In this document: in pieces, positions 1-62,848 of the stretch | Layout of the letters: every line of letters starts with the position of its first letter | How positions within the stretch are numbered: the first letter of the stretch is position 1 | Assembly: GCA_020431405.1 (NCBI GenBank) | Contig: JAGQIK010000052.1 | Span: 1 to 62,848, forward strand | Direction: 5' to 3' | Origin: Myxococcales bacterium | Lineage (GTDB): Bacteria; Myxococcota_A; Polyangia; GCA-2747355 | DNA: 62,848 bases | Program-made: the position numbers and the translations under genes | Notes under the pieces: model-generated | The model's input: the letters and a program-made list of their open reading frames with translations, nothing else | Told to the model about the DNA's origin: nothing | The model's database searches: none

Positions 1-649
1 GGCCTGCGAGGGCGTGCCCGAGCGCGAGCTCGGCGGCGAGCTGCTGCGCGGCGCGATCCTCAACGGCATCGAGCGCGCCAACGCCGCCGTCAAGGCGCTC
101 GGCCTCGGCGCCGGGACCACGCTCGCCATCGTCGCCATCGACGAGGACCGCACCATGCGCACCTTCCACGTCGGCGACTCGACGGTCGTGGTGGTGGGCC
201 AGCGCGGGCGCGTCAAGCTGCAGACGGTCAGCCACTCGCCGGTGGGCTACGCCGTGGAGGCTGGGCTCATCGACGACGAAGACGCGCTGCATCACCCCGA
301 CCTGCATCTGATCTCGAACATGGTCGGCTCCGAGCGCATGCGCATCGAGGTCGGCGCGCGACTGTCGATGTCGGCGCGCGACACGCTGCTCATCGCCAGC
401 GACGGCATCTTCGACAACCTCTACATGCACGAGGTGGTCGAGCAGATCCGCCGCGGCCCGCTCGAGCACGCCGCCGCCGCGCTGATCGGCCAGGTCAACG
501 CGCGCATGCAGGGGCGCGCCGACGAAGACCTGCCGTCGAAGGCCGACGACATGACGTTCATCCTCTATCGCCAGCGCCCCAAGCGCCGGCGCAAGCCCAA
601 GGCGCCCGCGCCGCCCACGCCACCGGTGAAAGCCGACAACGGCGGCTAA
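1..649 (+). CDS. PP2C-family protein phosphatase, C-terminal part (5' truncated by window edge)
   Basis: The reading frame is open from base 2 and ends with TAA, so the start lies outside the window. The visible 215 or so residues carry late PPM/PP2C motifs: GTT, HVGDSTV (metal-binding Asp), DTLLIASDGIFDN near residue 125 (the ASDG motif) and KADDMTFILY near the end (the DD-T motif). These enzymes dephosphorylate phospho-Ser/Thr with two metal ions. A Lys/Arg/Pro-rich tail follows the catalytic fold. The gene converges on a Ser/Thr kinase whose stop is only 3 bases away, and a second PP2C gene follows. This suggests a local kinase/phosphatase module. The family call is firm; the substrate is unknown. 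Confidence 0.88.
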   Translation, partial: ACEGVPERELGGELLRGAILNGIERANAAVKALGLGAGTTLAIVAIDEDRTMRTFHVGDSTVVVVGQRGRVKLQTVSHSPVGYAVEAGLIDDEDALHHPDLHLISNMVGSERMRIEVGARLSMSARDTLLIASDGIFDNLYMHEVVEQIRRGPLEHAAAALIGQVNARMQGRADEDLPSKADDMTFILYRQRPKRRRKPKAPAPPTPPVKADNGG

Positions 650-652
650 CGC

Positions 653-1759
653 CTAGTTCGCCTCTTGCCGCGTCAGGCGGCGAAACTCCGCCTCGCCGAT
701 GAACGTGATCTTCTGGCCCTTCTTGGCCAGCTTCTCGGCGGCGAGCAGCTTGCGTCCTTTGTGGCCACCCTTGTAGTGCGGCGAGCGTCCGCCCTGCACC
801 ACCACGTCGACGTCCTTGTTGACCTCTTTGGCGACCTTGCCGCCGCTCTGCAGCACCAGCACCTCGGCGTCGAAGCGCTTGATGTTGAGCGGCCCGGTGA
901 AGACCACGGTCTTGTCGACCAGCGAGCGCAGCGGCGCCTGATCGGCGCCCGAGACCTTGTCGCCGACGAGCGCCTGCAGCATCTCGAAGGCGTCGGCGTA
1001 GCGCTTCTTGCGCGGTCCGATGGCGCGCTTGACGATCGCCTTGAGGCCGTCCTCGAGCCCGAGGCTGTCGACCATGCGCGGCTTGACGATGGTCTGCGGG
1101 TCGCCGCGCAGCAGCATCGCCAGCAGCTGTCCCATCTGATAGACGTCGTCGGCGGTCTGCCAGTAGCGCCGCGCGTCGCTGGCCATGCCGGCGGTGACAA
1201 ACGCCGGGTTGAACGCGTCGACGGTCTGCGGCGCGCCGGCGAGCTGGTGGCGCGCGATGCCGAAGTCGCCCAGCTTGAGCGTGCCGTTGCCGCAGACGAA
1301 GATGTTCATCGGCGTGATGTCGCGGTGCGTGGCGCTGGCGCCGTGCAGCTGATCGAGCATGCGCAGCAGCGCGATGATCTCGCGCTTGGCGCGCGCCGGC
1401 GTCCACGCTTTGCCGGTCTTTTCGAGGTAGTCGGCTACTGTGCCGTGCTCTGCGAGCTCGAGCACCAGGCAGTACTGAATTGCCGAGCGTCCGCCCTTGG
1501 GCATCAGCGGGAACGAGTCGAGCGTCTGGATCGCGCGCTTGCTGCGTCTGAGCAGCTCGCCGAAGTACGACTCGCGATGCCAGCTGGCCTGATCGAGCGT
1601 GGTCTTGAGACACACCATATCGGCCGGCTTGCCGCGCCGATTGAGCTCGTCGGCGAGGTAGGCGGTGCCGAAGCCGCCCTGGCCGAGGACCCGCTGGATG
1701 CGGTAGCTGACGCCGCTGACGGGACTCTTGATCTCGCGGCCCTTCTTGAACGCTCCCAT
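653..1759 (-). CDS. Ser/Thr protein kinase fused to a C-terminal BRCT domain
   Basis: An N-terminal eukaryote-like kinase domain occupies about residues 15-265. It shows a glycine loop GQGGFGTAYLA, VCLK as candidate ATP lysine, catalytic loop HRDITPMNIF and DFGIAR. The usual catalytic-loop Lys (HRDLKPxN) is Thr here. From about residue 280 a BRCT domain of the NAD-dependent DNA ligase type follows: VVFTGPL, a GGKV turn, a hydrophobic strand DVDVVVQGG, then GRKLLAAEKLAKKG and an acidic-Phe ending (GEAEF). BRCT domains bind phosphopeptides or DNA ends. I chose ATG 1759; an in-frame GTG lies at 1768. No transmembrane segment is evident. The start is 33 bases from the divergent PP2C gene, so the two probably share a control region. 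Confidence 0.88.
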   Translation of the reverse strand: MGAFKKGREIKSPVSGVSYRIQRVLGQGGFGTAYLADELNRRGKPADMVCLKTTLDQASWHRESYFGELLRRSKRAIQTLDSFPLMPKGGRSAIQYCLVLELAEHGTVADYLEKTGKAWTPARAKREIIALLRMLDQLHGASATHRDITPMNIFVCGNGTLKLGDFGIARHQLAGAPQTVDAFNPAFVTAGMASDARRYWQTADDVYQMGQLLAMLLRGDPQTIVKPRMVDSLGLEDGLKAIVKRAIGPRKKRYADAFEMLQALVGDKVSGADQAPLRSLVDKTVVFTGPLNIKRFDAEVLVLQSGGKVAKEVNKDVDVVVQGGRSPHYKGGHKGRKLLAAEKLAKKGQKITFIGEAEFRRLTRQEAN

Positions 1760-1792
1760 ATAGCCCACGACTCTAGGGTAAGATCTGCGGCC

Positions 1793-2569
1793 GTGCTACC
1801 GCCTCTCGAGACATTCGCGGCGAGCCGAATGGGCGCCAAAAAGAGCGAAAACGAGGACAGCTACCTCGTTGGCAGCATGACGCCCGAGGGTGCTCAGGCG
1901 GCCTCGTCGATATTGCTCGCGGTCGCCGACGGCATGGGCGGACACGGCGACGGGCGCACGGCCAGCGCCGTGACGGTCGACGCCGTGGCGCGCCATCTCT
2001 TCGAGACGTTGCCGCATGGCGCTGAACCGGCCGACGACGACGCGGTCACGGCGGCCATCGAGCAGGCCTTTCAGAACGCCAAGGTGCGCGTCGAGCAGGT
2101 CGCCATGGGCGAGGGCGTGAGCTTCAAGATGGGCACCACGCTGACTTTGATCTTCGTCTACGGCGGCAAGTTCTATCTCGGCCACGCGGGCGACTCGCGC
2201 GGCTACAAGCTGCGCGGGCGCGAGATCACGCGGCTGACCAAGGACCACACGGTGGGCGAGCAGCTGCGCGAGCAGGTGATGGGCACGCCCGCCGAGAAGC
2301 TCGTCGACGCGCGCTGGGACAACGCGCTCTCCAACGCGGTGGGCGGCGGCTGTCAGGTGCTGCGCGTCGAGAGCGCGATCCTCGACGTGGCGGCCGGCGA
2401 TCGGCTGCTGCTCTGCAGCGACGGCCTGAGCGTGCTCGACGACGAGATCGTGCGCTCGCTGCTCGAGGCGCAGACGTTCGACGGCGACATCCCGCAGAAG
2501 CTCGTCGACGCCGCCGCCGAGGCGGGCAGCCACGACGACATCACGGCGCTGGTGGCGCGCGTCGGCTAG
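1793..2569 (+). CDS. PP2C-family Ser/Thr protein phosphatase
   Basis: A compact cytoplasmic 258-residue PPM phosphatase. The motifs run in order: NEDSY near residue 20 (metal-binding Asp), VADGMGGHGDGR near 45-55, GTTLT, HAGDSRGY, LLLCSDGLS and the terminal SHDDITALVARV. All metal-binding Asp residues expected for activity are visible. The frame is open far upstream, but that part lies opposite the kinase gene. GTG 1793 sits just before the conserved SR-GxxxxxNED start of the domain and is preferred. The stop TAG shares the palindrome CTAG with the stop of the converging barrel gene. It is probably the partner that reverses the neighbouring kinase, by analogy with PrkC/PrpC pairs (inference). 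Confidence 0.92.
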   Translation: MLPPLETFAASRMGAKKSENEDSYLVGSMTPEGAQAASSILLAVADGMGGHGDGRTASAVTVDAVARHLFETLPHGAEPADDDAVTAAIEQAFQNAKVRVEQVAMGEGVSFKMGTTLTLIFVYGGKFYLGHAGDSRGYKLRGREITRLTKDHTVGEQLREQVMGTPAEKLVDARWDNALSNAVGGGCQVLRVESAILDVAAGDRLLLCSDGLSVLDDEIVRSLLEAQTFDGDIPQKLVDAAAEAGSHDDITALVARVG

Positions 2570-3933
2570 AAGCGAAACGACGCGCCGACCACCAAAAAGA
2601 GCAGCGCGCGGAAGCTGTCGAGCTCGGCGGTCTGCACCGTGACCTTGCGCGCGCCGAAGTTGAAGGCCCAGGCCAGCGTTAGCGTGTAGCGACCCCGCTC
2701 GTAGCCGAACGAGCCGGCCACGCCGTAGCGATCGGTCCAGTCCGAGGTGGGGTTTAGCAGCAGCTGGTAGCACGACGCTGTGATCGACGGGCAGTTGTCC
2801 TCGATGTCGAGCGAGCTGAGGTTGGTGAAGAAGCCGAGGCGGATCGGAAAGCGGCGCGCGAGGTAAAGCTCGGCGCCGGCGTTGAGCTGCCAGATCGGGC
2901 GCTTCTTCTGCGGCAGCGCCCCGCTGGCGACTTCGACCACGTTGTAGCTGTCGTAGCCGCCGTAGACCGAAAAATCGAGGCTCAGGCCGAAGCGGCGCGT
3001 CTTGATGTAGGCCGCGCCGAAGGCGAGACGAAAGGGCTGCTTGTCGATGAAGTCGCCGCGCTCGTCGACGATGTCCACCGAGGGCTGCGCCTGGCCCTCG
3101 ACCTGACGTACGACGATCGCGTTGTAGTCGACGCGTCCAGAGAGGCGCAGCAGCGGCGTGCGAAACATCGCGCCGAAGCGCAGGTGCTCGGTGGGGCGCG
3201 CGATCACGCCGGCCTGTCCGATGAGGCCGAAGTGCAAGAGCGAGGCGACGGCGGTGGTGGGGCGCGAGAGCTGGTCGATAATCGTCGTGCCGACGCGGAT
3301 ATCGAGCAGCGAGTAGAGGTGCGTCTGGTAGCGCGCGCTGCGGATCGCGAGGTGGATCGCGGCGCCGACCGACAGCCAGCGCGTGACCTTGTAGCCGGCG
3401 CCGAGGCCAACCCACAGCGTGTCGTCTTCGGCGATGGAGTAGAGCAGCGAGTCGGAGGTGCCGGTCAGGCTGCCGACGCCGGTGGCGAGGCGCAGGTTGA
3501 TGCGCCGGCGGGTGACGTTGCTCTGCGGCGTGAGCAGCGAGAGCGACAGCTGCAGCCGGCCCACGCCGTGGTCGTCGCCGCGGCGCACGACTTGGATCCA
3601 GGCCGCCGTCGTCGGGTAGCTGATGAACGTGCTGTTTGGGTTTTTGCCGCTGTCGCTGAGGCCGGGCACGTTGACGTCGATGTTCTGGATGTTGAAGCCG
3701 TACATGCCGGCGCTGACGCTAAGGCTCGAGCGGCCGATCTCGGCTAGGCCAGCGGGGTTGTAGTAGTTGGCCGAGGCGTCGTCGGCGATGGCGGTGAAGG
3801 CGCCGCCGAGCCCCACGGCGCGCTCGCCGACGAGATAGTTCTGGTGGTGGTTGTCGTCGGCGCGGGCGTCGCGGGGGCCGAGAAGCGCCAGCAGCAGCAG
3901 CACCGTCACCCGCGCGAGACGGCTACCAGACAT
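2566..3933 (-). CDS. Outer membrane beta-barrel protein, OmpP1/FadL-like
   Basis: The 455-residue protein starts with a signal peptide (hydrophobic stretch VTVLLLLALLG, cleavage near ARA-DD). NYLVGERAVGLGGAFTAIADD and a YYNPAGLAEI motif follow; this GERAxGMGGAFxAxADD...xYNPAGL pattern is typical of FadL/OmpP1-family barrels. Alternating beta strands continue to a terminal Phe (ASFRF), as expected for BAM-dependent insertion. FadL proteins move hydrophobic compounds such as fatty acids across the outer membrane. ATG 3933 is chosen because it begins the signal peptide. The 5' end overlaps the upstream paralogue by 11 bases, so the two are probably translationally coupled. The transported substrate is unknown. 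Confidence 0.85.
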   Translation of the reverse strand: MSGSRLARVTVLLLLALLGPRDARADDNHHQNYLVGERAVGLGGAFTAIADDASANYYNPAGLAEIGRSSLSVSAGMYGFNIQNIDVNVPGLSDSGKNPNSTFISYPTTAAWIQVVRRGDDHGVGRLQLSLSLLTPQSNVTRRRINLRLATGVGSLTGTSDSLLYSIAEDDTLWVGLGAGYKVTRWLSVGAAIHLAIRSARYQTHLYSLLDIRVGTTIIDQLSRPTTAVASLLHFGLIGQAGVIARPTEHLRFGAMFRTPLLRLSGRVDYNAIVVRQVEGQAQPSVDIVDERGDFIDKQPFRLAFGAAYIKTRRFGLSLDFSVYGGYDSYNVVEVASGALPQKKRPIWQLNAGAELYLARRFPIRLGFFTNLSSLDIEDNCPSITASCYQLLLNPTSDWTDRYGVAGSFGYERGRYTLTLAWAFNFGARKVTVQTAELDSFRALLFLVVGASFRF

Positions 3934-5242
3934 CGAAGCGCCCACCGAGGCCGAAGACGAGCGAGACCTCGCTGACGTCTGTGAGCACGTTGCGCACGGC
4001 GATGCTGCCCGCGGCGTCGGAGATCTCGAGCGCGACGCGCTCGCCGCTGCCAAAGAGCAGCTGCACGTTGAGCGAGAGCGCGGAGTGGGCGTTGGTCTGC
4101 AGCGTGGCGCCGACGGTCAAGCCGAAGAGGTCGATGTGCTCGGCGAGGGCGGGCGCCGTCGCGTCGAGGCGAGGAAAGGAGCTCAGGTTGGTGAAGAACC
4201 CGGCCCGCAGCGAGATCACACCGAGCTCGAGCTGCGCGCCGATGTTGGCGTTGATCGTCAGCTCGCGCTCGGAGTAGCTCGTTGCAGGGAGCTGGGCGTG
4301 GGTGACGAGCGCGTAGCGCGCGACGGGCAGATGCAGGCGGGCATCGGCGGCGAGCGTCAGTGCGCCGTGGCGCCAGGCGACCCCGACGCCGAGCTGCAGG
4401 GGCACCTTCCAGTAAAGCTGCGCGTCGTCGAGCAGCAGGCGCGTGACGGTGCCGCGCAGTCCGGCGATCGATGCCAGATAGCTGTCGATGCGCCCTTCGC
4501 CGGTGATGCGCACGTAGGGCGATGTGACGGCCAGGCCAAAGCGCAGCCCCTTGACCGGCTCGGCGATGACGCCGGCCTTGAGGTAGAACGACCACACCGT
4601 GCCGTCGACGTAGCTCATGCTGCTCAGCGGGTGCTGCGCGAGCGAAGCGGCCAGGGCGCTGACGTTGATGGCGGCGCCCGTGCCGCGCACGGCAAGGCCA
4701 GCGCTGAGCCCGACAGACAGCCAGCGCCAGCCGAAGGCGTAGGTCAGGCCGCCGACAAAGACGCGATCGGTGACGTATGTCGCGCCGCCGCCGTCGACGC
4801 GAAAGCCGGCGCAGTTGACGTCGCGTACGGCGTAAGCGTTGCTCTCCTTGCTGGCGTAGGGGATGGTCAAAAGCAGCCCCACGGCGTGACGCGTGTGGCG
4901 CGGGCCGGAGAAGCGTTTGGCGAAGCCGAGCGAGGCGGGAAAGCCGAACAGCTGCCCTTCGTCGCGCTCGATGCGGCGGCCGCACAGGTCGATCGCCACC
5001 GACGTCTTGCGACGCCACTTGTAGGCGCTCATCTGCAGCTGGATCAGCGTCGAACGTTCGCCGACGATGCCAGCCGGGTTGTAGAAGGCGCCGGTGGCCT
5101 CGTTGGCGAGGGCGATGAAGGCGCCGCCCATGCCGGCGGCGCGTTCGCCGATGAGCTGGTCTTGGTAGTGCGTATCGCTGCCGGCCCGCGCGCTGCCGCC
5201 GCCACCGACGAGCACGAGGAGCGCCGCCGCCACGATTCTCAC
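3923..5242 (-). CDS. Outer membrane beta-barrel protein, OmpP1/FadL-like (paralogue of next gene)
   Basis: The 439-residue protein begins at GTG 5242 with a short signal peptide (VAAALLVLVGGGGSARA). DQLIGERAAGMGGAFIALANEATGAFYNPAGI follows in pieces that match the 2566-3933 protein almost motif for motif. Both also share LRFG, a RxGFFTNLSS strand near residue 350 and similar spacing, so they are tandem duplicates that have diverged. The last residues (GLGGRFDVW) end in an aromatic residue suited to BAM recognition. The stop codon lies inside the start region of the downstream paralogue. The pair forms a two-gene operon and may assemble in or serve the same transport route. Confidence 0.84.
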   Translation of the reverse strand: MRIVAAALLVLVGGGGSARAGSDTHYQDQLIGERAAGMGGAFIALANEATGAFYNPAGIVGERSTLIQLQMSAYKWRRKTSVAIDLCGRRIERDEGQLFGFPASLGFAKRFSGPRHTRHAVGLLLTIPYASKESNAYAVRDVNCAGFRVDGGGATYVTDRVFVGGLTYAFGWRWLSVGLSAGLAVRGTGAAINVSALAASLAQHPLSSMSYVDGTVWSFYLKAGVIAEPVKGLRFGLAVTSPYVRITGEGRIDSYLASIAGLRGTVTRLLLDDAQLYWKVPLQLGVGVAWRHGALTLAADARLHLPVARYALVTHAQLPATSYSERELTINANIGAQLELGVISLRAGFFTNLSSFPRLDATAPALAEHIDLFGLTVGATLQTNAHSALSLNVQLLFGSGERVALEISDAAGSIAVRNVLTDVSEVSLVFGLGGRFDVW

Positions 5243-5309
5243 GTGCGAGATGTTCGCGCGCGCGCGCGTCTAGGGCGAGTTTTCGCCCGCGAAGCGGCCG
5301 GACCGGGGC

Positions 5310-6359
5310 CTAGCGGTAGCCGCTGCTCTCGCGGCGGGTGGCGAGGTCGGCGAGCAGGCGCGCGGCGGCCATCAGGCGCACGGGGTCGCGCTCGATGCCG
5401 CGCCAGCGAAATGTCAGCAGCCCGCCGCGCGCCAGGAGCCAGCCTTCGCCGCACTGCGCCAGCGGCGCCGCGTCGATGAAGAGGCCCTCGGGCAGGCGTG
5501 CCGAGGCGTGGCCGATGCGATCGACCGCGGCTTTGAAGTCGGGGAGGTCCTTGCAGTAGGCACAGGCTTCGCTGGCGACCTCGAGCCCGTCACCTTCGTC
5601 TTCGCGCTGCAGGCGCGGCGCGAGCAGCACCTCGTGACCGCGCAGCACGAGCAGCGCGCGCGCCTCGGTGCGCGCCGCCCACGGGCCAGCCGCGCCTTCG
5701 TAACGTCCGCCAGGCAGCGAGCGCAGCGCTGGCAGGCCGAAGGCGTCGGTGTTGGCGAGGGCGCCGAGGGTGCGCAGGGCGTCCTCGATGCAGAGCTTGT
5801 CCTTGGTCGGCGGCAGGTGGCGCATGATCACGCTGCTGCCGTCGCTGTAGATCATGCAGCCGCTGAGGCTGCGCACGATCATCTCTTGCACCTCTTCGTT
5901 GAACGCGTCGTAGGTGCCTTCGAGATCGTTGGTGTTGACGATCATCAGCTCGTCGAACGCCTCGTCGCGGCCGAGCTTGACCACGCGCCCGCCGGTGCGC
6001 ACGAAGCCGCCGTCGCGCGGGCGGATGGCGTAGCGCGGGCCGCCGCCGGGGAGCGGATAGCGCGCCTCGAGCACCATGTCGCCCTCGTCATCGAGACGGT
6101 CGGGGTGCGCGATGGTGCCGGGGCCGTCGGCGATCTCGAGCATGCCCGTGCGTCGCGCGGCGGGACGCGGGGCGTGCACGATGGCGTCATCCATCTCGAC
6201 GACGAAGCCGAGCGTGGGGTCGTAGCGGCCGCCGAGCCGCTTGACCACCTCGCGCCAGGCCTCCATCGCGCGCTTGGTCTCGCGACGCAGATAGATCGTG
6301 GTGCCGGCGATGCTGGCGCCGATACCGATGATCGCCGTGATGCCGAAGAGCCACTCCAC
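5310..6359 (-). CDS. Hypothetical membrane-anchored protein
   Basis: A 349-residue protein that I do not recognise. One strongly hydrophobic helix lies at the N-terminus (WLFGITAIIGIGASIAG, about residues 3-20), followed by a basic stretch RRETKRAMEAW. A soluble domain of mixed alpha/beta composition follows. A CAYC pair near residue 270 could bind metal or form a disulphide. The longest open frame starts at 6596, but that part overlaps the neighbouring gene in another frame, so GTG 6359 at the start of the helix is preferred. It is the last gene of a three-gene minus-strand cluster, 32 bases after the DUF6940-like gene. Confidence 0.7.
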   Translation of the reverse strand: MEWLFGITAIIGIGASIAGTTIYLRRETKRAMEAWREVVKRLGGRYDPTLGFVVEMDDAIVHAPRPAARRTGMLEIADGPGTIAHPDRLDDEGDMVLEARYPLPGGGPRYAIRPRDGGFVRTGGRVVKLGRDEAFDELMIVNTNDLEGTYDAFNEEVQEMIVRSLSGCMIYSDGSSVIMRHLPPTKDKLCIEDALRTLGALANTDAFGLPALRSLPGGRYEGAAGPWAARTEARALLVLRGHEVLLAPRLQREDEGDGLEVASEACAYCKDLPDFKAAVDRIGHASARLPEGLFIDAAPLAQCGEGWLLARGGLLTFRWRGIERDPVRLMAAARLLADLATRRESSGYR

Positions 6360-6391
6360 GCTCAGAGCATAGAGCGTGTCGAAAGCGGCGG

Positions 6392-6976
6392 CTAGCGGCG
6401 GTAGGGATCGTGGCGGTAGTACTTGGGGCGCGAGTCGAGGCGGACGTGCAGCCAGAAGACGCCGAGCCCCGCGGTGCTGAGCCAGCGAGGTCGGTCGCCG
6501 ATGGCTGCGATGGTCGCCGAGGCCACGGCACGCCAGAGCGCGCGCACCTGCGCGGCCGGCGCTGCGCGGACAAACGCGGCCAGGTGCGTGTAGCACTGCG
6601 GCTGGGCGCGCGGCGCGGGGACGACGAGCGTCGCGTCACCGCCGAGATTGTCGAATACGACGATCTCGCCGCCGCGCTCGAAGTGCTCGGCGAAGGCCGC
6701 GGCGTCTGGTCGCGCCCGCTCGAGCGCCGCGGCGGGCAAGACCACGACCTCGTACGGGTCGTCGAGGCTGCTCAGCGTCAGCGGTGGGTGCTCCCAGAAG
6801 AACGCGCCCGAGGAGGCCGAAGCGAGGCGTTCGGTGTACCAGAGCGCGAAGGCGTCGCTGGACTCGAGCAGCTCGAAGACCCGACGAAACGACAGCGGTC
6901 CGGCCTCGGCGTCGACGCGGTAGCGTTCGCCTTGGCCGGCAGGCTCGCGCCGAAGTGTCCACGTCGTGTCACTCAT
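6392..6976 (-). CDS. DUF6940-like protein
   Basis: A soluble 194-residue protein without signal peptide or membrane segment. From memory of the family, its layout matches the DUF6940 group: an LSFRRVFELL start, an aromatic WEHPPLT motif near residue 62, EHFERGGEIVVFDNLGGDATLVVP near 95-118, THLAAFVR and a C-terminal WLHVRLDSRPKYYRHDPYR. The conserved aromatic and charged residues at the end suggest a binding site, but no function is established that I know of. Its start overlaps the stop of the upstream gene by four bases (ATGA), so translation is coupled. The family assignment needs a profile search. Confidence 0.75.
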   Translation of the reverse strand: MSDTTWTLRREPAGQGERYRVDAEAGPLSFRRVFELLESSDAFALWYTERLASASSGAFFWEHPPLTLSSLDDPYEVVVLPAAALERARPDAAAFAEHFERGGEIVVFDNLGGDATLVVPAPRAQPQCYTHLAAFVRAAPAAQVRALWRAVASATIAAIGDRPRWLSTAGLGVFWLHVRLDSRPKYYRHDPYRR

Positions 6977-7488
6977 ACGCGCATGCCGCGGTTTCGTCGC
7001 GCGGTCTCGCGAAAGTGCTGGCTCGTGGCCGACGCGCCGATGGTCGCGACGATCGCCTCGACGCGGCTCGAGCCGAGGCAGCTGAGGATGGCGATAAGCC
7101 CAGCGGCGTAGCGCCAGCCCATGCGCGGGTCGTCAGGAGCGGGCCAGTCCGGCTGCGCCAGCCAGTCGGCGAGGTTGTCCTCGCGAAGCAGCTCCGCCTC
7201 GAGCACCGGCTGCGCGCAGCGCACCGCGTCGCCGAAGCCGCGCAGCACGAGCCGAAGCAGCAGGCTCAGCGCGTCGAAGCAGCGCCGCTCGCGGCTGACG
7301 GCGACCCTCGCCAGCGATCGCACCAGCGCGAGCTGCTCGTCGGCCGCGCGCTGGGCCAAGAAGTCGACCAGCTCGTCGGCCTCGCCGCCCGCCGCCATGC
7401 CGACGTAGCGATCGGCGGCGCCGGCGAAGCGGCCCGCGTTGGCGAAGTAGTCGGCGATCTCGCGCTCGGCGTCAAAGCGGCTGGACAC
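6973..7488 (-). CDS. Hypothetical helical protein
   Basis: An unrecognised 171-residue protein, predicted mainly alpha-helical from its Ala/Leu/Arg-rich amphipathic composition (for example RYVGMAAGGEADELVDFLAQ and ALSLLLRLVLRGFGDAV). It has no signal peptide. GTG 7488 is the only reasonable start. The ATGA overlap with the next gene makes it the first gene of the three-gene hypothetical operon 7488-5310. The operon lies divergent from a HAD hydrolase with 47 bases between the starts. No function can be assigned. Confidence 0.68.
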   Translation of the reverse strand: MSSRFDAEREIADYFANAGRFAGAADRYVGMAAGGEADELVDFLAQRAADEQLALVRSLARVAVSRERRCFDALSLLLRLVLRGFGDAVRCAQPVLEAELLREDNLADWLAQPDWPAPDDPRMGWRYAAGLIAILSCLGSSRVEAIVATIGASATSQHFRETARRNRGMRV

Positions 7489-7535
7489 AGCTAGCAGCTT
7501 AGCGCGTCGCGCAGCGGGCCGTGGTACAAGAGCTG

Positions 7536-8147
7536 ATGGCTCGCAGCAAACGCGCGGTGGTCTTCGATATCGGCGGCATCCTCGAGCTGACGCCCGAGAC
7601 CGACTGGCGCGCCCGTTGGGCCGAGCGTCTCGGCATCTCGGCGGCCGAGATCGCGCGTCGAGGTGCTTCGCTGTGGTCCGCCGGAGCGGTCGGCGCGCTG
7701 ACCACCACGCAATACGAAGCGGGTTTGGCCGAAGCGTTTTCGCTCGGCAGCGCGGAGGTCAGCGAGCTGGTCGAGGATCTCTGGACCGAGTATCTCGGCG
7801 AGCCCAACGTCGAGCTCATCGAATACTTCGCCAGCCTGCGCGCGCAGCACCTGACGGGGATCATCAGCAACAGCTTCATCGGTGCGCGCGAGCGCGAGCA
7901 GGCGCGCTACGGATTTGCCGACCTCTGTGACTCGCTGGTCTATTCGCACGAGGTCGGGATAGCCAAGCCCGACCATCGCATCTATCACATCAGCTGCGAG
8001 CAGCTCGGCGTCGCGCCCGCCGACGTGGTGTTTCTCGACGACGTCGAAGAGAACATCGCGGCGGCCGATGCCGTCGGCATGCACGGCGTGCTGTACCGCG
8101 ACAACGCGCAGGCCATGCGCGCCATCGCTGACTTCCTCGCGCGCTGA
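7536..8147 (+). CDS. HAD-superfamily hydrolase (HAD-IA type)
   Basis: A cytoplasmic hydrolase of about 203 residues with all HAD motifs: VFDIGGIL (motif I, nucleophile Asp), IISNS (motif II), GIAKPD (motif III, Lys) and VVFLDDVEEN (motif IV). A helical cap lies between motifs I and II. The second motif I Asp is Gly (DxG). This occurs in HAD-IA proteins annotated as FDxGGVL and may mean weak or altered phosphatase activity. The final part (AADAVGMHGVLYRD) is typical of the family. ATG 7536 is chosen; an in-frame GTG at 7521 would add five residues. The substrate is unknown. Confidence 0.87.
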   Translation: MARSKRAVVFDIGGILELTPETDWRARWAERLGISAAEIARRGASLWSAGAVGALTTTQYEAGLAEAFSLGSAEVSELVEDLWTEYLGEPNVELIEYFASLRAQHLTGIISNSFIGAREREQARYGFADLCDSLVYSHEVGIAKPDHRIYHISCEQLGVAPADVVFLDDVEENIAAADAVGMHGVLYRDNAQAMRAIADFLAR

Positions 8148-8167
8148 GGCGGCGCGCGCGCGCCAGG

Positions 8168-8767
8168 CTAGCTGGCCTTGGGGATCTTGCGCTGATCGAA
8201 GCGCAGCTGCAGCGGCGTCTTGTTACGCCACGCGCCGATGTGAATGTGCGGGTGGCGCGAAAAGCCGTTGTTGCCGACGCGCGCGATAACCTGCCCGCGC
8301 CGGACGTGCTGGCCGACTTTGACCTGGAGCTCGCGCACGTGAGCGACCACGACGTGCACGCCGTCGGCGCGCTTGATGGTGATCATCGAGGCCTTGCCGC
8401 GCCCCATGATGCCAGGCTTGTTGGTCTTGGGATTGACGTTGACCTTGACCACGACGCCGCCAATCGGGGCCAGCACTTCGGCGCGCCAGCCGAACCAGTC
8501 GCGATTGCGGTGACCCTTGCCGCGGTAGGCGCGCGCCCAGTAGCGGCGATCGACCGCGCGCAGCCGCATCACCACGCAGTCCGCACCGAGCGCGTCGCCG
8601 CTCCACTTGAACTGGCCGGCGTAGTGCTCGGCGCAGCTGTAGTAGATCTTGAACAGCGGGTGTACGACGACCGCGCCGATGGGCTTGTTCGCGCTGGTCT
8701 TGGCTGACGCAGGGGACGACAGCGACGCCAGCGACAGCGCGATGGTGGCGAGAAGCAGCTTGCTCAT
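8168..8767 (-). CDS. Secreted M23-family (LytM) peptidase
   Basis: The 199-residue protein has a signal peptide of about 22 residues (cleavage after ASA). The zinc ligands of an M23 fold are visible: HxxxD as H86-RNR-D90, His143 (AHVREL) and the HxH pair H174/H176 (HPHIHIG). The strand AEVLAPIGGVVVKV and the GQHVRRGQVIARVG turn are characteristic of the family. M23 enzymes cleave peptide cross-links in peptidoglycan, so this should act in the periplasm. Two cysteines (Cys45, Cys64) could form a disulphide. The domain is near minimal length with no LysM or other wall-binding domain. It converges on the HAD gene with a 20-base gap. Confidence 0.85.
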   Translation of the reverse strand: MSKLLLATIALSLASLSSPASAKTSANKPIGAVVVHPLFKIYYSCAEHYAGQFKWSGDALGADCVVMRLRAVDRRYWARAYRGKGHRNRDWFGWRAEVLAPIGGVVVKVNVNPKTNKPGIMGRGKASMITIKRADGVHVVVAHVRELQVKVGQHVRRGQVIARVGNNGFSRHPHIHIGAWRNKTPLQLRFDQRKIPKAS

Positions 8768-8840
8768 GGCGCCCTTCTATCACGCCGTCGCGCGAGCGTG
8801 GTGGGTTAGCGCCGCGCGCCTTTGTTGGGCCGCGTCGGGT

Positions 8841-9791
8841 TCAACCTCCTCGCTTCGATGTGGCGCGCTCGCCGAGAAACGCGATGCGCTCGGGGTTGGC
8901 GGAGAGCCGCTCGACCTCGACCCAGCGGTTCCACTCGCTGGCGAGCGTCCAGCCGGGCTCGTCGATCTGACAGTTGGGCAGCCGGTAGTGATAGGCCGGG
9001 CGCGCGCTGACAAGCTCGCGCTCGTCCCCGCGCACCGCGCGCGCGACGCGCTCGCCATCGATTTCGGCGAACACCGGCAACATGTCGAGCGGGCGGTTGC
9101 GCGTCGGGTTGAAGCGCAGGTAGTCCGCGACGAGCTGCGTCGTGTCCGGCCAGTAGCGTGGGTCGAGCAGCAGCTTGGTGTAGTCATCGCCGAAAGGCTC
9201 GATGTAGGGCGTCAGCCGGCGCGAGATGTCGATCTCGCCAGCGTGCACGATCCGCTCGTAGAGCAGCACGAAGGCCTTCAGCGTGGAGGTGAGCGTCTTC
9301 GCCGAGAGATCAGGCACCTCGATGTTGATGTGCAGGCCGAAGGCGTAGCGCAGGCTCGCGCGCGTGCCCTCGGCGTCGGCGAGGCGCAGGGCGCGTCGCA
9401 GGCGCTCGAGCTCGCCGATCTGATCGATGGGCAGCGGCGGTGTGACGATCTCCGTCGGCACGATCAAGCCGGCGACCTGGCCGATGAGGCTCTCGAGCGT
9501 CTGCAGCGCGCGCCCGTCGAGCTCGAGGCCGAGCTCGTGCAGCAGATCGAGGTAGCGCTGACTGCTGAGCAGCTTCGAGTCGATGCAGACCTCGAAGTCG
9601 CCGAAGCGCGTCTCCTGCACGGCGGCGACGAAGGCGCTTCGCTCGTCGATCTCGCCGCCGAACAGGCGCCTCACGACCTCCGCGACGTCGCGTACGCCGA
9701 GGCCCGCGAGCTCGAGCTCGAAGCCGGCGCGTCGCAGCGCGCCGTCCTGCCGGCGCGCGCGCGGCGGCGTGTGAAACCCGCTCTGCAGCAT
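8841..9791 (-). CDS. Putative amidoligase
   Basis: The 316-residue protein resembles the amidoligase family (COOH-NH2 ligase superfamily). RRAGFELELAGLGV near residue 20 supplies the metal/ATP-binding acidic pair of this fold. RRLFGGE, a strand FEVCIDSKLL, VTPPLPIDQ, GLHINIEVPD and an ALVLLYERI-like helix follow. Amidoligases couple ATP hydrolysis to amide bonds between carboxylates and amines, as in glutamate-ligation or peptide-tagging systems. They often sit beside a glutamine amidotransferase or cyclotransferase, which is absent here. ATG 9791 is used because the domain begins soon after. It starts 7 bases after the OmpA-like lipoprotein gene, as the last gene of the operon 11659-8841. 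Confidence 0.8.
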   Translation of the reverse strand: MLQSGFHTPPRARRQDGALRRAGFELELAGLGVRDVAEVVRRLFGGEIDERSAFVAAVQETRFGDFEVCIDSKLLSSQRYLDLLHELGLELDGRALQTLESLIGQVAGLIVPTEIVTPPLPIDQIGELERLRRALRLADAEGTRASLRYAFGLHINIEVPDLSAKTLTSTLKAFVLLYERIVHAGEIDISRRLTPYIEPFGDDYTKLLLDPRYWPDTTQLVADYLRFNPTRNRPLDMLPVFAEIDGERVARAVRGDERELVSARPAYHYRLPNCQIDEPGWTLASEWNRWVEVERLSANPERIAFLGERATSKRGG

Positions 9792-9798
9792 GTTTGGC

Positions 9799-10302
9799 TT
9801 AGGAATGGGGGACAAGCTTGATGTCGATGCGCGTGTTGTCATTGGTGGCCACAGGGCTGTTCTCGCCGCGGCCGATGGCCGTGACGAGGCGCGAGCGGAT
9901 CCCGGCGTCGACGAGCAGGCCGCGAACGGCTTCGGCGCGTGCAAGCGAGAGGCTGACGTCCATCAGCTTGGAGCGCGGGCTGTCGTGGTAGCCGATGACC
10001 ACCACGCTCTGGGCGGGGTGCTTGCGCGCCTTGATGCGCGCGGCGAGGGCGCGCAGCTTGGCTTTGGCGCCCGGCTTGAAGATGCTCAGCCCCGGCACGA
10101 AGTAGCTTTCGGTGTCTATCTGCACGTTGTCCGAGATGGCGACTTTCGCTTTGGCGCGTCTTTCGGCCTTGGCCGGCGAAGCCACGGGCATGCTCGTGAC
10201 GGTGTGCGTCTGTTTGCGCTGCTGCGCCGCGGTGCAGCCACCGAGCGCCAGCGCGAGGGTCGTGGTGATGAGGGTGAGGGACCGGATGGACTTGATCTGC
10301 AT
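9799..10302 (-). CDS. OmpA-family lipoprotein
   Basis: The 167-residue protein has a type II signal peptide ending in lipobox LGGC (Cys about residue 23). Its C-terminal OmpA/MotB domain, residues 65-167, carries the peptidoglycan-binding pattern: SIFKPGAKAKL, VIGYHDS (Asp position), LSLARAEAVRGLLVDAGI, GRGENSPVATND and NTRIDIKL. It should tether the outer membrane to peptidoglycan. The start is secure: AAGGAG lies eight bases upstream of ATG 10302, within the end of the universal stress protein gene. The gene is third in the operon and shares its likely stress control. Confidence 0.9.
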   Translation of the reverse strand: MQIKSIRSLTLITTTLALALGGCTAAQQRKQTHTVTSMPVASPAKAERRAKAKVAISDNVQIDTESYFVPGLSIFKPGAKAKLRALAARIKARKHPAQSVVVIGYHDSPRSKLMDVSLSLARAEAVRGLLVDAGIRSRLVTAIGRGENSPVATNDNTRIDIKLVPHS

Positions 10303-10316
10303 ATATGAGCTCCTTT

Positions 10317-10790
10317 CTATTGCTCGTCGTCTGTCGATTCGCCGCCGGGCACAACCAGCGCCGGGACGTCGATGTTGCGCAGCACCTGCTCGGCGACGCT
10401 GCCCATCAGCAGTCGCGCCAGCCCGCTGCGTCCGTGGGTGCCGAGCGCGACGAGATCGAAGTCGCCGCGTCGTGTGCGCTCGACGATGGTGGGAATGGGG
10501 GCGCCCGCGGTGACCTCGGTGGTCACGGAGCGTACGTCGAAGGCCTGCCGCGTGCTGTCGGCGAGCGCGTCGAGCTCGGCGCGGCCGTTGCGCAGCGCCT
10601 CTTCGAAGGCCATCGAGGAGGCCATCTGCGAGGTCGCCGTCGGATCGGCCATCGCGTAGGTGGCCGGCGTGACGACCTGCAGGATGTGCAGCGAGGCGCC
10701 GCAGCGCTCGCCCAGCGCCGCGGCGGCGCGCAGCGCGGCCAGCGAGCACTCGGAAAAATCGACCAGCACGAGGATCTTGTTGGCGAGCAT
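10317..10790 (-). CDS. Universal stress protein (UspA family)
   Basis: A single-domain UspA protein of 157 residues. It begins ILVLVDFSECSLAALRAAAAL (Asp of the nucleotide site). The C-terminal ATP-binding motif is intact as GTHGRSGLARLLMGSVAEQVLRN, in the G-2x-G-9x-G-(S/T) form, followed by VPALVVP. Such proteins bind ATP and dimerise; they are induced under starvation, redox or oxygen stress. The start ATG 10790 has a strong AAAGGAG ribosome site 7 bases upstream. The codon overlaps the stop of the BON-domain gene (ATGA), so expression is coupled to it. Confidence 0.95.
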   Translation of the reverse strand: MLANKILVLVDFSECSLAALRAAAALGERCGASLHILQVVTPATYAMADPTATSQMASSMAFEEALRNGRAELDALADSTRQAFDVRSVTTEVTAGAPIPTIVERTRRGDFDLVALGTHGRSGLARLLMGSVAEQVLRNIDVPALVVPGGESTDDEQ

Positions 10791-11659
10791 CAGAGGCTCC
10801 TTTCGTCGACGCGGCTGATGACGCGCTCGACGTCGCGCTGCGCCTTGACCAGCGTCGAGAGCGTGTCGGCGCGCTGCGCGTCTTGCACGTGGCCGCTGAG
10901 CAGGGCGCGTCCACCGATGACGGCGACGTCGACGTCGGCTTCGGGCAAGACGCGCGCGATGGCGTACTCGATGCGCGCGGCGGCGCGGCTGTCCTGCTCG
11001 CGCTGCCGCGGCGCGATGGCGAGATAGTTGTCGAGTGTGTAGTCGTGCGCGCCGAGGCGAATCACGTCGAGCACGCGCTGCATCTCCGCGTGCGAGGCCA
11101 CGTTGCCGGCCACCGTGATGCGTTGCTGCGCGTCGTCGATGTCGACGGCGACGCTCGGCGGCGCGCTGTCGAAGGCCGCGCTGACGCGCGCGAGCAGCGC
11201 CTCGCGTACGGGCGCTCGTGGCCGGCGCGCGGGGGCGAGCAGCGATTCGAGCGCCAGCGCGAGCCGCGGCTGATCGCCGGGCCAATGAAACACATCGGTG
11301 AGATCGAGCGCGGCGAGCTTGGCAGCCGTGGCACGGTCGCGCACCGCGGCGAAGACAGGGATCACCAGCTGGCGCTCGGCGAGCGCGGCGCGTACAGCGG
11401 CGCAGGTGGCCGCCGCGTCGGCGTCGCCCTCGAGCGGCCAACACAGGATCACGGCGATGGTATCGGCGTCGACATGCTCGAGCGCGCGTTCGACGCGCGC
11501 TGCGCCGCGCGGCTCGAGCCCCAGCTCGCGCGCCAGCACGCGCAGGTCGACGCGCGCGAGCCGTTCGCCGGCGAAGGCGAGGTTAGGCGTCGAGCGCGCG
11601 CGTTCGGGATCGCGCAGGTCGTGGCTTCGTGATTTCTTCTTACGAATCGAGGCTTGCAT
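10790..11659 (-). CDS. Receiver-like plus BON-domain protein
   Basis: The 289-residue protein has a degenerate receiver-like N-terminal half (about residues 25-145, with VIPVFAAVRDRATAAKL resembling the beta4-alpha4 region). Two BON-type segments follow: VDIDDAQQRITVAGNVASHAEMQRVLDVI and ARIEYAIARVLP...ALLSGHVQDAQRADTL...VERVISRVDE. BON domains bind phospholipid or act in osmotic and envelope stress proteins. No clear receiver phospho-acceptor Asp is visible, so phosphorylation is doubtful. ATG 11659 is chosen over upstream starts because the conserved part begins nearby. It heads the operon with the universal stress protein and lies divergent from the NtrC-type regulator. Confidence 0.72.
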   Translation of the reverse strand: MQASIRKKKSRSHDLRDPERARSTPNLAFAGERLARVDLRVLARELGLEPRGAARVERALEHVDADTIAVILCWPLEGDADAAATCAAVRAALAERQLVIPVFAAVRDRATAAKLAALDLTDVFHWPGDQPRLALALESLLAPARRPRAPVREALLARVSAAFDSAPPSVAVDIDDAQQRITVAGNVASHAEMQRVLDVIRLGAHDYTLDNYLAIAPRQREQDSRAAARIEYAIARVLPEADVDVAVIGGRALLSGHVQDAQRADTLSTLVKAQRDVERVISRVDERSL

Positions 11660-11748
11660 GCCGAGGTGCAGTGCAAGGGGCGGTCCAGCGGTGAGAGCGA
11701 GCATCCTGGCGGTTGCAGCGCGCTGTGAGTGTGGCAAATCAGCACACA

Positions 11749-11763
11749 GTGGCGCGGCGCCAC
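11749..11763. promoter_or_regulatory. 15-base palindrome in divergent regulatory region
   Basis: GTGGCG-CGG-CGCCAC is a perfect inverted repeat with a three-base centre. It lies between the divergent BON/receiver gene (start 11659) and the sigma-54-type regulator gene (start 11859), 96 bases upstream of the latter. It could be an operator, for example for the regulator itself, but GC-rich palindromes arise easily by chance in this DNA. Confidence 0.3.
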
Positions 11764-11858
11764 GGCGCGCGCCCCGAGTCGTGCGCGAGGCGCGCGCTGT
11801 GCGCATTAGGAACGCGGCTTGCTTCGATGCAAGGCGTTCCGAGCGAAGGACCACCACA

Positions 11859-13258
<1,400 letters not shown>

Positions 13259-13259
<1 letters not shown>

Positions 13260-14365
13260 TGAGCTCCGAGCGCGTGCAGCTCGCGGCGCGTCGGCGCCTG
13301 CAGACGATCCTCGAGAGCATCACCGATGGCTTCTTCGCGCTCGACGATCGCTGGCGCTTCACCTACGTCAACGGCGGCGCCGAGCAGATGTTCGGCCGCC
13401 CGCGCGCGGAGCTGCTCGGCCACGCGATCTGGGAAGTGACCGCGCCCGCCATCGCCGACCAGCTGCGCGCGGCGCTCGAAGGCGCCGTCGAGCAAGGCCA
13501 CGTCGGCGAGCTGGTGCTGCGCGCCGACGGCCAGCGCTGGCTGGCGCTGCGTATCTTTCCGATCGACCCCGAGGAGACGCCCGACGACGCCTCCGACTTC
13601 TGGGTCTCGGTCTACGCACGCGACATCACGGAGCAGAGCCGCTACGAGCGCGACCTGGCGCGCACCAACGAGGAGCTGCGCCACCGCAACGCCGAGCTCG
13701 ACCAGTTCGCCTACGTCGCCTCGCACGACCTGAAGGCGCCGCTGCGCGGCATCAGCAACCTCGCGAGCTGGATCAGCGAGGATCTCGGCGAGGATATCTC
13801 GACCACCACGCGCGAGGACCTGGCGCTGTTGCGCGGCCGTGTCCAGCGCATGGAAGACATGATCGACGCGCTGCTGGCCTACTCGCGCGCAGGGCGCGAC
13901 GCCAGCGAGCCGGAGGATATCGACGTGCCGGCGCTCACGCGCGAGGTGGTCGACCTGCTCGGCGCCGATGACGTCGAGTGGTCACTGGACGACGCGCCCT
14001 TGTCGTTGAGGACCGAGCGCATGCCGCTTGCGCAGGTGCTTAGCAACCTGGCTAGCAACGCGGTCAAACACGCCGACGTCGAGCACAAGCGGGTCGAGAT
14101 CGGCTGGCAGCTGCAGCAAGACGGCACGCCGCGGTTTCACGTGCGCGACAACGGCGCGGGCATCGAAGCGCGCTACCACGAGCGCATCTTCAAGATGTTC
14201 AAGACGCTCAAGCCGCGCGACAAGGTCGAGGGCACGGGCATCGGTCTGGCGCTGGTGCGCAAGCTCGTGCAGGCGCGCGGCGGTCGCGTGTGGGTCGAGT
14301 CGGAGCCCGGCCAGGGCGCCACGTTCTACTTCACCTGGAGAGACAAGCACGAGCGAGAGGGATAG
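13259..14365 (+). CDS. Cytoplasmic PAS-domain sensor histidine kinase
   Basis: The 368-residue protein has no membrane segment. A PAS domain occupies about residues 10-130 (ESITDGFFALDDRWRFTYVN..., closing with ARDITEQ). The dimerisation helix carries phospho-acceptor His156 in AYVASHDLKAPLRGI, the phytochrome-kinase-like form. The ATPase domain shows the N box (LASNAVKHA), G1 (DNGAGI), F box (RIFKMFKTL) and G2 (GTGIGLALVRKL). It should autophosphorylate and pass phosphate to the regulator encoded just upstream or to the single-domain regulator just downstream. The three genes are contiguous (1-base overlap, then 0-base gap). Confidence 0.95.
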
Positions 14366-14785
14366 ATGAGAAGCACGCGCGAGCTGAGTATCCTGCTGGT
14401 CGAAGACGACCAGCTCGACGTGCGGACGGTCAAGCGAGCGTTTCGCGAAAACAACATGACCAACCCGCTTCACGTGGCCAGCGATGGTGTCGAGGCGCTG
14501 CAGATGCTGCGATCGGGTCAGCTCGCGCCCGACAACCTGCTGCTGCTGCTCGATCTGAACCTGCCGCGTATGGACGGGCTCGAGCTGCTGCGCGAGCTGC
14601 GCGCCGACGCGCATCTGCGGCGCTTGCCAGTGGTCGTGCTGACGACATCGGCGGACGAAAACGATCGCGTCACGGCGTTCGACCTCAACGTCGCCGGATA
14701 CATCATCAAGCCGGTGACCTTCGCTGCGTTTGTCTTGGCGATGGCGACCCTCGGCAAGTACTGGTCGCTGGTCGAGCTTCCTTAG
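14366..14785 (+). CDS. Single-domain response regulator (Rcp1-like)
   Basis: A receiver-only protein of 139 residues. It has acidic residues LVEDDQLD (14-15), phospho-acceptor Asp63 in LLDLNLPRMDG, Thr93-Thr94 and Lys115 in IIKPV. The spacing between the acidic pair and the Asp, and the sequence NLPRMDGLELL, match the Rcp1 type that pairs with phytochrome-like kinases. This agrees with the DHp type of the upstream kinase. It has no output domain and probably acts by protein binding or as a phosphate relay. The start ATG directly follows the kinase stop. The stop TAG overlaps the stop of the converging DUF2383 gene. Confidence 0.95.
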   Translation: MRSTRELSILLVEDDQLDVRTVKRAFRENNMTNPLHVASDGVEALQMLRSGQLAPDNLLLLLDLNLPRMDGLELLRELRADAHLRRLPVVVLTTSADENDRVTAFDLNVAGYIIKPVTFAAFVLAMATLGKYWSLVELP

Positions 14786-15282
14786 GCGAGCTGGCCTAGA
14801 TCGTCGCGCTCGGCGACGAGCTCTCTGCGCTGTGCCCACAGCACGCGCGCGGCGAGCGGCTCGTCGACGGTGCGTATGGCGTCCTGATAGGCGTCGAGCA
14901 GCGCCTCGTCGCGGCGTCGCAGCTCGACCAGCAGCGCGGTGGGCTTGTCGCCGTCGATGAAGTGGGCGAACGCCGTCCAGTCGCGGTGCAGTCGCGAGAG
15001 GGCGCCTTCCTGGGCCGGCGGCGGCTCGCGCTCGCCCGCGTGTCGCAGCATGGCGCGCAGATCGGCGGCGAAGCGCGCGCGCCGCCCCGCGCGACGCGAG
15101 ACAAGCTCTGCCAGCTCGGTTTGCAGCGTCACGTCGCGCGCCGTGTGGTCGAGCTGCTGGGCCGACTCGATGCGGCCCACCAGATCCTGCAGCGTCTCGG
15201 CGCTCGCTGACGAGAGCTTGGGAGGGCGTGCTTGCTGGTCGGTGTTGTTGTTGTTGTTGGTGGTGGTGCTGTAAGTAGTCAT
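14782..15282 (-). CDS. DUF2383-type four-helix-bundle protein
   Basis: The 166-residue protein begins with a low-complexity head rich in Thr and five consecutive Asn residues encoded by AAC repeats. From residue 25 it shows the DUF2383/PA2169-like layout: ETLQDLVGRI, ARDVTLQTELAELVSRRAGRRARFAADL, a central LHRDWTAFAHFIDGDKPTALLVELRRRDEALLDAY and a final LLW-QRRELVAERDDL-like helix. This ferritin-like fold with Glu/His/Asp positions may bind metals, but family function is poorly known. It sits 40 bases after the hybrid kinase gene on the same strand and may belong to the same stress unit. Confidence 0.8.
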   Translation of the reverse strand: MTTYSTTTNNNNNTDQQARPPKLSSASAETLQDLVGRIESAQQLDHTARDVTLQTELAELVSRRAGRRARFAADLRAMLRHAGEREPPPAQEGALSRLHRDWTAFAHFIDGDKPTALLVELRRRDEALLDAYQDAIRTVDEPLAARVLWAQRRELVAERDDLGQLA

Positions 15283-15322
15283 GCTCCGCAGTGTTGCGAA
15301 GCGCGTGCCAGCGTCCTAGGCG

Positions 15323-16831
15323 CTAGATCGGCGAGGCGGCCGGCAGCACGAAAGAGAAGCGGCTGCCCTCGCCGACGGTGCTCGCGAGCGCGATCTCGCT
15401 GCCGTGTGCATCGATGATCCCGCGCACGATCGAAAGTCCTAGGCCCGCACCGGCGCGTTTGTGGCGTTTGGCCTGATAGTAGCGATCGAAGACGTGCGGC
15501 AGCTGATCGGCTGCGATGCCCTCGCCCTGGTCGCTGACGCAGAAGCGCACACCGGGCGGATCTGACACGACGCGGATGCTGACGGTCGCGCCGCGCGGGC
15601 TGTGCTCGATGGCGTTGCGGCCGAGGTTGGCCAGCACCTGTGCGATGCGATCGGCGTCGGCCCGCACGGCGGGAATCGCGTCGCTGACGTGCACGGCCAG
15701 CGCGACGCCGCGTGGCTCGGCGAGCGCCAGCAGCTCGGCATGCACCTGGTCGACCAACGCCGCGACGTCGACATCGCTGCGCAGCAGGCTCAGCGTGCCG
15801 GCTTCGATGCTCGCCGCGTCGAGTAGATCGCCGATCAACCGGTCCGCGCGGCGCGCGGCGCGGCGCAGCGTCTTTCGCGGGTCGACGCCGGCGCGGCGGG
15901 CCACATCGTCGTCCTCGAGCAGCTCTGCGGCCATCGCGATGGCGTTGAGCGGGTTGCGCAGGTCGTGCGAGACGATGGCGAGCAGATCGTCGCGCGCCTC
16001 GATCGCGCGGCGCGCGCGCTCCTCTGCTTGGCGCAGCTCGGTGACGTCGGCGATGGACATCACGCCGGCCACGAGCTCGCCAGCGCCGCCTTGCACCGGC
16101 GCGGCGCTGACCTGAACGACCAGCCGCGCGCCGTCGTCGCCTTCGCTCTCGCGCTCTTCGCCCTCCACGCGGACGCCGCCCTCGAGCACCGCGGCTAGCG
16201 GCAGCGAGCTTTCCGCGGCGTCGCCGAGCAACACGAAGCGGCCGAGGTCGCGCGCGCTGCGCGGCGCACCGGGCGCTCCGAGGGCCGGCAGCGCGCCGAG
16301 CAGCTGTCGCAAGCGCTCGTTGTAGAGCAGAAGCTCGCCATCGGGCGCCGCGACGACGACGCCGGCGGGCATCTGCTCGAGCACGGCGCGCAGCAGATCG
16401 CGTTCGGCGTCGCGCTCGCGTCGCGCGCGCTGCGCCTCGCGTTGTGCCGCGTGCAGGCGCACGGCGCCGCGCACCGAGTCTGCGACGCGCTCGAGGTTGG
16501 CTTTGAGCAGGTAGTCCGACGCGCCGGCCTTCATCAGCTCGACGGCGATCGCTTCGTCGGCGCCGCCGGTGAGCACGACGATCGGCACGGCGTCGTGCCG
16601 CGCGCGCAGGGTGCGCACGACCTCGAGTCCGTCGGCGTCGGGCAGCCCGTAGTCGAGCACCACGCAGTCGAAGCGCCGCCCTTCGAGCAGCTCGAGCGCG
16701 CTTCGCGCCTCGTCGCGCGTCTCGATCGACTTGATGTCGAGCGCGGCCCGCAGCGCGCGCGCGATGGCGCGCTGGTCGACGACGTCATCGTCGACGACGA
16801 GCAGCTCGAGCGGCGGGGTGCGCGTGGTCAC
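15323..16831 (-). CDS. Receiver-PAS-histidine kinase hybrid
   Basis: The 502-residue cytoplasmic protein has an N-terminal receiver (acidic VVDDDVVD, phospho-acceptor Asp60 in VVLDYGLPDADGLE, and KA instead of KP after beta5). A PAS-like segment follows (LEQMPAGVVVAAPDGELLLYN, about 148-265, ending SIADVTELRQAEE). The kinase core has an H box IVSHDLRNPLNAI, N box LGRNAIEHSP, G1 DQGEGI, F box VFDRYYQAK and G2 GAGLGLSIV. The receiver-first order means it probably takes phosphate from another kinase and signals onward. GTG 16831 is the start. The DUF2383 gene follows 40 bases downstream. Confidence 0.93.
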   Translation of the reverse strand: MTTRTPPLELLVVDDDVVDQRAIARALRAALDIKSIETRDEARSALELLEGRRFDCVVLDYGLPDADGLEVVRTLRARHDAVPIVVLTGGADEAIAVELMKAGASDYLLKANLERVADSVRGAVRLHAAQREAQRARRERDAERDLLRAVLEQMPAGVVVAAPDGELLLYNERLRQLLGALPALGAPGAPRSARDLGRFVLLGDAAESSLPLAAVLEGGVRVEGEERESEGDDGARLVVQVSAAPVQGGAGELVAGVMSIADVTELRQAEERARRAIEARDDLLAIVSHDLRNPLNAIAMAAELLEDDDVARRAGVDPRKTLRRAARRADRLIGDLLDAASIEAGTLSLLRSDVDVAALVDQVHAELLALAEPRGVALAVHVSDAIPAVRADADRIAQVLANLGRNAIEHSPRGATVSIRVVSDPPGVRFCVSDQGEGIAADQLPHVFDRYYQAKRHKRAGAGLGLSIVRGIIDAHGSEIALASTVGEGSRFSFVLPAASPI

Positions 16832-16874
16832 ACGCGCAGTCTAGCGCCGCCGCGCCGCGCGCCAAGGCCGCACT

Positions 16875-17993
16875 TCAGCCGAGCGAAAGGTGCGCCTCGT
16901 CGTGCACCTGCGTGCGGATGCTCACCATCGGGCGGTTTTCGCGGCCGTAGTAGAGGCGGTTGGTCAGCAGCACGACCCACAAGCGCTTGGCCAAGTCGAT
17001 CCACAGCGACGTGCCGGTGTATCCGTTGTGCCCGACGCTCTGCGGTGAAAAGGCCTGGCCTGCGCCGGCGTCGTGGCCGTGGGGCAGCTGCCAGCCGAGC
17101 GCGCGGCTGTCTCCGTAGCGCACGGCGCTGCGGTGGTCGAAGAACGCGCGCACCACGTCGCGCCCGAAGATCGAGCGCGCGCCGCGATAGGCGGCCACCA
17201 GCTCGCGGGCGATGATGTGGATGTCGTAGGCGCTGGCGAAGAGGCCGCAGTGACCGGCGATGCCGCCGACGGCGTGGGCCGTGTCGTCCTGCACCTCGGC
17301 GACCAGCCGCCGGTCGCGCCACGGACAGAGCTCCGTCTCGGCGAAGCGATAGCGCTCGAGGCGCATCGCGCGCTCGCCCGGCGCGTCGAGGTCGATGAAA
17401 AACACGTGGCTCAGGCCGAGCGGAATGACGACCCGCCGCGCGAAGAACGCGTCGAGGCGCTCGCCGCTGAGCGTTTCGACGATCCACTCGAGCAGCAGAA
17501 AGGCGGCGTCGCCGTAGACCGTCTGCTCGCCGGGGTTGCCCTCGAGAGGCTCGGCGGCGACGAGCTGCCGCACGAGCGCCTTGCGCTCGGCGCCGTTTCG
17601 GCTGGGCGCGACCAAGCCGGCGGCCTCGCGACGGGCCACAAGCTCGTAGTAGGGACGCCAGCCGGGCAGCCCCGCGCTGTGCTCGAGCAGGTGCGTGACG
17701 CGCAGCGCGCCGCTCGGCAGTGCGGCGAGGGCTGGCAGCACATCGGCGACGCGCGTCTCGAGCGACAGCGCGCCTTCGTCGACGAGCAGCATCACCGAGG
17801 TGGTGGTGGCGAGCACCTTGGTCAGCGAAGCGAGGTCGTAGACGCGGTCGACGCGCGCCACGGGCGGCTGCTCGTAGGCGCGCTGGCAAACGACCTCGCC
17901 CTCGCGCGCCACCAGCAGCGCCGCCGCCTGCACCTTCTGACCGATGACGGCGGCGGCCACGATGTGATCGAGCGTGGCGGCGGTGGCGTCCAT
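16875..17993 (-). CDS. Beta-lactamase-fold serine hydrolase
   Basis: A 372-residue protein of the class C beta-lactamase/DD-peptidase fold. It has SxxK as Ser56-Leu-Thr-Lys59, the YxN equivalent as Tyr160-Gly-Asp162 and a third motif HNG (GHNGYTG near residue 325). THLLEHSAGLPGW is the usual landmark between the first two motifs. No signal peptide is evident, so it may act in the cytoplasm as an esterase, amidase or peptidase rather than as a penicillin-resistance enzyme. Asp in place of Asn in motif 2 is seen in esterase-like members. The gene lies 51 bases after the LysR regulator gene on the same strand. Confidence 0.88.
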   Translation of the reverse strand: MDATAATLDHIVAAAVIGQKVQAAALLVAREGEVVCQRAYEQPPVARVDRVYDLASLTKVLATTTSVMLLVDEGALSLETRVADVLPALAALPSGALRVTHLLEHSAGLPGWRPYYELVARREAAGLVAPSRNGAERKALVRQLVAAEPLEGNPGEQTVYGDAAFLLLEWIVETLSGERLDAFFARRVVIPLGLSHVFFIDLDAPGERAMRLERYRFAETELCPWRDRRLVAEVQDDTAHAVGGIAGHCGLFASAYDIHIIARELVAAYRGARSIFGRDVVRAFFDHRSAVRYGDSRALGWQLPHGHDAGAGQAFSPQSVGHNGYTGTSLWIDLAKRLWVVLLTNRLYYGRENRPMVSIRTQVHDEAHLSLG

Positions 17994-18044
17994 ACCCGAC
18001 TGTAGCGAATCTGGCGCATCGCGCTCATCGGCGTCGGCGGCGCG

Positions 18045-18968
18045 CTAGGCGCGGGCCTCGTCGAGCAGCGCGCGCGTGGCGCTGGCGAGCTGGTCGAGCA
18101 GCGCGCGCGTGCGCGCCGGGTAGCGCCGCCCTGGATAGACGGCGTAGATCGGCACGGTGCGTCCGCGCCAGCGCGGCATCACGCGCACCAGCGCGCCGCG
18201 CGCGAGGTGCTCGCGCACGAACAGCGACGGCATCAACGCGACGCCGGCGCCGCCAGCGACCAGCGAGAGCTGGGCCTCGGAGTTGGTTGCGCTGGCGCGA
18301 TAGCGCGGCGCCAGCGGGTGTTGGCGATCGTCATCGAGGTGATAGAGCGTGGTGCGGGCCGTGACGAGCTCGCCGTGTGCGACCCAGGCGCAGCGCGCCA
18401 GCGACTCGAGCGTGTCGTCGAGGGTGGCGGCCAGCTCGGGCGCGGCGACGACGATCAGCGGGTCTTCGCCGAGCAGCCGCGCCACGGCGTCCGTCTCGTG
18501 CGGCGTGCCCATGCGCACGGCGACGTCGATGTTGTCGCCGACGAGATCGCGCACGCGGTCGTCGACGACGAGGTCCACCGAGAGCTTTGGGTGCGCGCGC
18601 AGCAGCGTGCTCAGCACCGGCGCGAGCAGCGTCTGCGAGAGGCCGATCGGGCACGTCACGCGCAGCCGCCCGGTGGGCTCGCTCTGGCGCTGCTCGAAGG
18701 CGTCGCAGGCCTCGCTCCACGCCGCCAGCGCGGCGCTCATGCGCTCGTAGAGCAGCTCGCCCTCTTCGCTCAGTCGCAGCTTGCGCGTCGTGCGCTCGAT
18801 GAGACGCACGCCGAGCTTCTGTTCGAGCGTGTTGATGTGGTCGCTGACGGTGCTGCGTCCGAGCTGCATCGCGGCGGCGGCCGCCGAAAACGAGCCGTGG
18901 CGCACGATGGCGACAAAGAGCGCAGCTTTGCTCAGCAGGTCGGTGTGGGCTGGGATTGTCCGGTCCAA
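18045..18968 (-). CDS. LysR-family transcriptional regulator
   Basis: The 307-residue protein has an N-terminal winged HTH (residues 14-72: FVAIVRHGSFSAAAAAMQLGRSTVSDHINTLE in pieces, then LGVRLIERTTRKLRLSEEG). A LysR substrate-binding domain follows from about residue 95 (GRLRVTCPIGLS..., IDVAVRMGTP, GAGVALMPSLFV, IYAVYPGRRYPARTRALLD). The start is an apparent TTG at 18968 preceded by AGGTAAG; no ATG is available before the HTH. It is transcribed divergently from the metallo-beta-lactamase lipoprotein gene, with 62 bases between the starts. By the usual LysR arrangement that gene is its likely target. Confidence 0.93.
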   Translation of the reverse strand: MDRTIPAHTDLLSKAALFVAIVRHGSFSAAAAAMQLGRSTVSDHINTLEQKLGVRLIERTTRKLRLSEEGELLYERMSAALAAWSEACDAFEQRQSEPTGRLRVTCPIGLSQTLLAPVLSTLLRAHPKLSVDLVVDDRVRDLVGDNIDVAVRMGTPHETDAVARLLGEDPLIVVAAPELAATLDDTLESLARCAWVAHGELVTARTTLYHLDDDRQHPLAPRYRASATNSEAQLSLVAGGAGVALMPSLFVREHLARGALVRVMPRWRGRTVPIYAVYPGRRYPARTRALLDQLASATRALLDEARA

Positions 18969-19030
18969 TCGAACTTACCTGTCAGATTGTAGCCATAGTG
19001 CCACGATTTCGGACTTGCTATCTCTTCGGT

Positions 19031-19930
19031 ATGAAAACAACAGCCACGGCAATCCTCATCGCGACGCTCGGCCTCGGCGGCTGCGCGAGCACTTCGTCCA
19101 CCCACAACACGCCCAACGTCTCGTCCGCCGCGCTCGGCATCGAGGTCGTCACCTCGGCGGAGGCCGCTGGCGCGGTCAACTCGGTGCTGCTCGTCGGCGC
19201 GCGCGAGCTGGTCATCGTCGACGCACAGTTCACCAAGAGCGGCGCCAACGCGGTCGTCGAGGCGGCAGCCAAGACGGGCAAGCGCGTCAGCCGCATCTTC
19301 ATCACCCACGCACACCCCGACCACTACCTCGGCAGCGCGATCCTGGCGCGGCGCTTTCCGAGCGCGAAGATCATCGCCAGCGCCGACGTGGTCGCCGAGA
19401 TGAAACGCAGCGCGATGGCGGTGGCCGCCTCGCGCCAGAAGATGCTCGGCCCCGAGTTTCCCGGCATGCCGATCATTCCCGAAGTGTACGCGCGCGACAC
19501 GCTCGTCATCGACGGCGCCGAGGTGCGGCTGATGGCGGGGCTCGCCGGCGACACGCACCCGATCACGGCGCTGTTCGTGCCGAGCAGCGGCACGCTCGTT
19601 GCCTCGGACATCGGCTACGCCGACGTGCACCTGTGGACGGCCACCAGCGACGACGCCTCGCGCAGCGCCTGGGCCAAGCAGACCGAGGCGCTCGGCAAGC
19701 TGCCCGGGCTGAAGCGCGTCATCCCCGGCCACCAGCTGAGCGGCTCGGCGCAGACGCCGGCGCTGCTGCGCTACACGCGCGCCTACCTCGACACGTTCGC
19801 GGCGGCGCGCAAGCAAGCGAGCGCGCCGAAGGAGCTGGTGGCCGCGATGAAGAAGGCCTACCCCGGCGCCCACGTCGACTTGTTCCTGCAGCTGGGCGCC
19901 AAGGCAGCCTTCGCTGCCAACAAGAAGTAG
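19031..19930 (+). CDS. Metallo-beta-lactamase-fold lipoprotein hydrolase
   Basis: The 299-residue protein has a lipobox LGGC (Cys18) after an N-terminal hydrophobic stretch, so it is probably membrane anchored in the periplasm. The MBL zinc motif is intact: HxHxDH at 93-98 (HAHPDH), then GDTHPITALFV, an Asp in ASDIGYADV and a final His in VIPGHQLSG. ATG 19031 is chosen because it starts the signal peptide. The general arrangement resembles periplasmic MBL proteins that hydrolyse lactones or thioesters, but the substrate is unknown. It lies divergent from a LysR gene and 35 bases upstream of the DUF3365 lipoprotein, likely as an operon. Confidence 0.88.
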   Translation: MKTTATAILIATLGLGGCASTSSTHNTPNVSSAALGIEVVTSAEAAGAVNSVLLVGARELVIVDAQFTKSGANAVVEAAAKTGKRVSRIFITHAHPDHYLGSAILARRFPSAKIIASADVVAEMKRSAMAVAASRQKMLGPEFPGMPIIPEVYARDTLVIDGAEVRLMAGLAGDTHPITALFVPSSGTLVASDIGYADVHLWTATSDDASRSAWAKQTEALGKLPGLKRVIPGHQLSGSAQTPALLRYTRAYLDTFAAARKQASAPKELVAAMKKAYPGAHVDLFLQLGAKAAFAANKK

Positions 19931-19965
19931 GATCGGGTAAACATCGGCCAGGAAAGGAGCACGCG

Positions 19966-20592
19966 ATGCTTCGAGCACTGGCCATCCTGGCGCTGAGCGC
20001 GACGCTGCCGCTCGGCTGCAAACACGACACGCCCCCCCCAACATCGGGCGCCAACAAGTCGTCCACCGCCACCACCAAACCGGCGGCCGCAGCGGCTGCC
20101 CCGGCCGTCGCCGCCGCGGAGCGCGCCTTCGGTGTGCTCAAGAAGGCGCTCGGCAAGCGGCTCAAGGAGGCGCTCGCCCAGGGTGGGCCGGCGGCGGCGG
20201 TGCGCGTCTGTCGCGACGTCGCGCAGAAGGTCACCGCGCAGGTCGCGGCCGCGCAGGGCATCGCCATCGGTCGCACCAGCCACAAGCTGCGCAACGCCGC
20301 GAACAAGCCGCGTGCCTGGGCGGCGCCCTACGTCGCGCGCGCCGCGGCGGGCGACAAGACCGTGCGCGCCGGCGCGGTGGTGCAGCTCGGCGGCGGGCGC
20401 GTGGGCGTGCTGCGCCCCATCGGCACCGTCGGGGTGTGTCTCAAGTGTCACGGCGATGCGAAGACGATCGCACCTGCGCTGCAAAAGGAGATCAGCGCCG
20501 CCTACCCGCAGGACCACGCCGTCGGCTTCGCGGCCGGCGACCTGCGCGGCTTCTTCTGGGCCGAGGTGCCGCCGTCGGCCTACAAGAAGTAG
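19966..20592 (+). CDS. DUF3365-type haem-binding lipoprotein
   Basis: The 208-residue protein has a lipobox PLGC (Cys18), an Ala/Pro/Thr-rich linker to about residue 50, then a DUF3365 (Tll0287-like) domain. Within it AVRVCRDVA, RTSHKLRNAANKPRAW and PIGTVGVCLKCHG are recognisable; Cys158-Leu-Lys-Cys161-His162 is a c-type haem attachment site. Such domains are extracytoplasmic redox or sensor modules. GGAAAGGAG ends seven bases before ATG 19966. The gene follows the MBL lipoprotein gene closely. Its 3' end overlaps the converging barrel gene by 13 bases. Confidence 0.87.
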   Translation: MLRALAILALSATLPLGCKHDTPPPTSGANKSSTATTKPAAAAAAPAVAAAERAFGVLKKALGKRLKEALAQGGPAAAVRVCRDVAQKVTAQVAAAQGIAIGRTSHKLRNAANKPRAWAAPYVARAAAGDKTVRAGAVVQLGGGRVGVLRPIGTVGVCLKCHGDAKTIAPALQKEISAAYPQDHAVGFAAGDLRGFFWAEVPPSAYKK

Positions 20593-21761
20593 GCGAGGCG
20601 CAGCATGGCGTGGTCGTCGCGCAGCAGGCCCCCTTCGAGGCCGTCGCGCTTGCCGACGTAGGCGTTGACCTGGACGATGACGCGGAAGTGGTTGCCGAAG
20701 CGGCGCGAGGCTTGGCCGCGGATGTACGTGCGCAGATCGCGCACGTCGGTGACGGCGCCGACGATAAAGCGTGTGCCGCCGCTGTCGGGCAGCGTCAGGC
20801 GCGTGCCGAGGAAGGCGTCGTTCTTGAAGAACGTCAGCGGTGCGTCGGCAGGGCGGCTGTCGTAGTAGTACTCGCCGAGCAGCGCCAAGTTGACGCCCGA
20901 GCCGGCGATGTCGAAGAAGTTGTACTCGATGCCGCCGCCGGCGCCGCCGTAGAAGCGCAGGTCGCGCGACCACAGCCGCCCGAAGCCTTCGGCCTTGAGC
21001 ACCACCGGGCCGATGGTCCACGACACGTCGAGCGAGGCCTGGTGCGTCAGATCGTAGGCTGGCACCACGCGCTCGTCGGTGATCTGCGCGATGAGGCGCG
21101 GCTGGCGCGAGACGCCCGAAAACAGCCCCAGGCCGATGTCGAAGCCGCCGGCGTTGACGGCCACGCGCGCGGCGAAGCTCGGCTGCCAGCGCCCGAGGCG
21201 CGTCTCGTAGAGCGCCGAGTCGGTGTCGACCAGCGCGGCGAAGCGAAGGCGCCCCTTCTCGCCGGGAAACGTCGGCTGGCGAAAGACCGGCAGCGCCATG
21301 ATCTCGAACGACCACGCGCCCGGCTGCCAGGCGATACGCGCGTAAGGCTGGCCGAGCTTCTGGTTGCCGCTGGCGTCTTCGACGAAGTCGATCTGGTTGA
21401 TGATGTCGACCACGCCCACGCCGCTGAGCACGCGCCAGCTGAAGATGCCGGCGCCGGCGCCGAAGACCCAGTCGCCCACGCTGGCGACGTAGTCGGCGCG
21501 GCGGATGTCCCAGTGCGAGCGTTGCTGGTCGATGGGATCGAGGCGCAGGAACGGGCGCAGCGTGAGCAGGTGCCGCTCGCTCTTGGACTGCAGGTAGAAC
21601 TCGGGCTCGGCGACCAGCGAGACGCTCGAGCCCTGCTCCTGCGCGGCGTACTTGGCCTTGCGGAAGAAGGCGCGCCCGTCGGCCGCCATCGAGCCGCGGT
21701 AGTCGACCTTGGCGCCGCAGCCGGCGCACAGCACAAACGTTATGGCGAAGAGCGAGCGCAC
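20580..21761 (-). CDS. Predicted outer membrane beta-barrel, last gene of envelope operon
   Basis: The 393-residue protein has a short hydrophobic N-terminus ending LCAGCGAK, a possible lipobox. Long runs of amphipathic strands follow (FEIMALPVF, DLRFYGGAGGGIEYNFF, LALLGEYYYDSRP, FRVIVQVNAYVG) and the C-terminus is aromatic/hydrophobic (LRLAYFL), as in outer membrane barrels. I do not recognise the exact family; DUF1302-like or alginate-export-like barrels are possible. It follows the LolA-like gene by 15 bases. Linked MMPL plus LolA-fold plus barrel sets elsewhere suggest lipid movement between the membranes (inference). Confidence 0.78.
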   Translation of the reverse strand: MRSLFAITFVLCAGCGAKVDYRGSMAADGRAFFRKAKYAAQEQGSSVSLVAEPEFYLQSKSERHLLTLRPFLRLDPIDQQRSHWDIRRADYVASVGDWVFGAGAGIFSWRVLSGVGVVDIINQIDFVEDASGNQKLGQPYARIAWQPGAWSFEIMALPVFRQPTFPGEKGRLRFAALVDTDSALYETRLGRWQPSFAARVAVNAGGFDIGLGLFSGVSRQPRLIAQITDERVVPAYDLTHQASLDVSWTIGPVVLKAEGFGRLWSRDLRFYGGAGGGIEYNFFDIAGSGVNLALLGEYYYDSRPADAPLTFFKNDAFLGTRLTLPDSGGTRFIVGAVTDVRDLRTYIRGQASRRFGNHFRVIVQVNAYVGKRDGLEGGLLRDDHAMLRLAYFL

Positions 21762-21776
21762 GTGTGTTTCAGCGCG

Positions 21777-22568
21777 CTAGCGCAGCCGGCGCAGGCGCGA
21801 CTTGGAGAACTGGCTGACGGTCAGCCCTTGGTTGAAGCGGAAGTTGGAAAACTCGAGCACGGTGCTCTTGCCCGACTCGTGGTTGACCATCGTCCAGCGC
21901 AGGGCGCGCTCGTGCTTGCCATCGGGGCGGCTGAAGCGGCTGTAGCTGAGCGTCTTGACGCGCGCGTTCTTGCGGTCGAAGAACGTGATCTGCTCGATGC
22001 GATAGCCCTTTTTGCTGACCAGCAGCACGCGGCGGCTGTAGCCCGAGCCCGAGCGCTTGGGGCGCGCTTCGATGACGTAGTGACCGCCGCGATCGGCGAG
22101 GCGCTTCCAGTGGTAGTCGGCGGCGTCGTAGCCGGAGAGGTCCTCGTAAGAAAACTCGCTGCCGACGAAGCGGCCGGTGCGGTTGGACGACGAGATGCGG
22201 CGCACGCGACGCAGCGCCGGCAGGTAGAGCCACTGGTCATCGTCGCCGCCGCGCTTGTCGTGCGTCAGCAGCGCCGTGCCTTTCACGTCGGCGGGGCTGT
22301 CGAAGATGATCAGCGCGTAGCTCTGGCCGCCCTTGTCCTCGAGCGTGCGAAAGCGGATCGCGCGCGTGGCGACGTTGCCGTGGGCGTTCTTGAGGATCAT
22401 CTTGAGGCTCGCCTGCTGGTCGCCGTAGCCAGACAGCTGCGCGGCGGCCTTGCGCGCGATGTCGGCGCCCGACGGCGACGCGGCGCGCGAGACGCGCTCG
22501 GCGGCGATGGCGAGCGTCAACGTCGCGGCGAGGATGCTGTAGAGGACGAGCTTGCTGCGGATCTTCAT
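21777..22568 (-). CDS. LolA-like outer membrane lipoprotein-sorting protein
   Basis: The 263-residue protein has a signal peptide (LVLYSILAATLTLAIA, cleavage near residue 30). It matches the LolA-like family found beside MMPL transporters: GYGDQQASLKMIL, ATRAIRFRTLEDKGG, ALIIFDSPADVKGTALLTHD, the signature DDDQWLYLPALRRVRRISSSNR, GSEFSYEDLSGYD and YRIEQITFFD. The fold is a half-barrel that carries a lipid or lipoprotein across the periplasm. Its start overlaps the end of the MMPL gene by four bases, so the two products are made together and probably cooperate. Confidence 0.9.
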   Translation of the reverse strand: MKIRSKLVLYSILAATLTLAIAAERVSRAASPSGADIARKAAAQLSGYGDQQASLKMILKNAHGNVATRAIRFRTLEDKGGQSYALIIFDSPADVKGTALLTHDKRGGDDDQWLYLPALRRVRRISSSNRTGRFVGSEFSYEDLSGYDAADYHWKRLADRGGHYVIEARPKRSGSGYSRRVLLVSKKGYRIEQITFFDRKNARVKTLSYSRFSRPDGKHERALRWTMVNHESGKSTVLEFSNFRFNQGLTVSQFSKSRLRRLR

Positions 22569-24949
22569 GCTTCACCTACCTGTGTCTTATGGGTCGGAGC
22601 TCGGGTTTCGAGGGCGTGCGACGGAGCGCGCGCGGGGCGCTTGCGGTCGAAGGTCGCCAGCAGCGCGGGGAGCAGCAGCAGATCGGCGGCCAGCGCGGCG
22701 CCGAGGATCAGGATCGTGAGCAGCCCCAGGTGGCTGGTCATCTGAAACGACGAGAGCAGCAGCACCGCGAAGCCGATGCTCAGCACGATGGTCGTCGAGC
22801 AGAGCGCGGCGCTGATCTCGCTGAAGGTCTGGCGCGCGGCCTCGGTTGGCTCGAGCCCTTCGGCGCGCTTGCGCTGGTAGCGCGCGAGAAAGTGGATCGT
22901 GTCGTCGACGATGATGCCGAGCCCGACGGCGCCCGAGATCGAGGCCACGATGTTGACCTCGCCGAAGAGCAGCTGCCAGACGCCGTAGGCCAGTGCGAAG
23001 GGGATCAGGTTGGGCAGCACCGACAGCGCGCCGAGGCGCACGCTGCGCAGCGCCAGCGCCAGCAGCGCCGAGATCAGCAGCAGCGACAGGATGTTGCCGC
23101 GCATCATGGCGCGCGTGTTGCGGTCCGAGAGCGACGAGAAGATAACCACCGGGCTGATCGGCTGCGTCCACAGCGGCGCGTCGGCGTTGCGCCGCAGCCA
23201 GGCCTTGCTGCGCGCGGTGAAGGCGCGCAGGTCGCGGCTCGAGAGGTTGGTCAGCGTGACCGTCACGCGGCTGCGCGACTTGTCGAGGTCGACGCGGTCG
23301 GTGAGGTCGAGCCCCTGCGGCAGCGACATCTCGTAGAGCAGCAGGAGCTGGCTCGCCACGGCGCGCTTTGCCGGCAGCTTGTACTCGCTGCGGTCGTCGT
23401 CGTAGCTGTTCATGCGCAGGCGCTTGAGCACGTCGGTGATGCTGTAGACGTGCGAGACCTCGTGCTGCGCGCGCAGCCACCTGACGAAGGCGTCGACCTG
23501 CGCGAGATAGCGCGGCTTGGTAATGCCGTTCTTGGCGCCGCTGCCGAGCTGGTATTCGACCGTGTAGAGGCCTGCCAGGTGCTTGACCATGAAGTCGGTG
23601 TCGCGGCGAAAGCTCAGCGAGCTGGCGAAGTAGCCGACGAAGTGGTCGTTGGAGCGCAGGCGCGCGGCGAGGGCGGTAAAGAGCAGCGCCGCGACGAGCC
23701 CGGCGGCGAGGATCGGGCGGCGCTGGCGCAGCACCCAGGCGGCGACGGCGGGCGCGATGCGCCGCTTCTCCGGGGCGTCGCTCTCGCGCGTACGCGGCGC
23801 GCGCAGGCGCACCAGCGACAGCAGCACCGGCAGCAGCGTGACCGAAAAGACAAAGGCAGCGACCACGCCGAGGGCCGTCATGTTGGCGAGGTGCCAAAAC
23901 GGCGGCGCCTCGGCGAAGTTGAGGCACAGAAAGCCGATCGCCGTGGTGAGGCTCGTCAGCAGCATCGCTTTGAAGTTTTCGCGCTGGCTGTCGATGATCG
24001 CCTGGCGTTGCTCGACGCCGCGGCCGAGCGCACGCAGCACGGAGACGACCAGATGGACGCCGTCGGCGATGGCGAGCGTGAGCACGATCGTCGGCGAGGC
24101 GGCCGAGGGCGGGGTGAGTGGATAGCCGAGCCAGCCGGCGAGGCCCATGGTCATCGCGGCGGAGCAGCCGAAGACGGCGGCGATGCTGAGCGTCGGCCAC
24201 GCGCCGCGCAGCAGCAGCGTCAGCACGATCAGCATCGCGATGGCCATCAGCGGGATCGTCAGCGACATGTCGGCGAGCGAGGCCTGCATGAAGGCGTCGT
24301 TCATCATCGCCATGCCCGAGGGCCGCACTTCGACGGTGGGAAACTGGGCGGCGATGTCTTTGGCCAGCGCACGCGCGGCGGCGGCGGCGCGGCTGACCTC
24401 GGTGGGATCTTTGCGCCTGAGCTGCAGCGTGACGTTGACGCCGGCGGCCTTGCGATCGCGCGCGACGAGGCTGCCATCGAGCAGCGGCTCGGCGCCGACG
24501 ATGCGCCGCAGCTCGCGCAGGTCGTAGGCGCTCAGCGCGCTCGGGCGACCGGGCACCAGCGCGCCGACCTTGAGCTCGTCGCCGACGGCGCGCGAGTGCT
24601 GGAAGTTCGTCAGCGAGTCGACGCGCGCGGCGAAGGGCAGCTTCCAGGCGCGCTCGGTGAGCGACTTGATCGCCGCCAGCACGTCGCTGCGGAAGATGTC
24701 GCCCTCGCGCGGCTTGACGACAAACATCACGTTGTCGGTCTTGGTGAAGACCTTCTCGAGCTTGTCGAAGGCGGCGAGCTTGCGATCGCTCTTCGGAAAG
24801 AAGATGCGGTAGTCGGTGGAGAACTGCACGCGCAGCGCGCCGAGGCCGAGCGCCGCGGTGACGGCGATCGAGACGACCACCGTCAGCGCGCGGTGCGCGA
24901 GCACCCAGCGCGCCAGGCGCTCGCCGATGTTAGGGAGATAGGACTTCAC
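22565..24949 (-). CDS. MMPL/RND-family lipid transporter
   Basis: The 794-residue protein has two copies of an RND repeat. It has an N-terminal membrane helix (LTVVVSIAVTAALGLGALRV), a large periplasmic loop, then helices including MSLTIPLMAIAMLIVLTLLL and TIVLTLAIADGVHLVVSVLRAL. A second loop and a C-terminal helical set (GAVGLGIIVDDTIHFLARYQRKR, ALCSTTIVLSIGFAVLLLSSF) follow. The conserved Asp residues (ADGVH and VDDTIHF) are the expected proton-relay positions. MMPL-family transporters and related HpnN move hydrophobic lipids. The partners are the LolA-like and barrel proteins encoded downstream; upstream lipoproteins may supply or modify the substrate. Confidence 0.92.
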   Translation of the reverse strand: MKSYLPNIGERLARWVLAHRALTVVVSIAVTAALGLGALRVQFSTDYRIFFPKSDRKLAAFDKLEKVFTKTDNVMFVVKPREGDIFRSDVLAAIKSLTERAWKLPFAARVDSLTNFQHSRAVGDELKVGALVPGRPSALSAYDLRELRRIVGAEPLLDGSLVARDRKAAGVNVTLQLRRKDPTEVSRAAAAARALAKDIAAQFPTVEVRPSGMAMMNDAFMQASLADMSLTIPLMAIAMLIVLTLLLRGAWPTLSIAAVFGCSAAMTMGLAGWLGYPLTPPSAASPTIVLTLAIADGVHLVVSVLRALGRGVEQRQAIIDSQRENFKAMLLTSLTTAIGFLCLNFAEAPPFWHLANMTALGVVAAFVFSVTLLPVLLSLVRLRAPRTRESDAPEKRRIAPAVAAWVLRQRRPILAAGLVAALLFTALAARLRSNDHFVGYFASSLSFRRDTDFMVKHLAGLYTVEYQLGSGAKNGITKPRYLAQVDAFVRWLRAQHEVSHVYSITDVLKRLRMNSYDDDRSEYKLPAKRAVASQLLLLYEMSLPQGLDLTDRVDLDKSRSRVTVTLTNLSSRDLRAFTARSKAWLRRNADAPLWTQPISPVVIFSSLSDRNTRAMMRGNILSLLLISALLALALRSVRLGALSVLPNLIPFALAYGVWQLLFGEVNIVASISGAVGLGIIVDDTIHFLARYQRKRAEGLEPTEAARQTFSEISAALCSTTIVLSIGFAVLLLSSFQMTSHLGLLTILILGAALAADLLLLPALLATFDRKRPARAPSHALETRAPTHKTQVGEA

Positions 24950-24961
24950 GGCGATTGCTCC

Positions 24962-25705
24962 TCAGGACTTGGGGCAGACGGTGACGTTGGGGTTCTTCGA
25001 GCAGCTGAAGTCGTCGCAGTCGAAGTAGCCATCGCCGTCGTTGTCGATGCCATCGCTGCAGCGCGCGTCGGTGTCTTCAGCGCCGCAGAAGGTGACGGCG
25101 GGGTTTTTCGAGCAGCCGAAGTCGCGACAGTCGACGTAGCCATCGTTGTCGTTGTCGAGGCCGTCCTTGCAGCTCGCCACGTCGCCCTCGAAGTTTGCGG
25201 GCGTGCCCTGATCGGGCGCCGCCTGGTCGGGGGTGCTCTGGTCGGGTGTGCCTTGGTCGGGCGCGAGCTTCGTGACATCGGGTTTGGGCGGCGCGGCGTC
25301 GGACTGGGGCGACGCGGCGTCAGCGCTGCCGGCGTCTTGCCGTGGACCGAACAGCGGGCTCGGCACCGGCGCGTTGCCCGGGTTGGTGCCCGCCGGCGGC
25401 GGCAGGTTCAACAGGCCGGCGAAGCAGCGATCAGGCCGGCGCGTGAGCTCGGCGAGCGCGTCGCAGGAGCCCGACTGGTCGGTGATGCACTGGGCCATGG
25501 TGCGGCGAAAGCCGTTGCATGGACCGTCGGCGAGCAGCGGCAGCGTCACGCCGCAGGCCTGCACCGCCATCTGGGCCTCGTAGCAGAGGTCATCGGTGGC
25601 GCTGCCGCTGTCGTCGAACAGCTGGCAGCCGACCTGCAGCAGCGCCGACAGCCCGAGCAGCGAGAGCGCGACCAACAGCGTCGCCATAGCGCGCAGAGTG
25701 CTCAT
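24962..25705 (-). CDS. Lipoprotein with two metal-binding (MopE-like) repeats
   Basis: The 247-residue protein has a lipobox VGC (Cys about residue 27). A Cys-containing domain (CYEAQMAVQACG, CNGFRRTMAQC) follows. Then comes a Pro/Asp-rich spacer near 150-170 with repeats of the type DQGTP, DQSTP, DQAAP. Two copies of CxDGxDNDxDGxxDCxDxxCSKNPxVTxC close the protein. These repeats resemble the putative metal-binding MopE motif and calcium-binding DxDxDG loops. The spacer probably lets the binding head reach the surface. Position between a lipase and the MMPL transporter suggests an accessory role in that system (inference). Confidence 0.83.
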   Translation of the reverse strand: MSTLRAMATLLVALSLLGLSALLQVGCQLFDDSGSATDDLCYEAQMAVQACGVTLPLLADGPCNGFRRTMAQCITDQSGSCDALAELTRRPDRCFAGLLNLPPPAGTNPGNAPVPSPLFGPRQDAGSADAASPQSDAAPPKPDVTKLAPDQGTPDQSTPDQAAPDQGTPANFEGDVASCKDGLDNDNDGYVDCRDFGCSKNPAVTFCGAEDTDARCSDGIDNDGDGYFDCDDFSCSKNPNVTVCPKS

Positions 25706-25707
25706 CG

Positions 25708-26964
25708 TCAGAAACCCATCCCGCTGAGCTCGCCAGCGATGTTGGTGTAGAAGCGCGCGACGTCGAAGCCGCTGCGCACGTTGACGTCGGCCAGGTTCTG
25801 CTGGCCGAGCTGTTCCTTGTGGTCGGCGGGGATGCAGCCGCGAAAGCGCCCCCAGCGTGCCGAAGCCACCGGCGCGAGGCCGTCGTTGGGCACGATCTTG
25901 TCGTCGCCGGCGCTGCTCGAGATCACCTCGCCCGTGCCGATCAGATCGAGCGCCAGGTAGTCGTGGCTGCCGGTGAAGTGCTCGCTGAGGCCGTCGCCGC
26001 CGTCGCTGGTCTTGCAAAGCTCGGCGAGGCGCGCGTCGTGCTCGGTGGTGGCCACGCCGAAGGGGCGCGAGTAGCCGGCCCACGACTGGTAGTAGATGCC
26101 GGGCGCGTCGACGATCTCGGCGTTGAAGGCCTTGGCCGTCGAGCTCGAGAGCGCCATCAACGCCTCGCGCAGGTGCACGTCCTCTTGCAGCGTGCGCTCG
26201 GTGAACCAGCCGCCGAGCAGCGTGGCGATGCGGTTGATGCCGTCGAAGCGATCGCCGTCGGGTAGATAGCCCAGCGCGAGGTCGGCGGCCGGCGTACCGC
26301 GGTGCGCCGTCGAGATCATCGTGATCGAGGCGACGCTGCTGCGGATCGCTTCGTGGCTGGTGTCGTCGAGGTCCCAGTGCAGGCCGCCCTCGCTGACGAG
26401 GTAGCGGCAGTCGAGCCCGCCCAGCGAATGGCAGATCAGGTTGACCTTGGCGGCGCCCGTGTCGGCGCGCACCTTCTGCACGTGGCGCCACAGCACCGCG
26501 GCGCGGATGCGCGGCGCGTCGAAGGGCGGCACGGTGGCGAGGCGCACGTCATGGCCGCCGACGTCGCGCATCATCTGCAGGATGCGGCGGCTGTAGGAAA
26601 ACGCCGGCGAGTTGTCGATGCCGTTGACCATCAGCACCGGGTAGCGCGCCGGCGCGTGCACCGGCGCCGGTGTGAAGGCGTCCTCGCAGCCGACGCCGAG
26701 CAGCCGACAGGTGCTGGTCAGCACGTCGCCGTCGCCGGGCACGGCGCCGCTGAGCACCGTGCAGCCGAGGCCGCTGAGCAGGCCGCTGATGGTGTCGACG
26801 TCGCCGGGCGAGAGGCGGTCGCAAGAAAGCGGCGCGAAGGTCTCGCCGATGCAGGTACGCAGCTCGCGGTTGAGCTCCTCGCAGTGGTCGTTCTGCTCGG
26901 GCGGTGCGAAGAGGCCGCAGCCGCTGGTGGCGACGAGCAGAGCGCCGATGATCGCCGTACGCAT
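25708..26964 (-). CDS. Lipase-like alpha/beta-hydrolase lipoprotein (catalytic residues intact)
   Basis: The 418-residue protein has lipobox TSGC (Cys16) and a Cys-rich N-terminal region (about 26-95) shared with its paralogue. The alpha/beta-hydrolase domain starts near residue 107 (RYPVLMVNGIDNSPAF, where an HG pair is usual). The nucleophile elbow is CHSLGG with Ser180, followed by LDCRYLVS and VASITMISTAHRGTP, typical of bacterial triacylglycerol lipases. Late Asp (NDGLAPVASARWG) and His (PADHKEQLG) complete the triad. It probably cleaves ester-linked lipid outside the cytoplasm. The gene is 2 bases upstream of the metal-binding lipoprotein gene and 3 bases after the paralogue. Confidence 0.87.
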   Translation of the reverse strand: MRTAIIGALLVATSGCGLFAPPEQNDHCEELNRELRTCIGETFAPLSCDRLSPGDVDTISGLLSGLGCTVLSGAVPGDGDVLTSTCRLLGVGCEDAFTPAPVHAPARYPVLMVNGIDNSPAFSYSRRILQMMRDVGGHDVRLATVPPFDAPRIRAAVLWRHVQKVRADTGAAKVNLICHSLGGLDCRYLVSEGGLHWDLDDTSHEAIRSSVASITMISTAHRGTPAADLALGYLPDGDRFDGINRIATLLGGWFTERTLQEDVHLREALMALSSSTAKAFNAEIVDAPGIYYQSWAGYSRPFGVATTEHDARLAELCKTSDGGDGLSEHFTGSHDYLALDLIGTGEVISSSAGDDKIVPNDGLAPVASARWGRFRGCIPADHKEQLGQQNLADVNVRSGFDVARFYTNIAGELSGMGF

Positions 26965-26967
26965 GGT

Positions 26968-28167
26968 CTAGAGCCCTCGCGCCGCCAGATCGGCGGCGAG
27001 GTTGGCGTAGAAGCGGGCCGCGTCGAAGCCGCTGCGCGGGTCGACGCCGAAGCTGCCGATCTGGCCCACCATGTCGTAGTGGTCTGCCGGCACGCAGCCG
27101 CGAAAGGTGCCCCAGCGCGCGCTCGCTACCGCGACCAGCCCGTCGTGCGGGCCGCTTACCAGCGGGCTCGGCAGCGAGCCCGCGAAGGGCGCGCCGAGCA
27201 GCAGCAGCTCGTTGAGTGAATCGTGCGCTGTGTGCTCGAAGAGCAGGTGCCCCGTGTCATCTGTGCACACTTTTGTGACCGCGGCGAGGTCGAGCAGCTG
27301 CTCGTTGCCGCCGATGGCGCTCACGCCGGCCCACGAGAAGTAGGGGATCGACGGCTCGTCGACGACGTGGGCGTTGAGCTGCGCCAGCGCCTCGGGCGTC
27401 AGCTCGGCGAGCGCCCGGTCGATGCTGCCCTGCGAGAGCGCCGCGCCCGAGCTCGAGCCAACCCACGCCGCGAGCAGCGCCTTGGCGTCTCCCTGAAGCG
27501 CCGTCTGCGCCACGCGCGCCACCTCGGTGCCGTAGTGCGGCGTCGAGATGGTGGTGATCGAGGCGACACGGCTCGCCACCTGCTGCTGCTTGTTGGCGTC
27601 GTCGGCGAAGAGGCCGCCGGGGCTGACCATGTAGCGGCAGTCGAGCCCGCCCACGGCCCAGCAGATCAGGTTGACCTTGCCGCTGCCCGGCTGCGATTCG
27701 ACCACCTGCCACAGGTCGAAGGCGCGCTGGCGGCGATCGGCCCAAGGCGAGAGACGCACGTGACGCACGGCGTAGCCGAGCTTGCGCAGCGCCTCGAGGA
27801 TGCGCGGGTGCCAGTCGAAGGTCGGGCTGCCGTCGATGCCGCTGACGAACAGCAGCGTGTGGCGCGTGTAGCCCGCCTGCGGCTCGGGATAGAGCGCGTC
27901 GGGGCAGGGCCAGCCGAAGAGGCGGCAGAGGCGCTCGTCGACGCGGCCGCTGGTGGGATCGATGGCGCGCTCGCAGTTGAGCCCATCGACCTGGTCTGCG
28001 ACAAAGCGCTGCTCGTCGTCGTCGAGCAGGCTGCAGTCGACGCGCGGCGCCGGCAGATCGCAGCGACGCAGGCGCTCGGGCAGCTTGGCGCAGACGTCGC
28101 TCGGCGCGTCGCAGGCGCAGGCGAAAAACGCCGCCAGCAGCAGCAGGAGCAGCAGCACGCGGCTCAT
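26968..28167 (-). CDS. Lipase-like lipoprotein lacking the nucleophile serine (pseudoenzyme)
   Basis: This 399-residue paralogue of the neighbouring lipase has the same order: hydrophobic leader with Cys near residue 17-19, Cys-rich segment, LLFVSGIDGSPTFDW, elbow, VASITTISTPHYGTE and a final DGLVAVASARWGTFRGCVPADHYDMVGQ. The elbow reads ICWAVGG: Ala171 (codon GCC) stands where Ser180 is in the paralogue, and the His before it is Trp. The Asp and His positions are kept. It therefore should not hydrolyse esters by the usual mechanism, yet has no stop or frameshift. It may bind lipid, or help or regulate the active enzyme. The start overlaps the GMC gene stop (ATGA). Confidence 0.87.
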   Translation of the reverse strand: MSRVLLLLLLLAAFFACACDAPSDVCAKLPERLRRCDLPAPRVDCSLLDDDEQRFVADQVDGLNCERAIDPTSGRVDERLCRLFGWPCPDALYPEPQAGYTRHTLLFVSGIDGSPTFDWHPRILEALRKLGYAVRHVRLSPWADRRQRAFDLWQVVESQPGSGKVNLICWAVGGLDCRYMVSPGGLFADDANKQQQVASRVASITTISTPHYGTEVARVAQTALQGDAKALLAAWVGSSSGAALSQGSIDRALAELTPEALAQLNAHVVDEPSIPYFSWAGVSAIGGNEQLLDLAAVTKVCTDDTGHLLFEHTAHDSLNELLLLGAPFAGSLPSPLVSGPHDGLVAVASARWGTFRGCVPADHYDMVGQIGSFGVDPRSGFDAARFYANLAADLAARGL

Positions 28168-30095
28168 CGGTTGTCCTCCAGGATCACGTCAGCGGCTTTT
28201 TCGCTGACCATGAAGATCGGCAGCGCGATGAACGTGCCGGGGATCTCGGGAAACACCGAGGCGTCGACCACGCGCAGCCGCCGCGCGCCGCGCACGCGAA
28301 AGCGCGCGTCGAGCACGGCACGCGCGTCGTCGTCGGCGCCCATCTTGTTCGTGCAGCAGGCGTGATGGCCCCAGGTTTCGCGACGCACCCAGCGCGCTAC
28401 GGCTGCGTCGTCGCGCGTGTCGTCGCCGGGCCAGACCTCGGTGGGCGCCAGATCGGGGAAGTCCTTCTGCATGCGCGCTTCGATGCGGCGCACGAACTTC
28501 ACGCCGGCGACCATCGCGCGCATGTCGGCGTCGCCGAGCGGGTCCTTCTCGTCGAAGTAGTTGAAGTTGATCTCGGGGCGCACGAAGGGGCTCGCGCTGC
28601 GCAGGCGCACATAGCCGTCGCGGTTTTGCGTGTGCGCCTTGAGCAGCAGCCAGCTGAAGCGGTCTTTGCGCACCAGCGCGTCGCGCGAGTAGCCCGGGTA
28701 GTAGCCGCGCGCATCACCCGGCACGGCGAAGACCTGCAGATCGGCGAGCGGCAGGTCGGGCGACGAGCGGCGCAGCACCGTGGCGAGAAAGCCGCTCGTG
28801 CGATAGACGCCCTGGCGGCCGTGCTGCCAGCGCGAGAGGCAGGGGTCTTCGTTGCTTTGCGGCGCGCTCGTCGTGGCGCCGGCCAGCGTGCACTGCTCGA
28901 CGATGCCGAGCGGCCCGCCGAGCTGGCTCACCACGGCCGCTTCGTAGCGGTCCTGCAGGTTCTCGCCGACGCCGGCGAGCGCGAGGCGCTCGGCGATGCC
29001 GTGCTTTTGCAGCTGCTCGCGCGGGCCGATGCCCGACAGCATCAGAAGCTGCGGCGTGTTGAAGGCGCCCGCCGAGAGGATCACCTCGCGGCTGGCGTAG
29101 TACTTGGCCGTGCCGCCCGGCGCCTGCTGCTTGGAGAGCGTCGCCGCGTAGAGATGCCCGCCGGTCTTGACCTCGACGCCGATGGCCGTCGGCACCGCCG
29201 CGCCGTCGTCGAACAGCACGCGCGTGACGAAGCTGTGCGTGCGCACGGTGAGCGGATGACCGGCGGCGACGGTCTCGAGGATCAGCTCGCGCGGTCCGTT
29301 GCGCTTGCCGTCTTTGGTGGCGAGCGGGATGCGAAACAGGCCCGTGGTCTCGCCGTCGCGCAGTGACGCGTTGATGTCTTGCGACAAGAGCCGGCTCAGC
29401 TCGCCCCCCACGCCGAGCAGCGCCAGCGGATCGCTGCTCGCGCTGCCGCCGGGGCGCGACTCGTCGGCGTAGGTCGCCGCCGCCGAGGCGAGATACGACG
29501 AGACCTGCCGGTCGCCGATGGCGAGCGCGGGGTCGGGGATCTCCACGCTCAGCCACTGGCGCACGCGGTCGTAGTAGGCGTGCATGCGCTGCGCGCGCCA
29601 GCTGGCGTCGCCGGTGATCGTGGCGATGCGGTTCCAGTCCGACGGCGACGGCAGGATCGTGACCATCGCGTTGACCGCCGTCGAGCCGCCGAGCCCGCTG
29701 CCGCGCGGATAGAGGATGCCCTCGGGCGTGTGCTTGCTGTCGGTGCTGTCGACGCTGCCGTCGCGGTGGTGGCGCACGAAGTACCACCAGGCGAGGTCGG
29801 GGTCCTCGGTGGCGCGCGCGTGGAGCGCCGGCACCTGGTAGGTCAGCTTGCCGCCCACGTCGGCGCCGGCCTCGAGCAGCAGCACGCGGCGGCCCGCCTT
29901 GGCCAGCCGCGCCGCCAGCGGGCCGCCGCCCGCGCCCGCGCCGACGACGATGAACTCGAAGTCATCGCTGCCCGGGGCGCGCTGCGATGCGCCGTCAAGG
30001 TCGCAGCCCATCGCCAGCAGCAGCGCCAGCATCAGCGCCAGCATCGCCAGCGGCAGCCGCATCAGCAGCGCGTGTCGTGTGTGTCGCTCGCACAT
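28164..30095 (-). CDS. GMC-family FAD-dependent oxidoreductase, probable lipoprotein
   Basis: The 643-residue protein has a hydrophobic leader ending LAMGC (probable lipobox). The FAD-binding Rossmann fold follows: FIVVGAGAGGGPLAARLAKAGRRVLLLEAG. GMC landmarks are LYPRGSGLGGSTAVNAMV, VILSAGAFNTPQLLMLSGIGP and a C-terminal GHHACCTNKMG...LRVVDASVFPEIPG with the active-site His. GMC enzymes oxidise alcohols such as sterols, fatty alcohols or sugars. ATG 30095 is used; a second ATG at 30062 gives a more typical signal peptide. A lipid-anchored GMC enzyme at the head of an operon with lipases and an MMPL transporter points to oxidation of a surface or imported lipid alcohol. Confidence 0.88.
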   Translation of the reverse strand: MCERHTRHALLMRLPLAMLALMLALLLAMGCDLDGASQRAPGSDDFEFIVVGAGAGGGPLAARLAKAGRRVLLLEAGADVGGKLTYQVPALHARATEDPDLAWWYFVRHHRDGSVDSTDSKHTPEGILYPRGSGLGGSTAVNAMVTILPSPSDWNRIATITGDASWRAQRMHAYYDRVRQWLSVEIPDPALAIGDRQVSSYLASAAATYADESRPGGSASSDPLALLGVGGELSRLLSQDINASLRDGETTGLFRIPLATKDGKRNGPRELILETVAAGHPLTVRTHSFVTRVLFDDGAAVPTAIGVEVKTGGHLYAATLSKQQAPGGTAKYYASREVILSAGAFNTPQLLMLSGIGPREQLQKHGIAERLALAGVGENLQDRYEAAVVSQLGGPLGIVEQCTLAGATTSAPQSNEDPCLSRWQHGRQGVYRTSGFLATVLRRSSPDLPLADLQVFAVPGDARGYYPGYSRDALVRKDRFSWLLLKAHTQNRDGYVRLRSASPFVRPEINFNYFDEKDPLGDADMRAMVAGVKFVRRIEARMQKDFPDLAPTEVWPGDDTRDDAAVARWVRRETWGHHACCTNKMGADDDARAVLDARFRVRGARRLRVVDASVFPEIPGTFIALPIFMVSEKAADVILEDNR

Positions 30096-30208
30096 GGCGG
30101 CGGGCTATAGCGACTCGACCCGCCTCGGCTCCATGTCCGAAATGCGCAGAGGGCGTTGCGCAATCGGCAACGGACAGCGCGCCCGCCGCTCTGTTAGCTG
30201 TGTCGGCC

Positions 30209-30979
30209 GTGAGCAAACGAAACGACCAGACGACCGCGCGCGCCGCCTTCAGTCGTCGCGAAATCATCAAGATCATTGGCGCGCTCGGGCTGCCCACACT
30301 GTCTTTGGGCTGCGGCGACCCAAACGCCCAGGCTCAGCCGCAGCCGCGTCCCGACGCCGGCGCCCCGCCCGACGCCCAGGCAGCGCGCGCGCGCTATCGC
30401 GACAACGTCGCCGCGCTGATGGACGTGTTGATCCCCGCCGAGCGCGACGCGCGCGGCGCCGTGACGAGCCCCGGCGCGCTCGAAGCGGGCGCCGAGCAGG
30501 TGCTCGAGCTCGCCAACCTGGTGCACCTGCTGCGCGGCCAAGGCCTCTTGCCGCCGCTGCCGGCGAGCTTCACCGACGGGCTCGACGGCTTCGACGGCGC
30601 CCTGCGCGCGCTGGTCAACGCCGACCTCGACGTGCTGGCCTTCGCGCAGGCGCCGCTCACGCCCTTTCGCAGGCTCGCGCGCGAGCAGATGGAGCGCGCG
30701 GTACAGGCCGGCTTCGACGACCCGCTGCGCCGGCCGGTCTTCGAGCTGGTGCGCACGGCTTGCTTTGTCGCCTACCTCGGCGCGGTGACCTCGGACGTTG
30801 GCCTGCGCGCCATCGGCTACGACCCCTTCGAAGACTTCGCCGGCGGCGTCTACGTCTCGGGCTATCCGCGCCGCCGCGCCGACGGCTCGATGGACGACTA
30901 CACCTACAACCGCGCGCCCGCGGCCACGCCGGGCGACGATCTCTCGGGCGTGCTCGACGCCGATGGAGAGCTGCGATGA
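30209..30979 (+). CDS. Gluconate 2-dehydrogenase subunit 3-family Tat lipoprotein
   Basis: The 256-residue protein has a twin-arginine signal, FSRREIIKIIGALGLPTLSLGC, which combines SRRxxxK with a lipobox Cys. It should be folded before export and then lipid anchored. The mature part matches the gluconate 2-dehydrogenase subunit 3 family: ALMDVLIPAERDA, EQMERAVQAGFDDPLRRPVFELVRTACFVAYLG and GLRAIGYDPFEDF. These small subunits act with GMC-type flavoproteins. The gene end overlaps the GMC gene start (ATGA), so it is the partner subunit and probably carries it out through Tat. GTG 30209 is the best start; another in-frame GTG is at 30200. Confidence 0.84.
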   Translation: MSKRNDQTTARAAFSRREIIKIIGALGLPTLSLGCGDPNAQAQPQPRPDAGAPPDAQAARARYRDNVAALMDVLIPAERDARGAVTSPGALEAGAEQVLELANLVHLLRGQGLLPPLPASFTDGLDGFDGALRALVNADLDVLAFAQAPLTPFRRLAREQMERAVQAGFDDPLRRPVFELVRTACFVAYLGAVTSDVGLRAIGYDPFEDFAGGVYVSGYPRRRADGSMDDYTYNRAPAATPGDDLSGVLDADGELR

Positions 30980-32664
30980 GCGACTACTCGGAGATCGTGA
31001 TCATCGGCTCGGGCTTCGGCGGCGCCGTGATGGCGGCGCGCCTCGGCGCCCACGTCAAGGCGCGCTTCGGCGACAGCGTGCGCGTGGAGGTCGTCGAAAA
31101 GGGCGGCGATCACACCGCGGCCTTCGACCCCACGGCCAAGGGCCCGCCGCTCAACGCGCAAGGCAACCGCTTTCGCCACACCTACGACCTGCGCTACCTC
31201 GCCGGCCTCACCGACGTCTTCACCGACATCGACGGCGCCTTTCGCGCCGGCGTGCCGAGCTTCAACGTGCTCGCCGGCAAGGGCATCGGCGGCGGCTCCA
31301 ACGTCTACGCCGGCGTGAGCCTGCGCGCGCCGGCCGAGATCTTCGCCGAGCAACAGGACGGCCGCCCGCTGTGGCCCAAGCGCTACTCGCGCGCCGCGCT
31401 CGCGCCGCACTACGACAGCGTCGCCAAGACGCTGCACGTCAACCGCCTGCGCTGGACCGACAAAGACGTGCCGCACTGGCAGCTCTGCACCAAGCGCGAC
31501 CTGGTCTTCGCCGAGGGCTGCCGCCGCGTCGGCATCACCGCGCTGCCGGTGCCGCTGGCCAGCGAAAACGACGCCAACGAGGGCTGGTGGACGCAGGGCC
31601 AGCGCTTTTCGGGGCGACAAAACCTCAGCCAGAACTACCTCGCGCAGGCCAAGGCCGCCGGCGTTCGCTTCAGCGCCAACGTCGAAGTGCAGCGCATCGA
31701 GCCGTTCGAGAAGGGCTACCTCGTGCGCGGCGTCGACAGCCGCGGCGGTGCACAAAAGCCCTTCGAGCGCGCATGCAAGATCGTGATCGTCGCGGCGGGC
31801 GCCATCGCTTCGACGGGCCTGCTGCTGCGCTCGCGTCCGCACTTTCAGGGCGCGCGCGAGCTCGACGCGCCGCTCGCGCGCGGCGCCGCTGAAGGCATCC
31901 TCGGCAAGCGCGTCTCGGGCAACGGCGACTACGGCGTCAGCGGGCGCATCGCCGACGCCCACGCCGAGGCCGTCGAATCGCACAAGGGCAAACCCATCGC
32001 CAGCTTCTGTCCGAGCCTCTGGAAGCAGCACAAGGTGCTGATCCTGCCGTTTCACGCCGATCCGCTCTATCTCGCGCTGGGCCAGATCTCGACGCTGCTG
32101 CGCGCCGATCGCCCGCAGGCCGCCGGCCGCGCCAGCGCGCGCGCGGCCCTCGGCGCCGATGGCCGTCAAGAGCGCCACTGGGGCGCGGCCTACAAGGCGC
32201 GCCTCTCGCGCTTCTCCGAGCGCGTGTTGAGCATGGGCTGTCTCGCCGTCGACGAAAACGAGGGCGAGATCACGCTCGGCCCCAGCGGCGCGCCGCAGGT
32301 GCGCTGGCGCGAGACGTCGGTGCGCACCGAGCGGCGCTGGAACGCCGCGCTCGACGCCATGCGCCGCATCTACGAGGCGCTCGGCGGCGAGATGTATCTC
32401 GACGGCTACCGCAAGGACGGCACCGTCAACACATCGCACCCGCTGGGCGGCGCGCGCATGGCCGAAGACGGACGCTACGGCGTGGTCGGCGACGACGGGC
32501 AAGCCTTCGGCAATCGCAACCTCTTCGTCGTCGACGGCTCGGTGATCCCCTCCGCGCTGGGGGTCAACCCGTCGATGACCATCGCCGCTGTCGCCGAGTC
32601 CATCGCCGCGCGCCTGATCACGGGCGACGGCACCGAGTCACTCGAGGCGCGCCTCGCCGCGTGA
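30976..32664 (+). CDS. GMC-family oxidoreductase (cholesterol-oxidase-like)
   Basis: The 562-residue flavoprotein begins EIVIIGSGFGGAVMAARL (FAD dinucleotide site). It continues with a cholesterol-oxidase-like NVLAGKGIGGGSNVYAGV near residue 100, FSGRQNLSQNYLAQA, KIVIVAAGAIASTGLLL and a C-terminal NTSHPLGGARMAEDG...LFVVDGSVIPSALGVNPSMTIAAVAE. The HPLGG His and the NPSMT Asn are the catalytic positions of GMC oxidases. It has no signal peptide and is probably exported, if at all, together with the Tat subunit encoded just upstream (ATGA overlap). The exact alcohol or sterol substrate cannot be read from the sequence. Confidence 0.9.
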   Translation: MSDYSEIVIIGSGFGGAVMAARLGAHVKARFGDSVRVEVVEKGGDHTAAFDPTAKGPPLNAQGNRFRHTYDLRYLAGLTDVFTDIDGAFRAGVPSFNVLAGKGIGGGSNVYAGVSLRAPAEIFAEQQDGRPLWPKRYSRAALAPHYDSVAKTLHVNRLRWTDKDVPHWQLCTKRDLVFAEGCRRVGITALPVPLASENDANEGWWTQGQRFSGRQNLSQNYLAQAKAAGVRFSANVEVQRIEPFEKGYLVRGVDSRGGAQKPFERACKIVIVAAGAIASTGLLLRSRPHFQGARELDAPLARGAAEGILGKRVSGNGDYGVSGRIADAHAEAVESHKGKPIASFCPSLWKQHKVLILPFHADPLYLALGQISTLLRADRPQAAGRASARAALGADGRQERHWGAAYKARLSRFSERVLSMGCLAVDENEGEITLGPSGAPQVRWRETSVRTERRWNAALDAMRRIYEALGGEMYLDGYRKDGTVNTSHPLGGARMAEDGRYGVVGDDGQAFGNRNLFVVDGSVIPSALGVNPSMTIAAVAESIAARLITGDGTESLEARLAA

Positions 32665-32709
32665 GCCACCACCACCGCAACCACCGCCGCTGCAACCGAG
32701 GAAAGACGG

Positions 32710-32955
32710 ATGACCCGCAAGTTCAGTGAGGAGCAGATCGTCGGGATACTCGAGGCCATCGAGGCCGGCGAGTCGATCGACAAGGTCTGCTTCGACTATG
32801 GCCTCTCGAGACACCTCCTGCGCGAGCGTGTCGTCGGCGAGCTCTCGCCCGAGGAGCGCCTGCGCGTGCTCGAGGAAGACAACCGGCGCCTCAAGGAGCT
32901 ACTCGGCCAGCTCTCGCTCGAAGGGCTGCTCGACGCGCCTAGTCGTCGCTGGTAG
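32710..32955 (+). CDS. Small transposase-OrfA-like HTH protein
   Basis: An 81-residue protein that looks like the start of an IS3-family OrfA (HTH_Tnp_1): TRKFSEEQIVGILEAIEAGESIDKVC-, then a DYGLSRHLL recognition helix. A leucine-rich coiled coil RLRVLEEDNRRLKELLGQLSLEGLL follows. The usual YRWRxKYGG segment after the recognition helix is replaced. A GAGGAAAG ribosome site precedes ATG 32710. No OrfB integrase frame, terminal repeats or target duplication are visible. It is either a remnant or a domesticated DNA-binding protein. The 3' end overlaps the converging LysR gene by 17 bases. Confidence 0.72.
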   Translation: MTRKFSEEQIVGILEAIEAGESIDKVCFDYGLSRHLLRERVVGELSPEERLRVLEEDNRRLKELLGQLSLEGLLDAPSRRW

Positions 32956-33913
32956 GCGCGGTCGCCTCGGGCTGCGAGCCGTCGGGCGAGATGAAGCGCT
33001 CCGGACGCGTCTGGTCGAGCCGCTCGACGGTGCGCACGAGCGCGTCGCGAAGCGCGCTGACCCGATCGCGCGAGGCGAGCAGCTTGCGGTGCGCCATGAA
33101 GATCGGCTGCTCGCTGAGCGGCGCGAGCGGCAGGCGGCGCAGCGCGTGTCCGGCATCGATCGCGTAGTCGTCGGGCAGCACCGCGAGGTAGCCGCCGCGC
33201 GCGCAGGCGCGCACACCGAGGCTCAGCGCGTTGACACGCAGCATCACGCGCCGGCGCAGGTTGCGCGGCCAGCCGTCGGGGATCGCCGGCGGCGGCGCCA
33301 CGAACGGGAAAGCCAAGCACTCGTCGAGCGTGACCATCTCGCGCTGCGAAAGCGCGTGCGACTCGGCGGCGTAGACGCTGTAGCTGGAGCTCTCGAGCCA
33401 CGTCACCTCGAGGTCGTCGGGAAGCTCGGCCTGCTCGACCAGCGCCAGGTCGAGCGCGCCCTTGCGCAGCGCCAGCGGCACCTGGTCGTCGGGCACCGTG
33501 TAGATCTGCGGCTGCAGCTCGGGATGCTCGGCGGCGAGCAGCTCGATGGCGGGCAGCACGTAGGTGGCGGCCACCGAGTTGCTGGCGCTCACGCGCAGCT
33601 CGCCGCGAAAGGTGCTCTCGCGCATCGCCTGCAGGCCGTCGTGCACGCGTCGCATGGCGTCGCGCACGTGCTCGAGCAACACGCGGCCTTCCTCGTTGAG
33701 CGCGATGCGGCGCGCGTCGCGGTCGAAGAGCGCGCGCTCGAGCGCGTCCTCGAGCTGCTTGACGGTGCGCGACAGCCCCGAGGCGCTGGTCGCCATCTCC
33801 TGCGCGGCCGTCGGCAGGTGCTCGCTCTCGGCTACCGCGCGAAAGGCCGGCAGCCAGTTCCAGAACTGGGCGAGCTCGCGTACCCGCGCCAGCGAGCCTT
33901 CGTCGCTACTCAT
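32939..33913 (-). CDS. LysR-family transcriptional regulator
   Basis: The 324-residue protein has an N-terminal HTH at residues 17-75 (FRAVAESEHLPTAAQEMATSASGLSRTVKQLE in pieces, then ALFDRDARRIALNEEG). A LysR effector domain follows from about 102 (GELRVSASNSVAATYVLPAI, LDLALVEQAELP, VRACARGGYLAVLPDDYAI). The gene begins 50 bases after the end of the RND outer membrane gene on the same strand, so it could be cotranscribed with the efflux operon and regulate it. An independent promoter in the 50-base gap cannot be excluded. Confidence 0.92.
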   Translation of the reverse strand: MSSDEGSLARVRELAQFWNWLPAFRAVAESEHLPTAAQEMATSASGLSRTVKQLEDALERALFDRDARRIALNEEGRVLLEHVRDAMRRVHDGLQAMRESTFRGELRVSASNSVAATYVLPAIELLAAEHPELQPQIYTVPDDQVPLALRKGALDLALVEQAELPDDLEVTWLESSSYSVYAAESHALSQREMVTLDECLAFPFVAPPPAIPDGWPRNLRRRVMLRVNALSLGVRACARGGYLAVLPDDYAIDAGHALRRLPLAPLSEQPIFMAHRKLLASRDRVSALRDALVRTVERLDQTRPERFISPDGSQPEATAPTSDD

Positions 33914-33963
33914 CGCAGCGCATCATTGGGCATCGCTGTCGCGCGCACAAGGGGAGGATTGAT

Positions 33964-35415
33964 CTACGAACGCCACCCGCCGCCGAGGGCTTGGTAGAGC
34001 CGCACCGTCGCCTCGAGCTGCGCCTTCTTGGTTTCGATCAGCTCCAGCTGCGACTCGAGCGCATCACGCCGGGTCATCAGCACCTCCATGTAGTTGGCGC
34101 GCGCCGAACGGAAGAGCTGGTTGGAGATGTCGATCGAGCGCGTCAGCGTCTGCACCTGCTTGGACTTGAGCTCGACGCTCTTTTCGAGGTTGCGGATCGC
34201 CGCCAGCTGGCTCGAGACCTCGACCACGGCTTTGAGGATCGTGCGCTCGTAGGTGTAGACGGCCTGCATCTGCTTGGCGTTGGCGGCGAAGTAGCGCGCC
34301 GTGAGGCCCTTGCGGTTGAGCAGCGGCATGGTGATGCCGCCGAGCACGCTGTAGAACAGCGACTCGGGCGTGGTGAAGAGGAACTTGGGATAGAACGCCT
34401 GGTAACCCACGCCCGCCTCGAGGCTCAGCGACGGATAGAAGCTCGCCTTGGCGACCTTGACGTCGAGCTTGGCCGCTTCGAGCAGCAGCTCGGCGCGCTT
34501 GACGTCGGGGCGATTGGACAAAAGCTGCGACGGCAAGCCCGCGTTGACCGCCCTCGGCACGATGTCCTTGAGCTTCTTTTGGCTGCGCGCGACCGGCTGC
34601 GGGAAGCGGCCGACGAGGAAGTTGATCCTGTTTTCGGTGGCGATGATCTTGCGCCTGAGGTCGAACTCGCGGCTCTGGTTCTTGAGCACCTCGGCCTTGA
34701 AGCGCTGAACTGCGAGCTCGGTGACCTTGGCCGCCTCCTTCTGCAGCTCCACGATCTTGAGCGCGTTCTGCAGGATCTTGATGTTCTGTTTGACGACGTC
34801 GAGGCGGTTGTCGAGCGCCATCAGCTCGTAGTACGAGCGCGCGATCTCGCTCACCAGCCGCGTGACCATGAACTTCCGGCCCTCGACGGTCGACAGGTAC
34901 GTGAACATCGCCGACTTGGTCGCGTTGCGCAGCTTGGCCCAGACGTCGATCTCCCAGGAAGCGAAGAAGCCGAGGCTGTAATTCTGCAGGTGCTCGGGCA
35001 CCTCTTTGCCGGGCTTGTACTCGGTGGTGGCGTCGCTGGCGCCCTGACTGGTGTACTTGCCGACCTTCTCGAGGCCGGCGCTGACTTTCGCGCCGAGCTT
35101 GGGCAGGTACTCGCCGCGCCGCGCCATGATCTCGCTCTTGACGACGCGGATCTCCTGCAGCGCGATGTGAAGCTCCTGGTTGTTCTTCAGCGCGGTACCG
35201 ATCAGCGACTGCAGGTTCGAATCGGAAAACAGCTCGCGCCACTTGATCGCGCTGCTGCCGCCGCTGCCCTTCGCGCCGCCACCGCCACCCGCGCCGCGGA
35301 AGCTGCCCGGCACCTTCTTGTTCGCCTCGCGCGCCTTCTGCTTGAGCGAAGGCACACAGCCGGTGGCGAGCAGCAGCGCGCAGACCAACAGCGTGGCTGT
35401 TCTAGCCGTCCACAT
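33964..35415 (-). CDS. RND efflux outer membrane lipoprotein (TolC/OprM family)
   Basis: The 483-residue protein has lipobox LLLATGC (Cys about 20) and two OEP repeats forming the trimeric outer membrane channel. The first repeat has IKWRELFSDSNLQSLIGTALKNNQELHIALQEIRVVKSEIMARRGEYLPKLG in pieces. Signature sections NRINFLVGRFP, LLSNRPDVKRAELLLEAAKLDVKVAKASFYPSLSL and LDISNQLF-like helices follow. It is the exit duct for the pump encoded upstream. The start overlaps the pump gene by 14 bases, so stoichiometry is coupled. Confidence 0.93.
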   Translation of the reverse strand: MWTARTATLLVCALLLATGCVPSLKQKAREANKKVPGSFRGAGGGGGAKGSGGSSAIKWRELFSDSNLQSLIGTALKNNQELHIALQEIRVVKSEIMARRGEYLPKLGAKVSAGLEKVGKYTSQGASDATTEYKPGKEVPEHLQNYSLGFFASWEIDVWAKLRNATKSAMFTYLSTVEGRKFMVTRLVSEIARSYYELMALDNRLDVVKQNIKILQNALKIVELQKEAAKVTELAVQRFKAEVLKNQSREFDLRRKIIATENRINFLVGRFPQPVARSQKKLKDIVPRAVNAGLPSQLLSNRPDVKRAELLLEAAKLDVKVAKASFYPSLSLEAGVGYQAFYPKFLFTTPESLFYSVLGGITMPLLNRKGLTARYFAANAKQMQAVYTYERTILKAVVEVSSQLAAIRNLEKSVELKSKQVQTLTRSIDISNQLFRSARANYMEVLMTRRDALESQLELIETKKAQLEATVRLYQALGGGWRS

Positions 35416-38400
35416 GGCGTTTGGCCTCCTCGTCGCTGAACGTCGACGCGCGCTGGTCTTTGATCAGGTGCCGCCCCTCGGACAGCTTGCCAAAGACGTA
35501 ATAGAGGCCCGGCACGATCAGCACGCCGAACACGGTGCCGAAGAGCATGCCGCCGAGCGCCGACCAGCCGATGGTGTGGTTGGCCACGGCGCCGGGGCCT
35601 TTGGCCACGACCAGCGGCACGAGACCGGCGATGAAGGCAAACGACGTCATCAGGATCGCGCGGAAACGCACGCGCGCGCCCTCGACCGCCGCCTCGAAGA
35701 CCGTCGCGCCTTGGTTGTGCTTCTGCACGGCGAACTCGACGATCAGCACGGCGTTCTTACCGAGCAGGCCGACGAGCATCACCAGGCCGACCTGCGCGTA
35801 GATGTCGTTGGCCAGGCCGAAGACCTTGAGCAGCAAGAACGAGCCGAAGATGCCCACCGGCAGCGAGAGCACCACCGCCAGCGGCAGCAGGAAGCTCTCG
35901 TACTGCGCCGCGAGCACCATGTAGACGAACAGGATCACGATCAGGAAGATGTAGAGCGCCTCGTTGCCGCGCGCCGCCTGGTCGAAGGACAGACCCTCCC
36001 AGGCGATGTCGTAGCCGCGCGGCAGCGTCTTCTTGGCCACCTCGCGGATGATCTTGATCGCGTCACCGCTGGTGTAACCCTTGGCGGGCACACCGCGGAT
36101 CGCCGAAGAGGTGTAGAGGTTGTAGCGCGTGATCTCGTTGGGCCCCTGCGTCTTCTTCATCTTCATGAAGGCCGAGTAGGGCACCATCTTGCCGCGGTCG
36201 TTCTTGACGAAGAACTTCATGATGTCCGACGGCGCGCGCCGAAACTGCGGCGCCGCCTGGGTGTAGACCTTGAAGAAGCGGCCGAAGCGGATGAAGCCCT
36301 GCTCGTAGGTGCTGCCGATCAGGATGTCGAGGTTCTCCATCGCGCGGCCGATGGAGACGCCCTTCTGCATCGCCAGCCGCGGGTCGAAGATCAGCTCGTA
36401 CTGCGGGTAGTTGGCGGCGAAGAAAGTGAACAGGCCGGTGAGCTCCTTGCGCTTGCGCAGCGCAGCCATGAACTGATCGTTGACCTTGGCGAAGGCGTGG
36501 TAGTCGGCGCTGTTGGTCTTGTCGAGCAGGCGCAGCGCGAAGCCGCCCGCCGCGCCGTAGCCGGGCACCGCCGGCGGCTCGAAGTACTCGATGATGGCGC
36601 CGATGTCCTTGGTCTTGTGCTCGAGCTCCTCGATGATCTGCTGCACCGTTCGCGAGCGCTTGGACCAGTCCTTGAGGTTGATCAAGCACGTGCCGGCGTT
36701 GGAGCCGCGACCCTCGGTGAGGATCTCGTAGCCGGCCAGCGACGAGACCGACTTCACGCCTTCGACCTTGTGCGCGATCTCCTGCAGCCGGCGCGAGATC
36801 TCGTTGGTGCGCTCGAGCGTGGAGCCGGGCGGCGTCTGGATGATGGCGTAGATGATGCCCTGGTCCTCGTTGGGGATGAAACCCGAGGGCAGCACCTTGT
36901 TGATCGAGAAGATGCCGTAGCCGAACAGGCCGAGCACAGCGAACGTCACCACGCGCCGGTGCACGATCAGCCGCAGCAACCCGACGTACTTGTCGGTGGA
37001 TTTTTCGAAGCCGCGGTTGAACGCGTCGAGCAGGAAGCGGATCGGCGAGCGCCGCTTGGGTTTTCCGTGCGCCGTCTGCTTGAGGATCATCGCGCACAGC
37101 ACGGGCGTGACCGTCAGCGCGACGAGGCCGGAGAGCACGATCGAGGTCGCCATCGTGATCGAGAACTGCCGGTAGAAGATGCCTACCGGCCCGCTCATGA
37201 AGGCCACCGGCACGAACACCGCTGCCATGGCGAAGGTGATGGCGATGACAGCGCCGCTGATCTCGCCCAGCACGACCTTGACCGCCTCGTAGGGCGTGAG
37301 GTCTTCCTCGTGCATCTTGGTGTGCACCGCCTCGACGACGACGATCGCGTTGTCGACGACGATGCCGATGGCGAGCACCAGCGCGAAGAGCGTGATGAGG
37401 TTGATCGTCAGACCGAACAGCTGCATGAAGGCGAACGCGCCGATCAGCGAGATCGGCACGGCTAACGTCGGTATCAGCGTCGAGCGCCAGTCGCCGAGGA
37501 AGATGAACACCACCAGCGCGACGAGCACGAACGCCTCGCCGAGCGTGTGCAGCACCTTCTCGATCGACGCGTCGAGGAACTTCGAGACGTCGTAGCTGAT
37601 CTGGTATTTCATGCCCGGCGGGAACGTCTTGCGCTCGAGCTCTTTGAGCTTGGCCTTGACCTTGGCGATGACGTCGCGCGCGTTGCTGCCGTAGGACTGC
37701 TTGAGCACGATGGCCGCCGACGGGCGGCCGCTGAGGTTGGAGTAGATGTCGAAGAACTCGCTGCCGAGCTCGACCTTGGCGACGTCGCCGAGCCGCAGCA
37801 CCTCGCCGTCGGCGTTGGCGCGGATGACGATGTTGCGGTACTGCTCGGGCTTGTTGAAGCGGCCCTTGTAGATCAGCACGTACTCGAGCGCCTGCGAGCG
37901 CTTGCCCGAGCTGCGCCCGGTGCGGCCTGGGCGGCCGATGATGCTCTGCTCGTTGATCGCCTCCATGACCTCTTTGATCGAGACCTTGTAGGCGCGCATG
38001 CGGTCGGGGTCGAGCCAGATGCGCATCGCGTACTGGCGGCTGCCGAGGATGCGCGCGCGGCCGACGCCCTTGATGCGCTTGAGCTCGGCGAGCAGGTTCA
38101 CGTTGGCAAAGTTGTAGAGGAACTTCTCGTCGGCGTGCTTATCGGTGCTGAACAGGTTGATGTACATCAGCATGCTCGGCTGCACGCGCGAGACGACCAC
38201 GCCCTCGCGCTGCACCAGCGGCGGCAGCCGGTTGAGCACGCGGTCGACGCGGTTCTTGACGTTGACGACGGCGCGGTTGGGATCGGTGCCGAGGTCGAAG
38301 ATGACCTGGATCGTCGCCTCGCCGGCGCTGGTGGCGTCGGAGATGAGGTACTTCATGCCCTGCACGCCGTTGATCGAGCGCTCGAGCGGGATCAGCGTCG

Positions 38401-38578
38401 AGCGCACGAGCACGTCGGCGCTGGCGCCCGGATAGGCGATGGCGACGATGACGCGCGGCGGGGCGATCTTCGGAAACTGCGAGACCGGTCGCTCGCCGAT
38501 GGCGAGCAGCCCGAGAAGGATGTGCAGCAGCGCCACCATGATGGCGAGCACGGGGCGGTGTAGGAATCGACTAAACAT
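35402..38578 (-). CDS. RND efflux inner membrane transporter (HAE-1/AcrB family)
   Basis: The 1058-residue protein has the twelve-helix RND architecture with two large periplasmic loops. It has N-terminal MFSRFLHRPVLAIMVALLHILLG, YPGASADVLVRSTLIPLE, and FMQLFGLTINLITLFALVLAIGIVVDNAIVVVEAV in the TM4 region. It also has MSGPVGIFYRQFSITMATSIVLSGLVALT and the TM10 region LLGKNAVLIVEFA. The TM4 pair that is Asp-Asp in AcrB is Asp-Asn here, and the TM10 Lys is kept. The VEAVHTKMHEED-type segment resembles RND proteins I recall from Bacteroidetes. It works with the adaptor encoded 5 bases upstream and the channel encoded downstream, probably exporting hydrophobic toxic compounds. Confidence 0.95.
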   Translation of the reverse strand: MFSRFLHRPVLAIMVALLHILLGLLAIGERPVSQFPKIAPPRVIVAIAYPGASADVLVRSTLIPLERSINGVQGMKYLISDATSAGEATIQVIFDLGTDPNRAVVNVKNRVDRVLNRLPPLVQREGVVVSRVQPSMLMYINLFSTDKHADEKFLYNFANVNLLAELKRIKGVGRARILGSRQYAMRIWLDPDRMRAYKVSIKEVMEAINEQSIIGRPGRTGRSSGKRSQALEYVLIYKGRFNKPEQYRNIVIRANADGEVLRLGDVAKVELGSEFFDIYSNLSGRPSAAIVLKQSYGSNARDVIAKVKAKLKELERKTFPPGMKYQISYDVSKFLDASIEKVLHTLGEAFVLVALVVFIFLGDWRSTLIPTLAVPISLIGAFAFMQLFGLTINLITLFALVLAIGIVVDNAIVVVEAVHTKMHEEDLTPYEAVKVVLGEISGAVIAITFAMAAVFVPVAFMSGPVGIFYRQFSITMATSIVLSGLVALTVTPVLCAMILKQTAHGKPKRRSPIRFLLDAFNRGFEKSTDKYVGLLRLIVHRRVVTFAVLGLFGYGIFSINKVLPSGFIPNEDQGIIYAIIQTPPGSTLERTNEISRRLQEIAHKVEGVKSVSSLAGYEILTEGRGSNAGTCLINLKDWSKRSRTVQQIIEELEHKTKDIGAIIEYFEPPAVPGYGAAGGFALRLLDKTNSADYHAFAKVNDQFMAALRKRKELTGLFTFFAANYPQYELIFDPRLAMQKGVSIGRAMENLDILIGSTYEQGFIRFGRFFKVYTQAAPQFRRAPSDIMKFFVKNDRGKMVPYSAFMKMKKTQGPNEITRYNLYTSSAIRGVPAKGYTSGDAIKIIREVAKKTLPRGYDIAWEGLSFDQAARGNEALYIFLIVILFVYMVLAAQYESFLLPLAVVLSLPVGIFGSFLLLKVFGLANDIYAQVGLVMLVGLLGKNAVLIVEFAVQKHNQGATVFEAAVEGARVRFRAILMTSFAFIAGLVPLVVAKGPGAVANHTIGWSALGGMLFGTVFGVLIVPGLYYVFGKLSEGRHLIKDQRASTFSDEEAKRHVDG

Positions 38579-38583
38579 CGCGA

Positions 38584-39660
38584 TTAGCCCGCCGGGATGT
38601 CGAGGTGCGCGAGCACTTCTTTGGGGTGCTTGTAGACCGGCTCGATGTGCTCGCCGTTTTCAACGCGGCGCAGGCCCTCGAGCAAGATCTTCTCGCCCTC
38701 GCGCAGGCCCTTCTCGACGATATAGATGTGCGGCAGCTCCTCGTCGGCGACGAAGACCTGCCGCTGCCTGACGGCGTTCTTTTCATCGACGACGAAGACG
38801 TACTTCTTGGTCAGCAGCTCGAAGGTCGTCTTCTGCGGGATCAGCAGCGCGTTCTTGACCGGGATGTCCATCAGGACGCGTCCGGTCTGGCCATGGCGCA
38901 GCAAGCGCTTGGGGTTGGGGAACGTCGCGCGGAAGGCGATGTTGCCGGTCTCGTTGTTGAAGTCGGCCTCGATGGTCGAGATCGCGCCCTTGTGGTCGAA
39001 GACCTTGTCGTTGGCCATCTGCAGCCGCACCTCGGCGTGCCCCTGCGCGCGCTGGCGCTGCTTGTAGTCGAGGTAGTCGGCTTCGCTGACGTTGAAGTAG
39101 ACCCACATCTTGCTGTTGTCAGACAGCGTGGTGAGCAGCTCGCTCTCGCCGACGAGGCTGCCGCGCCGCACACGCAGCCTGCCCACGATGCCGGCGAAGG
39201 GCGCGCGGATCTCGGTGAACTTGAGGTGCACCTTGGCGAGCTTCATCGCGGCACGCGCCTTGGCGCGCTTGGCGGCGGCGAGCGCGAGCTCGTTGGGCGA
39301 GACGACCTTGTGGTCGGCCAGCTTCTTGGTGTTCTGGTACTCGATCTGCGCGAACTGCGCCTCGGCCTCGGCCTTGGCGTATTCGGCACGGTACAGCGCC
39401 GGCAGGATCTGATAGAGCCGCTGGCCCTTCTTCACCACTTGGCCTTCGTCGACGAAGATGCGCTGCAGGTAGCCCTTCTCCAGGGCGCGCACTTCGATGT
39501 GCCGGATCGACTTGATCTGGCAGACGTAGTCCTTGGTCGTCATCACGTCGCGTCGCAGCGGCTTGGTGACGAGGAACTTGGCCTTCTCTTTGTGGTGATG
39601 CTCTTCGTGATGGCAGCTCGCGAGCGCGAGCAGCCCGACGCACGTCAGTGCTCTCTTCAT
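38584..39660 (-). CDS. RND efflux periplasmic adaptor (membrane fusion) lipoprotein
   Basis: The 358-residue protein has lipobox LASC (Cys16) followed immediately by His-His-Glu-Glu-His-His-His. The adaptor fold follows: VKSIRHIEVRALEKGYLQRIFVDEGQVVKKGQRLYQI in pieces (lipoyl half), a helical hairpin of Ala/Lys-rich helices, FTEIRAPFAGIVGRLRVRRGSLVG (second lipoyl half) and beta-barrel plus membrane-proximal strands. It links inner pump and outer channel. Placement first in the three-gene operon is usual. The His-rich mature N-terminus could bind a metal ion and hints at a metal-related role, but the pump itself is of the HAE-1 type. Confidence 0.92.
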   Translation of the reverse strand: MKRALTCVGLLALASCHHEEHHHKEKAKFLVTKPLRRDVMTTKDYVCQIKSIRHIEVRALEKGYLQRIFVDEGQVVKKGQRLYQILPALYRAEYAKAEAEAQFAQIEYQNTKKLADHKVVSPNELALAAAKRAKARAAMKLAKVHLKFTEIRAPFAGIVGRLRVRRGSLVGESELLTTLSDNSKMWVYFNVSEADYLDYKQRQRAQGHAEVRLQMANDKVFDHKGAISTIEADFNNETGNIAFRATFPNPKRLLRHGQTGRVLMDIPVKNALLIPQKTTFELLTKKYVFVVDEKNAVRQRQVFVADEELPHIYIVEKGLREGEKILLEGLRRVENGEHIEPVYKHPKEVLAHLDIPAG

Positions 39661-39759
39661 GACCTCTGCCTAACTGGTGTTCAGGTCCGGCAGACGGGCA
39701 CGCGCAGAACGCGCGCTCCGCGTCCGCCTACACGGCGCTCTAGTGCAGCAGCAGCGTGG

Positions 39760-40116
39760 CTAGGCGGAAGCGGGTGGGCCGCGGCAGAGGCCCGTGGGGA
39801 CGATCGTCTCGACGGCGCGGCCGGGCGCGGCGACGAGCAGACGCTGGGTCGGGGGGCAGGTCGTCTGTGGTGCAGCGAGCGCGAGCGTGCCGGCGGCGGT
39901 CTCGCGCTGCGCCGACTCCTCGGAGTCGCTCTCGGAGGACTCGAGCGCGCCGAACAACGTGGTGACATGTCGGGCGTGGTGCGACGCCGGCGGGGTGAGC
40001 CAGTCTTGCTGGTGCGGCGTCGTCGACGCGCCGGGCGCGTTGGACGACGGCAGCGCGGCGCCTAGCAGGAGCAGCAACAACAAGAACGAACGAGAGCTGG
40101 CGGCGCTCATGACCAT
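39760..40116 (-). CDS. Hypothetical small secreted protein
   Basis: A possible 118-residue protein with a strong signal peptide (SFLLLLLLLGAALPSSNA). It has a Ser/Glu-rich middle (ESSESDSEESAQRE), one HHARH segment and two Cys residues near the C-terminus (TTCPPTQ and GLCRGPP) that could pair. Codon third positions are strongly G/C, as in other genes here, which supports coding. No Shine-Dalgarno site is obvious and no family is recognised. ATG 40116 or ATG 40110 may be the start. It lies between the efflux operon and the beta-ureidopropionase-like gene, divergent from the latter. Confidence 0.5.
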   Translation of the reverse strand: MVMSAASSRSFLLLLLLLGAALPSSNAPGASTTPHQQDWLTPPASHHARHVTTLFGALESSESDSEESAQRETAAGTLALAAPQTTCPPTQRLLVAAPGRAVETIVPTGLCRGPPASA

Positions 40117-40239
40117 TGTCAGGTTGTTACATGCTCCCGATTCCTGGGAGAGTCAAGTCCAGCGAGGCGACATTGATCCTGCACGGGCGGGCGCCTCTCG
40201 GATAGTGTAGTCGCTATATCGACCGAAACGGGGAGCACC

Positions 40240-41514
40240 GTGCCCACCAAGACCGAACTCGAGAGCCTCGAGAGCCTGCTTCGCAAACTGCCCGAAGCAG
40301 ATCAGGCCGAGGCGTTCCGCATCCTCTACGGCAACATGCCCGCGACGCTCGAAGTGCCCGAAGCGGCGGCCACGCTCGCGAAAGAGCACGACTTCGACGC
40401 CGCGCTGTACCGCTTCGAGGCCGCCAAGGAGCAGCGCCGTCCGCCGCGTATCGTGCGGGTCGGCGTGATCCAAACGCGGATCGTCGAGCCCACCGACGCG
40501 CCCGTGCAAAAGCAGTTCGACGCCATCTGCCAGCGCACCGAGAAGCTGGCGCACGCCGCCGGCGCCATGGGCTGCAACGTGCTCGGCCTGCAGGAGGCGT
40601 GGACCATGCCGTTCGCCTTCTGCACGCGCGAGAAGCACCCCTGGCTGGAGTTCGCTGAGCCCATCGACGGGCCGAGCACGCAGTTCCTCGCGCCGCTGGC
40701 GCGCCGCTACAACATGGTGATCGTCTCGCCGATCCTCGAGCGCGACGAAATCCACGGCGGCACGATCCACAACACGGCGGTGGTGATCAGCAACCGCGGC
40801 AGCGTCATCGGCTACCACCGCAAGAACCACATCCCGCGCGTCGGCGACTTCAACGAGTCGACGTATTATATGGAAGGGGACACGGGTCACCCAGTCTTCG
40901 CCACCGAGTTCGGCAACATCGGCATCAACATCTGCTACGGCCGCCACCATCCGCTCAACTGGCTGATGTTCGGACTCAACGGCGCCGAGATCGTCTTCAA
41001 CCCGTCGGCGACGGTGGGCGCGCTGTCCGAGCCGCTGTGGCCCATCGAGGCGCGCTGCGCGTCGATCGCCAACAACTACTTCACCTGCGCCATCAACCGC
41101 ATCGGCACCGAGAGCTTCCCCAACGCCTTCACCTCCGGTGACGGCAAGGAAGCGCACCACGACTTTGGCCACTTCTATGGCTCGAGCTACGTGACGGCCC
41201 CCGACGGCGGGCGCTCGCCGGGCCTTTCACGTACGCGCGACGGCGTGCAGGTTTGCGAGATCGACCTCAACCACTGCCGCCAGGTGCGAGACAAGTGGGG
41301 CTTCCAGATGACGCAGCGGCTGCGCGAGTACGCCCACTCGCTGAGCGTCGCCTCGTCGCCGGCGTTTCGCCCGCAGATCGTCGCTGACGCCCCGACACAG
41401 CTCGGCCCAGGCAGCGCCGACGCGCGCGTGGTGCGCGCCAACCAGACGCCGCCGCCGCAGCTCGGCGCCCCGCCGCGGCAGCTCACGTCGGGCCCGCCGC
41501 GCGACGGCGAGTGA
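40240..41514 (+). CDS. Beta-ureidopropionase-like nitrilase-superfamily amidohydrolase
   Basis: The 424-residue protein closely matches the animal beta-ureidopropionase (N-carbamoyl-beta-alanine amidohydrolase) as I remember it. The match includes its N-terminal extension (ILYGN..., [14 protein letters not shown]), [20 protein letters not shown], the block [45 protein letters not shown] and FTSGDGK. Catalytic residues are Glu119, Lys195 and Cys232. The enzyme releases beta-alanine, CO2 and ammonia in the last step of reductive pyrimidine breakdown. No dihydropyrimidinase or dehydrogenase is encoded nearby. A Pro-rich tail of about 40 residues is extra. GTG 40240 has GGGGAG four bases upstream. 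Confidence 0.93.
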
Positions 41515-41521
41515 GGATGGC

Positions 41522-42235
41522 CTAGCGCCGCTCGGCGTCGCCTAGATCGGCGGCGCGCGCGCGGCCAGGCAGCTCGCGCGTCGCCGGCGCCGTGTACTCG
41601 GCGGCCGGCGGCACGTCGACATCGACGAGCGCCTCGCCGCTGGCCGGCAGATCGAAGGTCACGCTGAAGGTGCGCCCCGCGCGGCAGCGCTCGGCGATCG
41701 GGCTGTAGAAGCCCCAGTTGTTGTAGTAGCTCGGCTCGCTCGGCGGCTCCGACAGCACGCCGAACGTCGCGACGTAGCGTCCCGGCGGCAGGTGCACGCT
41801 GGTCCACATGGTCGCCGGCTCGATGCCGCGACCCCAGACGGTGCAGTCGGCGCAGCCCTGATAGGTCTGCACGACGCGGCCATCCCAGACGAAGTCGGAG
41901 CCGTCGGCGCGCACCGCGTTGACGGCGTGCGGCGGCGGCGGCGGCGCGCCCTCGCACTGCGGCGCGTAGGGCGCGACCGTGTGCGCGTTGCTGATCGTGA
42001 ATGGGCTACAGAACATACCGACGGTGATCACGTAGGGCGCCGCGGACGTCTTGCTCGTAAAGCGAAAGCGCACGGTGCCGTCGGTGCTCGAGCCAGCGGG
42101 CTCGCGCGGCGTGCAGACGCCGGACTTGGAAACCGGCGCAGGCTGCAGCGGATCGTCGGTGTTGATGGGCTCCGGCCCACAGCCGATGGCGAGCAGCAGC
42201 GTGGCGGTCGTCGCGAGCGTGGTCGTCTTGAGCAT
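41522..42235 (-). CDS. Hypothetical lipoprotein
   Basis: The 237-residue protein has a signal peptide with lipobox LAIGC (Cys19). The mature part has several Cys (GVCTP, GMFCSP, PQCEG, YQGCADC, AERCRAG) likely forming disulphides, and mainly beta composition (RFRFTSKTSAAPYVITVGMF, VHLPPGRYVATFGVL, FSVTFDLPASGEALVDVDVP). This suggests an extracytoplasmic beta-sandwich. No family is recognised. The ribosome site AAGGGG lies about seven bases before ATG 42235, inside a small hairpin (listed separately). The stop lies 7 bases from the end of the converging beta-ureidopropionase-like gene. Confidence 0.8.
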   Translation of the reverse strand: MLKTTTLATTATLLLAIGCGPEPINTDDPLQPAPVSKSGVCTPREPAGSSTDGTVRFRFTSKTSAAPYVITVGMFCSPFTISNAHTVAPYAPQCEGAPPPPPHAVNAVRADGSDFVWDGRVVQTYQGCADCTVWGRGIEPATMWTSVHLPPGRYVATFGVLSEPPSEPSYYNNWGFYSPIAERCRAGRTFSVTFDLPASGEALVDVDVPPAAEYTAPATRELPGRARAADLGDAERR

Positions 42236-42241
42236 CGGTGT

Positions 42242-42255
42242 CCCCTTTTCAGGGG
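42242..42255 (-). promoter_or_regulatory. Hairpin covering the ribosome site of the 42235 lipoprotein gene
   Basis: Read on the minus strand, the leader contains CCCCT-GAAA-AGGGG, a perfect five-pair stem closed by a GNRA-type tetraloop. The 3' arm AGGGG with the preceding A is the Shine-Dalgarno sequence of the lipoprotein gene, so folding would hide the ribosome site. An outer CGG/CCG pairing with a small bulge could extend the stem. Such a small element could act thermally or simply be coincidental. Confidence 0.45.
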
Positions 42256-42337
42256 CCGAGCAAGAGCACGCGCCATACCAGCGCGACAGCTACGCGATCA
42301 CAGGAAGTTAGCCGTCAAGCGGCACGTGCCAGGTGTG

Positions 42338-43222
42338 TCATGGCCTGTGCCAGTCGCGCAGGAAGATGGTCAGGAGCTCGTTGCGCGACTTGGCGCCCAG
42401 CAGCTCGAGGACCTCGGCTTGCAGCGCCTTGACGCTGTGAACGCTGAGCGACAACAGCTTGGCGATGCTCGCTGCCGATCGATTGAGCAACATGTAGTCG
42501 AGCACGGTGCGCTGCTCGTCCGAGAGGCCCGCCGACCTGGCGACGTGTTCGCAGCGTGCGCGCGCTAGCGACGCGACGACGTCGGCGCGCACGTGGCGCA
42601 CGCGCACGTGGCAACACCAATCCAGTTGCGTCGCGGTGAGGCTCTTGTAGCGCTCGGTCTCTTCGTCGAAGTAGACCACCGGCGTGTTGGCTCGCGCCGG
42701 GCATCGCGAGCAGGGCGACGTTCTGCCGAAGAGGACCTCGTGGCAGGACTCGCCGGCGAGCTGCTCGATCTCGACCCCGCCGACGGACACGCGCACCAGG
42801 CGCCCGAAGTCGGCTGCCGTGGTGGTGACGAGATAGTCGATGTCGGCGGTGCGCGCGTCGGAGGGTCTGGGGATCGGCTCGCTGCGCTTGATCGTCACCA
42901 GCAGCGCGCTGGCGAGTATGCGCATCTCGACATCGATGCGCAGACGACGTCCGCGCCGGGGAGCGAACGGCAGCTGGCAGCGCGTCACGACGCCCATCAA
43001 GCCGGCGGTAAAGATCTGTCGGTCGGTGCTGCGTCTTTCGGGCAGCGAGAAGACGCCTGGCCAGCGCGTGCCTTCGATGTCTTCGCGGTGAGCGCCTGCG
43101 ACGCCTTCGAAGGCCTGATTGGCCAACATGATGGTGTGGTCGGTCGCGAGGATGGCCACGGGGTTCCTGTCGCGCTCGACGAGCAGTCGCAGCGCGACCG
43201 GCACCGTCTCGACTGCACGCAT
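42338..43222 (-). CDS. PAS-LuxR transcriptional regulator with cysteine cluster
   Basis: The 294-residue protein has an N-terminal PAS-like domain (NPVAILATDHTIMLANQAFEGVAG). A central segment has the motif CHEVLFGRTSPCSRCPA near residue 160-176, with three Cys in the pattern C-x(10)-C-x2-C-P. The C-terminal LuxR HTH is LSDEQRTVLDYMLLNRSAASIAKLLSLSVHSVKALQAEVLELLG. The cysteine motif (GxxCxxxxxGrxxPCxxCP) occurs after PAS domains in other sensors and may respond to redox or bind metal. It is a paralogue of the 43319-44230 protein, downstream on the same strand with a 96-base gap. Confidence 0.87.
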   Translation of the reverse strand: MRAVETVPVALRLLVERDRNPVAILATDHTIMLANQAFEGVAGAHREDIEGTRWPGVFSLPERRSTDRQIFTAGLMGVVTRCQLPFAPRRGRRLRIDVEMRILASALLVTIKRSEPIPRPSDARTADIDYLVTTTAADFGRLVRVSVGGVEIEQLAGESCHEVLFGRTSPCSRCPARANTPVVYFDEETERYKSLTATQLDWCCHVRVRHVRADVVASLARARCEHVARSAGLSDEQRTVLDYMLLNRSAASIAKLLSLSVHSVKALQAEVLELLGAKSRNELLTIFLRDWHRP

Positions 43223-43279
43223 GTAGCTATCCTCCGGCCTTGTATGGTCACCAATACGCTCGACTATCCCCCTCCCATC

Positions 43280-43322
43280 TTGACGATGCGCGCGAGCGCA
43301 AAAAAAGATTCGTTCGCGTCAA
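43280..43322. repeat. Extended inverted repeat between paired PAS-LuxR genes
   Basis: TTGACG (43280-43285) and CGTCAA (43317-43322) form the outer arms. An inner GCGAGCG/CGTTCGC pairing with one wobble encloses an A-rich loop of 12 bases containing seven consecutive A. It overlaps the last codons of the upstream paralogue and lies about 60-100 bases upstream of the 43222 start. It may be an operator for one of these regulators or an RNA structure; it does not have the layout of a normal intrinsic terminator. Confidence 0.4.
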
Positions 43323-44230
43323 ACAAACACACGGAGCAGATCGAGGCGCGACTCGCAGCCCAGTTTCGCCAGCAGATTGGACTTGTGGTACTTCACGGTC
43401 CGTTGGCTGATGCCGAGCTCCGCAGCGATCTCGGGCATGGACAGCCCCCGAACGAGCGTCGCGAGAATCTCGCGCTCGCGCGGCGTCAACCCGGCTTTGC
43501 TGACCGTAGCGTCGAATCGCTGGTCGAGCAACGCGCTCGCTTCGTCGTCGCCGACGAGACGTGATCGAACGCGCGAGCGGTGAGCCTTTCGCTCGACCAC
43601 CTCGCTGATCCGGTAGCGTTGGTTGTTCGAGTCGTAGCGGGCCAGCGGGCCCGAGGCGATGGGACAGCCTTCGCACGGCTGCTTGCGACCGGCGAGCACG
43701 TAGTGGCAGCGTTGGCCGACGAGATCCCCTCGCGCTGCGCCGTCGACCACCACGCTGAGCAGCGTGCCGAAGTCGTCATCGTCATGTGTGACTTCGTACT
43801 CGAGCTCGGTGCTCTGCTCGACGGGCACGCCACGACGCGTGTGTACCTGGTCGACGGCGACGACGATGTTGTCGCCCATCCTCGTGGCGACGATATCTAC
43901 GCGGGCCGTGTCTTCCGCGGAGCACAGCAGGGCGGGCGAGCTCACCGTGGCGTCGTGCGGGACGGCTTCGAACGTCGCGGCTGTCGGCCTCCACGGGCTG
44001 GTGCTGCAAAAGAGCGAGAACCCTTCGAGCTCCTGGCAGTTGCGGCCGATCAGCGCGGCCATGGGCGGGTTGATCGCCACCACCTGCAAAGACGTGTTGA
44101 AGATGACGACGGGCTTGGGGTCTCGCTGTACGAGCGCGTGCAGGAGCGTGTCACGTGATTGCAATGATAGATCCCAGGTTCGCCTAGAAATATTGTAGGC
44201 GCTGAGAGACAGAAGTGTAGTGTGAATCAC
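43319..44230 (-). CDS. PAS-LuxR transcriptional regulator with cysteine cluster (paralogue)
   Basis: The 303-residue protein has the same plan as the 42338 gene product. It has a PAS-like start DPKPVVIFNTSLQVVAINPPMAALIG, the Cys motif RCHYVLAGRKQPCEGCPIA near residue 172-190, and a C-terminal LuxR HTH LTPREREILATLVRGLSMPEIAAELGISQRTVKYHKSNLLAKLG. The HTH is closer to the LuxR consensus than that of its partner. The start is uncertain: GTG 44230 opens the frame, but alignment with the paralogue suggests initiation could be at a TTG near 44164. It is divergent from the operon 44379-48079, with 148 bases between. Confidence 0.87.
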   Translation of the reverse strand: MIHTTLLSLSAYNISRRTWDLSLQSRDTLLHALVQRDPKPVVIFNTSLQVVAINPPMAALIGRNCQELEGFSLFCSTSPWRPTAATFEAVPHDATVSSPALLCSAEDTARVDIVATRMGDNIVVAVDQVHTRRGVPVEQSTELEYEVTHDDDDFGTLLSVVVDGAARGDLVGQRCHYVLAGRKQPCEGCPIASGPLARYDSNNQRYRISEVVERKAHRSRVRSRLVGDDEASALLDQRFDATVSKAGLTPREREILATLVRGLSMPEIAAELGISQRTVKYHKSNLLAKLGCESRLDLLRVFV

Positions 44231-44258
44231 TTAACTGGATCGCCACAAAATCACTGAC

Positions 44259-44282
44259 AAGGGCGACATTATTGACGCCCTT
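44259..44282. promoter_or_regulatory. Inverted repeat in the divergent intergenic region
   Basis: AAGGGCG (44259-44265) and CGCCCTT (44276-44282) are perfect seven-base arms around a 10-base AT-rich centre containing ATTATT. The repeat lies in the 148-base gap between the PAS-LuxR gene (start 44230) and the operon beginning at 44379, which is noticeably richer in A/T than its surroundings. It could be the operator for one of the LuxR-type regulators. A TTGACA hexamer begins at 44282, but no good -10 hexamer follows at standard spacing. Confidence 0.42.
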
Positions 44283-44378
44283 TGACAGATTTGCATCCTT
44301 CTGACCTGTCCATAGGGTCACCTTGGCCGTCTGATCGGACAGTGGTGGAGCATGCTGCCCCTTCGTTATCGTTGAGAA

Positions 44379-45419
44379 GTGCTGCAGTACCAGACCCGCC
44401 TCGCGACGCTCAGCAAGCTAGTAAACGCTGTAGACATCAGGACCTACGAGGCGCGCGACGCCGATCTGGACGCGCTCGCGGCGCAGGTTGGCGACATTCT
44501 CGACAGCGCCCTGGCGGTGCTCGACGAGATCGTCGCGGGCGCCGACGCCTCGGATGAGAGCGAGTCACTCGATTCGCTCGAATTCGACCCGGGGGCGATG
44601 ACCCCCACATCGTATCTCTCCTTCGATCGTGCGGTGGATGGTGCCGTCCGCCGAGAGATCAGGTCCACACGCGCCGTCGGCGAGATCGCATTCATCGCCC
44701 AACTCGAGCTGCAGCAGCGCAGCCAACGGCTGGCTTGGGGTCGCGCGCAACGCCGCAAGCTGGTCGTCCTCGCCGAGTGTGACAGCGCGCTGCGGCGCGT
44801 GCTCAAGGCCGCCAGCGCGGTAGACACCGCCGTCGCGCGCGCCTTCGGCGGCGCGCCGCAGCAGCGCTTCGAGTCGGAGCTGCAGAGCTCGCTCGACGTC
44901 CGAACGACATACGCGCGGTTTCGCCGCGCCGTCTATGGCCATCAAGCGCTGCCCTTGCTCAAGCGCTTGCGCGCCGTCGGCACCGAGATCGCCGTGCTCA
45001 TCGGACGCGCGACATATCCCCGAATGCGCGTCAGAGATCGACTGCTGATGCGCCAGCTGCAGTCGCGCATCCTCGAGTGGCTGCGCCACTACGAAGGCCC
45101 GCGCAGCGAGCGCGACGGAACGCGGCTGTGGCAGGACATCTGCGGCTTCGTCGACATGCTGATGCAGATCAGCAAGCGACAGGAGCTCGTAGAGCACGAC
45201 CGCGAGGTGGCCGCCCGGCTGCGCGCCGAGCTGGCTGCCTCGGGCGGCCGACTTTGCCCCGTTAGCGAGCTGTCGCCTCTCGAGGGGCTCGACGCGTCTG
45301 TCGACGATCTGCTGGCTGGCGCCGATGCGATCTCGGCCGCGCAGCTCGTGTCGCTGCTCGATGGTCTGTTTGGCGCAGACGACATGACGCCACCGCAGGC
45401 GTTGAGGTTTTGCAGCTGA
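44379..45419 (+). CDS. Hypothetical helical protein, first gene of signalling operon
   Basis: A soluble 346-residue protein that I do not recognise. It is mainly helical and rich in Arg, Leu, Ala and Asp. It has an acidic stretch near residue 55-70 (DASDESESLDSLEFDPG), a possible coiled coil around 105-145 (IAQLELQQRSQRLAWGRAQRRKL) and an amphipathic C-terminal third. No signal peptide, membrane helix or enzyme motif is visible. GTG 44379 is the only reasonable start. Its TGA overlaps the next ATG by one base, so it is coupled to the PATAN-like gene. It may be the input or scaffold component of the operon (inference). Confidence 0.75.
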   Translation: MLQYQTRLATLSKLVNAVDIRTYEARDADLDALAAQVGDILDSALAVLDEIVAGADASDESESLDSLEFDPGAMTPTSYLSFDRAVDGAVRREIRSTRAVGEIAFIAQLELQQRSQRLAWGRAQRRKLVVLAECDSALRRVLKAASAVDTAVARAFGGAPQQRFESELQSSLDVRTTYARFRRAVYGHQALPLLKRLRAVGTEIAVLIGRATYPRMRVRDRLLMRQLQSRILEWLRHYEGPRSERDGTRLWQDICGFVDMLMQISKRQELVEHDREVAARLRAELAASGGRLCPVSELSPLEGLDASVDDLLAGADAISAAQLVSLLDGLFGADDMTPPQALRFCS

Positions 45420-46621
45420 TGATGCCGCTGAAGCAGATGATCGGAGCAGTCGAGCGCGAGGCCACGGGCGAGTTCATCTGCGTCACGAGCCTCGCCGAGG
45501 TGCACGTGTACATGCAGTCGGGTCGCATCGCGTGGGCGACTGATTCGACGCATTCACTCGCGTTCGTCAAGCACCTCAAGTGCACGACGCGCCTCGACGA
45601 CGCGACGCTGCGCGATGTGTTTCGTGATTGCCGGCGCGAGCGCCTGCCGCTGGGAGAGACGCTCGTCAACCGCGGCGTGGTTAGCTGGGATGACGTGCGC
45701 ACGGCGCTGTGGCACCAGATCGCCGGTGCTCTGTCCGTGTTGTCTACGCTGGAGGACGGTGAGACCGCCTTCATCGATCGCACCTACAACGTCTACGATC
45801 AGCGACTGACGTTCTCGGTCCACGAGCTGCTGGCTGCCAGCGCTGCTGCTGCCGCTGACGACGCGCCGTCGCCGCGCGCACTGACGCCCATCGACAGCGA
45901 GGAAGCGGCGCTGGTGGCGCGCGTGGCGCGACAGCTGCGCAGCCGCGTCGCTGCCGTCGAGCTCTTCGATGGCAACCAGCTGGTCGAAGCAGCGCCGGTT
46001 GCCAAGCAAAGAACACCGCCGCTGCTGGTGCAGACGATCACCGAGCGCGCGCACTTGCTCGCGGCGCGAGGGTCCTACGGCGCGGTGGTCGGCATACGGT
46101 CTAGCGGCCAGCGCTCGCTGTGGTGCCACCTGCTGTCCGACGACGACTACATCATCACGGTCGGTACGCTGGCCTCGATAGTCGACCTGCCGCAGCCTAG
46201 CGGCGGAAGCGGCACTTCGAGCCCGTTGACGGACATTGTCGCGCCCAGCGACGCCCGGCTCGACCGCGAGCTGCAGAGCTTCCTGCGCAACGCCGATGAA
46301 GTGGCAGCGCTGCTGATCGTGGGCGAGGACGACGAGGTGATCGCCAGCTACACGCGCGAAGCGGTTGACCCGCGCGACTGCATGGAGCTGGCGGTGCGAC
46401 GGCGCAACTGCCTGGCGGTCGCCAGCGCTGGGCGCGCCGACGCGTTCGCGCGCATCGCGACCCGCGAGGAGACGTTCTGGATCCTCGGCACCCGAACGGG
46501 GCTCTCGGCGAAAACGACGGCCTGGCTGTTCGTCGACGGCAGGCTGTCTCAGGGGATGGGCTGGGCATACTTGGCGGCGCTGGCGCGACTTCTCAACGTG
46601 CAACCACGGGAAGATAAATAG
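45419..46621 (+). CDS. PATAN/DUF4388-like signalling protein
   Basis: The 400-residue protein has an N-terminal PATAN/DUF4388-like domain: TGEFICVTSLAEVHVYMQSGRIAWATDSTHSL, then LGETLVNRGVVSWDDVRTALWHQIAGAL and TAFIDRTYNVYD. A second segment of similar style lies near 165-245. The C-terminal 120 residues (LQSFLRNADEVAALLIVGEDDEVIASYTRE...FWILGTRTGLSAKTTAWLFVDG) resemble a roadblock/LC7-type fold. Such proteins link GTPases, receivers or motility systems in Myxococcota and Cyanobacteria. ATG 45419 overlaps the upstream stop; a TTG at 45410 is an alternative. The stop overlaps the ATPase gene start by one base. Confidence 0.78.
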   Translation: MMPLKQMIGAVEREATGEFICVTSLAEVHVYMQSGRIAWATDSTHSLAFVKHLKCTTRLDDATLRDVFRDCRRERLPLGETLVNRGVVSWDDVRTALWHQIAGALSVLSTLEDGETAFIDRTYNVYDQRLTFSVHELLAASAAAAADDAPSPRALTPIDSEEAALVARVARQLRSRVAAVELFDGNQLVEAAPVAKQRTPPLLVQTITERAHLLAARGSYGAVVGIRSSGQRSLWCHLLSDDDYIITVGTLASIVDLPQPSGGSGTSSPLTDIVAPSDARLDRELQSFLRNADEVAALLIVGEDDEVIASYTREAVDPRDCMELAVRRRNCLAVASAGRADAFARIATREETFWILGTRTGLSAKTTAWLFVDGRLSQGMGWAYLAALARLLNVQPREDK

Positions 46622-47334
46622 TGGTCCTAGAGCTCTCCGATTTCAGCCTACGCGTGGACGAGCGCCTCGTCGCCGATCAGGTCAATCTCCGGCTGCCTGC
46701 GAAAGGGCTCGTGGTGCTCACGGGCGAGCGCGGATCGGGAAAGACCGCGCTGCTGCGCTGTCTGGCCGGTTTCGACTTGCGAGGTCAAGCCGACGTGGGC
46801 GGAGCCATCACGCTCGAAGGTCGGCCGGCAGCTCGCGACGAGCTTCGATCTGTCGCAGCGTACGTCAGCGAGCAAGCGCCGCCGCTGTCAGACAGCGTGC
46901 GCGACAACCTCGTATCGGGGATCGCCGACTGGCGCGAGCTCGGCTACGCGCAGTGCGTTGCAAAAGTGCGCCGGCACCTGCTTCGACTGGGGTTCGCACG
47001 TATCGCCGGCGCGTTCGAGTCGCCGTTGATAGCGATGCCTCTCTTCGCTCAAACGCAGATAGCGATCGCGCGTGCTCTGCTTCGCGATCCGAGACTGCTG
47101 CTCGTCGACGGAATCGCCGACTACGTCGAGGACGACGAGCTGCGCCAGCTTGTCGAGTTGCTCGACCGCGAAGCGTCTTGTCGCGCGGTGCTGTTGGCGA
47201 CAAGGCACGTGCATGTCGCCGCTGCCATGGGGGGCACGCGCTTCAGCATCGCAGAAGGCCGCGTGATCGCGGCTCAGCCGGTGCGCACGCGTGAGCCCAC
47301 GGCGCAGCTGACGGGGACGTGCGATGGGCGCTAG
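46621..47334 (+). CDS. Degenerate ABC-type ATPase without permease
   Basis: The 237-residue protein has the ABC ATPase layout. Walker A is GERGSGKT (35-42), the Q loop Gln85 lies in YVSEQAPPL, and the switch His196 lies in ATRHV. The signature LSGGQ is replaced by LFAQT (141-145). Walker B ends LLLVDG, with Gly164 where the catalytic Glu should be, and the D loop is lost. It should bind ATP but hydrolyse it poorly. The region VRDNLVSGIADWRELGYAQC resembles PstB-type importers. No transmembrane partner is encoded nearby. Start GTG 46621 and the 11-base overlap with the kinase gene show tight coupling with signalling proteins. Confidence 0.85.
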   Translation: MVLELSDFSLRVDERLVADQVNLRLPAKGLVVLTGERGSGKTALLRCLAGFDLRGQADVGGAITLEGRPAARDELRSVAAYVSEQAPPLSDSVRDNLVSGIADWRELGYAQCVAKVRRHLLRLGFARIAGAFESPLIAMPLFAQTQIAIARALLRDPRLLLVDGIADYVEDDELRQLVELLDREASCRAVLLATRHVHVAAAMGGTRFSIAEGRVIAAQPVRTREPTAQLTGTCDGR

Positions 47335-48079
47335 TCGTCAGCGCGCGACCTCCGAGGTGCGCGAGCGTGCAGCCGTCAGCTCGAAGGATCGCAATCTCGC
47401 GCACAGCCTGATCAACGTGCTCTTCGTCGTTCGCACCTCGTGCGCGCACATTCGATCGGTGGCTGACGACGACGAGCGCATCACGCGCGAGCTCGACACC
47501 GTCGAAGGCACCATCGCGCAGGCGACCGAGCTGATCCGCCGCATGCTCGGCGCGCGCCGCGACGACCGCGTCATCGACGTCAACGAAGCGATCGAGGGCT
47601 GTCTGCCGCGGCTGGAGCGGGCGTTGGGCAGCCAGATCCAGCTGCAGCTCGGTCTGTCCGAGGTCGACGACGTCGTGATGGACGGCCTCGAGCTCGAGCA
47701 CATCGTCGTCAACCTGCTGGTCAACGCCCGCGAAGCGATGCCGGAGGGCGGTCGCGTGTCCGTCTCGACCAGCCAGCGCAACATCGACGTGCCTCGCGCA
47801 CGGTCACTCGGCGTCGAGCCCGGCCGCTACGTCGTCATCGAGGTGCGCGACACGGGGCACGGCATCCAAGAGAACCTGCTGGAGCGCATTTTCGAGCCCT
47901 TCGTCACGTCCAAGCGCGACGGCTCGGGGCGAGGCCTCGGCTTGAGCAGCGTGTGTGACGTGCTGCAACGGCAGGGAGGCGTGCTCGTCGCCTCGAGCGC
48001 GGTGGGCCGCGGCGCCAGCTTCGAGGTTATTCTGCGAGCAGCTCCCGCGGAAAGCGCCCGCGCTTCCTACGCGTGTTGA
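47324..48079 (+). CDS. Soluble histidine kinase
   Basis: The 251-residue protein has a short DHp region with candidate phospho-acceptor His in LAHSLINVLFVV (about residue 27), where most kinases have His-Asp or His-Glu. A complete HATPase domain follows: N box VNLLVNAREAMPEGG, G1 DTGHGI, F box IFEPFVTSKRDGSGRG and G2 GLGLSSV. No sensor domain is present in this chain, so input must come from partner proteins such as the PATAN-like protein or the degenerate ATPase. It is the last gene of the four-gene operon and overlaps the ATPase gene by 11 bases. No response regulator is adjacent. Confidence 0.9.
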   Translation: MGASRQRATSEVRERAAVSSKDRNLAHSLINVLFVVRTSCAHIRSVADDDERITRELDTVEGTIAQATELIRRMLGARRDDRVIDVNEAIEGCLPRLERALGSQIQLQLGLSEVDDVVMDGLELEHIVVNLLVNAREAMPEGGRVSVSTSQRNIDVPRARSLGVEPGRYVVIEVRDTGHGIQENLLERIFEPFVTSKRDGSGRGLGLSSVCDVLQRQGGVLVASSAVGRGASFEVILRAAPAESARASYAC

Positions 48080-48104
48080 AGACGGCGCCCCGTTGCTCGC
48101 GGTG

Positions 48105-48683
48105 TCATGGCTTGTGCGAGATCGGTTTGGCGCCCACGCGGCGCAGGCGGCCGCGCTTGTCCACCTCGAGGCGCAGCATCGCTAGTGGCAGGCGGTAGCC
48201 GTAGGTTGGCTTGATGTGAGCCGGCACCGCGGGCAACACCGCGACGGTAACCTCTAGGTAGCCTTCGCTTTCGAGCTGCAGCGTCGTGCGGTCGATCTCG
48301 CGCTGCGGATGGCCCGGCGAGACGCGAACGGTCGATGGCGAGGGGCCGCTGAAGCGCGTGTAGCCCAGCACCAGGCTGCGCCCCGAGCGGCGCCAGACGC
48401 GCGTCTTGGTGCGGATCGAGCCGTCGATGACGTTGTAGGCGCGGCGATCGCGCGAGCTGGTGGTCACTCGCGTGACGAGGCGCCACCCTTTGGGGCCTCG
48501 TTCGGCGCGCGCCTCGACGTGATAGCGCAGCCCGCGGTGCGTGACCGTCTGCGCCGCGCTCTGCTTGCCCCAGCGATAGCGTGGTTTGCGCCGCGCCGAC
48601 TGCGGCTGCGGCGTCGCGCGGCCGGCGTAGGCGGGCGGCGCGGCGAGCGAGAGCAGCAGCGCCGTGGCGGCGAGTCGTTGCAC
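48105..48683 (-). CDS. Hypothetical secreted protein
   Basis: The 192-residue protein has a signal peptide (LAATALLLSLAAPPAYA, cleavage near residue 20). The mature protein is basic and mostly beta (THRGLRYHVEARAERGPKGWRLVTRVTTSS, SLVLGYTRFSG, YLEVTVAVLPAVPAHIKPTYGYRLPLAMLRLEV). It has no Cys and no known motif. In style it resembles the secreted unknowns at 60174-62273. GTG 48683 is the start. It converges with the histidine kinase gene with a 25-base gap. Confidence 0.75.
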   Translation of the reverse strand: MQRLAATALLLSLAAPPAYAGRATPQPQSARRKPRYRWGKQSAAQTVTHRGLRYHVEARAERGPKGWRLVTRVTTSSRDRRAYNVIDGSIRTKTRVWRRSGRSLVLGYTRFSGPSPSTVRVSPGHPQREIDRTTLQLESEGYLEVTVAVLPAVPAHIKPTYGYRLPLAMLRLEVDKRGRLRRVGAKPISHKP

Positions 48684-48777
48684 GATCGAATGATATCAGC
48701 ACCGCTGCCCTGTGCTTGAACGGCGTCGTCGTCGCTGCTAGACAAGCCCACCTTTGGGGTAAGGACGCGAGGACGCC

Positions 48778-50700
48778 ATGAAGCCAGGGCTTTCGGCCGC
48801 CATCGCAGCGTGTCTGCTCGTCGCTTGCGGCAGCGATACGCCGCCAAGCTCGCCGGACGTCGACGCCGGCGCACACGATGCCGCGTTGCTCGCCGATGGC
48901 GCGCCGCCGCTCGCCTGTCGAACGCCCGCGGCGGCGCCGGCGACGCTGGCCTTCACCGAGGTCACCGACGAGCTCGGCCTGGGCGCTGCGGCCTCGCCGC
49001 GACCGCTCGGCTCGGCCTTCGTCGCCGGCGATCTCGACGGCGACCGCTACCCCGATCTGATCGTGATCTATCCGACGACCTCGCGTACGCAGCCCGGCGA
49101 GACCCCGACGGCCTTTGTCTTGATGAACCGCCCCCACCCCGACGACAGCAGCGGCAAACGCCGCATCTTCGTCGACGCGACCGAGGCATCGGGCGTGCTC
49201 GCGACGCGCGACGGCGCAGGGCGGCGCGGCTTCGGCTCGGCGACCCTCGGCGACCTCGACAACGACGGCAGCCTCGATCTGGTGGTCTGCGCCGGCTTCC
49301 CCGACGCGACCACCGTCGACCCGTGCGACGCGCTGCTCAACGACGGCAAGGGCCACTTCACGCTCGCGCCCAGCAGCGAGCTCGACGCCAAGGTCTTCTG
49401 GGTGCCCAACGGCGTGCTGCTCGACATCGACCGCGACGGAAAGCTCGACTTCTGGCCCGCCACGGTGGGCTTCTGGCCCAACATCCAGGGCGAGGCGATG
49501 AAGCTCTTTCGCGGCAACGGCGACGGGACGTTCACCGACATCGCTGGACAGCTCGGGTTGAGCAAATACACGCCGCCGATGTTCGGCGCCACGGCCTGCG
49601 ACATCGACGACGACGGCGACGACGATCTGCTCGTCGCGTCTTACGGGCGCACGTTCAACATGGTCTTTCGCAACGACGGCAACAAGCTGACCGAGATCGG
49701 CGCACAGCTCGGCGTCGCCTCGGACGACCGCGAGGACTTCAGCGACGATCACTCCTACCGCTGCTACTGCGCCGCCAACGCAGGTGCCTGCCCGTCGACC
49801 GTGCCGGCGCCCGACGCGCTGCTCGGCTGCCCTGGACGCGGCTGGATCGCCGGCGTCTCGGATAAGCCCGCGGCGCTGGGCGGCAACACGTTCTCCATCG
49901 CCTGCGGCGACATCGACAACGACGGCGACATGGACCTGATGACCGCCGAGATCCGCCACGGCGACGTGGGCAGCGCCTCGGACCCCAGCGAGCTTCTGAT
50001 CAATCAGCTGGCGCAGACGGGCAAGCTCGACAAGCTCGTTCGCCCTGGCAACCAGGCGATGGGGTTGCACCGTCCCTACAGCGGCATGCTTTGGAACGAG
50101 GGCGACATGATCCCCGTCTTCGCCGATTTCGATCTCGACGGGCGCAAAGACATCTTCATGGCCTCGTCGGACTACCCCGACCAGCACGCGTGGCTGTGGC
50201 AGCAGCAGCCCGACGGCAAGTTCGCCGAGGTCAGCGCCAAGGCCGGCGTAGCGCAGCCGGTGGCGCAGGGCGTCGTGGCGGTGGACTACGATCTCGACGG
50301 CGACCTCGACCTGATCGTCGGCACGTCCCTATGGCGCGTCAGCGAGCCGAAGCTTAACGAGGTGCACGCCTACCGCAACGACGTCGGCCAGCAGCGCAAC
50401 TTCATCAACATCCGCCTCGTCGGCGGCGGCGCCGGCAAGGCCAACCGCTCGGCCTTCGGCGCGCGCGTGCGCGTGACCGCGGGCGGCGTGACGCAGACGC
50501 AGCAGATGCAGGGCGGCTACGACACGCAGAACGCGATGGGGCTGACCTTCGGCCTCGACGCGGCCTGCATCGTCGACAAGGTCGAGGTGCGCTGGCCCGA
50601 CAAGCAGAACAGCATCTCGGTCTACGAGCGGCTGCCGGCCAACTACCACGTGGAGCTGCGCCAGGGCGACGCTGCCCCGCACTATCTCGACGCGCCGTGA
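48778..50700 (+). CDS. FG-GAP/VCBS repeat lipoprotein with ASPIC/UnbV domain
   Basis: The 640-residue protein has lipobox LLVAC (Cys17) and a short Asp/Ala-rich linker. A seven-bladed propeller-like region follows, with Ca-binding loops of the DxDxDG type: AGDLDGDRYPDL, GDLDNDGSLDL, DIDRDGKLDF, DIDDDGDDDL, GDIDNDGDMDL, FDLDGRKDI and YDLDGDLDL. The C-terminal 90 residues match ASPIC/UnbV: NFINIRLVGGGAGKANRSAFGARVRV, MQGGYDTQNAMGLTFGL and VDKVEVRWPDKQN. These CRTAC1-like proteins are extracellular, with functions mostly unknown; a ligand or matrix binding role is likely. A Cys-rich insert lies near residue 328-345. Confidence 0.9.
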   Translation: MKPGLSAAIAACLLVACGSDTPPSSPDVDAGAHDAALLADGAPPLACRTPAAAPATLAFTEVTDELGLGAAASPRPLGSAFVAGDLDGDRYPDLIVIYPTTSRTQPGETPTAFVLMNRPHPDDSSGKRRIFVDATEASGVLATRDGAGRRGFGSATLGDLDNDGSLDLVVCAGFPDATTVDPCDALLNDGKGHFTLAPSSELDAKVFWVPNGVLLDIDRDGKLDFWPATVGFWPNIQGEAMKLFRGNGDGTFTDIAGQLGLSKYTPPMFGATACDIDDDGDDDLLVASYGRTFNMVFRNDGNKLTEIGAQLGVASDDREDFSDDHSYRCYCAANAGACPSTVPAPDALLGCPGRGWIAGVSDKPAALGGNTFSIACGDIDNDGDMDLMTAEIRHGDVGSASDPSELLINQLAQTGKLDKLVRPGNQAMGLHRPYSGMLWNEGDMIPVFADFDLDGRKDIFMASSDYPDQHAWLWQQQPDGKFAEVSAKAGVAQPVAQGVVAVDYDLDGDLDLIVGTSLWRVSEPKLNEVHAYRNDVGQQRNFINIRLVGGGAGKANRSAFGARVRVTAGGVTQTQQMQGGYDTQNAMGLTFGLDAACIVDKVEVRWPDKQNSISVYERLPANYHVELRQGDAAPHYLDAP

Positions 50701-50716
50701 GCTCGGCGCCGCGGGC

Positions 50717-51724
50717 TCAGCGCCCGTGCGCGTCGACGTGGACGTTGCCGCGCGCGTCGCACCAGGCGACGCCACAGGCCTCGGTGGTGTGCGCGTAGCC
50801 GATCGTGCCGTCGGCGGCGATAGCGATCACGCCGAGCAGGCCACCGTGCGCCGCCACCTCGCCGAAGGTGCGATGCAGCGCGCGCGCGAGATCGGCCCCG
50901 TCGAGCATGCGCGTGACGATGCGGCCGCAGACGTTGAGATCGATGATCTGCTCGCCGAAGCCGGTGGCTGACACCGCGACGCGCGGGCAGGCGTAGTTTC
51001 CGGCGGGCGTGGCGGAGTCGCTGACGCGGCCGACGGGCTCGTGGCCGCGGCCGCCCGTCGAGGTGCAGGCCCAGATGTCGCCGTGCACGTCGCAGCCCAC
51101 GGCGCCGACTGTGCCGAAGCGGTTGTCCTTGCCGTCGTCTTCGAGGTCGGCGGGCAGCTGCAGGTGCGCGTCCATGGCGCGCTCGGCGGCCTCGGCGCCG
51201 GCGCTGCCGATGGCCGCCTCGCGGTCGGCGGTCTCGCCGAGCTCGACGAGCCGGCGCCAGCGCTCGATCGCGCGCGGTGTGCGCACGTCCTGCGGCGTGA
51301 TGCCGAGCGTCTGCATCAGCCGCCGCGCGCCTTCGCTGTCGAGGTTGCGGTCGCCGGCATCTTGCAGCGCGAGCGCGAGCTCGCTCGGGTTGAGACAGTC
51401 CTGCACGTTGTAGATCGCCGAAGTGCGCTGCTGCGCGCCATCGGCCAGCGCGACGCTCATGCGCGCCACCCCGTCGCGCTGCAGTCGCGAGCCACGGCCG
51501 GCGTTGAACAGCGGATCGCGCTCGAGGTCGCCGATGGCGGCCATCACCCCGTCGCGCGCTCGCTCCGTCATGCAGGCCTGGGCCCGGCGCGCGATGTCGG
51601 CCAGGCGGCGGCCGCGTTCGCGCCGCTGTTCGGCGCTGGTGGTAGCGAGGTAGTTGCCGGCGCCGCCATGAATGACCAGCGCGGGCAGCGTGACCGTCTC
51701 GACGACGAGCGTGTATTCCAGCAT
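50717..51724 (-). CDS. Isoaspartyl peptidase/L-asparaginase (T2 family Ntn hydrolase)
   Basis: The protein of about 335 residues begins near LVIHGGAGNYL, the conserved N-terminal motif of plant-type asparaginases. It has FNAGRGSRLQRDG and, at the autocleavage site, FGTVGAVGCD, where the Thr becomes the N-terminal nucleophile after self-processing. TSTGGRGHEPVGRVSDSATPAGNYA is the substrate-binding loop and ATGFGEQII follows. The enzyme cleaves isoaspartyl dipeptides or asparagine. ATG 51724 is preferred because the domain starts soon after; ATG 51766 would add 14 residues. The gene is divergent from a sigma-54 activator, which may regulate it. Confidence 0.92.
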   Translation of the reverse strand: MLEYTLVVETVTLPALVIHGGAGNYLATTSAEQRRERGRRLADIARRAQACMTERARDGVMAAIGDLERDPLFNAGRGSRLQRDGVARMSVALADGAQQRTSAIYNVQDCLNPSELALALQDAGDRNLDSEGARRLMQTLGITPQDVRTPRAIERWRRLVELGETADREAAIGSAGAEAAERAMDAHLQLPADLEDDGKDNRFGTVGAVGCDVHGDIWACTSTGGRGHEPVGRVSDSATPAGNYACPRVAVSATGFGEQIIDLNVCGRIVTRMLDGADLARALHRTFGEVAAHGGLLGVIAIAADGTIGYAHTTEACGVAWCDARGNVHVDAHGR

Positions 51725-51852
51725 CGAGCACGAGCATGCCACGCGTGCGCGTGGGACAGAGCCCATAACGAACAGTTATAGATATGGCAACGCTTAATGA
51801 CTTTCGATGAAGCCCTCCAGCGTCCATAACCAGAAGGGGAGGGAGGGCATCG

Positions 51853-52902
<1,050 letters not shown>

Positions 52903-52920
52903 CGCGCGCAGGTCTCGGTG

Positions 52921-54510
52921 CTAGGCGGTGGCTCTGCGCGGCGCCGAGAGCTGTGTCGGGTCACGCAGCAGCGGGTCGTAGGGGCGCCAATCGCTCGGCT
53001 GATCGATGGGGTAGGTCGGCACCGCGTAGGGGCGCTGATAGACGCGCTCGAGGCTGCTGGCGCCGTCGGTGTGCACGGCGAGGTGCCGAAACGACGAGGC
53101 GACGTAGAAGATGCGGTAGTGAAAGAGCGCCTTCTGCACGATGGCGTCAGCGGCACGCGCTTCGAGCCCTAGCTCGCGCCAGAAGCGCGGCGTGACGGTG
53201 AACGGCGGCTTGTCGGTGATGGCGACGTGCAGCGTGCCGCCCGCCGCGTTGGGCACGTCGAGGCGCACGCTGCGGCCGAAGTCTCCCTGGTGCTTGGCGG
53301 CGACCACGGCAGCGAGCTGCACCGCCGGCTGCGTGTCGTAGCCCGGCGAGCCGCGCAGGGTCAGCTGCAGCTGCTCGCCGAGCGACGCGCTCCAGGTCGC
53401 CGCGACGGCCGCGGGATCGTGCAGCGGCAGGTAGATGCGCAGCGCGCGCGGCGTGGCGACGGCCTCGGCGAGCAGGTGCGTGTTGCCGCCGGGAGCGCCG
53501 GTGCCGACGATGTCGCCGACGTCGACCACCGAGACGGCGCCCAGGCGGCGCCACGGGCTCTTGGCCACCGCGTCGAAGATCTCCCGCGCTTCGTGCATCT
53601 TTGGCAGCGGCGTCTCGCGACGCGCCCAGGCCAGCTCGGCCAGCTCGTCGGCAAGCTGCGCCCCGAGCGCTTCGTCGCCGTCGGTGGTGATCTGCGCGGA
53701 CCAGCCGACGTCCATCGCCTCGCTGTAGGGGTGGACCATGAAGAGGTTGGCCGAGATCACGCCCGGCTGCCGCTCCATCTGCGCCAGCCGGCGAAACACC
53801 GCGCGCATCGGCGCGAAGAAGTCGATGCTCATGCCGCCGCCGAGCACCATCGGCAGCTTGCGCCATACGTGCACAGGACGCACGAACTCGCCGCGAAGCG
53901 TGCGTACTAGGCGGTTTGCAGCGCGGAAGCCGGTGGCGAACAGATCGCGGTGCGGGTTGGTGTGGTAGGCCGTCACGATGTCGGCGTTGTCGAGCATCGG
54001 CGCGCTGAGGTTGGCGTGCAGATCGTAGCTCGCCGCGACACGCACGTGGGGGCCGACGGTCTGGCGCACGCGCTCGAGCAGCAGCCCCTCGGGCGAGCGA
54101 TCGAGCCCGGCCACCTGCATCGAGCCGTGCAGCGCGAGGTAGACACCGTCGAGCGTGCCGGCGGCGCGCAAGCGCTCGAGGGTCGTCTCGAGCAGCCAGT
54201 CGAAGGTTTCGCGCGTGACCTTGCCGCCGCTGACAGCCATCGCCGACCACAGCGGCACCGTGTCGACGTCTCCGGCGAGGCGCGCCGCCTGGCGAAAGCC
54301 AGTCAGCTCGGCGTTGCGCAAGAAGCCTTCGAGCTCGCTGCCGCGCAGGCGTGTGACCTGATCGAGCGCGTGTGGGCCGAGGCAATGCAGCGCCTCGAAG
54401 TCGGCGCGGGTCGTCGGCAGCGGCGAAAACGCGTTGGACTCGTTGAACACGCGCCCGTAGGCGATGCGCAGTGGGCGGCTGCCGCCACGGCCAAGGCTAA
54501 AGCGTGCCAT
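52921..54510 (-). CDS. M81 family metallopeptidase (MlrC-like)
   Basis: The 529-residue protein matches the MlrC family: LRIAYGRVFNESNAFSPLPTTRADFE, LALHGSMQ, ASYDLHANLSAPMLDNADIVTAYHTNPHRD with candidate zinc ligands Asp, His and His, then MVHPYSEAMDVGWS. The C-terminal half carries VVDVGDIVGTGAPGGNTHLL, a second conserved metal/binding block. Members include microcystin-degradation protein MlrC; most have unknown small-peptide or amide substrates. ATG 54510 is used because it precedes the first conserved strand. It overlaps the upstream PLP enzyme gene by 14 bases, so it belongs to the TetR-controlled operon. Confidence 0.88.
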   Translation of the reverse strand: MARFSLGRGGSRPLRIAYGRVFNESNAFSPLPTTRADFEALHCLGPHALDQVTRLRGSELEGFLRNAELTGFRQAARLAGDVDTVPLWSAMAVSGGKVTRETFDWLLETTLERLRAAGTLDGVYLALHGSMQVAGLDRSPEGLLLERVRQTVGPHVRVAASYDLHANLSAPMLDNADIVTAYHTNPHRDLFATGFRAANRLVRTLRGEFVRPVHVWRKLPMVLGGGMSIDFFAPMRAVFRRLAQMERQPGVISANLFMVHPYSEAMDVGWSAQITTDGDEALGAQLADELAELAWARRETPLPKMHEAREIFDAVAKSPWRRLGAVSVVDVGDIVGTGAPGGNTHLLAEAVATPRALRIYLPLHDPAAVAATWSASLGEQLQLTLRGSPGYDTQPAVQLAAVVAAKHQGDFGRSVRLDVPNAAGGTLHVAITDKPPFTVTPRFWRELGLEARAADAIVQKALFHYRIFYVASSFRHLAVHTDGASSLERVYQRPYAVPTYPIDQPSDWRPYDPLLRDPTQLSAPRRATA

Positions 54511-55945
54511 TGAACAGCTCCCCGACGAACAGCCCGAGCAGCCGCTCGCGAAGCGGTGGCGAGGCGGCATCGAGCACGCGGTGAATCAGCGCCGTCTGCT
54601 CGGGAAGGCGCCCGTCGACCACGCCGAGCTGCGCCATCAGCGCAGCCGGCGAGACCCCTGCGCTGGCCGCGTCCTCGCCGGAGACGACGGCTTCGAGCAT
54701 CTGCACCACAGCAGCCGGCGCCTCCTGGCGCGCGGGCAGCCCCTGCATCGCGGCGGCGAGGTCGTCGTTGAAGGTGTCGATGCAGGCGGCGTTGCCGGGG
54801 TCGATCTGCAGGTGGATGTGAGCCGGCGAGACGCCGTAGTGATAGGTCGGCTGCACGAACCAGCCGCGCGCGGCGAGCCGGTCGGCGAGCTGCCACAGAT
54901 CGCCCACCTCGGTGGCTAGCGCGATGAGCCCCATGTCCGGATCGCCGACCACGCGCAGGTCGTCGATGGCTTGCACCGCGGCGAGCACCTTGTCTTTGGC
55001 CTCCCACATCTGCTTGACCATCTCGCGATAACGCGCACGGCCGATGAAGCGCAACAGCGCCCAGGCGGCGCCGAGGCCGGCCAGCGACTTGGAGCCGAGC
55101 TTCGTCGAGTTGACGATGGCGTAGCCCGTCCACTTGGCGCAGGCGTAGTACTGCGCGTCGCGCAGCTCGCGCCGCCGCTGCAGCAGCACCGAGACGCCTT
55201 TGGGCGCGAAGGCGTACTTGTGAAGGTCCATCGAGATCGACGTCACGCCTTCGACGGTGAAGTCAAACGCCGGCTGTTCGATGCCCAGCTCGCGCTGGAA
55301 GGGCAGCACCCAACCGCCGATACACGCGTCGACGTGCATCAGCGCGCCGTGCGCGTGCGCCAGCGCGGCGAGCTCGGCGATGGGATCGATCTTGCCGTGC
55401 GAGTAGCTCGTCGCCGAGCCGCAGACGAGGATCGTGTTGTCTCCGATCTTGCGGCGTGCGTCGTCGACGTCGGCGCGCATGGTCTGCGGGTCGAGCTCGA
55501 CGGGCACGACCTTGACGCCGAAGTAGTGCGCCGCCTTATGAAAGCTCGCGTGCGCCGAGACCGGCAGCAGCATCTCGGGCTCGCTCACTTCGGGGCGTGT
55601 CTTTCGCGCGTAGTCGCGCGCCGTCTTGACGGCGAGCATGATGCTCTCGGTGCCGCCGGCGGTGGCGGTGCCGACGGCGCCATCGGGCGCGCGCAGATGC
55701 GCCAGGCAGGCGCCGACGAGCTCGTTTTCCAGCGTGCGGGCGCTCGGGTAGACGGTCGGGTCGAGCCCGTTGATGCCCATACACGCGCTGAAGGCCTCGC
55801 GCGCGACCTCGCGCACGTCGGCGCCAGCGTCGTAGGCGAAGGCGAACGCCCGCCCGTCGCTGCGCAGGTCGTTTTGCCGGCGCGACTGCAGCGCTTCGAT
55901 GACTTCGGTCTTGGAGAGGCCCTCTTCCGGAAACAGCTCGTTCAT
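54497..55945 (-). CDS. PLP-dependent decarboxylase/lyase, sphingosine-1-phosphate lyase-like
   Basis: The 482-residue fold type I PLP enzyme has NPTVYPS-like GLDPTVYPSARTLENELV, TATAGGTESIMLAVKTAR (phosphate loop), PVSAHASFHKAAHYFGV (His stacking on the cofactor) and MHVDACIGGW (Asp206 to the pyridine N). Its Schiff-base lysine is Lys243 in SISMDLHKYAFAPKGVS. The DLHKYAFAPKG motif is typical of the sphingosine-1-phosphate lyase branch rather than of glutamate decarboxylases. It may cleave a phosphorylated amino alcohol or decarboxylate an amino acid. It starts at ATG 55945, overlapping the TetR gene stop (ATGA). Confidence 0.9.
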   Translation of the reverse strand: MNELFPEEGLSKTEVIEALQSRRQNDLRSDGRAFAFAYDAGADVREVAREAFSACMGINGLDPTVYPSARTLENELVGACLAHLRAPDGAVGTATAGGTESIMLAVKTARDYARKTRPEVSEPEMLLPVSAHASFHKAAHYFGVKVVPVELDPQTMRADVDDARRKIGDNTILVCGSATSYSHGKIDPIAELAALAHAHGALMHVDACIGGWVLPFQRELGIEQPAFDFTVEGVTSISMDLHKYAFAPKGVSVLLQRRRELRDAQYYACAKWTGYAIVNSTKLGSKSLAGLGAAWALLRFIGRARYREMVKQMWEAKDKVLAAVQAIDDLRVVGDPDMGLIALATEVGDLWQLADRLAARGWFVQPTYHYGVSPAHIHLQIDPGNAACIDTFNDDLAAAMQGLPARQEAPAAVVQMLEAVVSGEDAASAGVSPAALMAQLGVVDGRLPEQTALIHRVLDAASPPLRERLLGLFVGELFNGTL

Positions 55946-56580
55946 CGTCGCTTCCTTTGGCTTCGTTTCTTGGCGGTCTTCTTGGAGTTCGAGGTCTTCT
56001 TGAGCGGCGCCAGCACGTGCTCCCACAAGAAGCGGTGCACGGGCGCGAGGTCGATGCCGGTCATCACGCGCTGAACGACCAGGCCGTCGTTGACGCTGCG
56101 CACGAGCTGCATCAGCGCCAGCGGATCGCACGCGTGCATCGTGCCGGCGGCGATGGCCGCGCGGATGCGCGCCACCATCGCCTCGCGATGCGCGGCGAAG
56201 ACGACGTTTCCGATGTCGATGAAGCGCTGCATGCGCTCGCGCGGCGCCGCGCCGATGGCCTGGCCGAGAAAGAGCAGCCGGTCTTCTCGGCCGTGGTGAA
56301 AGGCGTGGATCGCCGTGACCTGCGCGTAGAGCTGGTCGACCGGGTGCTCGTGCTGGGCGATGCGCTCGAGCACGTAGAGCGCCTGCTCGGCGAGCACGTC
56401 TTCGAGCGCGCTCTCGGCGATGGCGGCGATGTCGGGGAAGTAATAGAGCAGCGTCGGACGCTTCATGCCCAGCGCTTCGGCGAGGCGCGCCATGGATGTC
56501 TCGAGCCCGAGCTCCTGCAGCGCCGAGATGGCGCGGCGGGCGAGCTGACGGCGCTTTTCGATGTCGAGCGGGCGACCCAT
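55942..56580 (-). CDS. TetR-family transcriptional repressor
   Basis: The 212-residue protein has an N-terminal TetR HTH (RRQLARRAISALQELGLETSMARLAEALGMKRPTLLYYFPD in pieces, residues 10-55). A helical ligand-binding domain follows, and the tail is very basic (KKTSNSKKTAKKRSQRKRR), which could add non-specific DNA binding. It is the first gene of an operon with the PLP enzyme and MlrC-like peptidase, so it probably represses all three. Two palindromic sites (56594-56608 and 56620-56634) lie directly upstream of ATG 56580 and are the obvious operators. Confidence 0.93.
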   Translation of the reverse strand: MGRPLDIEKRRQLARRAISALQELGLETSMARLAEALGMKRPTLLYYFPDIAAIAESALEDVLAEQALYVLERIAQHEHPVDQLYAQVTAIHAFHHGREDRLLFLGQAIGAAPRERMQRFIDIGNVVFAAHREAMVARIRAAIAAGTMHACDPLALMQLVRSVNDGLVVQRVMTGIDLAPVHRFLWEHVLAPLKKTSNSKKTAKKRSQRKRR

Positions 56581-56593
56581 GCGGCTCCGTTTC

Positions 56594-56608
56594 CTGACAG
56601 AGTGTCAG
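56594..56608. promoter_or_regulatory. Palindromic operator 1 for the TetR regulator
   Basis: CTGACA-GAG-TGTCAG is a perfect 15-base inverted repeat beginning 14 bases upstream of the TetR start codon. Palindromes of about 15 bases next to the regulator gene are usual TetR operators. A related site lies 26 bases further out, centre to centre. Confidence 0.72.
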
Positions 56609-56619
56609 ATAACCGAAGC

Positions 56620-56634
56620 CTGACGATTCGTCAA
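56620..56634. promoter_or_regulatory. Palindromic operator 2 for the TetR regulator
   Basis: CTGACG-ATT-CGTCAA is a 15-base near-palindrome with a perfect TGACG/CGTCA core. It shares the CTGAC(A/G)-N3 half-site layout with operator 1. The 26-base spacing between the two centres would place two repressor dimers on similar faces of the helix. It lies beyond the end of the FG-GAP lipoprotein gene and in the promoter position of the TetR operon. Confidence 0.68.
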
Positions 56635-56656
56635 GGAACTATTTTTCGGGCCGCCC

Positions 56657-58042
56657 CTACTGGCCGTTCCAGTCGCCGATCCAGACGTTGTTGGCGTTCC
56701 AGGCCGGGCCGGCGTTGTAGACGCTGCGCGTGAAGGTGCCGTTGCCGTTGGAGAGGTAGACGGCGAGGTCGAGCCCGCTTCCGGTGTACGAGATCCAGTC
56801 GGACCTGCCGTCGGCGTTGAAGTCTCCGACCCAGACGTATCCGGCGTGAAAGGCCGGACCGGCGTCGTAGGTCACGCGCGTGAAGCCGTTCTGGCCGTTG
56901 GACAGGTAGACGGCCGTTTGATAGCCGCTGCCCGTGTACGAGAGCCAGTCGTCGCTGCCGTCGCCGTTGAAGTCGCCGACCCAGACGTTGTTGGCGCTGA
57001 AGACGGGCCCTGCGTTGAAGGTGTAGCGCGTGAACGAGCTCGTGCCGTTGGAGATGTAGAGCGCCGTCTGGTAGCCGCTTCCCGTGTACGAGAGCCAGTC
57101 GGCGTTGCCGTCGCCGTTGAAGTCGCCGATCCAGACGTAGCTGGCGCTGAATACCGGCCCGGCGTCGAAGGGATAGCGTGTGAAGCTGCCGCTGCCGTTG
57201 GAGATGTAGAGCGCCATCTGGTAGCCGCTGCCGGTGTACGAGATCCAGTCGTCGTTGCCGTCGCCGTTGAAATCGCCAACCCACATATAGCCCGAGTGAA
57301 AGACGGGCCCCGCGTTGTACGTCGAGCGCGTGAAGGTTCCGTCGCCGTTGGAGAGATAGACGGCCATCACGTAGCCGCTGCCGGTGTAGGAGATAAAGTC
57401 GGTCTGGCCGTCGCCGTTGAAGTCGCCCACGCGCGTGGCGTCGGCGCGCCAGGTGCCCGCGTTGTATGTCGTGCCGAGGAACGTGCCGTTGCCGTTGGAG
57501 CGGTGCACCACGACGTAGCTCGTGTTGGGCACCAGCGACATCCAGTCGCTCTGCCCGTCGCCGTCATAGTCGCCGACCCACAGATAGCCGGAGTGAAACG
57601 GCGAGCCCGAGGTGAACGTCGTGCGCGTAAACGTTCCGTTGCCGTTGGACATGTAGACAGCGTTGGTGTAGCCGCTGCCGGTGTAAGACATCCAGTCGCT
57701 GCGACGCAGCGGCGGCGCGCCCATGTCCACCGACCCGTCGACGCTGCTGTCCGGGCTGGTCGCGTCGACCGTCGTGTCACCCGCCGCGCCGTCCACCGTG
57801 GCGTCGCCGCTCGGCGTCTCGCCCGCGCCCGTGTCGCCCGCGCCCGTGTCGCCGCCCCCGTCGGCGGGCGCGTCGATCGAAGGCAGGTCCACCGTCACGT
57901 CACGCTGCAGATCACGCGGCGCGATGAAGTCGGTGAATCCGACGCCGTCGCCGGAGGTGCTGTCAGGATTGGACGTGGAGCGCGAGCCGCCGCACGCGCT
58001 CGCGCTGGCGAGCAGCGCCACGCAGACCAAAGTCGTTCGCAT
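56657..58042 (-). CDS. FG-GAP/VCBS lipoprotein with seven 50-residue tandem repeats
   Basis: The 461-residue protein has lipobox ASAC (Cys17) and a low-complexity Asp/Gly/Thr/Ala-rich spacer to about residue 112. Seven tandem units of about 50 residues follow to the very end. Each unit follows the pattern DDWxSYTGSGYxxAxYxSNGxGxFTRxxxxAGPxFxxxYVWxGDFNGDG; unit 2 is one residue shorter and more diverged. GDFNGDGxxD is a Ca-binding FG-GAP loop, and seven units would close a beta-propeller. Repeats are also highly similar as DNA (150-base units), so copy number may change by recombination. Probably a surface-anchored binding protein. Confidence 0.9.
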   Translation of the reverse strand: MRTTLVCVALLASASACGGSRSTSNPDSTSGDGVGFTDFIAPRDLQRDVTVDLPSIDAPADGGGDTGAGDTGAGETPSGDATVDGAAGDTTVDATSPDSSVDGSVDMGAPPLRRSDWMSYTGSGYTNAVYMSNGNGTFTRTTFTSGSPFHSGYLWVGDYDGDGQSDWMSLVPNTSYVVVHRSNGNGTFLGTTYNAGTWRADATRVGDFNGDGQTDFISYTGSGYVMAVYLSNGDGTFTRSTYNAGPVFHSGYMWVGDFNGDGNDDWISYTGSGYQMALYISNGSGSFTRYPFDAGPVFSASYVWIGDFNGDGNADWLSYTGSGYQTALYISNGTSSFTRYTFNAGPVFSANNVWVGDFNGDGSDDWLSYTGSGYQTAVYLSNGQNGFTRVTYDAGPAFHAGYVWVGDFNADGRSDWISYTGSGLDLAVYLSNGNGTFTRSVYNAGPAWNANNVWIGDWNGQ

Positions 58043-58149
58043 GCACACATGGTAGCGCGCCGAGGCCCTTGGCGGTGAAGCAGCGCGCCAGCTCGGTCCG
58101 AAGCCAGCACTACGCGCACGCCGAGAGAGTGTGCGATGTTGGTGACGAG

Positions 58150-59468
58150 ATGGCTCGCAGCGAGACACGTCGAACGCTCGCGCGCATGTCGACCGAGGGT
58201 ATCGTCTCGGCGCTGATGGTCGGCGCTGGCGAGACGTACGTGTCTGCCTTCGTTCTCGCGCTCGGGTTCAGCCAGCTTCACGCCGGCCTGGTGGCCGCGC
58301 TGCCGCTGCTGGCCGGTGCCCTGATCCAGCTTGGCTCGCCCTACGCGGTCTACCGCCTACGCTCGTATCGACGCTGGGTGGTCATCTGCGCGGCGACGCA
58401 GGCGGTGAGCTTCGCTCCGTTGATCGTCGGCGGCCTTCGAGGGCGATTGCCGCTGCTCGTGGTTTTCGCCAGCAGCGCGCTGTACTGGGGCTCGGGCCTG
58501 GGAACAGGACCGGCGTGGAACGCGTGGGTTGAACAGCTCGTGCCGCGCGCCGTCAGGACGGGCTACTTCGCGCGGCGCAGCTGCTCGTGCAGCTGGGCGT
58601 CTTCGTCGGCATCGCCGGCGGCGGCGTGCTGTTGCATCTGTCGCAGACGCGCGCGGAGCGGCTGCAGGCGTTCTCGCTGCTGTTCGCCGTCGCGTGCCTG
58701 GCGCGCGTGAGCTCGACCACGCTGATGGCGCTGCAACCGGAGCACGCGCCGCCCTCGGTGCACCGACTGACCCTGCGCACGTGGCTGCGTACCGCCCGCG
58801 ACAGCACCGGCGGCCGACTGCTGCTGATGATGCTGGCGATGCAGCTGTCGGTGTACGCGGCTGCGCCGTTCTTCACGCCCTATATGCTCGAGACGCTGAA
58901 GCTCAGCTACGGCAGCTACACCGCGCTGACGGCCGCTGCCTTCGGCGCGCGTATCGTCACCATGCGCGTGATCGGCTGGCGCGCGCGCTCGATGAGCGCC
59001 TGGAGCTTGTTGCGCGTGGGCGCCTTCGGCGTGGTGCCGATGGCCGGGCTATGGGCCGTCGCCGACAACTTCGCCTACCTGCTGGCGCTGCAGCTCGTCT
59101 CCGGGGTCGTGTGGGGCTGCTACGAGCTGGCCGCGCTGCTGCTGTTCTTCGAGACGATCCCCGCCGCGCATCGCGTCAGCGCGCTTACGTGGTTCAACGC
59201 GGCCAACGCCGCCGCGATCGTTGTCGGCGCGGCGCTGGGCGGCAGCCTGCTCTCCTGGCTTGGCGTGACCCATCGCAGCTACGCGCTGCTGTTCGTCGCG
59301 TCTTCGTCGGCGCGCCTGCTCACGCTGCTGCTCAAGCCGCGACGAGGCCTGCCACCCGCGACCGTGCGCACGGTGCCCACGCGCGTCATCGCGGTTCGCC
59401 CCGGCACCGGCGGGCTGGTGCGTCCGGTGGTGCCAGCGCTCGAGGAAGTCCGACGTCGGCACGTGTAG
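58150..59468 (+). pseudogene. MFS-type transporter disrupted by a single-base frameshift
   Basis: The first part (from ATG 58150) reads as transporter helices: ALMVGAGETYVSAFVLALGF, LVAALPLLAGALIQLGSP, RWVVICAATQAVSFAPLIVGG, WNAWVEQLVPRAVRTGYFARR. It then turns into Ser/Cys-rich nonsense. The matching continuation QLLVQLGVFVGIAGGGVLLHLSQ is in another frame and runs to 59468 with further helices. A one-base deletion near 58571-58578, in a CGCGCGGCGC tract, explains the change; restored, the protein would have about 439 residues. It may be a true pseudogene, a sequencing error in a GC-rich run, or a recent mutation. The converging neighbour is a Cys-rich lipoprotein. Confidence 0.8.
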
Positions 59469-59627
59469 CCGGCGCGCGACGAGCCAGGCGAAACGCGCGA
59501 CGGCGCGCGACACGGTGCGACGGGCGCAGGCGCGGTGCATCGGCGGCCGCGAAATCGCGAGATTTGTGAACCGGCACGGTCGTTGCTCTCCGTGGTGTCA
59601 GCAAGCCCCAAAAGGAGAGTCAGCATC

Positions 59628-60020
59628 ATGACCGCAGCCACTTACGCCGCTCGCATCGCCCTTGTCCTCGGCCTCGTCTCGACGGTTGTCATCGCCTGCG
59701 GCGGCGAGGGCGTCGATGAAGCGCCGGTGTGCACCACCCGAGATGGCAAGCAGACTTGCTCGCGGCAGATCTCGGCGGTGTTTCTCAACCAGCCGAGCTG
59801 CGCGCTCTCGCCCACGGGAGGACAGGTCGACGACGGCATCATGTGCGCGACGTTCCGCTCGCTCGCCGCGGGCGCCGGCTGTGCGATGCTCACCTGCACC
59901 ACCACGTATGGTGTCGACAGCAGCGGCCTCAAGAAGTCGCTCTCGCAGGTGTGCTGCTCGTGCGGCGGGTACAGGATGTGCGTGACCAACCCGAACCTGC
60001 CGCCATCGTCTCTGCAGTAG
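59628..60020 (+). CDS. Cysteine-rich small lipoprotein
   Basis: The 130-residue protein has a lipobox IAC (Cys28) after LVLGLVSTVV. The mature part of about 100 residues holds ten further Cys in patterns such as CTTRDGKQTC, SCALS, CATF, CAMLTC, CCSCGGYRMC, suggesting several disulphides or metal binding. AAAGGAGAG ends nine bases before ATG 59628, a clear ribosome site. No known domain is recognised. It follows the broken MFS gene by 159 bases. Confidence 0.78.
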   Translation: MTAATYAARIALVLGLVSTVVIACGGEGVDEAPVCTTRDGKQTCSRQISAVFLNQPSCALSPTGGQVDDGIMCATFRSLAAGAGCAMLTCTTTYGVDSSGLKKSLSQVCCSCGGYRMCVTNPNLPPSSLQ

Positions 60021-60173
60021 CGCTAGCGTCGCCGGTGTCGACGTCGCGAGGCAGCGAGCAGCGCGAGCCGCGCAGCCGCCGTGCGGACGTATCGCGCGCT
60101 ACAGCGCCAGCCGGCGCAGTCGCAGCGCGGCGTGACCGTCAACAACGCGACCGTGGGCTTGCATCGCGCCCGC

Positions 60174-61349
60174 TCAGCGCTTGGCGCGGCGAAGCGCCGA
60201 CTCGACGCGCAGCAGCAGCTTGTCTCGCCGCGCGCGTGCGCGCGGCATCTTGGGTCGCGGGACGTACCAGCTCTTGGCGGCCATGCGGCGCTGCAGCGCA
60301 GCGTCCTTGAAGACGACGCCGTGCAGCGCGAGCAGGACGTCGCGTGCGGCGCGCAGCAGCTCGCGGTCGCGCGCGCGTCGTGTTGCCTTGCCGATGGCAT
60401 TCCACAGCTGGCGCCGCGCCCGCCAGGCCGTCTCGTAGTAGAGGTGCAGGTCCTGCTTCGGCTCGAAGTGCTTCAGCGACCAGACGTAGGTGATGCGGCC
60501 GTCGCTGGCAACCTGCCGACGCGGCGGCGCTGGCTTGACGCCGCTCGGCGCGTCGGGCTTGCGGCGAAAGGGATCGGCGCGCCAGGCCAGTGGCTTGTCC
60601 GAGAGGTCGCGAATTTGGAAACAGACGCCGTGCAGCGGCTGACCCGAGATGCAGCCCTTGTCGCCGAGGTGCAGCCGGATGATCGCCTCTTCGATCTTGC
60701 CGCGCCACGCTGCACCCGTGCGCAGCACGTAGCGAAGCTCGTTGCGGTTGCGGTAAATGCCGGCGCGGGTGTTGTAGATGTAGCGATTGACGACCTTGCG
60801 CTGCTGTTTGGGCGCGAACGTGACCGCCCATACGTGATAGCGATCGAACAGCGGCGGGCTCGACGCGATGGCCTTGCGGCCGCGCTCGATGAGGTTGGTC
60901 GAGTCGCGGAACTTGCCTACTGGGAATCGCGCGCGCTTCTTGCTCGGCACCAGCCGCGTGGCCACGCGCCGTCCGTCGACGCGCGCGACGAAGCGCGAGA
61001 TCGGATTGGGGCGCCGTCGCTGCAGGTAGCCTTCGTCCTGCAGGAACTGCTCGCGAAAGTCGAGCCCCACGGGAAAGCCCATGTGAACGCGCTGGCGACG
61101 GTCGCTGTGATTGCGAAAGACATACGTCACCTCGACGAGCACCTTGGAGTCGTCGGCCAAGAGACTCTGGCGATGGACGGTCAGATCGACCTGCTCGCGC
61201 ACCATCTGGATGTGCTCGTTGCGCATCGGGATCACGCCGCCCGGCCCGAACTTGACGTAGGTGCCGTCGGCGCGCGCCGTGTTGGCGAGGAAGAAGGCTC
61301 GCACCAGCAGTAGCGCGAGCAAACACGCGCGTCTCGATGGTTTGCTCAC
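60174..61349 (-). CDS. Secreted DUF4424-like protein with C-terminal YARHG-like domain
   Basis: The 391-residue protein has a signal peptide (cleavage after TARA). The N-terminal part resembles DUF4424: ADGTYVKFGPGGVIPMRNEHIQMVREQVDLTV, LVEVTYVFRNHSDRRQRVHMGFPVG. Near residue 340-375 a YARHG-like unit appears: DVLLALHGVVFKDAALQRRMAAKSWYVPRP, where the family has ARHG-FxdxxLQxyF-WY-P. Such proteins are extracytoplasmic with unknown roles, sometimes linked to the cell wall. Two Cys (KGCISG, GVCFQ) could pair. It is followed by another secreted unknown upstream (gap 42 bases), and both may form an operon. Confidence 0.78.
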   Translation of the reverse strand: MSKPSRRACLLALLLVRAFFLANTARADGTYVKFGPGGVIPMRNEHIQMVREQVDLTVHRQSLLADDSKVLVEVTYVFRNHSDRRQRVHMGFPVGLDFREQFLQDEGYLQRRRPNPISRFVARVDGRRVATRLVPSKKRARFPVGKFRDSTNLIERGRKAIASSPPLFDRYHVWAVTFAPKQQRKVVNRYIYNTRAGIYRNRNELRYVLRTGAAWRGKIEEAIIRLHLGDKGCISGQPLHGVCFQIRDLSDKPLAWRADPFRRKPDAPSGVKPAPPRRQVASDGRITYVWSLKHFEPKQDLHLYYETAWRARRQLWNAIGKATRRARDRELLRAARDVLLALHGVVFKDAALQRRMAAKSWYVPRPKMPRARARRDKLLLRVESALRRAKR

Positions 61350-61391
61350 CGGATCACCTCCACACCCGCCGCTCGTCTCGCGCCCCGGCGC

Positions 61392-62273
61392 TCACTTGAA
61401 GCGCAACCGCAGCTTGTGTCGCACCGTCAGCGCGCGCGCGCGGCTGCACACTTTGCGCCGCAGCTTGTCGAGGCGCGAGATCGCGACGACGAGCTTTCCC
61501 ATGTCCTCGGCGAGCATCCTGCCGCGAAGCTTCGTCGGCACGCCCTCGTAGCGCTTGCTGAGCTTGATCGTACGCAGCTTGTGACGCTGGCGCGCGACCA
61601 TCTGCGGGTAGGTCACCAGGCAGAGCTTGTATTCGCCGGCAGCGAGCGAGACGTCCCAGAGGAAGCGCTTGAGCGTGTTCGAGCGCTCGCCGATGTAGCG
61701 GGTGATGAACGTCTCGCCATGGCGCTTGAGCCATCCGCCCTCGGCGGCGATCTCGCGGCGCGAGCTCTTGCTGTCGTTGTAGTAGATGCGCCGCAGCCGC
61801 TTGATGATCCAGATCAGCTGCTCGAGGTAGCGCTGACGGTGGCGAAACTGCGGGTGGCTCTCGCGCGAGCGGCCGTAGCCGACCTTGCGGAAGAGCGCGT
61901 CGAAGCGCGCGCCGAGCCGCGGCACGTCGCGCACCAGATCCCGCGCCAGTCGCTCGACGGTCTGCTTGCGCAGAAACGAGTAGTCGAGCCGTGTGGTCGA
62001 CAGCGAGCGAATGCGCAGCGCGCAGCCGCTGCCGCGCGCCTTGCAGCCGAGGCGGATCGGCTCGCCATGGCGCCGCGTCTCGATCACGTGTGTCGCGACG
62101 AAGCTCTCGCCCGGCAGGTACCAGCGCGTGCCGATCTGGAAGGGCTCGGCGACGTAGACGCGCGCGTGCTGCTTGGCTCGTCGCTCGGCGTCGACCCGCA
62201 TCACCGGCGTGAAGCGCGCGAACGCGGCTGGCGCATGGAGCAGCAGCAGCATCGTCGCGAGCAGCGGGCGCAT
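61392..62273 (-). CDS. Hypothetical secreted protein
   Basis: The 293-residue protein has a signal peptide (LATMLLLLHAPAAFA, cleavage near residue 19). The mature protein is very basic, with Arg/Lys-rich helices (LEQLIWIIKRLRRIYYNDSKSSRREI) and a likely beta strand set (GTRWYLPGESFVATHVIETRRHGEP). Three Cys are present (LGCKARGSGC and KLCLV). No family is recognised. ATG 62273 is chosen because it opens the signal peptide; the frame extends further toward the tRNA but without a signal. It is the upstream neighbour of the DUF4424-like gene and may be cotranscribed. Confidence 0.78.
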   Translation of the reverse strand: MRPLLATMLLLLHAPAAFARFTPVMRVDAERRAKQHARVYVAEPFQIGTRWYLPGESFVATHVIETRRHGEPIRLGCKARGSGCALRIRSLSTTRLDYSFLRKQTVERLARDLVRDVPRLGARFDALFRKVGYGRSRESHPQFRHRQRYLEQLIWIIKRLRRIYYNDSKSSRREIAAEGGWLKRHGETFITRYIGERSNTLKRFLWDVSLAAGEYKLCLVTYPQMVARQRHKLRTIKLSKRYEGVPTKLRGRMLAEDMGKLVVAISRLDKLRRKVCSRARALTVRHKLRLRFK

Positions 62274-62330
62274 GCTGTCCAGCGTAGGCCAGCGCGCGCG
62301 GATGGGACAACCTTGGCTAGGCGAAGGGGA

Positions 62331-62403
<73 letters not shown>

Positions 62404-62409
62404 TTACGG

Positions 62410-62442
62410 CTCTCGAAGAGGAGTAACGCTTGGCTTCGAGAG
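62410..62442 (-). other. Inverted repeat in the tRNA-Phe leader
   Basis: CTCTCGAAG and CTTCGAGAG are perfect nine-base arms (62410-62418 and 62434-62442) around a 15-base loop. The structure would sit seven bases before the mature 5' end of tRNA-Phe in the precursor and could guide RNase P processing or early transcription. The predicted transcript start falls close to the outer arm. Confidence 0.55.
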
Positions 62443-62447
62443 GTCCA

Positions 62448-62476
62448 CTTGTAGCGCCTGATAATCACGTTGGCAA
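62448..62476 (-). promoter_or_regulatory. Sigma-70-type promoter of tRNA-Phe
   Basis: Read on the minus strand, TTGCCA (62476-62471) is followed after exactly 17 bases by TACAAG (62453-62448). The -35 hexamer matches the consensus at five of six positions, the -10 at four of six. The predicted start near 62441 is about 40 bases before the mature tRNA. Confidence 0.6.
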
Positions 62477-62487
62477 TACATATCAGG
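62457..62487. promoter_or_regulatory. Inverted repeat spanning the tRNA-Phe -35 region
   Basis: CCTGATA (62457-62463) and TATCAGG (62481-62487) are perfect seven-base arms 17 bases apart, flanking the -35 hexamer of the predicted tRNA promoter. The spacing puts the arms 24 bases apart centre to centre. It may be a regulator or Fis-like binding region, or chance. Confidence 0.4.
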
Positions 62488-62597
62488 GCAGCAAATGTGC
62501 GTGGCGCTCGGTCGCTTGCGCCGAGGGATGTGCGTGCAATTCCCGCGGCTTCTCTTGGTGAGGCGGTGAAGGTGGCGTGCCTATTGGCAGCCGGGCA

Positions 62598-62848
62598 TCA
62601 CTTGGCGTCGAATGCGCGGTAGCTGCCCACGGGCGTGAGCTCGGTCGTTGCCGGCGGCTCGTCGCAGCGCTCCGCGATGTCCTTGGTGAAGGCCTTGAAA
62701 GCATCGAGCGAGGCGAGCGGATTCGAGCCGTCAGCCGTCTCGATCGAGGCGATGTGCACGAACGAGACGCCGTCGTCGGCCTTGAACGAGGCGTAGCGCA
62801 CGCCGCCGGGCGCCGCGCGCCCGAGCTCGGCGAAGACCTCGCGGATGA
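62598..62848 (-). CDS. Antibiotic-biosynthesis-monooxygenase-like protein (5' truncated by window edge)
   Basis: The frame is open to the window end. The visible last 83 or so residues (EVFAELGRAAPGGVRYASFKADDGVSFVHIASIETADG, then LDAFKAFTKDIAERCDEPPATTELTPVGSYRAFDAK in pieces) match the dimeric alpha-beta barrel pattern of ABM-like proteins as I recall it. The pattern is a FVHIA-type strand, a helix with FxxDIxxRC and a terminal VGSY strand. The function is uncertain; such proteins bind small aromatic or haem-like ligands. GTG 62801 is a possible internal start but the conserved strand before it argues for a longer protein. Confidence 0.72.
   Translation of the reverse strand, partial: IREVFAELGRAAPGGVRYASFKADDGVSFVHIASIETADGSNPLASLDAFKAFTKDIAERCDEPPATTELTPVGSYRAFDAK

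Follow-up and report, generated by a model that had tools for sequence, protein, structure and literature searches.

What holds together four overlapping genes on a myxobacterial contig—specifying an all-helical protein, a PATAN-like protein, a degenerate ABC-type ATPase, and a histidine-kinase core without a sensor—and what might such an assembly do? The genes, here called A to D, lie on the forward strand of the window, meaning the whole stretch of 62,848 nucleotides analysed (Myxococcales bacterium, contig JAGQIK010000052.1). A occupies positions 44379–45419 (346 aa), B 45419–46621 (400 aa), C 46621–47334 (237 aa), and D 47324–48079 (251 aa), with overlaps of 1, 1, and 11 bases at the successive junctions. 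The 1-base overlap of A and B follows from an ATG start for B at 45419; a longer listed reading frame begins at TTG 45410. Codon scores and codon-based gene calling support all four as coding and, together with the coordinates, bear out the claim of a preliminary description that four real genes overlap in this manner. A scan for promoters and terminators yielded nothing informative.

Protein B is predicted to comprise a PATAN domain, a Roadblock-like region, and a Roadblock/LC7 domain, on the basis of a DUF4388 match, an AF2 model, and fold searches. The PATAN/DUF4388 domain (residues 1–140; 45419–45838) is recognised marginally by Pfam PF14332 at residues 16–140, with 25.1 bits against a cut-off of 25, and relatives of B score 23–26 bits. 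In the AF2 model, built from four sequences (pLDDT 71), the PATAN domain is followed by two alpha/beta units. The second of these, residues 276–400 (46244–46618), is predicted to be a Roadblock/LC7 domain, a fold on which the model, VIA, and Foldseek agree: VIA Z values run from 9.9 to 13.3 across the best 50 matches, which are Roadblock/LC7 proteins, C-terminal domains of Rag-type GTPases, and related longin proteins. MglB (Z 11.2) and MglC are among the VIA matches, and Foldseek scores this region against MglB at 1.9e-4. The Pfam Robl_LC7 model does not detect it in the sequence of B. Rob2 and receiver–PATAN–Roadblock proteins match the B profile at about residues 282–402 (3e-8 to 5e-6). Profile–profile comparisons from very shallow alignments returned nothing, whether Rob1 was set against MglB or B against either Rob1 or MglB; the Roadblock assignment thus rests on the model of B and on the chain from B through Rob2 to Rob1. 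The middle unit (residues 160–254; 45896–46180) is probably a degenerate copy with a Roadblock/longin fold, a low-confidence reading of the order of its secondary-structure elements. Calling B a PATAN-like protein, as had been done, described its marginally matched N-terminal domain and overlooked the Roadblock domain predicted for its C-terminal third. Roadblock proteins form a class that binds or controls small Ras-like GTPases; hence, B would belong to this GTPase-binding class.

Protein A belongs to a family without a Pfam or NCBIfam match, and its AF2 model (pLDDT 87.6) is all-helical, in keeping with its earlier designation as a helical unknown. It has no significant match in the PDB, and the best E value in a Foldseek fold search is 0.48. 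Homology to talin, vinculin, catenin, or HPt proteins is not claimed, as the VIA matches are those of common helical bundles and lie within the noise for such folds. In the HPt test, residues 165–266 match the CheA P1 domain with a Z of 9.8, likewise within noise for helical bundles, and the conserved H273 falls outside this match and is replaced by Phe at one locus (L039). Members of the family are found in 20 of the 241 genomes of the class, as well as in more distant members of the phylum and in Acidobacteria MAGs; the window copy is the one A gene found in this genome. No description of the family was found in the literature searched, coverage of which was incomplete.

The company that these genes keep elsewhere was surveyed at 41 A loci by searching all six frames with profiles; some genomes are present in two collections, so that their loci appear twice, and duplicates were excluded from counts. 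In four other genomes (loci L028, L029, L032, and L055), A, B, C, and Rob1 follow one another in the same order on one strand; with the A–B–C order identical in all four, chance cannot explain the linkage. A adjoins an ABC gene, with no B between them, at two further loci, and at five others A, an ABC gene, and Rob1 are no more than a few kb apart and differ in order or orientation. The window copies of A and B are closest to those of L028 and L055. In the same-order relatives, C is a protein of 448–460 aa that joins the ABC ATPase to a dual-specificity phosphatase, the loop of which reads HCxAGLGRTG. Downstream of this ABC-phosphatase gene lie genes for Roadblock-like proteins of 134 aa, one or two in number, and for a GTPase, the family profile of which matches MglA (3t12) at 1.7e-45, and several clusters add a metallophosphatase or a ferredoxin-reductase–globin protein. 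Rob1 is present in all 22 class genomes with a full ABC-phosphatase protein, and it accompanies A in 16 of 20 genomes (Fisher 7e-14, for genomes that are not phylogenetically independent).

Upstream of the operon are two genes for PAS-LuxR regulators, both on the reverse strand. Regulator 1 (43319–44230; 281–303 aa; GerE 7e-19), divergent from the operon, carries the cysteine motif CHYVLAGRKQPCEGC, and regulator 2 (42338–43222; 294 aa; weak PAS and GerE matches) carries CHEVLFGRTSPCSRC; the common form, with small variations, is C-x3-[LI]-x-G-x3-PC-x2-C. Three of the four A–B–C relatives have equivalent genes immediately upstream of A (two each in L028 and L055, one in L029), and the products of these carry the motif too; the two regulators, which the preliminary description had missed, are therefore counted in the module. 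They are the only full-length members of their family in this genome, the two remaining hits being LuxR-domain matches, one beside a second B gene on contig C164 and the other near a cluster on contig C269. Their position next to the operon would suit an ordinary two-component operon, in which D pairs with a PAS-LuxR protein or an orphan receiver and A–B–C is unrelated cargo; this is quite improbable, however, as no receiver domain was found in either PAS-LuxR protein and A–B–C is conserved elsewhere with PAS-LuxR genes and without D.

As read from these sequences, the conserved module runs in the order PAS-LuxR genes, A, B, ABC-phosphatase, small Roadblock proteins, and MglA-family GTPase. 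By the same comparison, the window A–B–C is a derived copy in which the phosphatase domain and the genes for the small Roadblock proteins and the GTPase are missing and D is present. Of the four families expected to occur together, three thus do so in four other genomes, and D does so at none of the other A–B–C loci. The operon had rightly been placed in a signalling module, and its connection with small Roadblock proteins and MglA-type GTPases had been missed.

Protein C consists of the ABC-type ATPase domain alone (ABC_tran, 5e-11) and scores about equally, at 91–98 bits, against the ABC-phosphatase proteins of L028, L055, and two other clusters. Its Walker A motif, GERGSGKT (46723–46746), is intact. 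In the Walker B motif, LLLVDG (47095–47112), the catalytic Glu is replaced by Gly, a change seen in no other of 25 cluster ABC proteins where the motif is readable. In the H-loop, LLATRH (47191–47208), the switch His, invariant in nine aligned relatives, is replaced by Arg in C alone. C thus looks catalytically dead from its motifs, as had been proposed, and the earlier reading fell short in missing that the phosphatase domain borne by relatives with the same gene order is wholly gone. None of the aligned ABC sequences, C included, has a clear LSGGQ signature, which makes it unlikely that any of them, even those that are intact, is an ordinary transporter ATPase; in C, neither the Walker B Glu nor the H-loop His nor this signature of a transporter ATPase is found. 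The noted lack of a permease likewise extends from the operon to the annotated clusters of relatives, in none of which was a partner identified. An anti-phage defence system would draw on the similarity of C to the MADS and Septu ATPases, which is of the generic P-loop kind, and with A, B, and D matching no PADLOC model, it is highly improbable.

Protein D is a CckA-type transmitter core (DHp and CA) in an open frame of 255 codons, with nothing N-terminal of the core, which agrees with the description of a kinase without a sensor; the 41 other matches in the genome lie nearly all in much longer frames or kinases. The N, G1, F, and G2 boxes of the CA domain are present (alignment; HATPase_c, 3e-21), and the nearest solved relative is CckA (PDB 5idj, 8e-19). 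D thus has its transmitter core in common with CckA/VirA-type hybrid histidine kinases; unlike these, it has no PAS domain, membrane part, or receiver. Its H-box, H27-S-L-I-N31 (47402–47416), also departs from the H-[E/D]-x-x-[T/N] pattern: most relatives have HDFNN, whereas HSLIN retains the His and the Asn and has lost the acidic residue. In HisKA proteins, including those of Myxococcus xanthus, kinase activity depends on the acidic residue after the His and phosphatase activity does not; conversely, phosphatase activity depends on the Thr or Asn four positions after the His and kinase activity does not (PMC3510030). By this rule, D is predicted to be biased towards phosphatase activity and may, from this one motif, be a phosphatase only.

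Within the A–B–C loci, D is found in this genome alone (0 of 4 others). A 247-aa sensorless kinase, HK65, lies between A and Rob1 in a SZUA-265 MAG (L065). It was rejected as an ortholog, since D scores better against hybrid kinases and is no closer to HK65 than to unrelated hybrid kinases. At L035, a fragment limited to the CA domain lies downstream of A and a receiver-LuxR gene. Two-component genes are not significantly enriched near A (10 of 39, about 9 expected). With D absent from the other A–B–C loci, not specifically related to HK65, and in a setting without such enrichment, its recruitment is treated as local. When the receiver-LuxR protein of L065 was used as a query for the cognate receiver of D, the matches were all generic receivers.

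These results bear directly on the model put forward in the preliminary description, in which a sensor complex of A, B, and C binds ATP through the degenerate ATPase and thereby turns on D, which would phosphorylate an unlinked response regulator. As a multi-protein signalling module the operon was the right kind of object, the A–B–C families do occur together in four other genomes, and the ATPase does look dead; D, however, is a local addition, and with its H-box acid lost, the direction of control may be the reverse. The overlapping genes, the intact ATP-binding motifs and phospho-accepting His of D, and the precedent of conservon accessory proteins that activate sensorless kinases (PMC13343842) fit that model. 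Set against the missing acid, the absence of D from all other A–B–C loci, and the overall lack of two-component enrichment near A, they leave it unlikely.

Histidine kinases do join modules of this type. A second subtype, at L082 and L083, brings together genes for a histidine kinase, a receiver–PATAN–Roadblock protein, Rob1, a B-like protein, a GTPase, in places a metallophosphatase, and an ABC-phosphatase. It recurs in slightly different order on contig C269 of the present genome (loci L006, L091, and L092), and L081 is similar; the combination of a histidine kinase with Roadblock, GTPase, and ABC-phosphatase genes at L006, L082, and L083 is what establishes the point. C269 holds the one Rob1, the one intact ABC-phosphatase, and the one cluster GTPase of this genome. 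The canonical MglA/MglB pair is on C322, and the second B gene, on C164, stands beside a gene for a receiver-LuxR protein. The P-loop of the C269 GTPase reads GKM instead of GK[ST], with Met in place of Ser/Thr; the whole system may thus be unusual in this organism.

If the module is intact on C269, the window copy could be decaying: it would have been drifting since it lost the phosphatase domain and the genes for Roadblock protein and GTPase, and D would stand beside it by chance. Such drift would fit the state of C, which has lost its catalytic residues and its phosphatase domain, as well as the degenerate H-box of D and the degenerate P-loop on C269; yet the four frames are open, with overlapping junctions and good coding scores, the Walker A motif is intact in C and the CA domain in D, and C269 has no A gene, the window copy being the only one found in the genome. 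On balance, we regard decay as rather improbable.

The explanation that we favour, tentatively and at a little under an even chance, is that the operon is a rewired arm of a Roadblock/GTPase module, with B as scaffold, C non-hydrolysing, and D leaning towards phosphatase activity. The Roadblock domain of B would engage the small Roadblock protein and the MglA-family GTPase encoded on C269, while its PATAN end and protein A would hold other parts; C would be an ATP-binding, non-hydrolysing structural part of this scaffold. The sensorless D would take its input from A, B, and C; its target would be a receiver whose gene lies elsewhere in the genome, on which it would act mainly as a phosphatase, or else as a weak kinase activated by its partners. 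The best candidates for this receiver are the receiver–PATAN–Roadblock protein of C269 and, on C164, the receiver-LuxR protein whose gene adjoins the second B gene. The two PAS-LuxR proteins with cysteine motifs probably control transcription of the operon. Against this explanation stand the occurrence of D at A–B–C loci in this genome alone, the single motif behind a phosphatase-only D, the solitary position of A genes at most loci, and a GTPase that is encoded outside the operon and, on C269, has the GKM P-loop. A broader proposal, somewhat unlikely in our judgement, is that a conservon-like class of G-protein signalling exists in Myxococcota (with A also in Acidobacteria), in which A and a PATAN–Roadblock scaffold link MglA-family GTPases to a switch made of an ABC-type ATPase that is normally fused to a protein phosphatase; here, the phosphatase role would have been handed from the ABC-linked domain to a phosphatase-only D.

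Eukaryotes provide the best-known small Ras-like GTPases and Roadblock proteins, and to our knowledge, only a few bacterial modules of this type, namely MglAB in polarity and the conservons, have a known function. What recurs here is a module in which an ABC-type ATPase, a protein phosphatase, and two-component parts come together with Roadblock proteins and an MglA-family GTPase, and the present genome offers a testable swap in which a phosphatase domain was lost and a histidine-kinase core gained. The module is apparently undescribed, the window operon being its variant: the literature searched, with incomplete coverage, held no description of the pairing of ABC-phosphatase with Roadblock protein, nor of an ABC-ATPase/phosphatase protein or the A family next to mglA.

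Among proteins compared, those nearest to C are the ATPase domains of the myxobacterial ABC ATPase–dual-specificity phosphatase fusions, from which C differs in having lost the phosphatase domain, the catalytic Glu, and the His. MglA/MglB-type modules are matched by the Roadblock domain of B and by the MglA-family GTPase and Roadblock-like proteins in the clusters of relatives, and PATAN genes near mglA/mglB are already on record (PMC4316618); the window operon differs in having no linked MglA-family GTPase gene, and the clusters in adding the A family and the ABC-ATPase/phosphatase protein. In the actinobacterial conservons (AGPS; CvnA–D with accessory CvnE/F), sensorless kinases have accessory proteins beside them, one of which stimulates its kinase (PMC13343842). 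There, as here, a histidine-kinase-like protein is found with a Roadblock protein and helper proteins. The present operon belongs to another phylum and has neither a linked GTPase gene nor a match to a CvnC-type (DUF742) protein; D has no membrane part, and A is all-helical, whereas GAF domain is among the keywords given for the conservon accessory system (PMC13343842). Although not a member of the conservon family, the operon finds its nearest working analogy there and resembles it in its logic, which brings together a histidine-kinase-like protein, a Roadblock protein, a GTPase, and an accessory protein.

A class-wide search revealed a two-gene core conserved in 22 genomes, consisting of an ABC ATPase fused to a dual-specificity phosphatase and the 134-aa Roadblock-like protein Rob1 (for example, at loci L072, L073, L074, L077, L079, and L085); often neither A nor B nor a GTPase is encoded nearby. 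Within the literature searched, coverage of which was incomplete, no prior description of this core was found. At L087 (8262-9478) and L088 (8150-9319), the ABC and phosphatase parts are encoded by distinct adjoining genes rather than as one fusion, thereby providing a precedent for the parting of C's two domains.

A ferredoxin/FNR-like reductase/globin-like protein is a recurrent neighbour of the ABC-phosphatase/Roadblock pair (L036, L039, L071, L076, and L078). At L100 of the source genome (G000:C211:4513-4770 and flanks), a Roadblock protein has a histidine kinase on one side and protoglobin-like and metallo-beta-lactamase-fold-like genes on the other.

At L030, A is adjoined by a PATAN domain fused to an apparent sigma-54 activator (6578-7900, minus strand), with a helix-turn-helix region at the C-terminal end. 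A second B-like PATAN protein of the source genome is encoded convergently with a receiver-LuxR protein (L005; G000:C164:7552-9361); the PAS-LuxR genes of the window find their next best relative in the LuxR domain of that receiver-LuxR protein.

The source genome's MglA-family cluster GTPase (G000:C269:12741-14408; L091/L006_g01) differs from its relatives in that GKM replaces GKT/GKS in the P-loop and the G3 motif is also altered.
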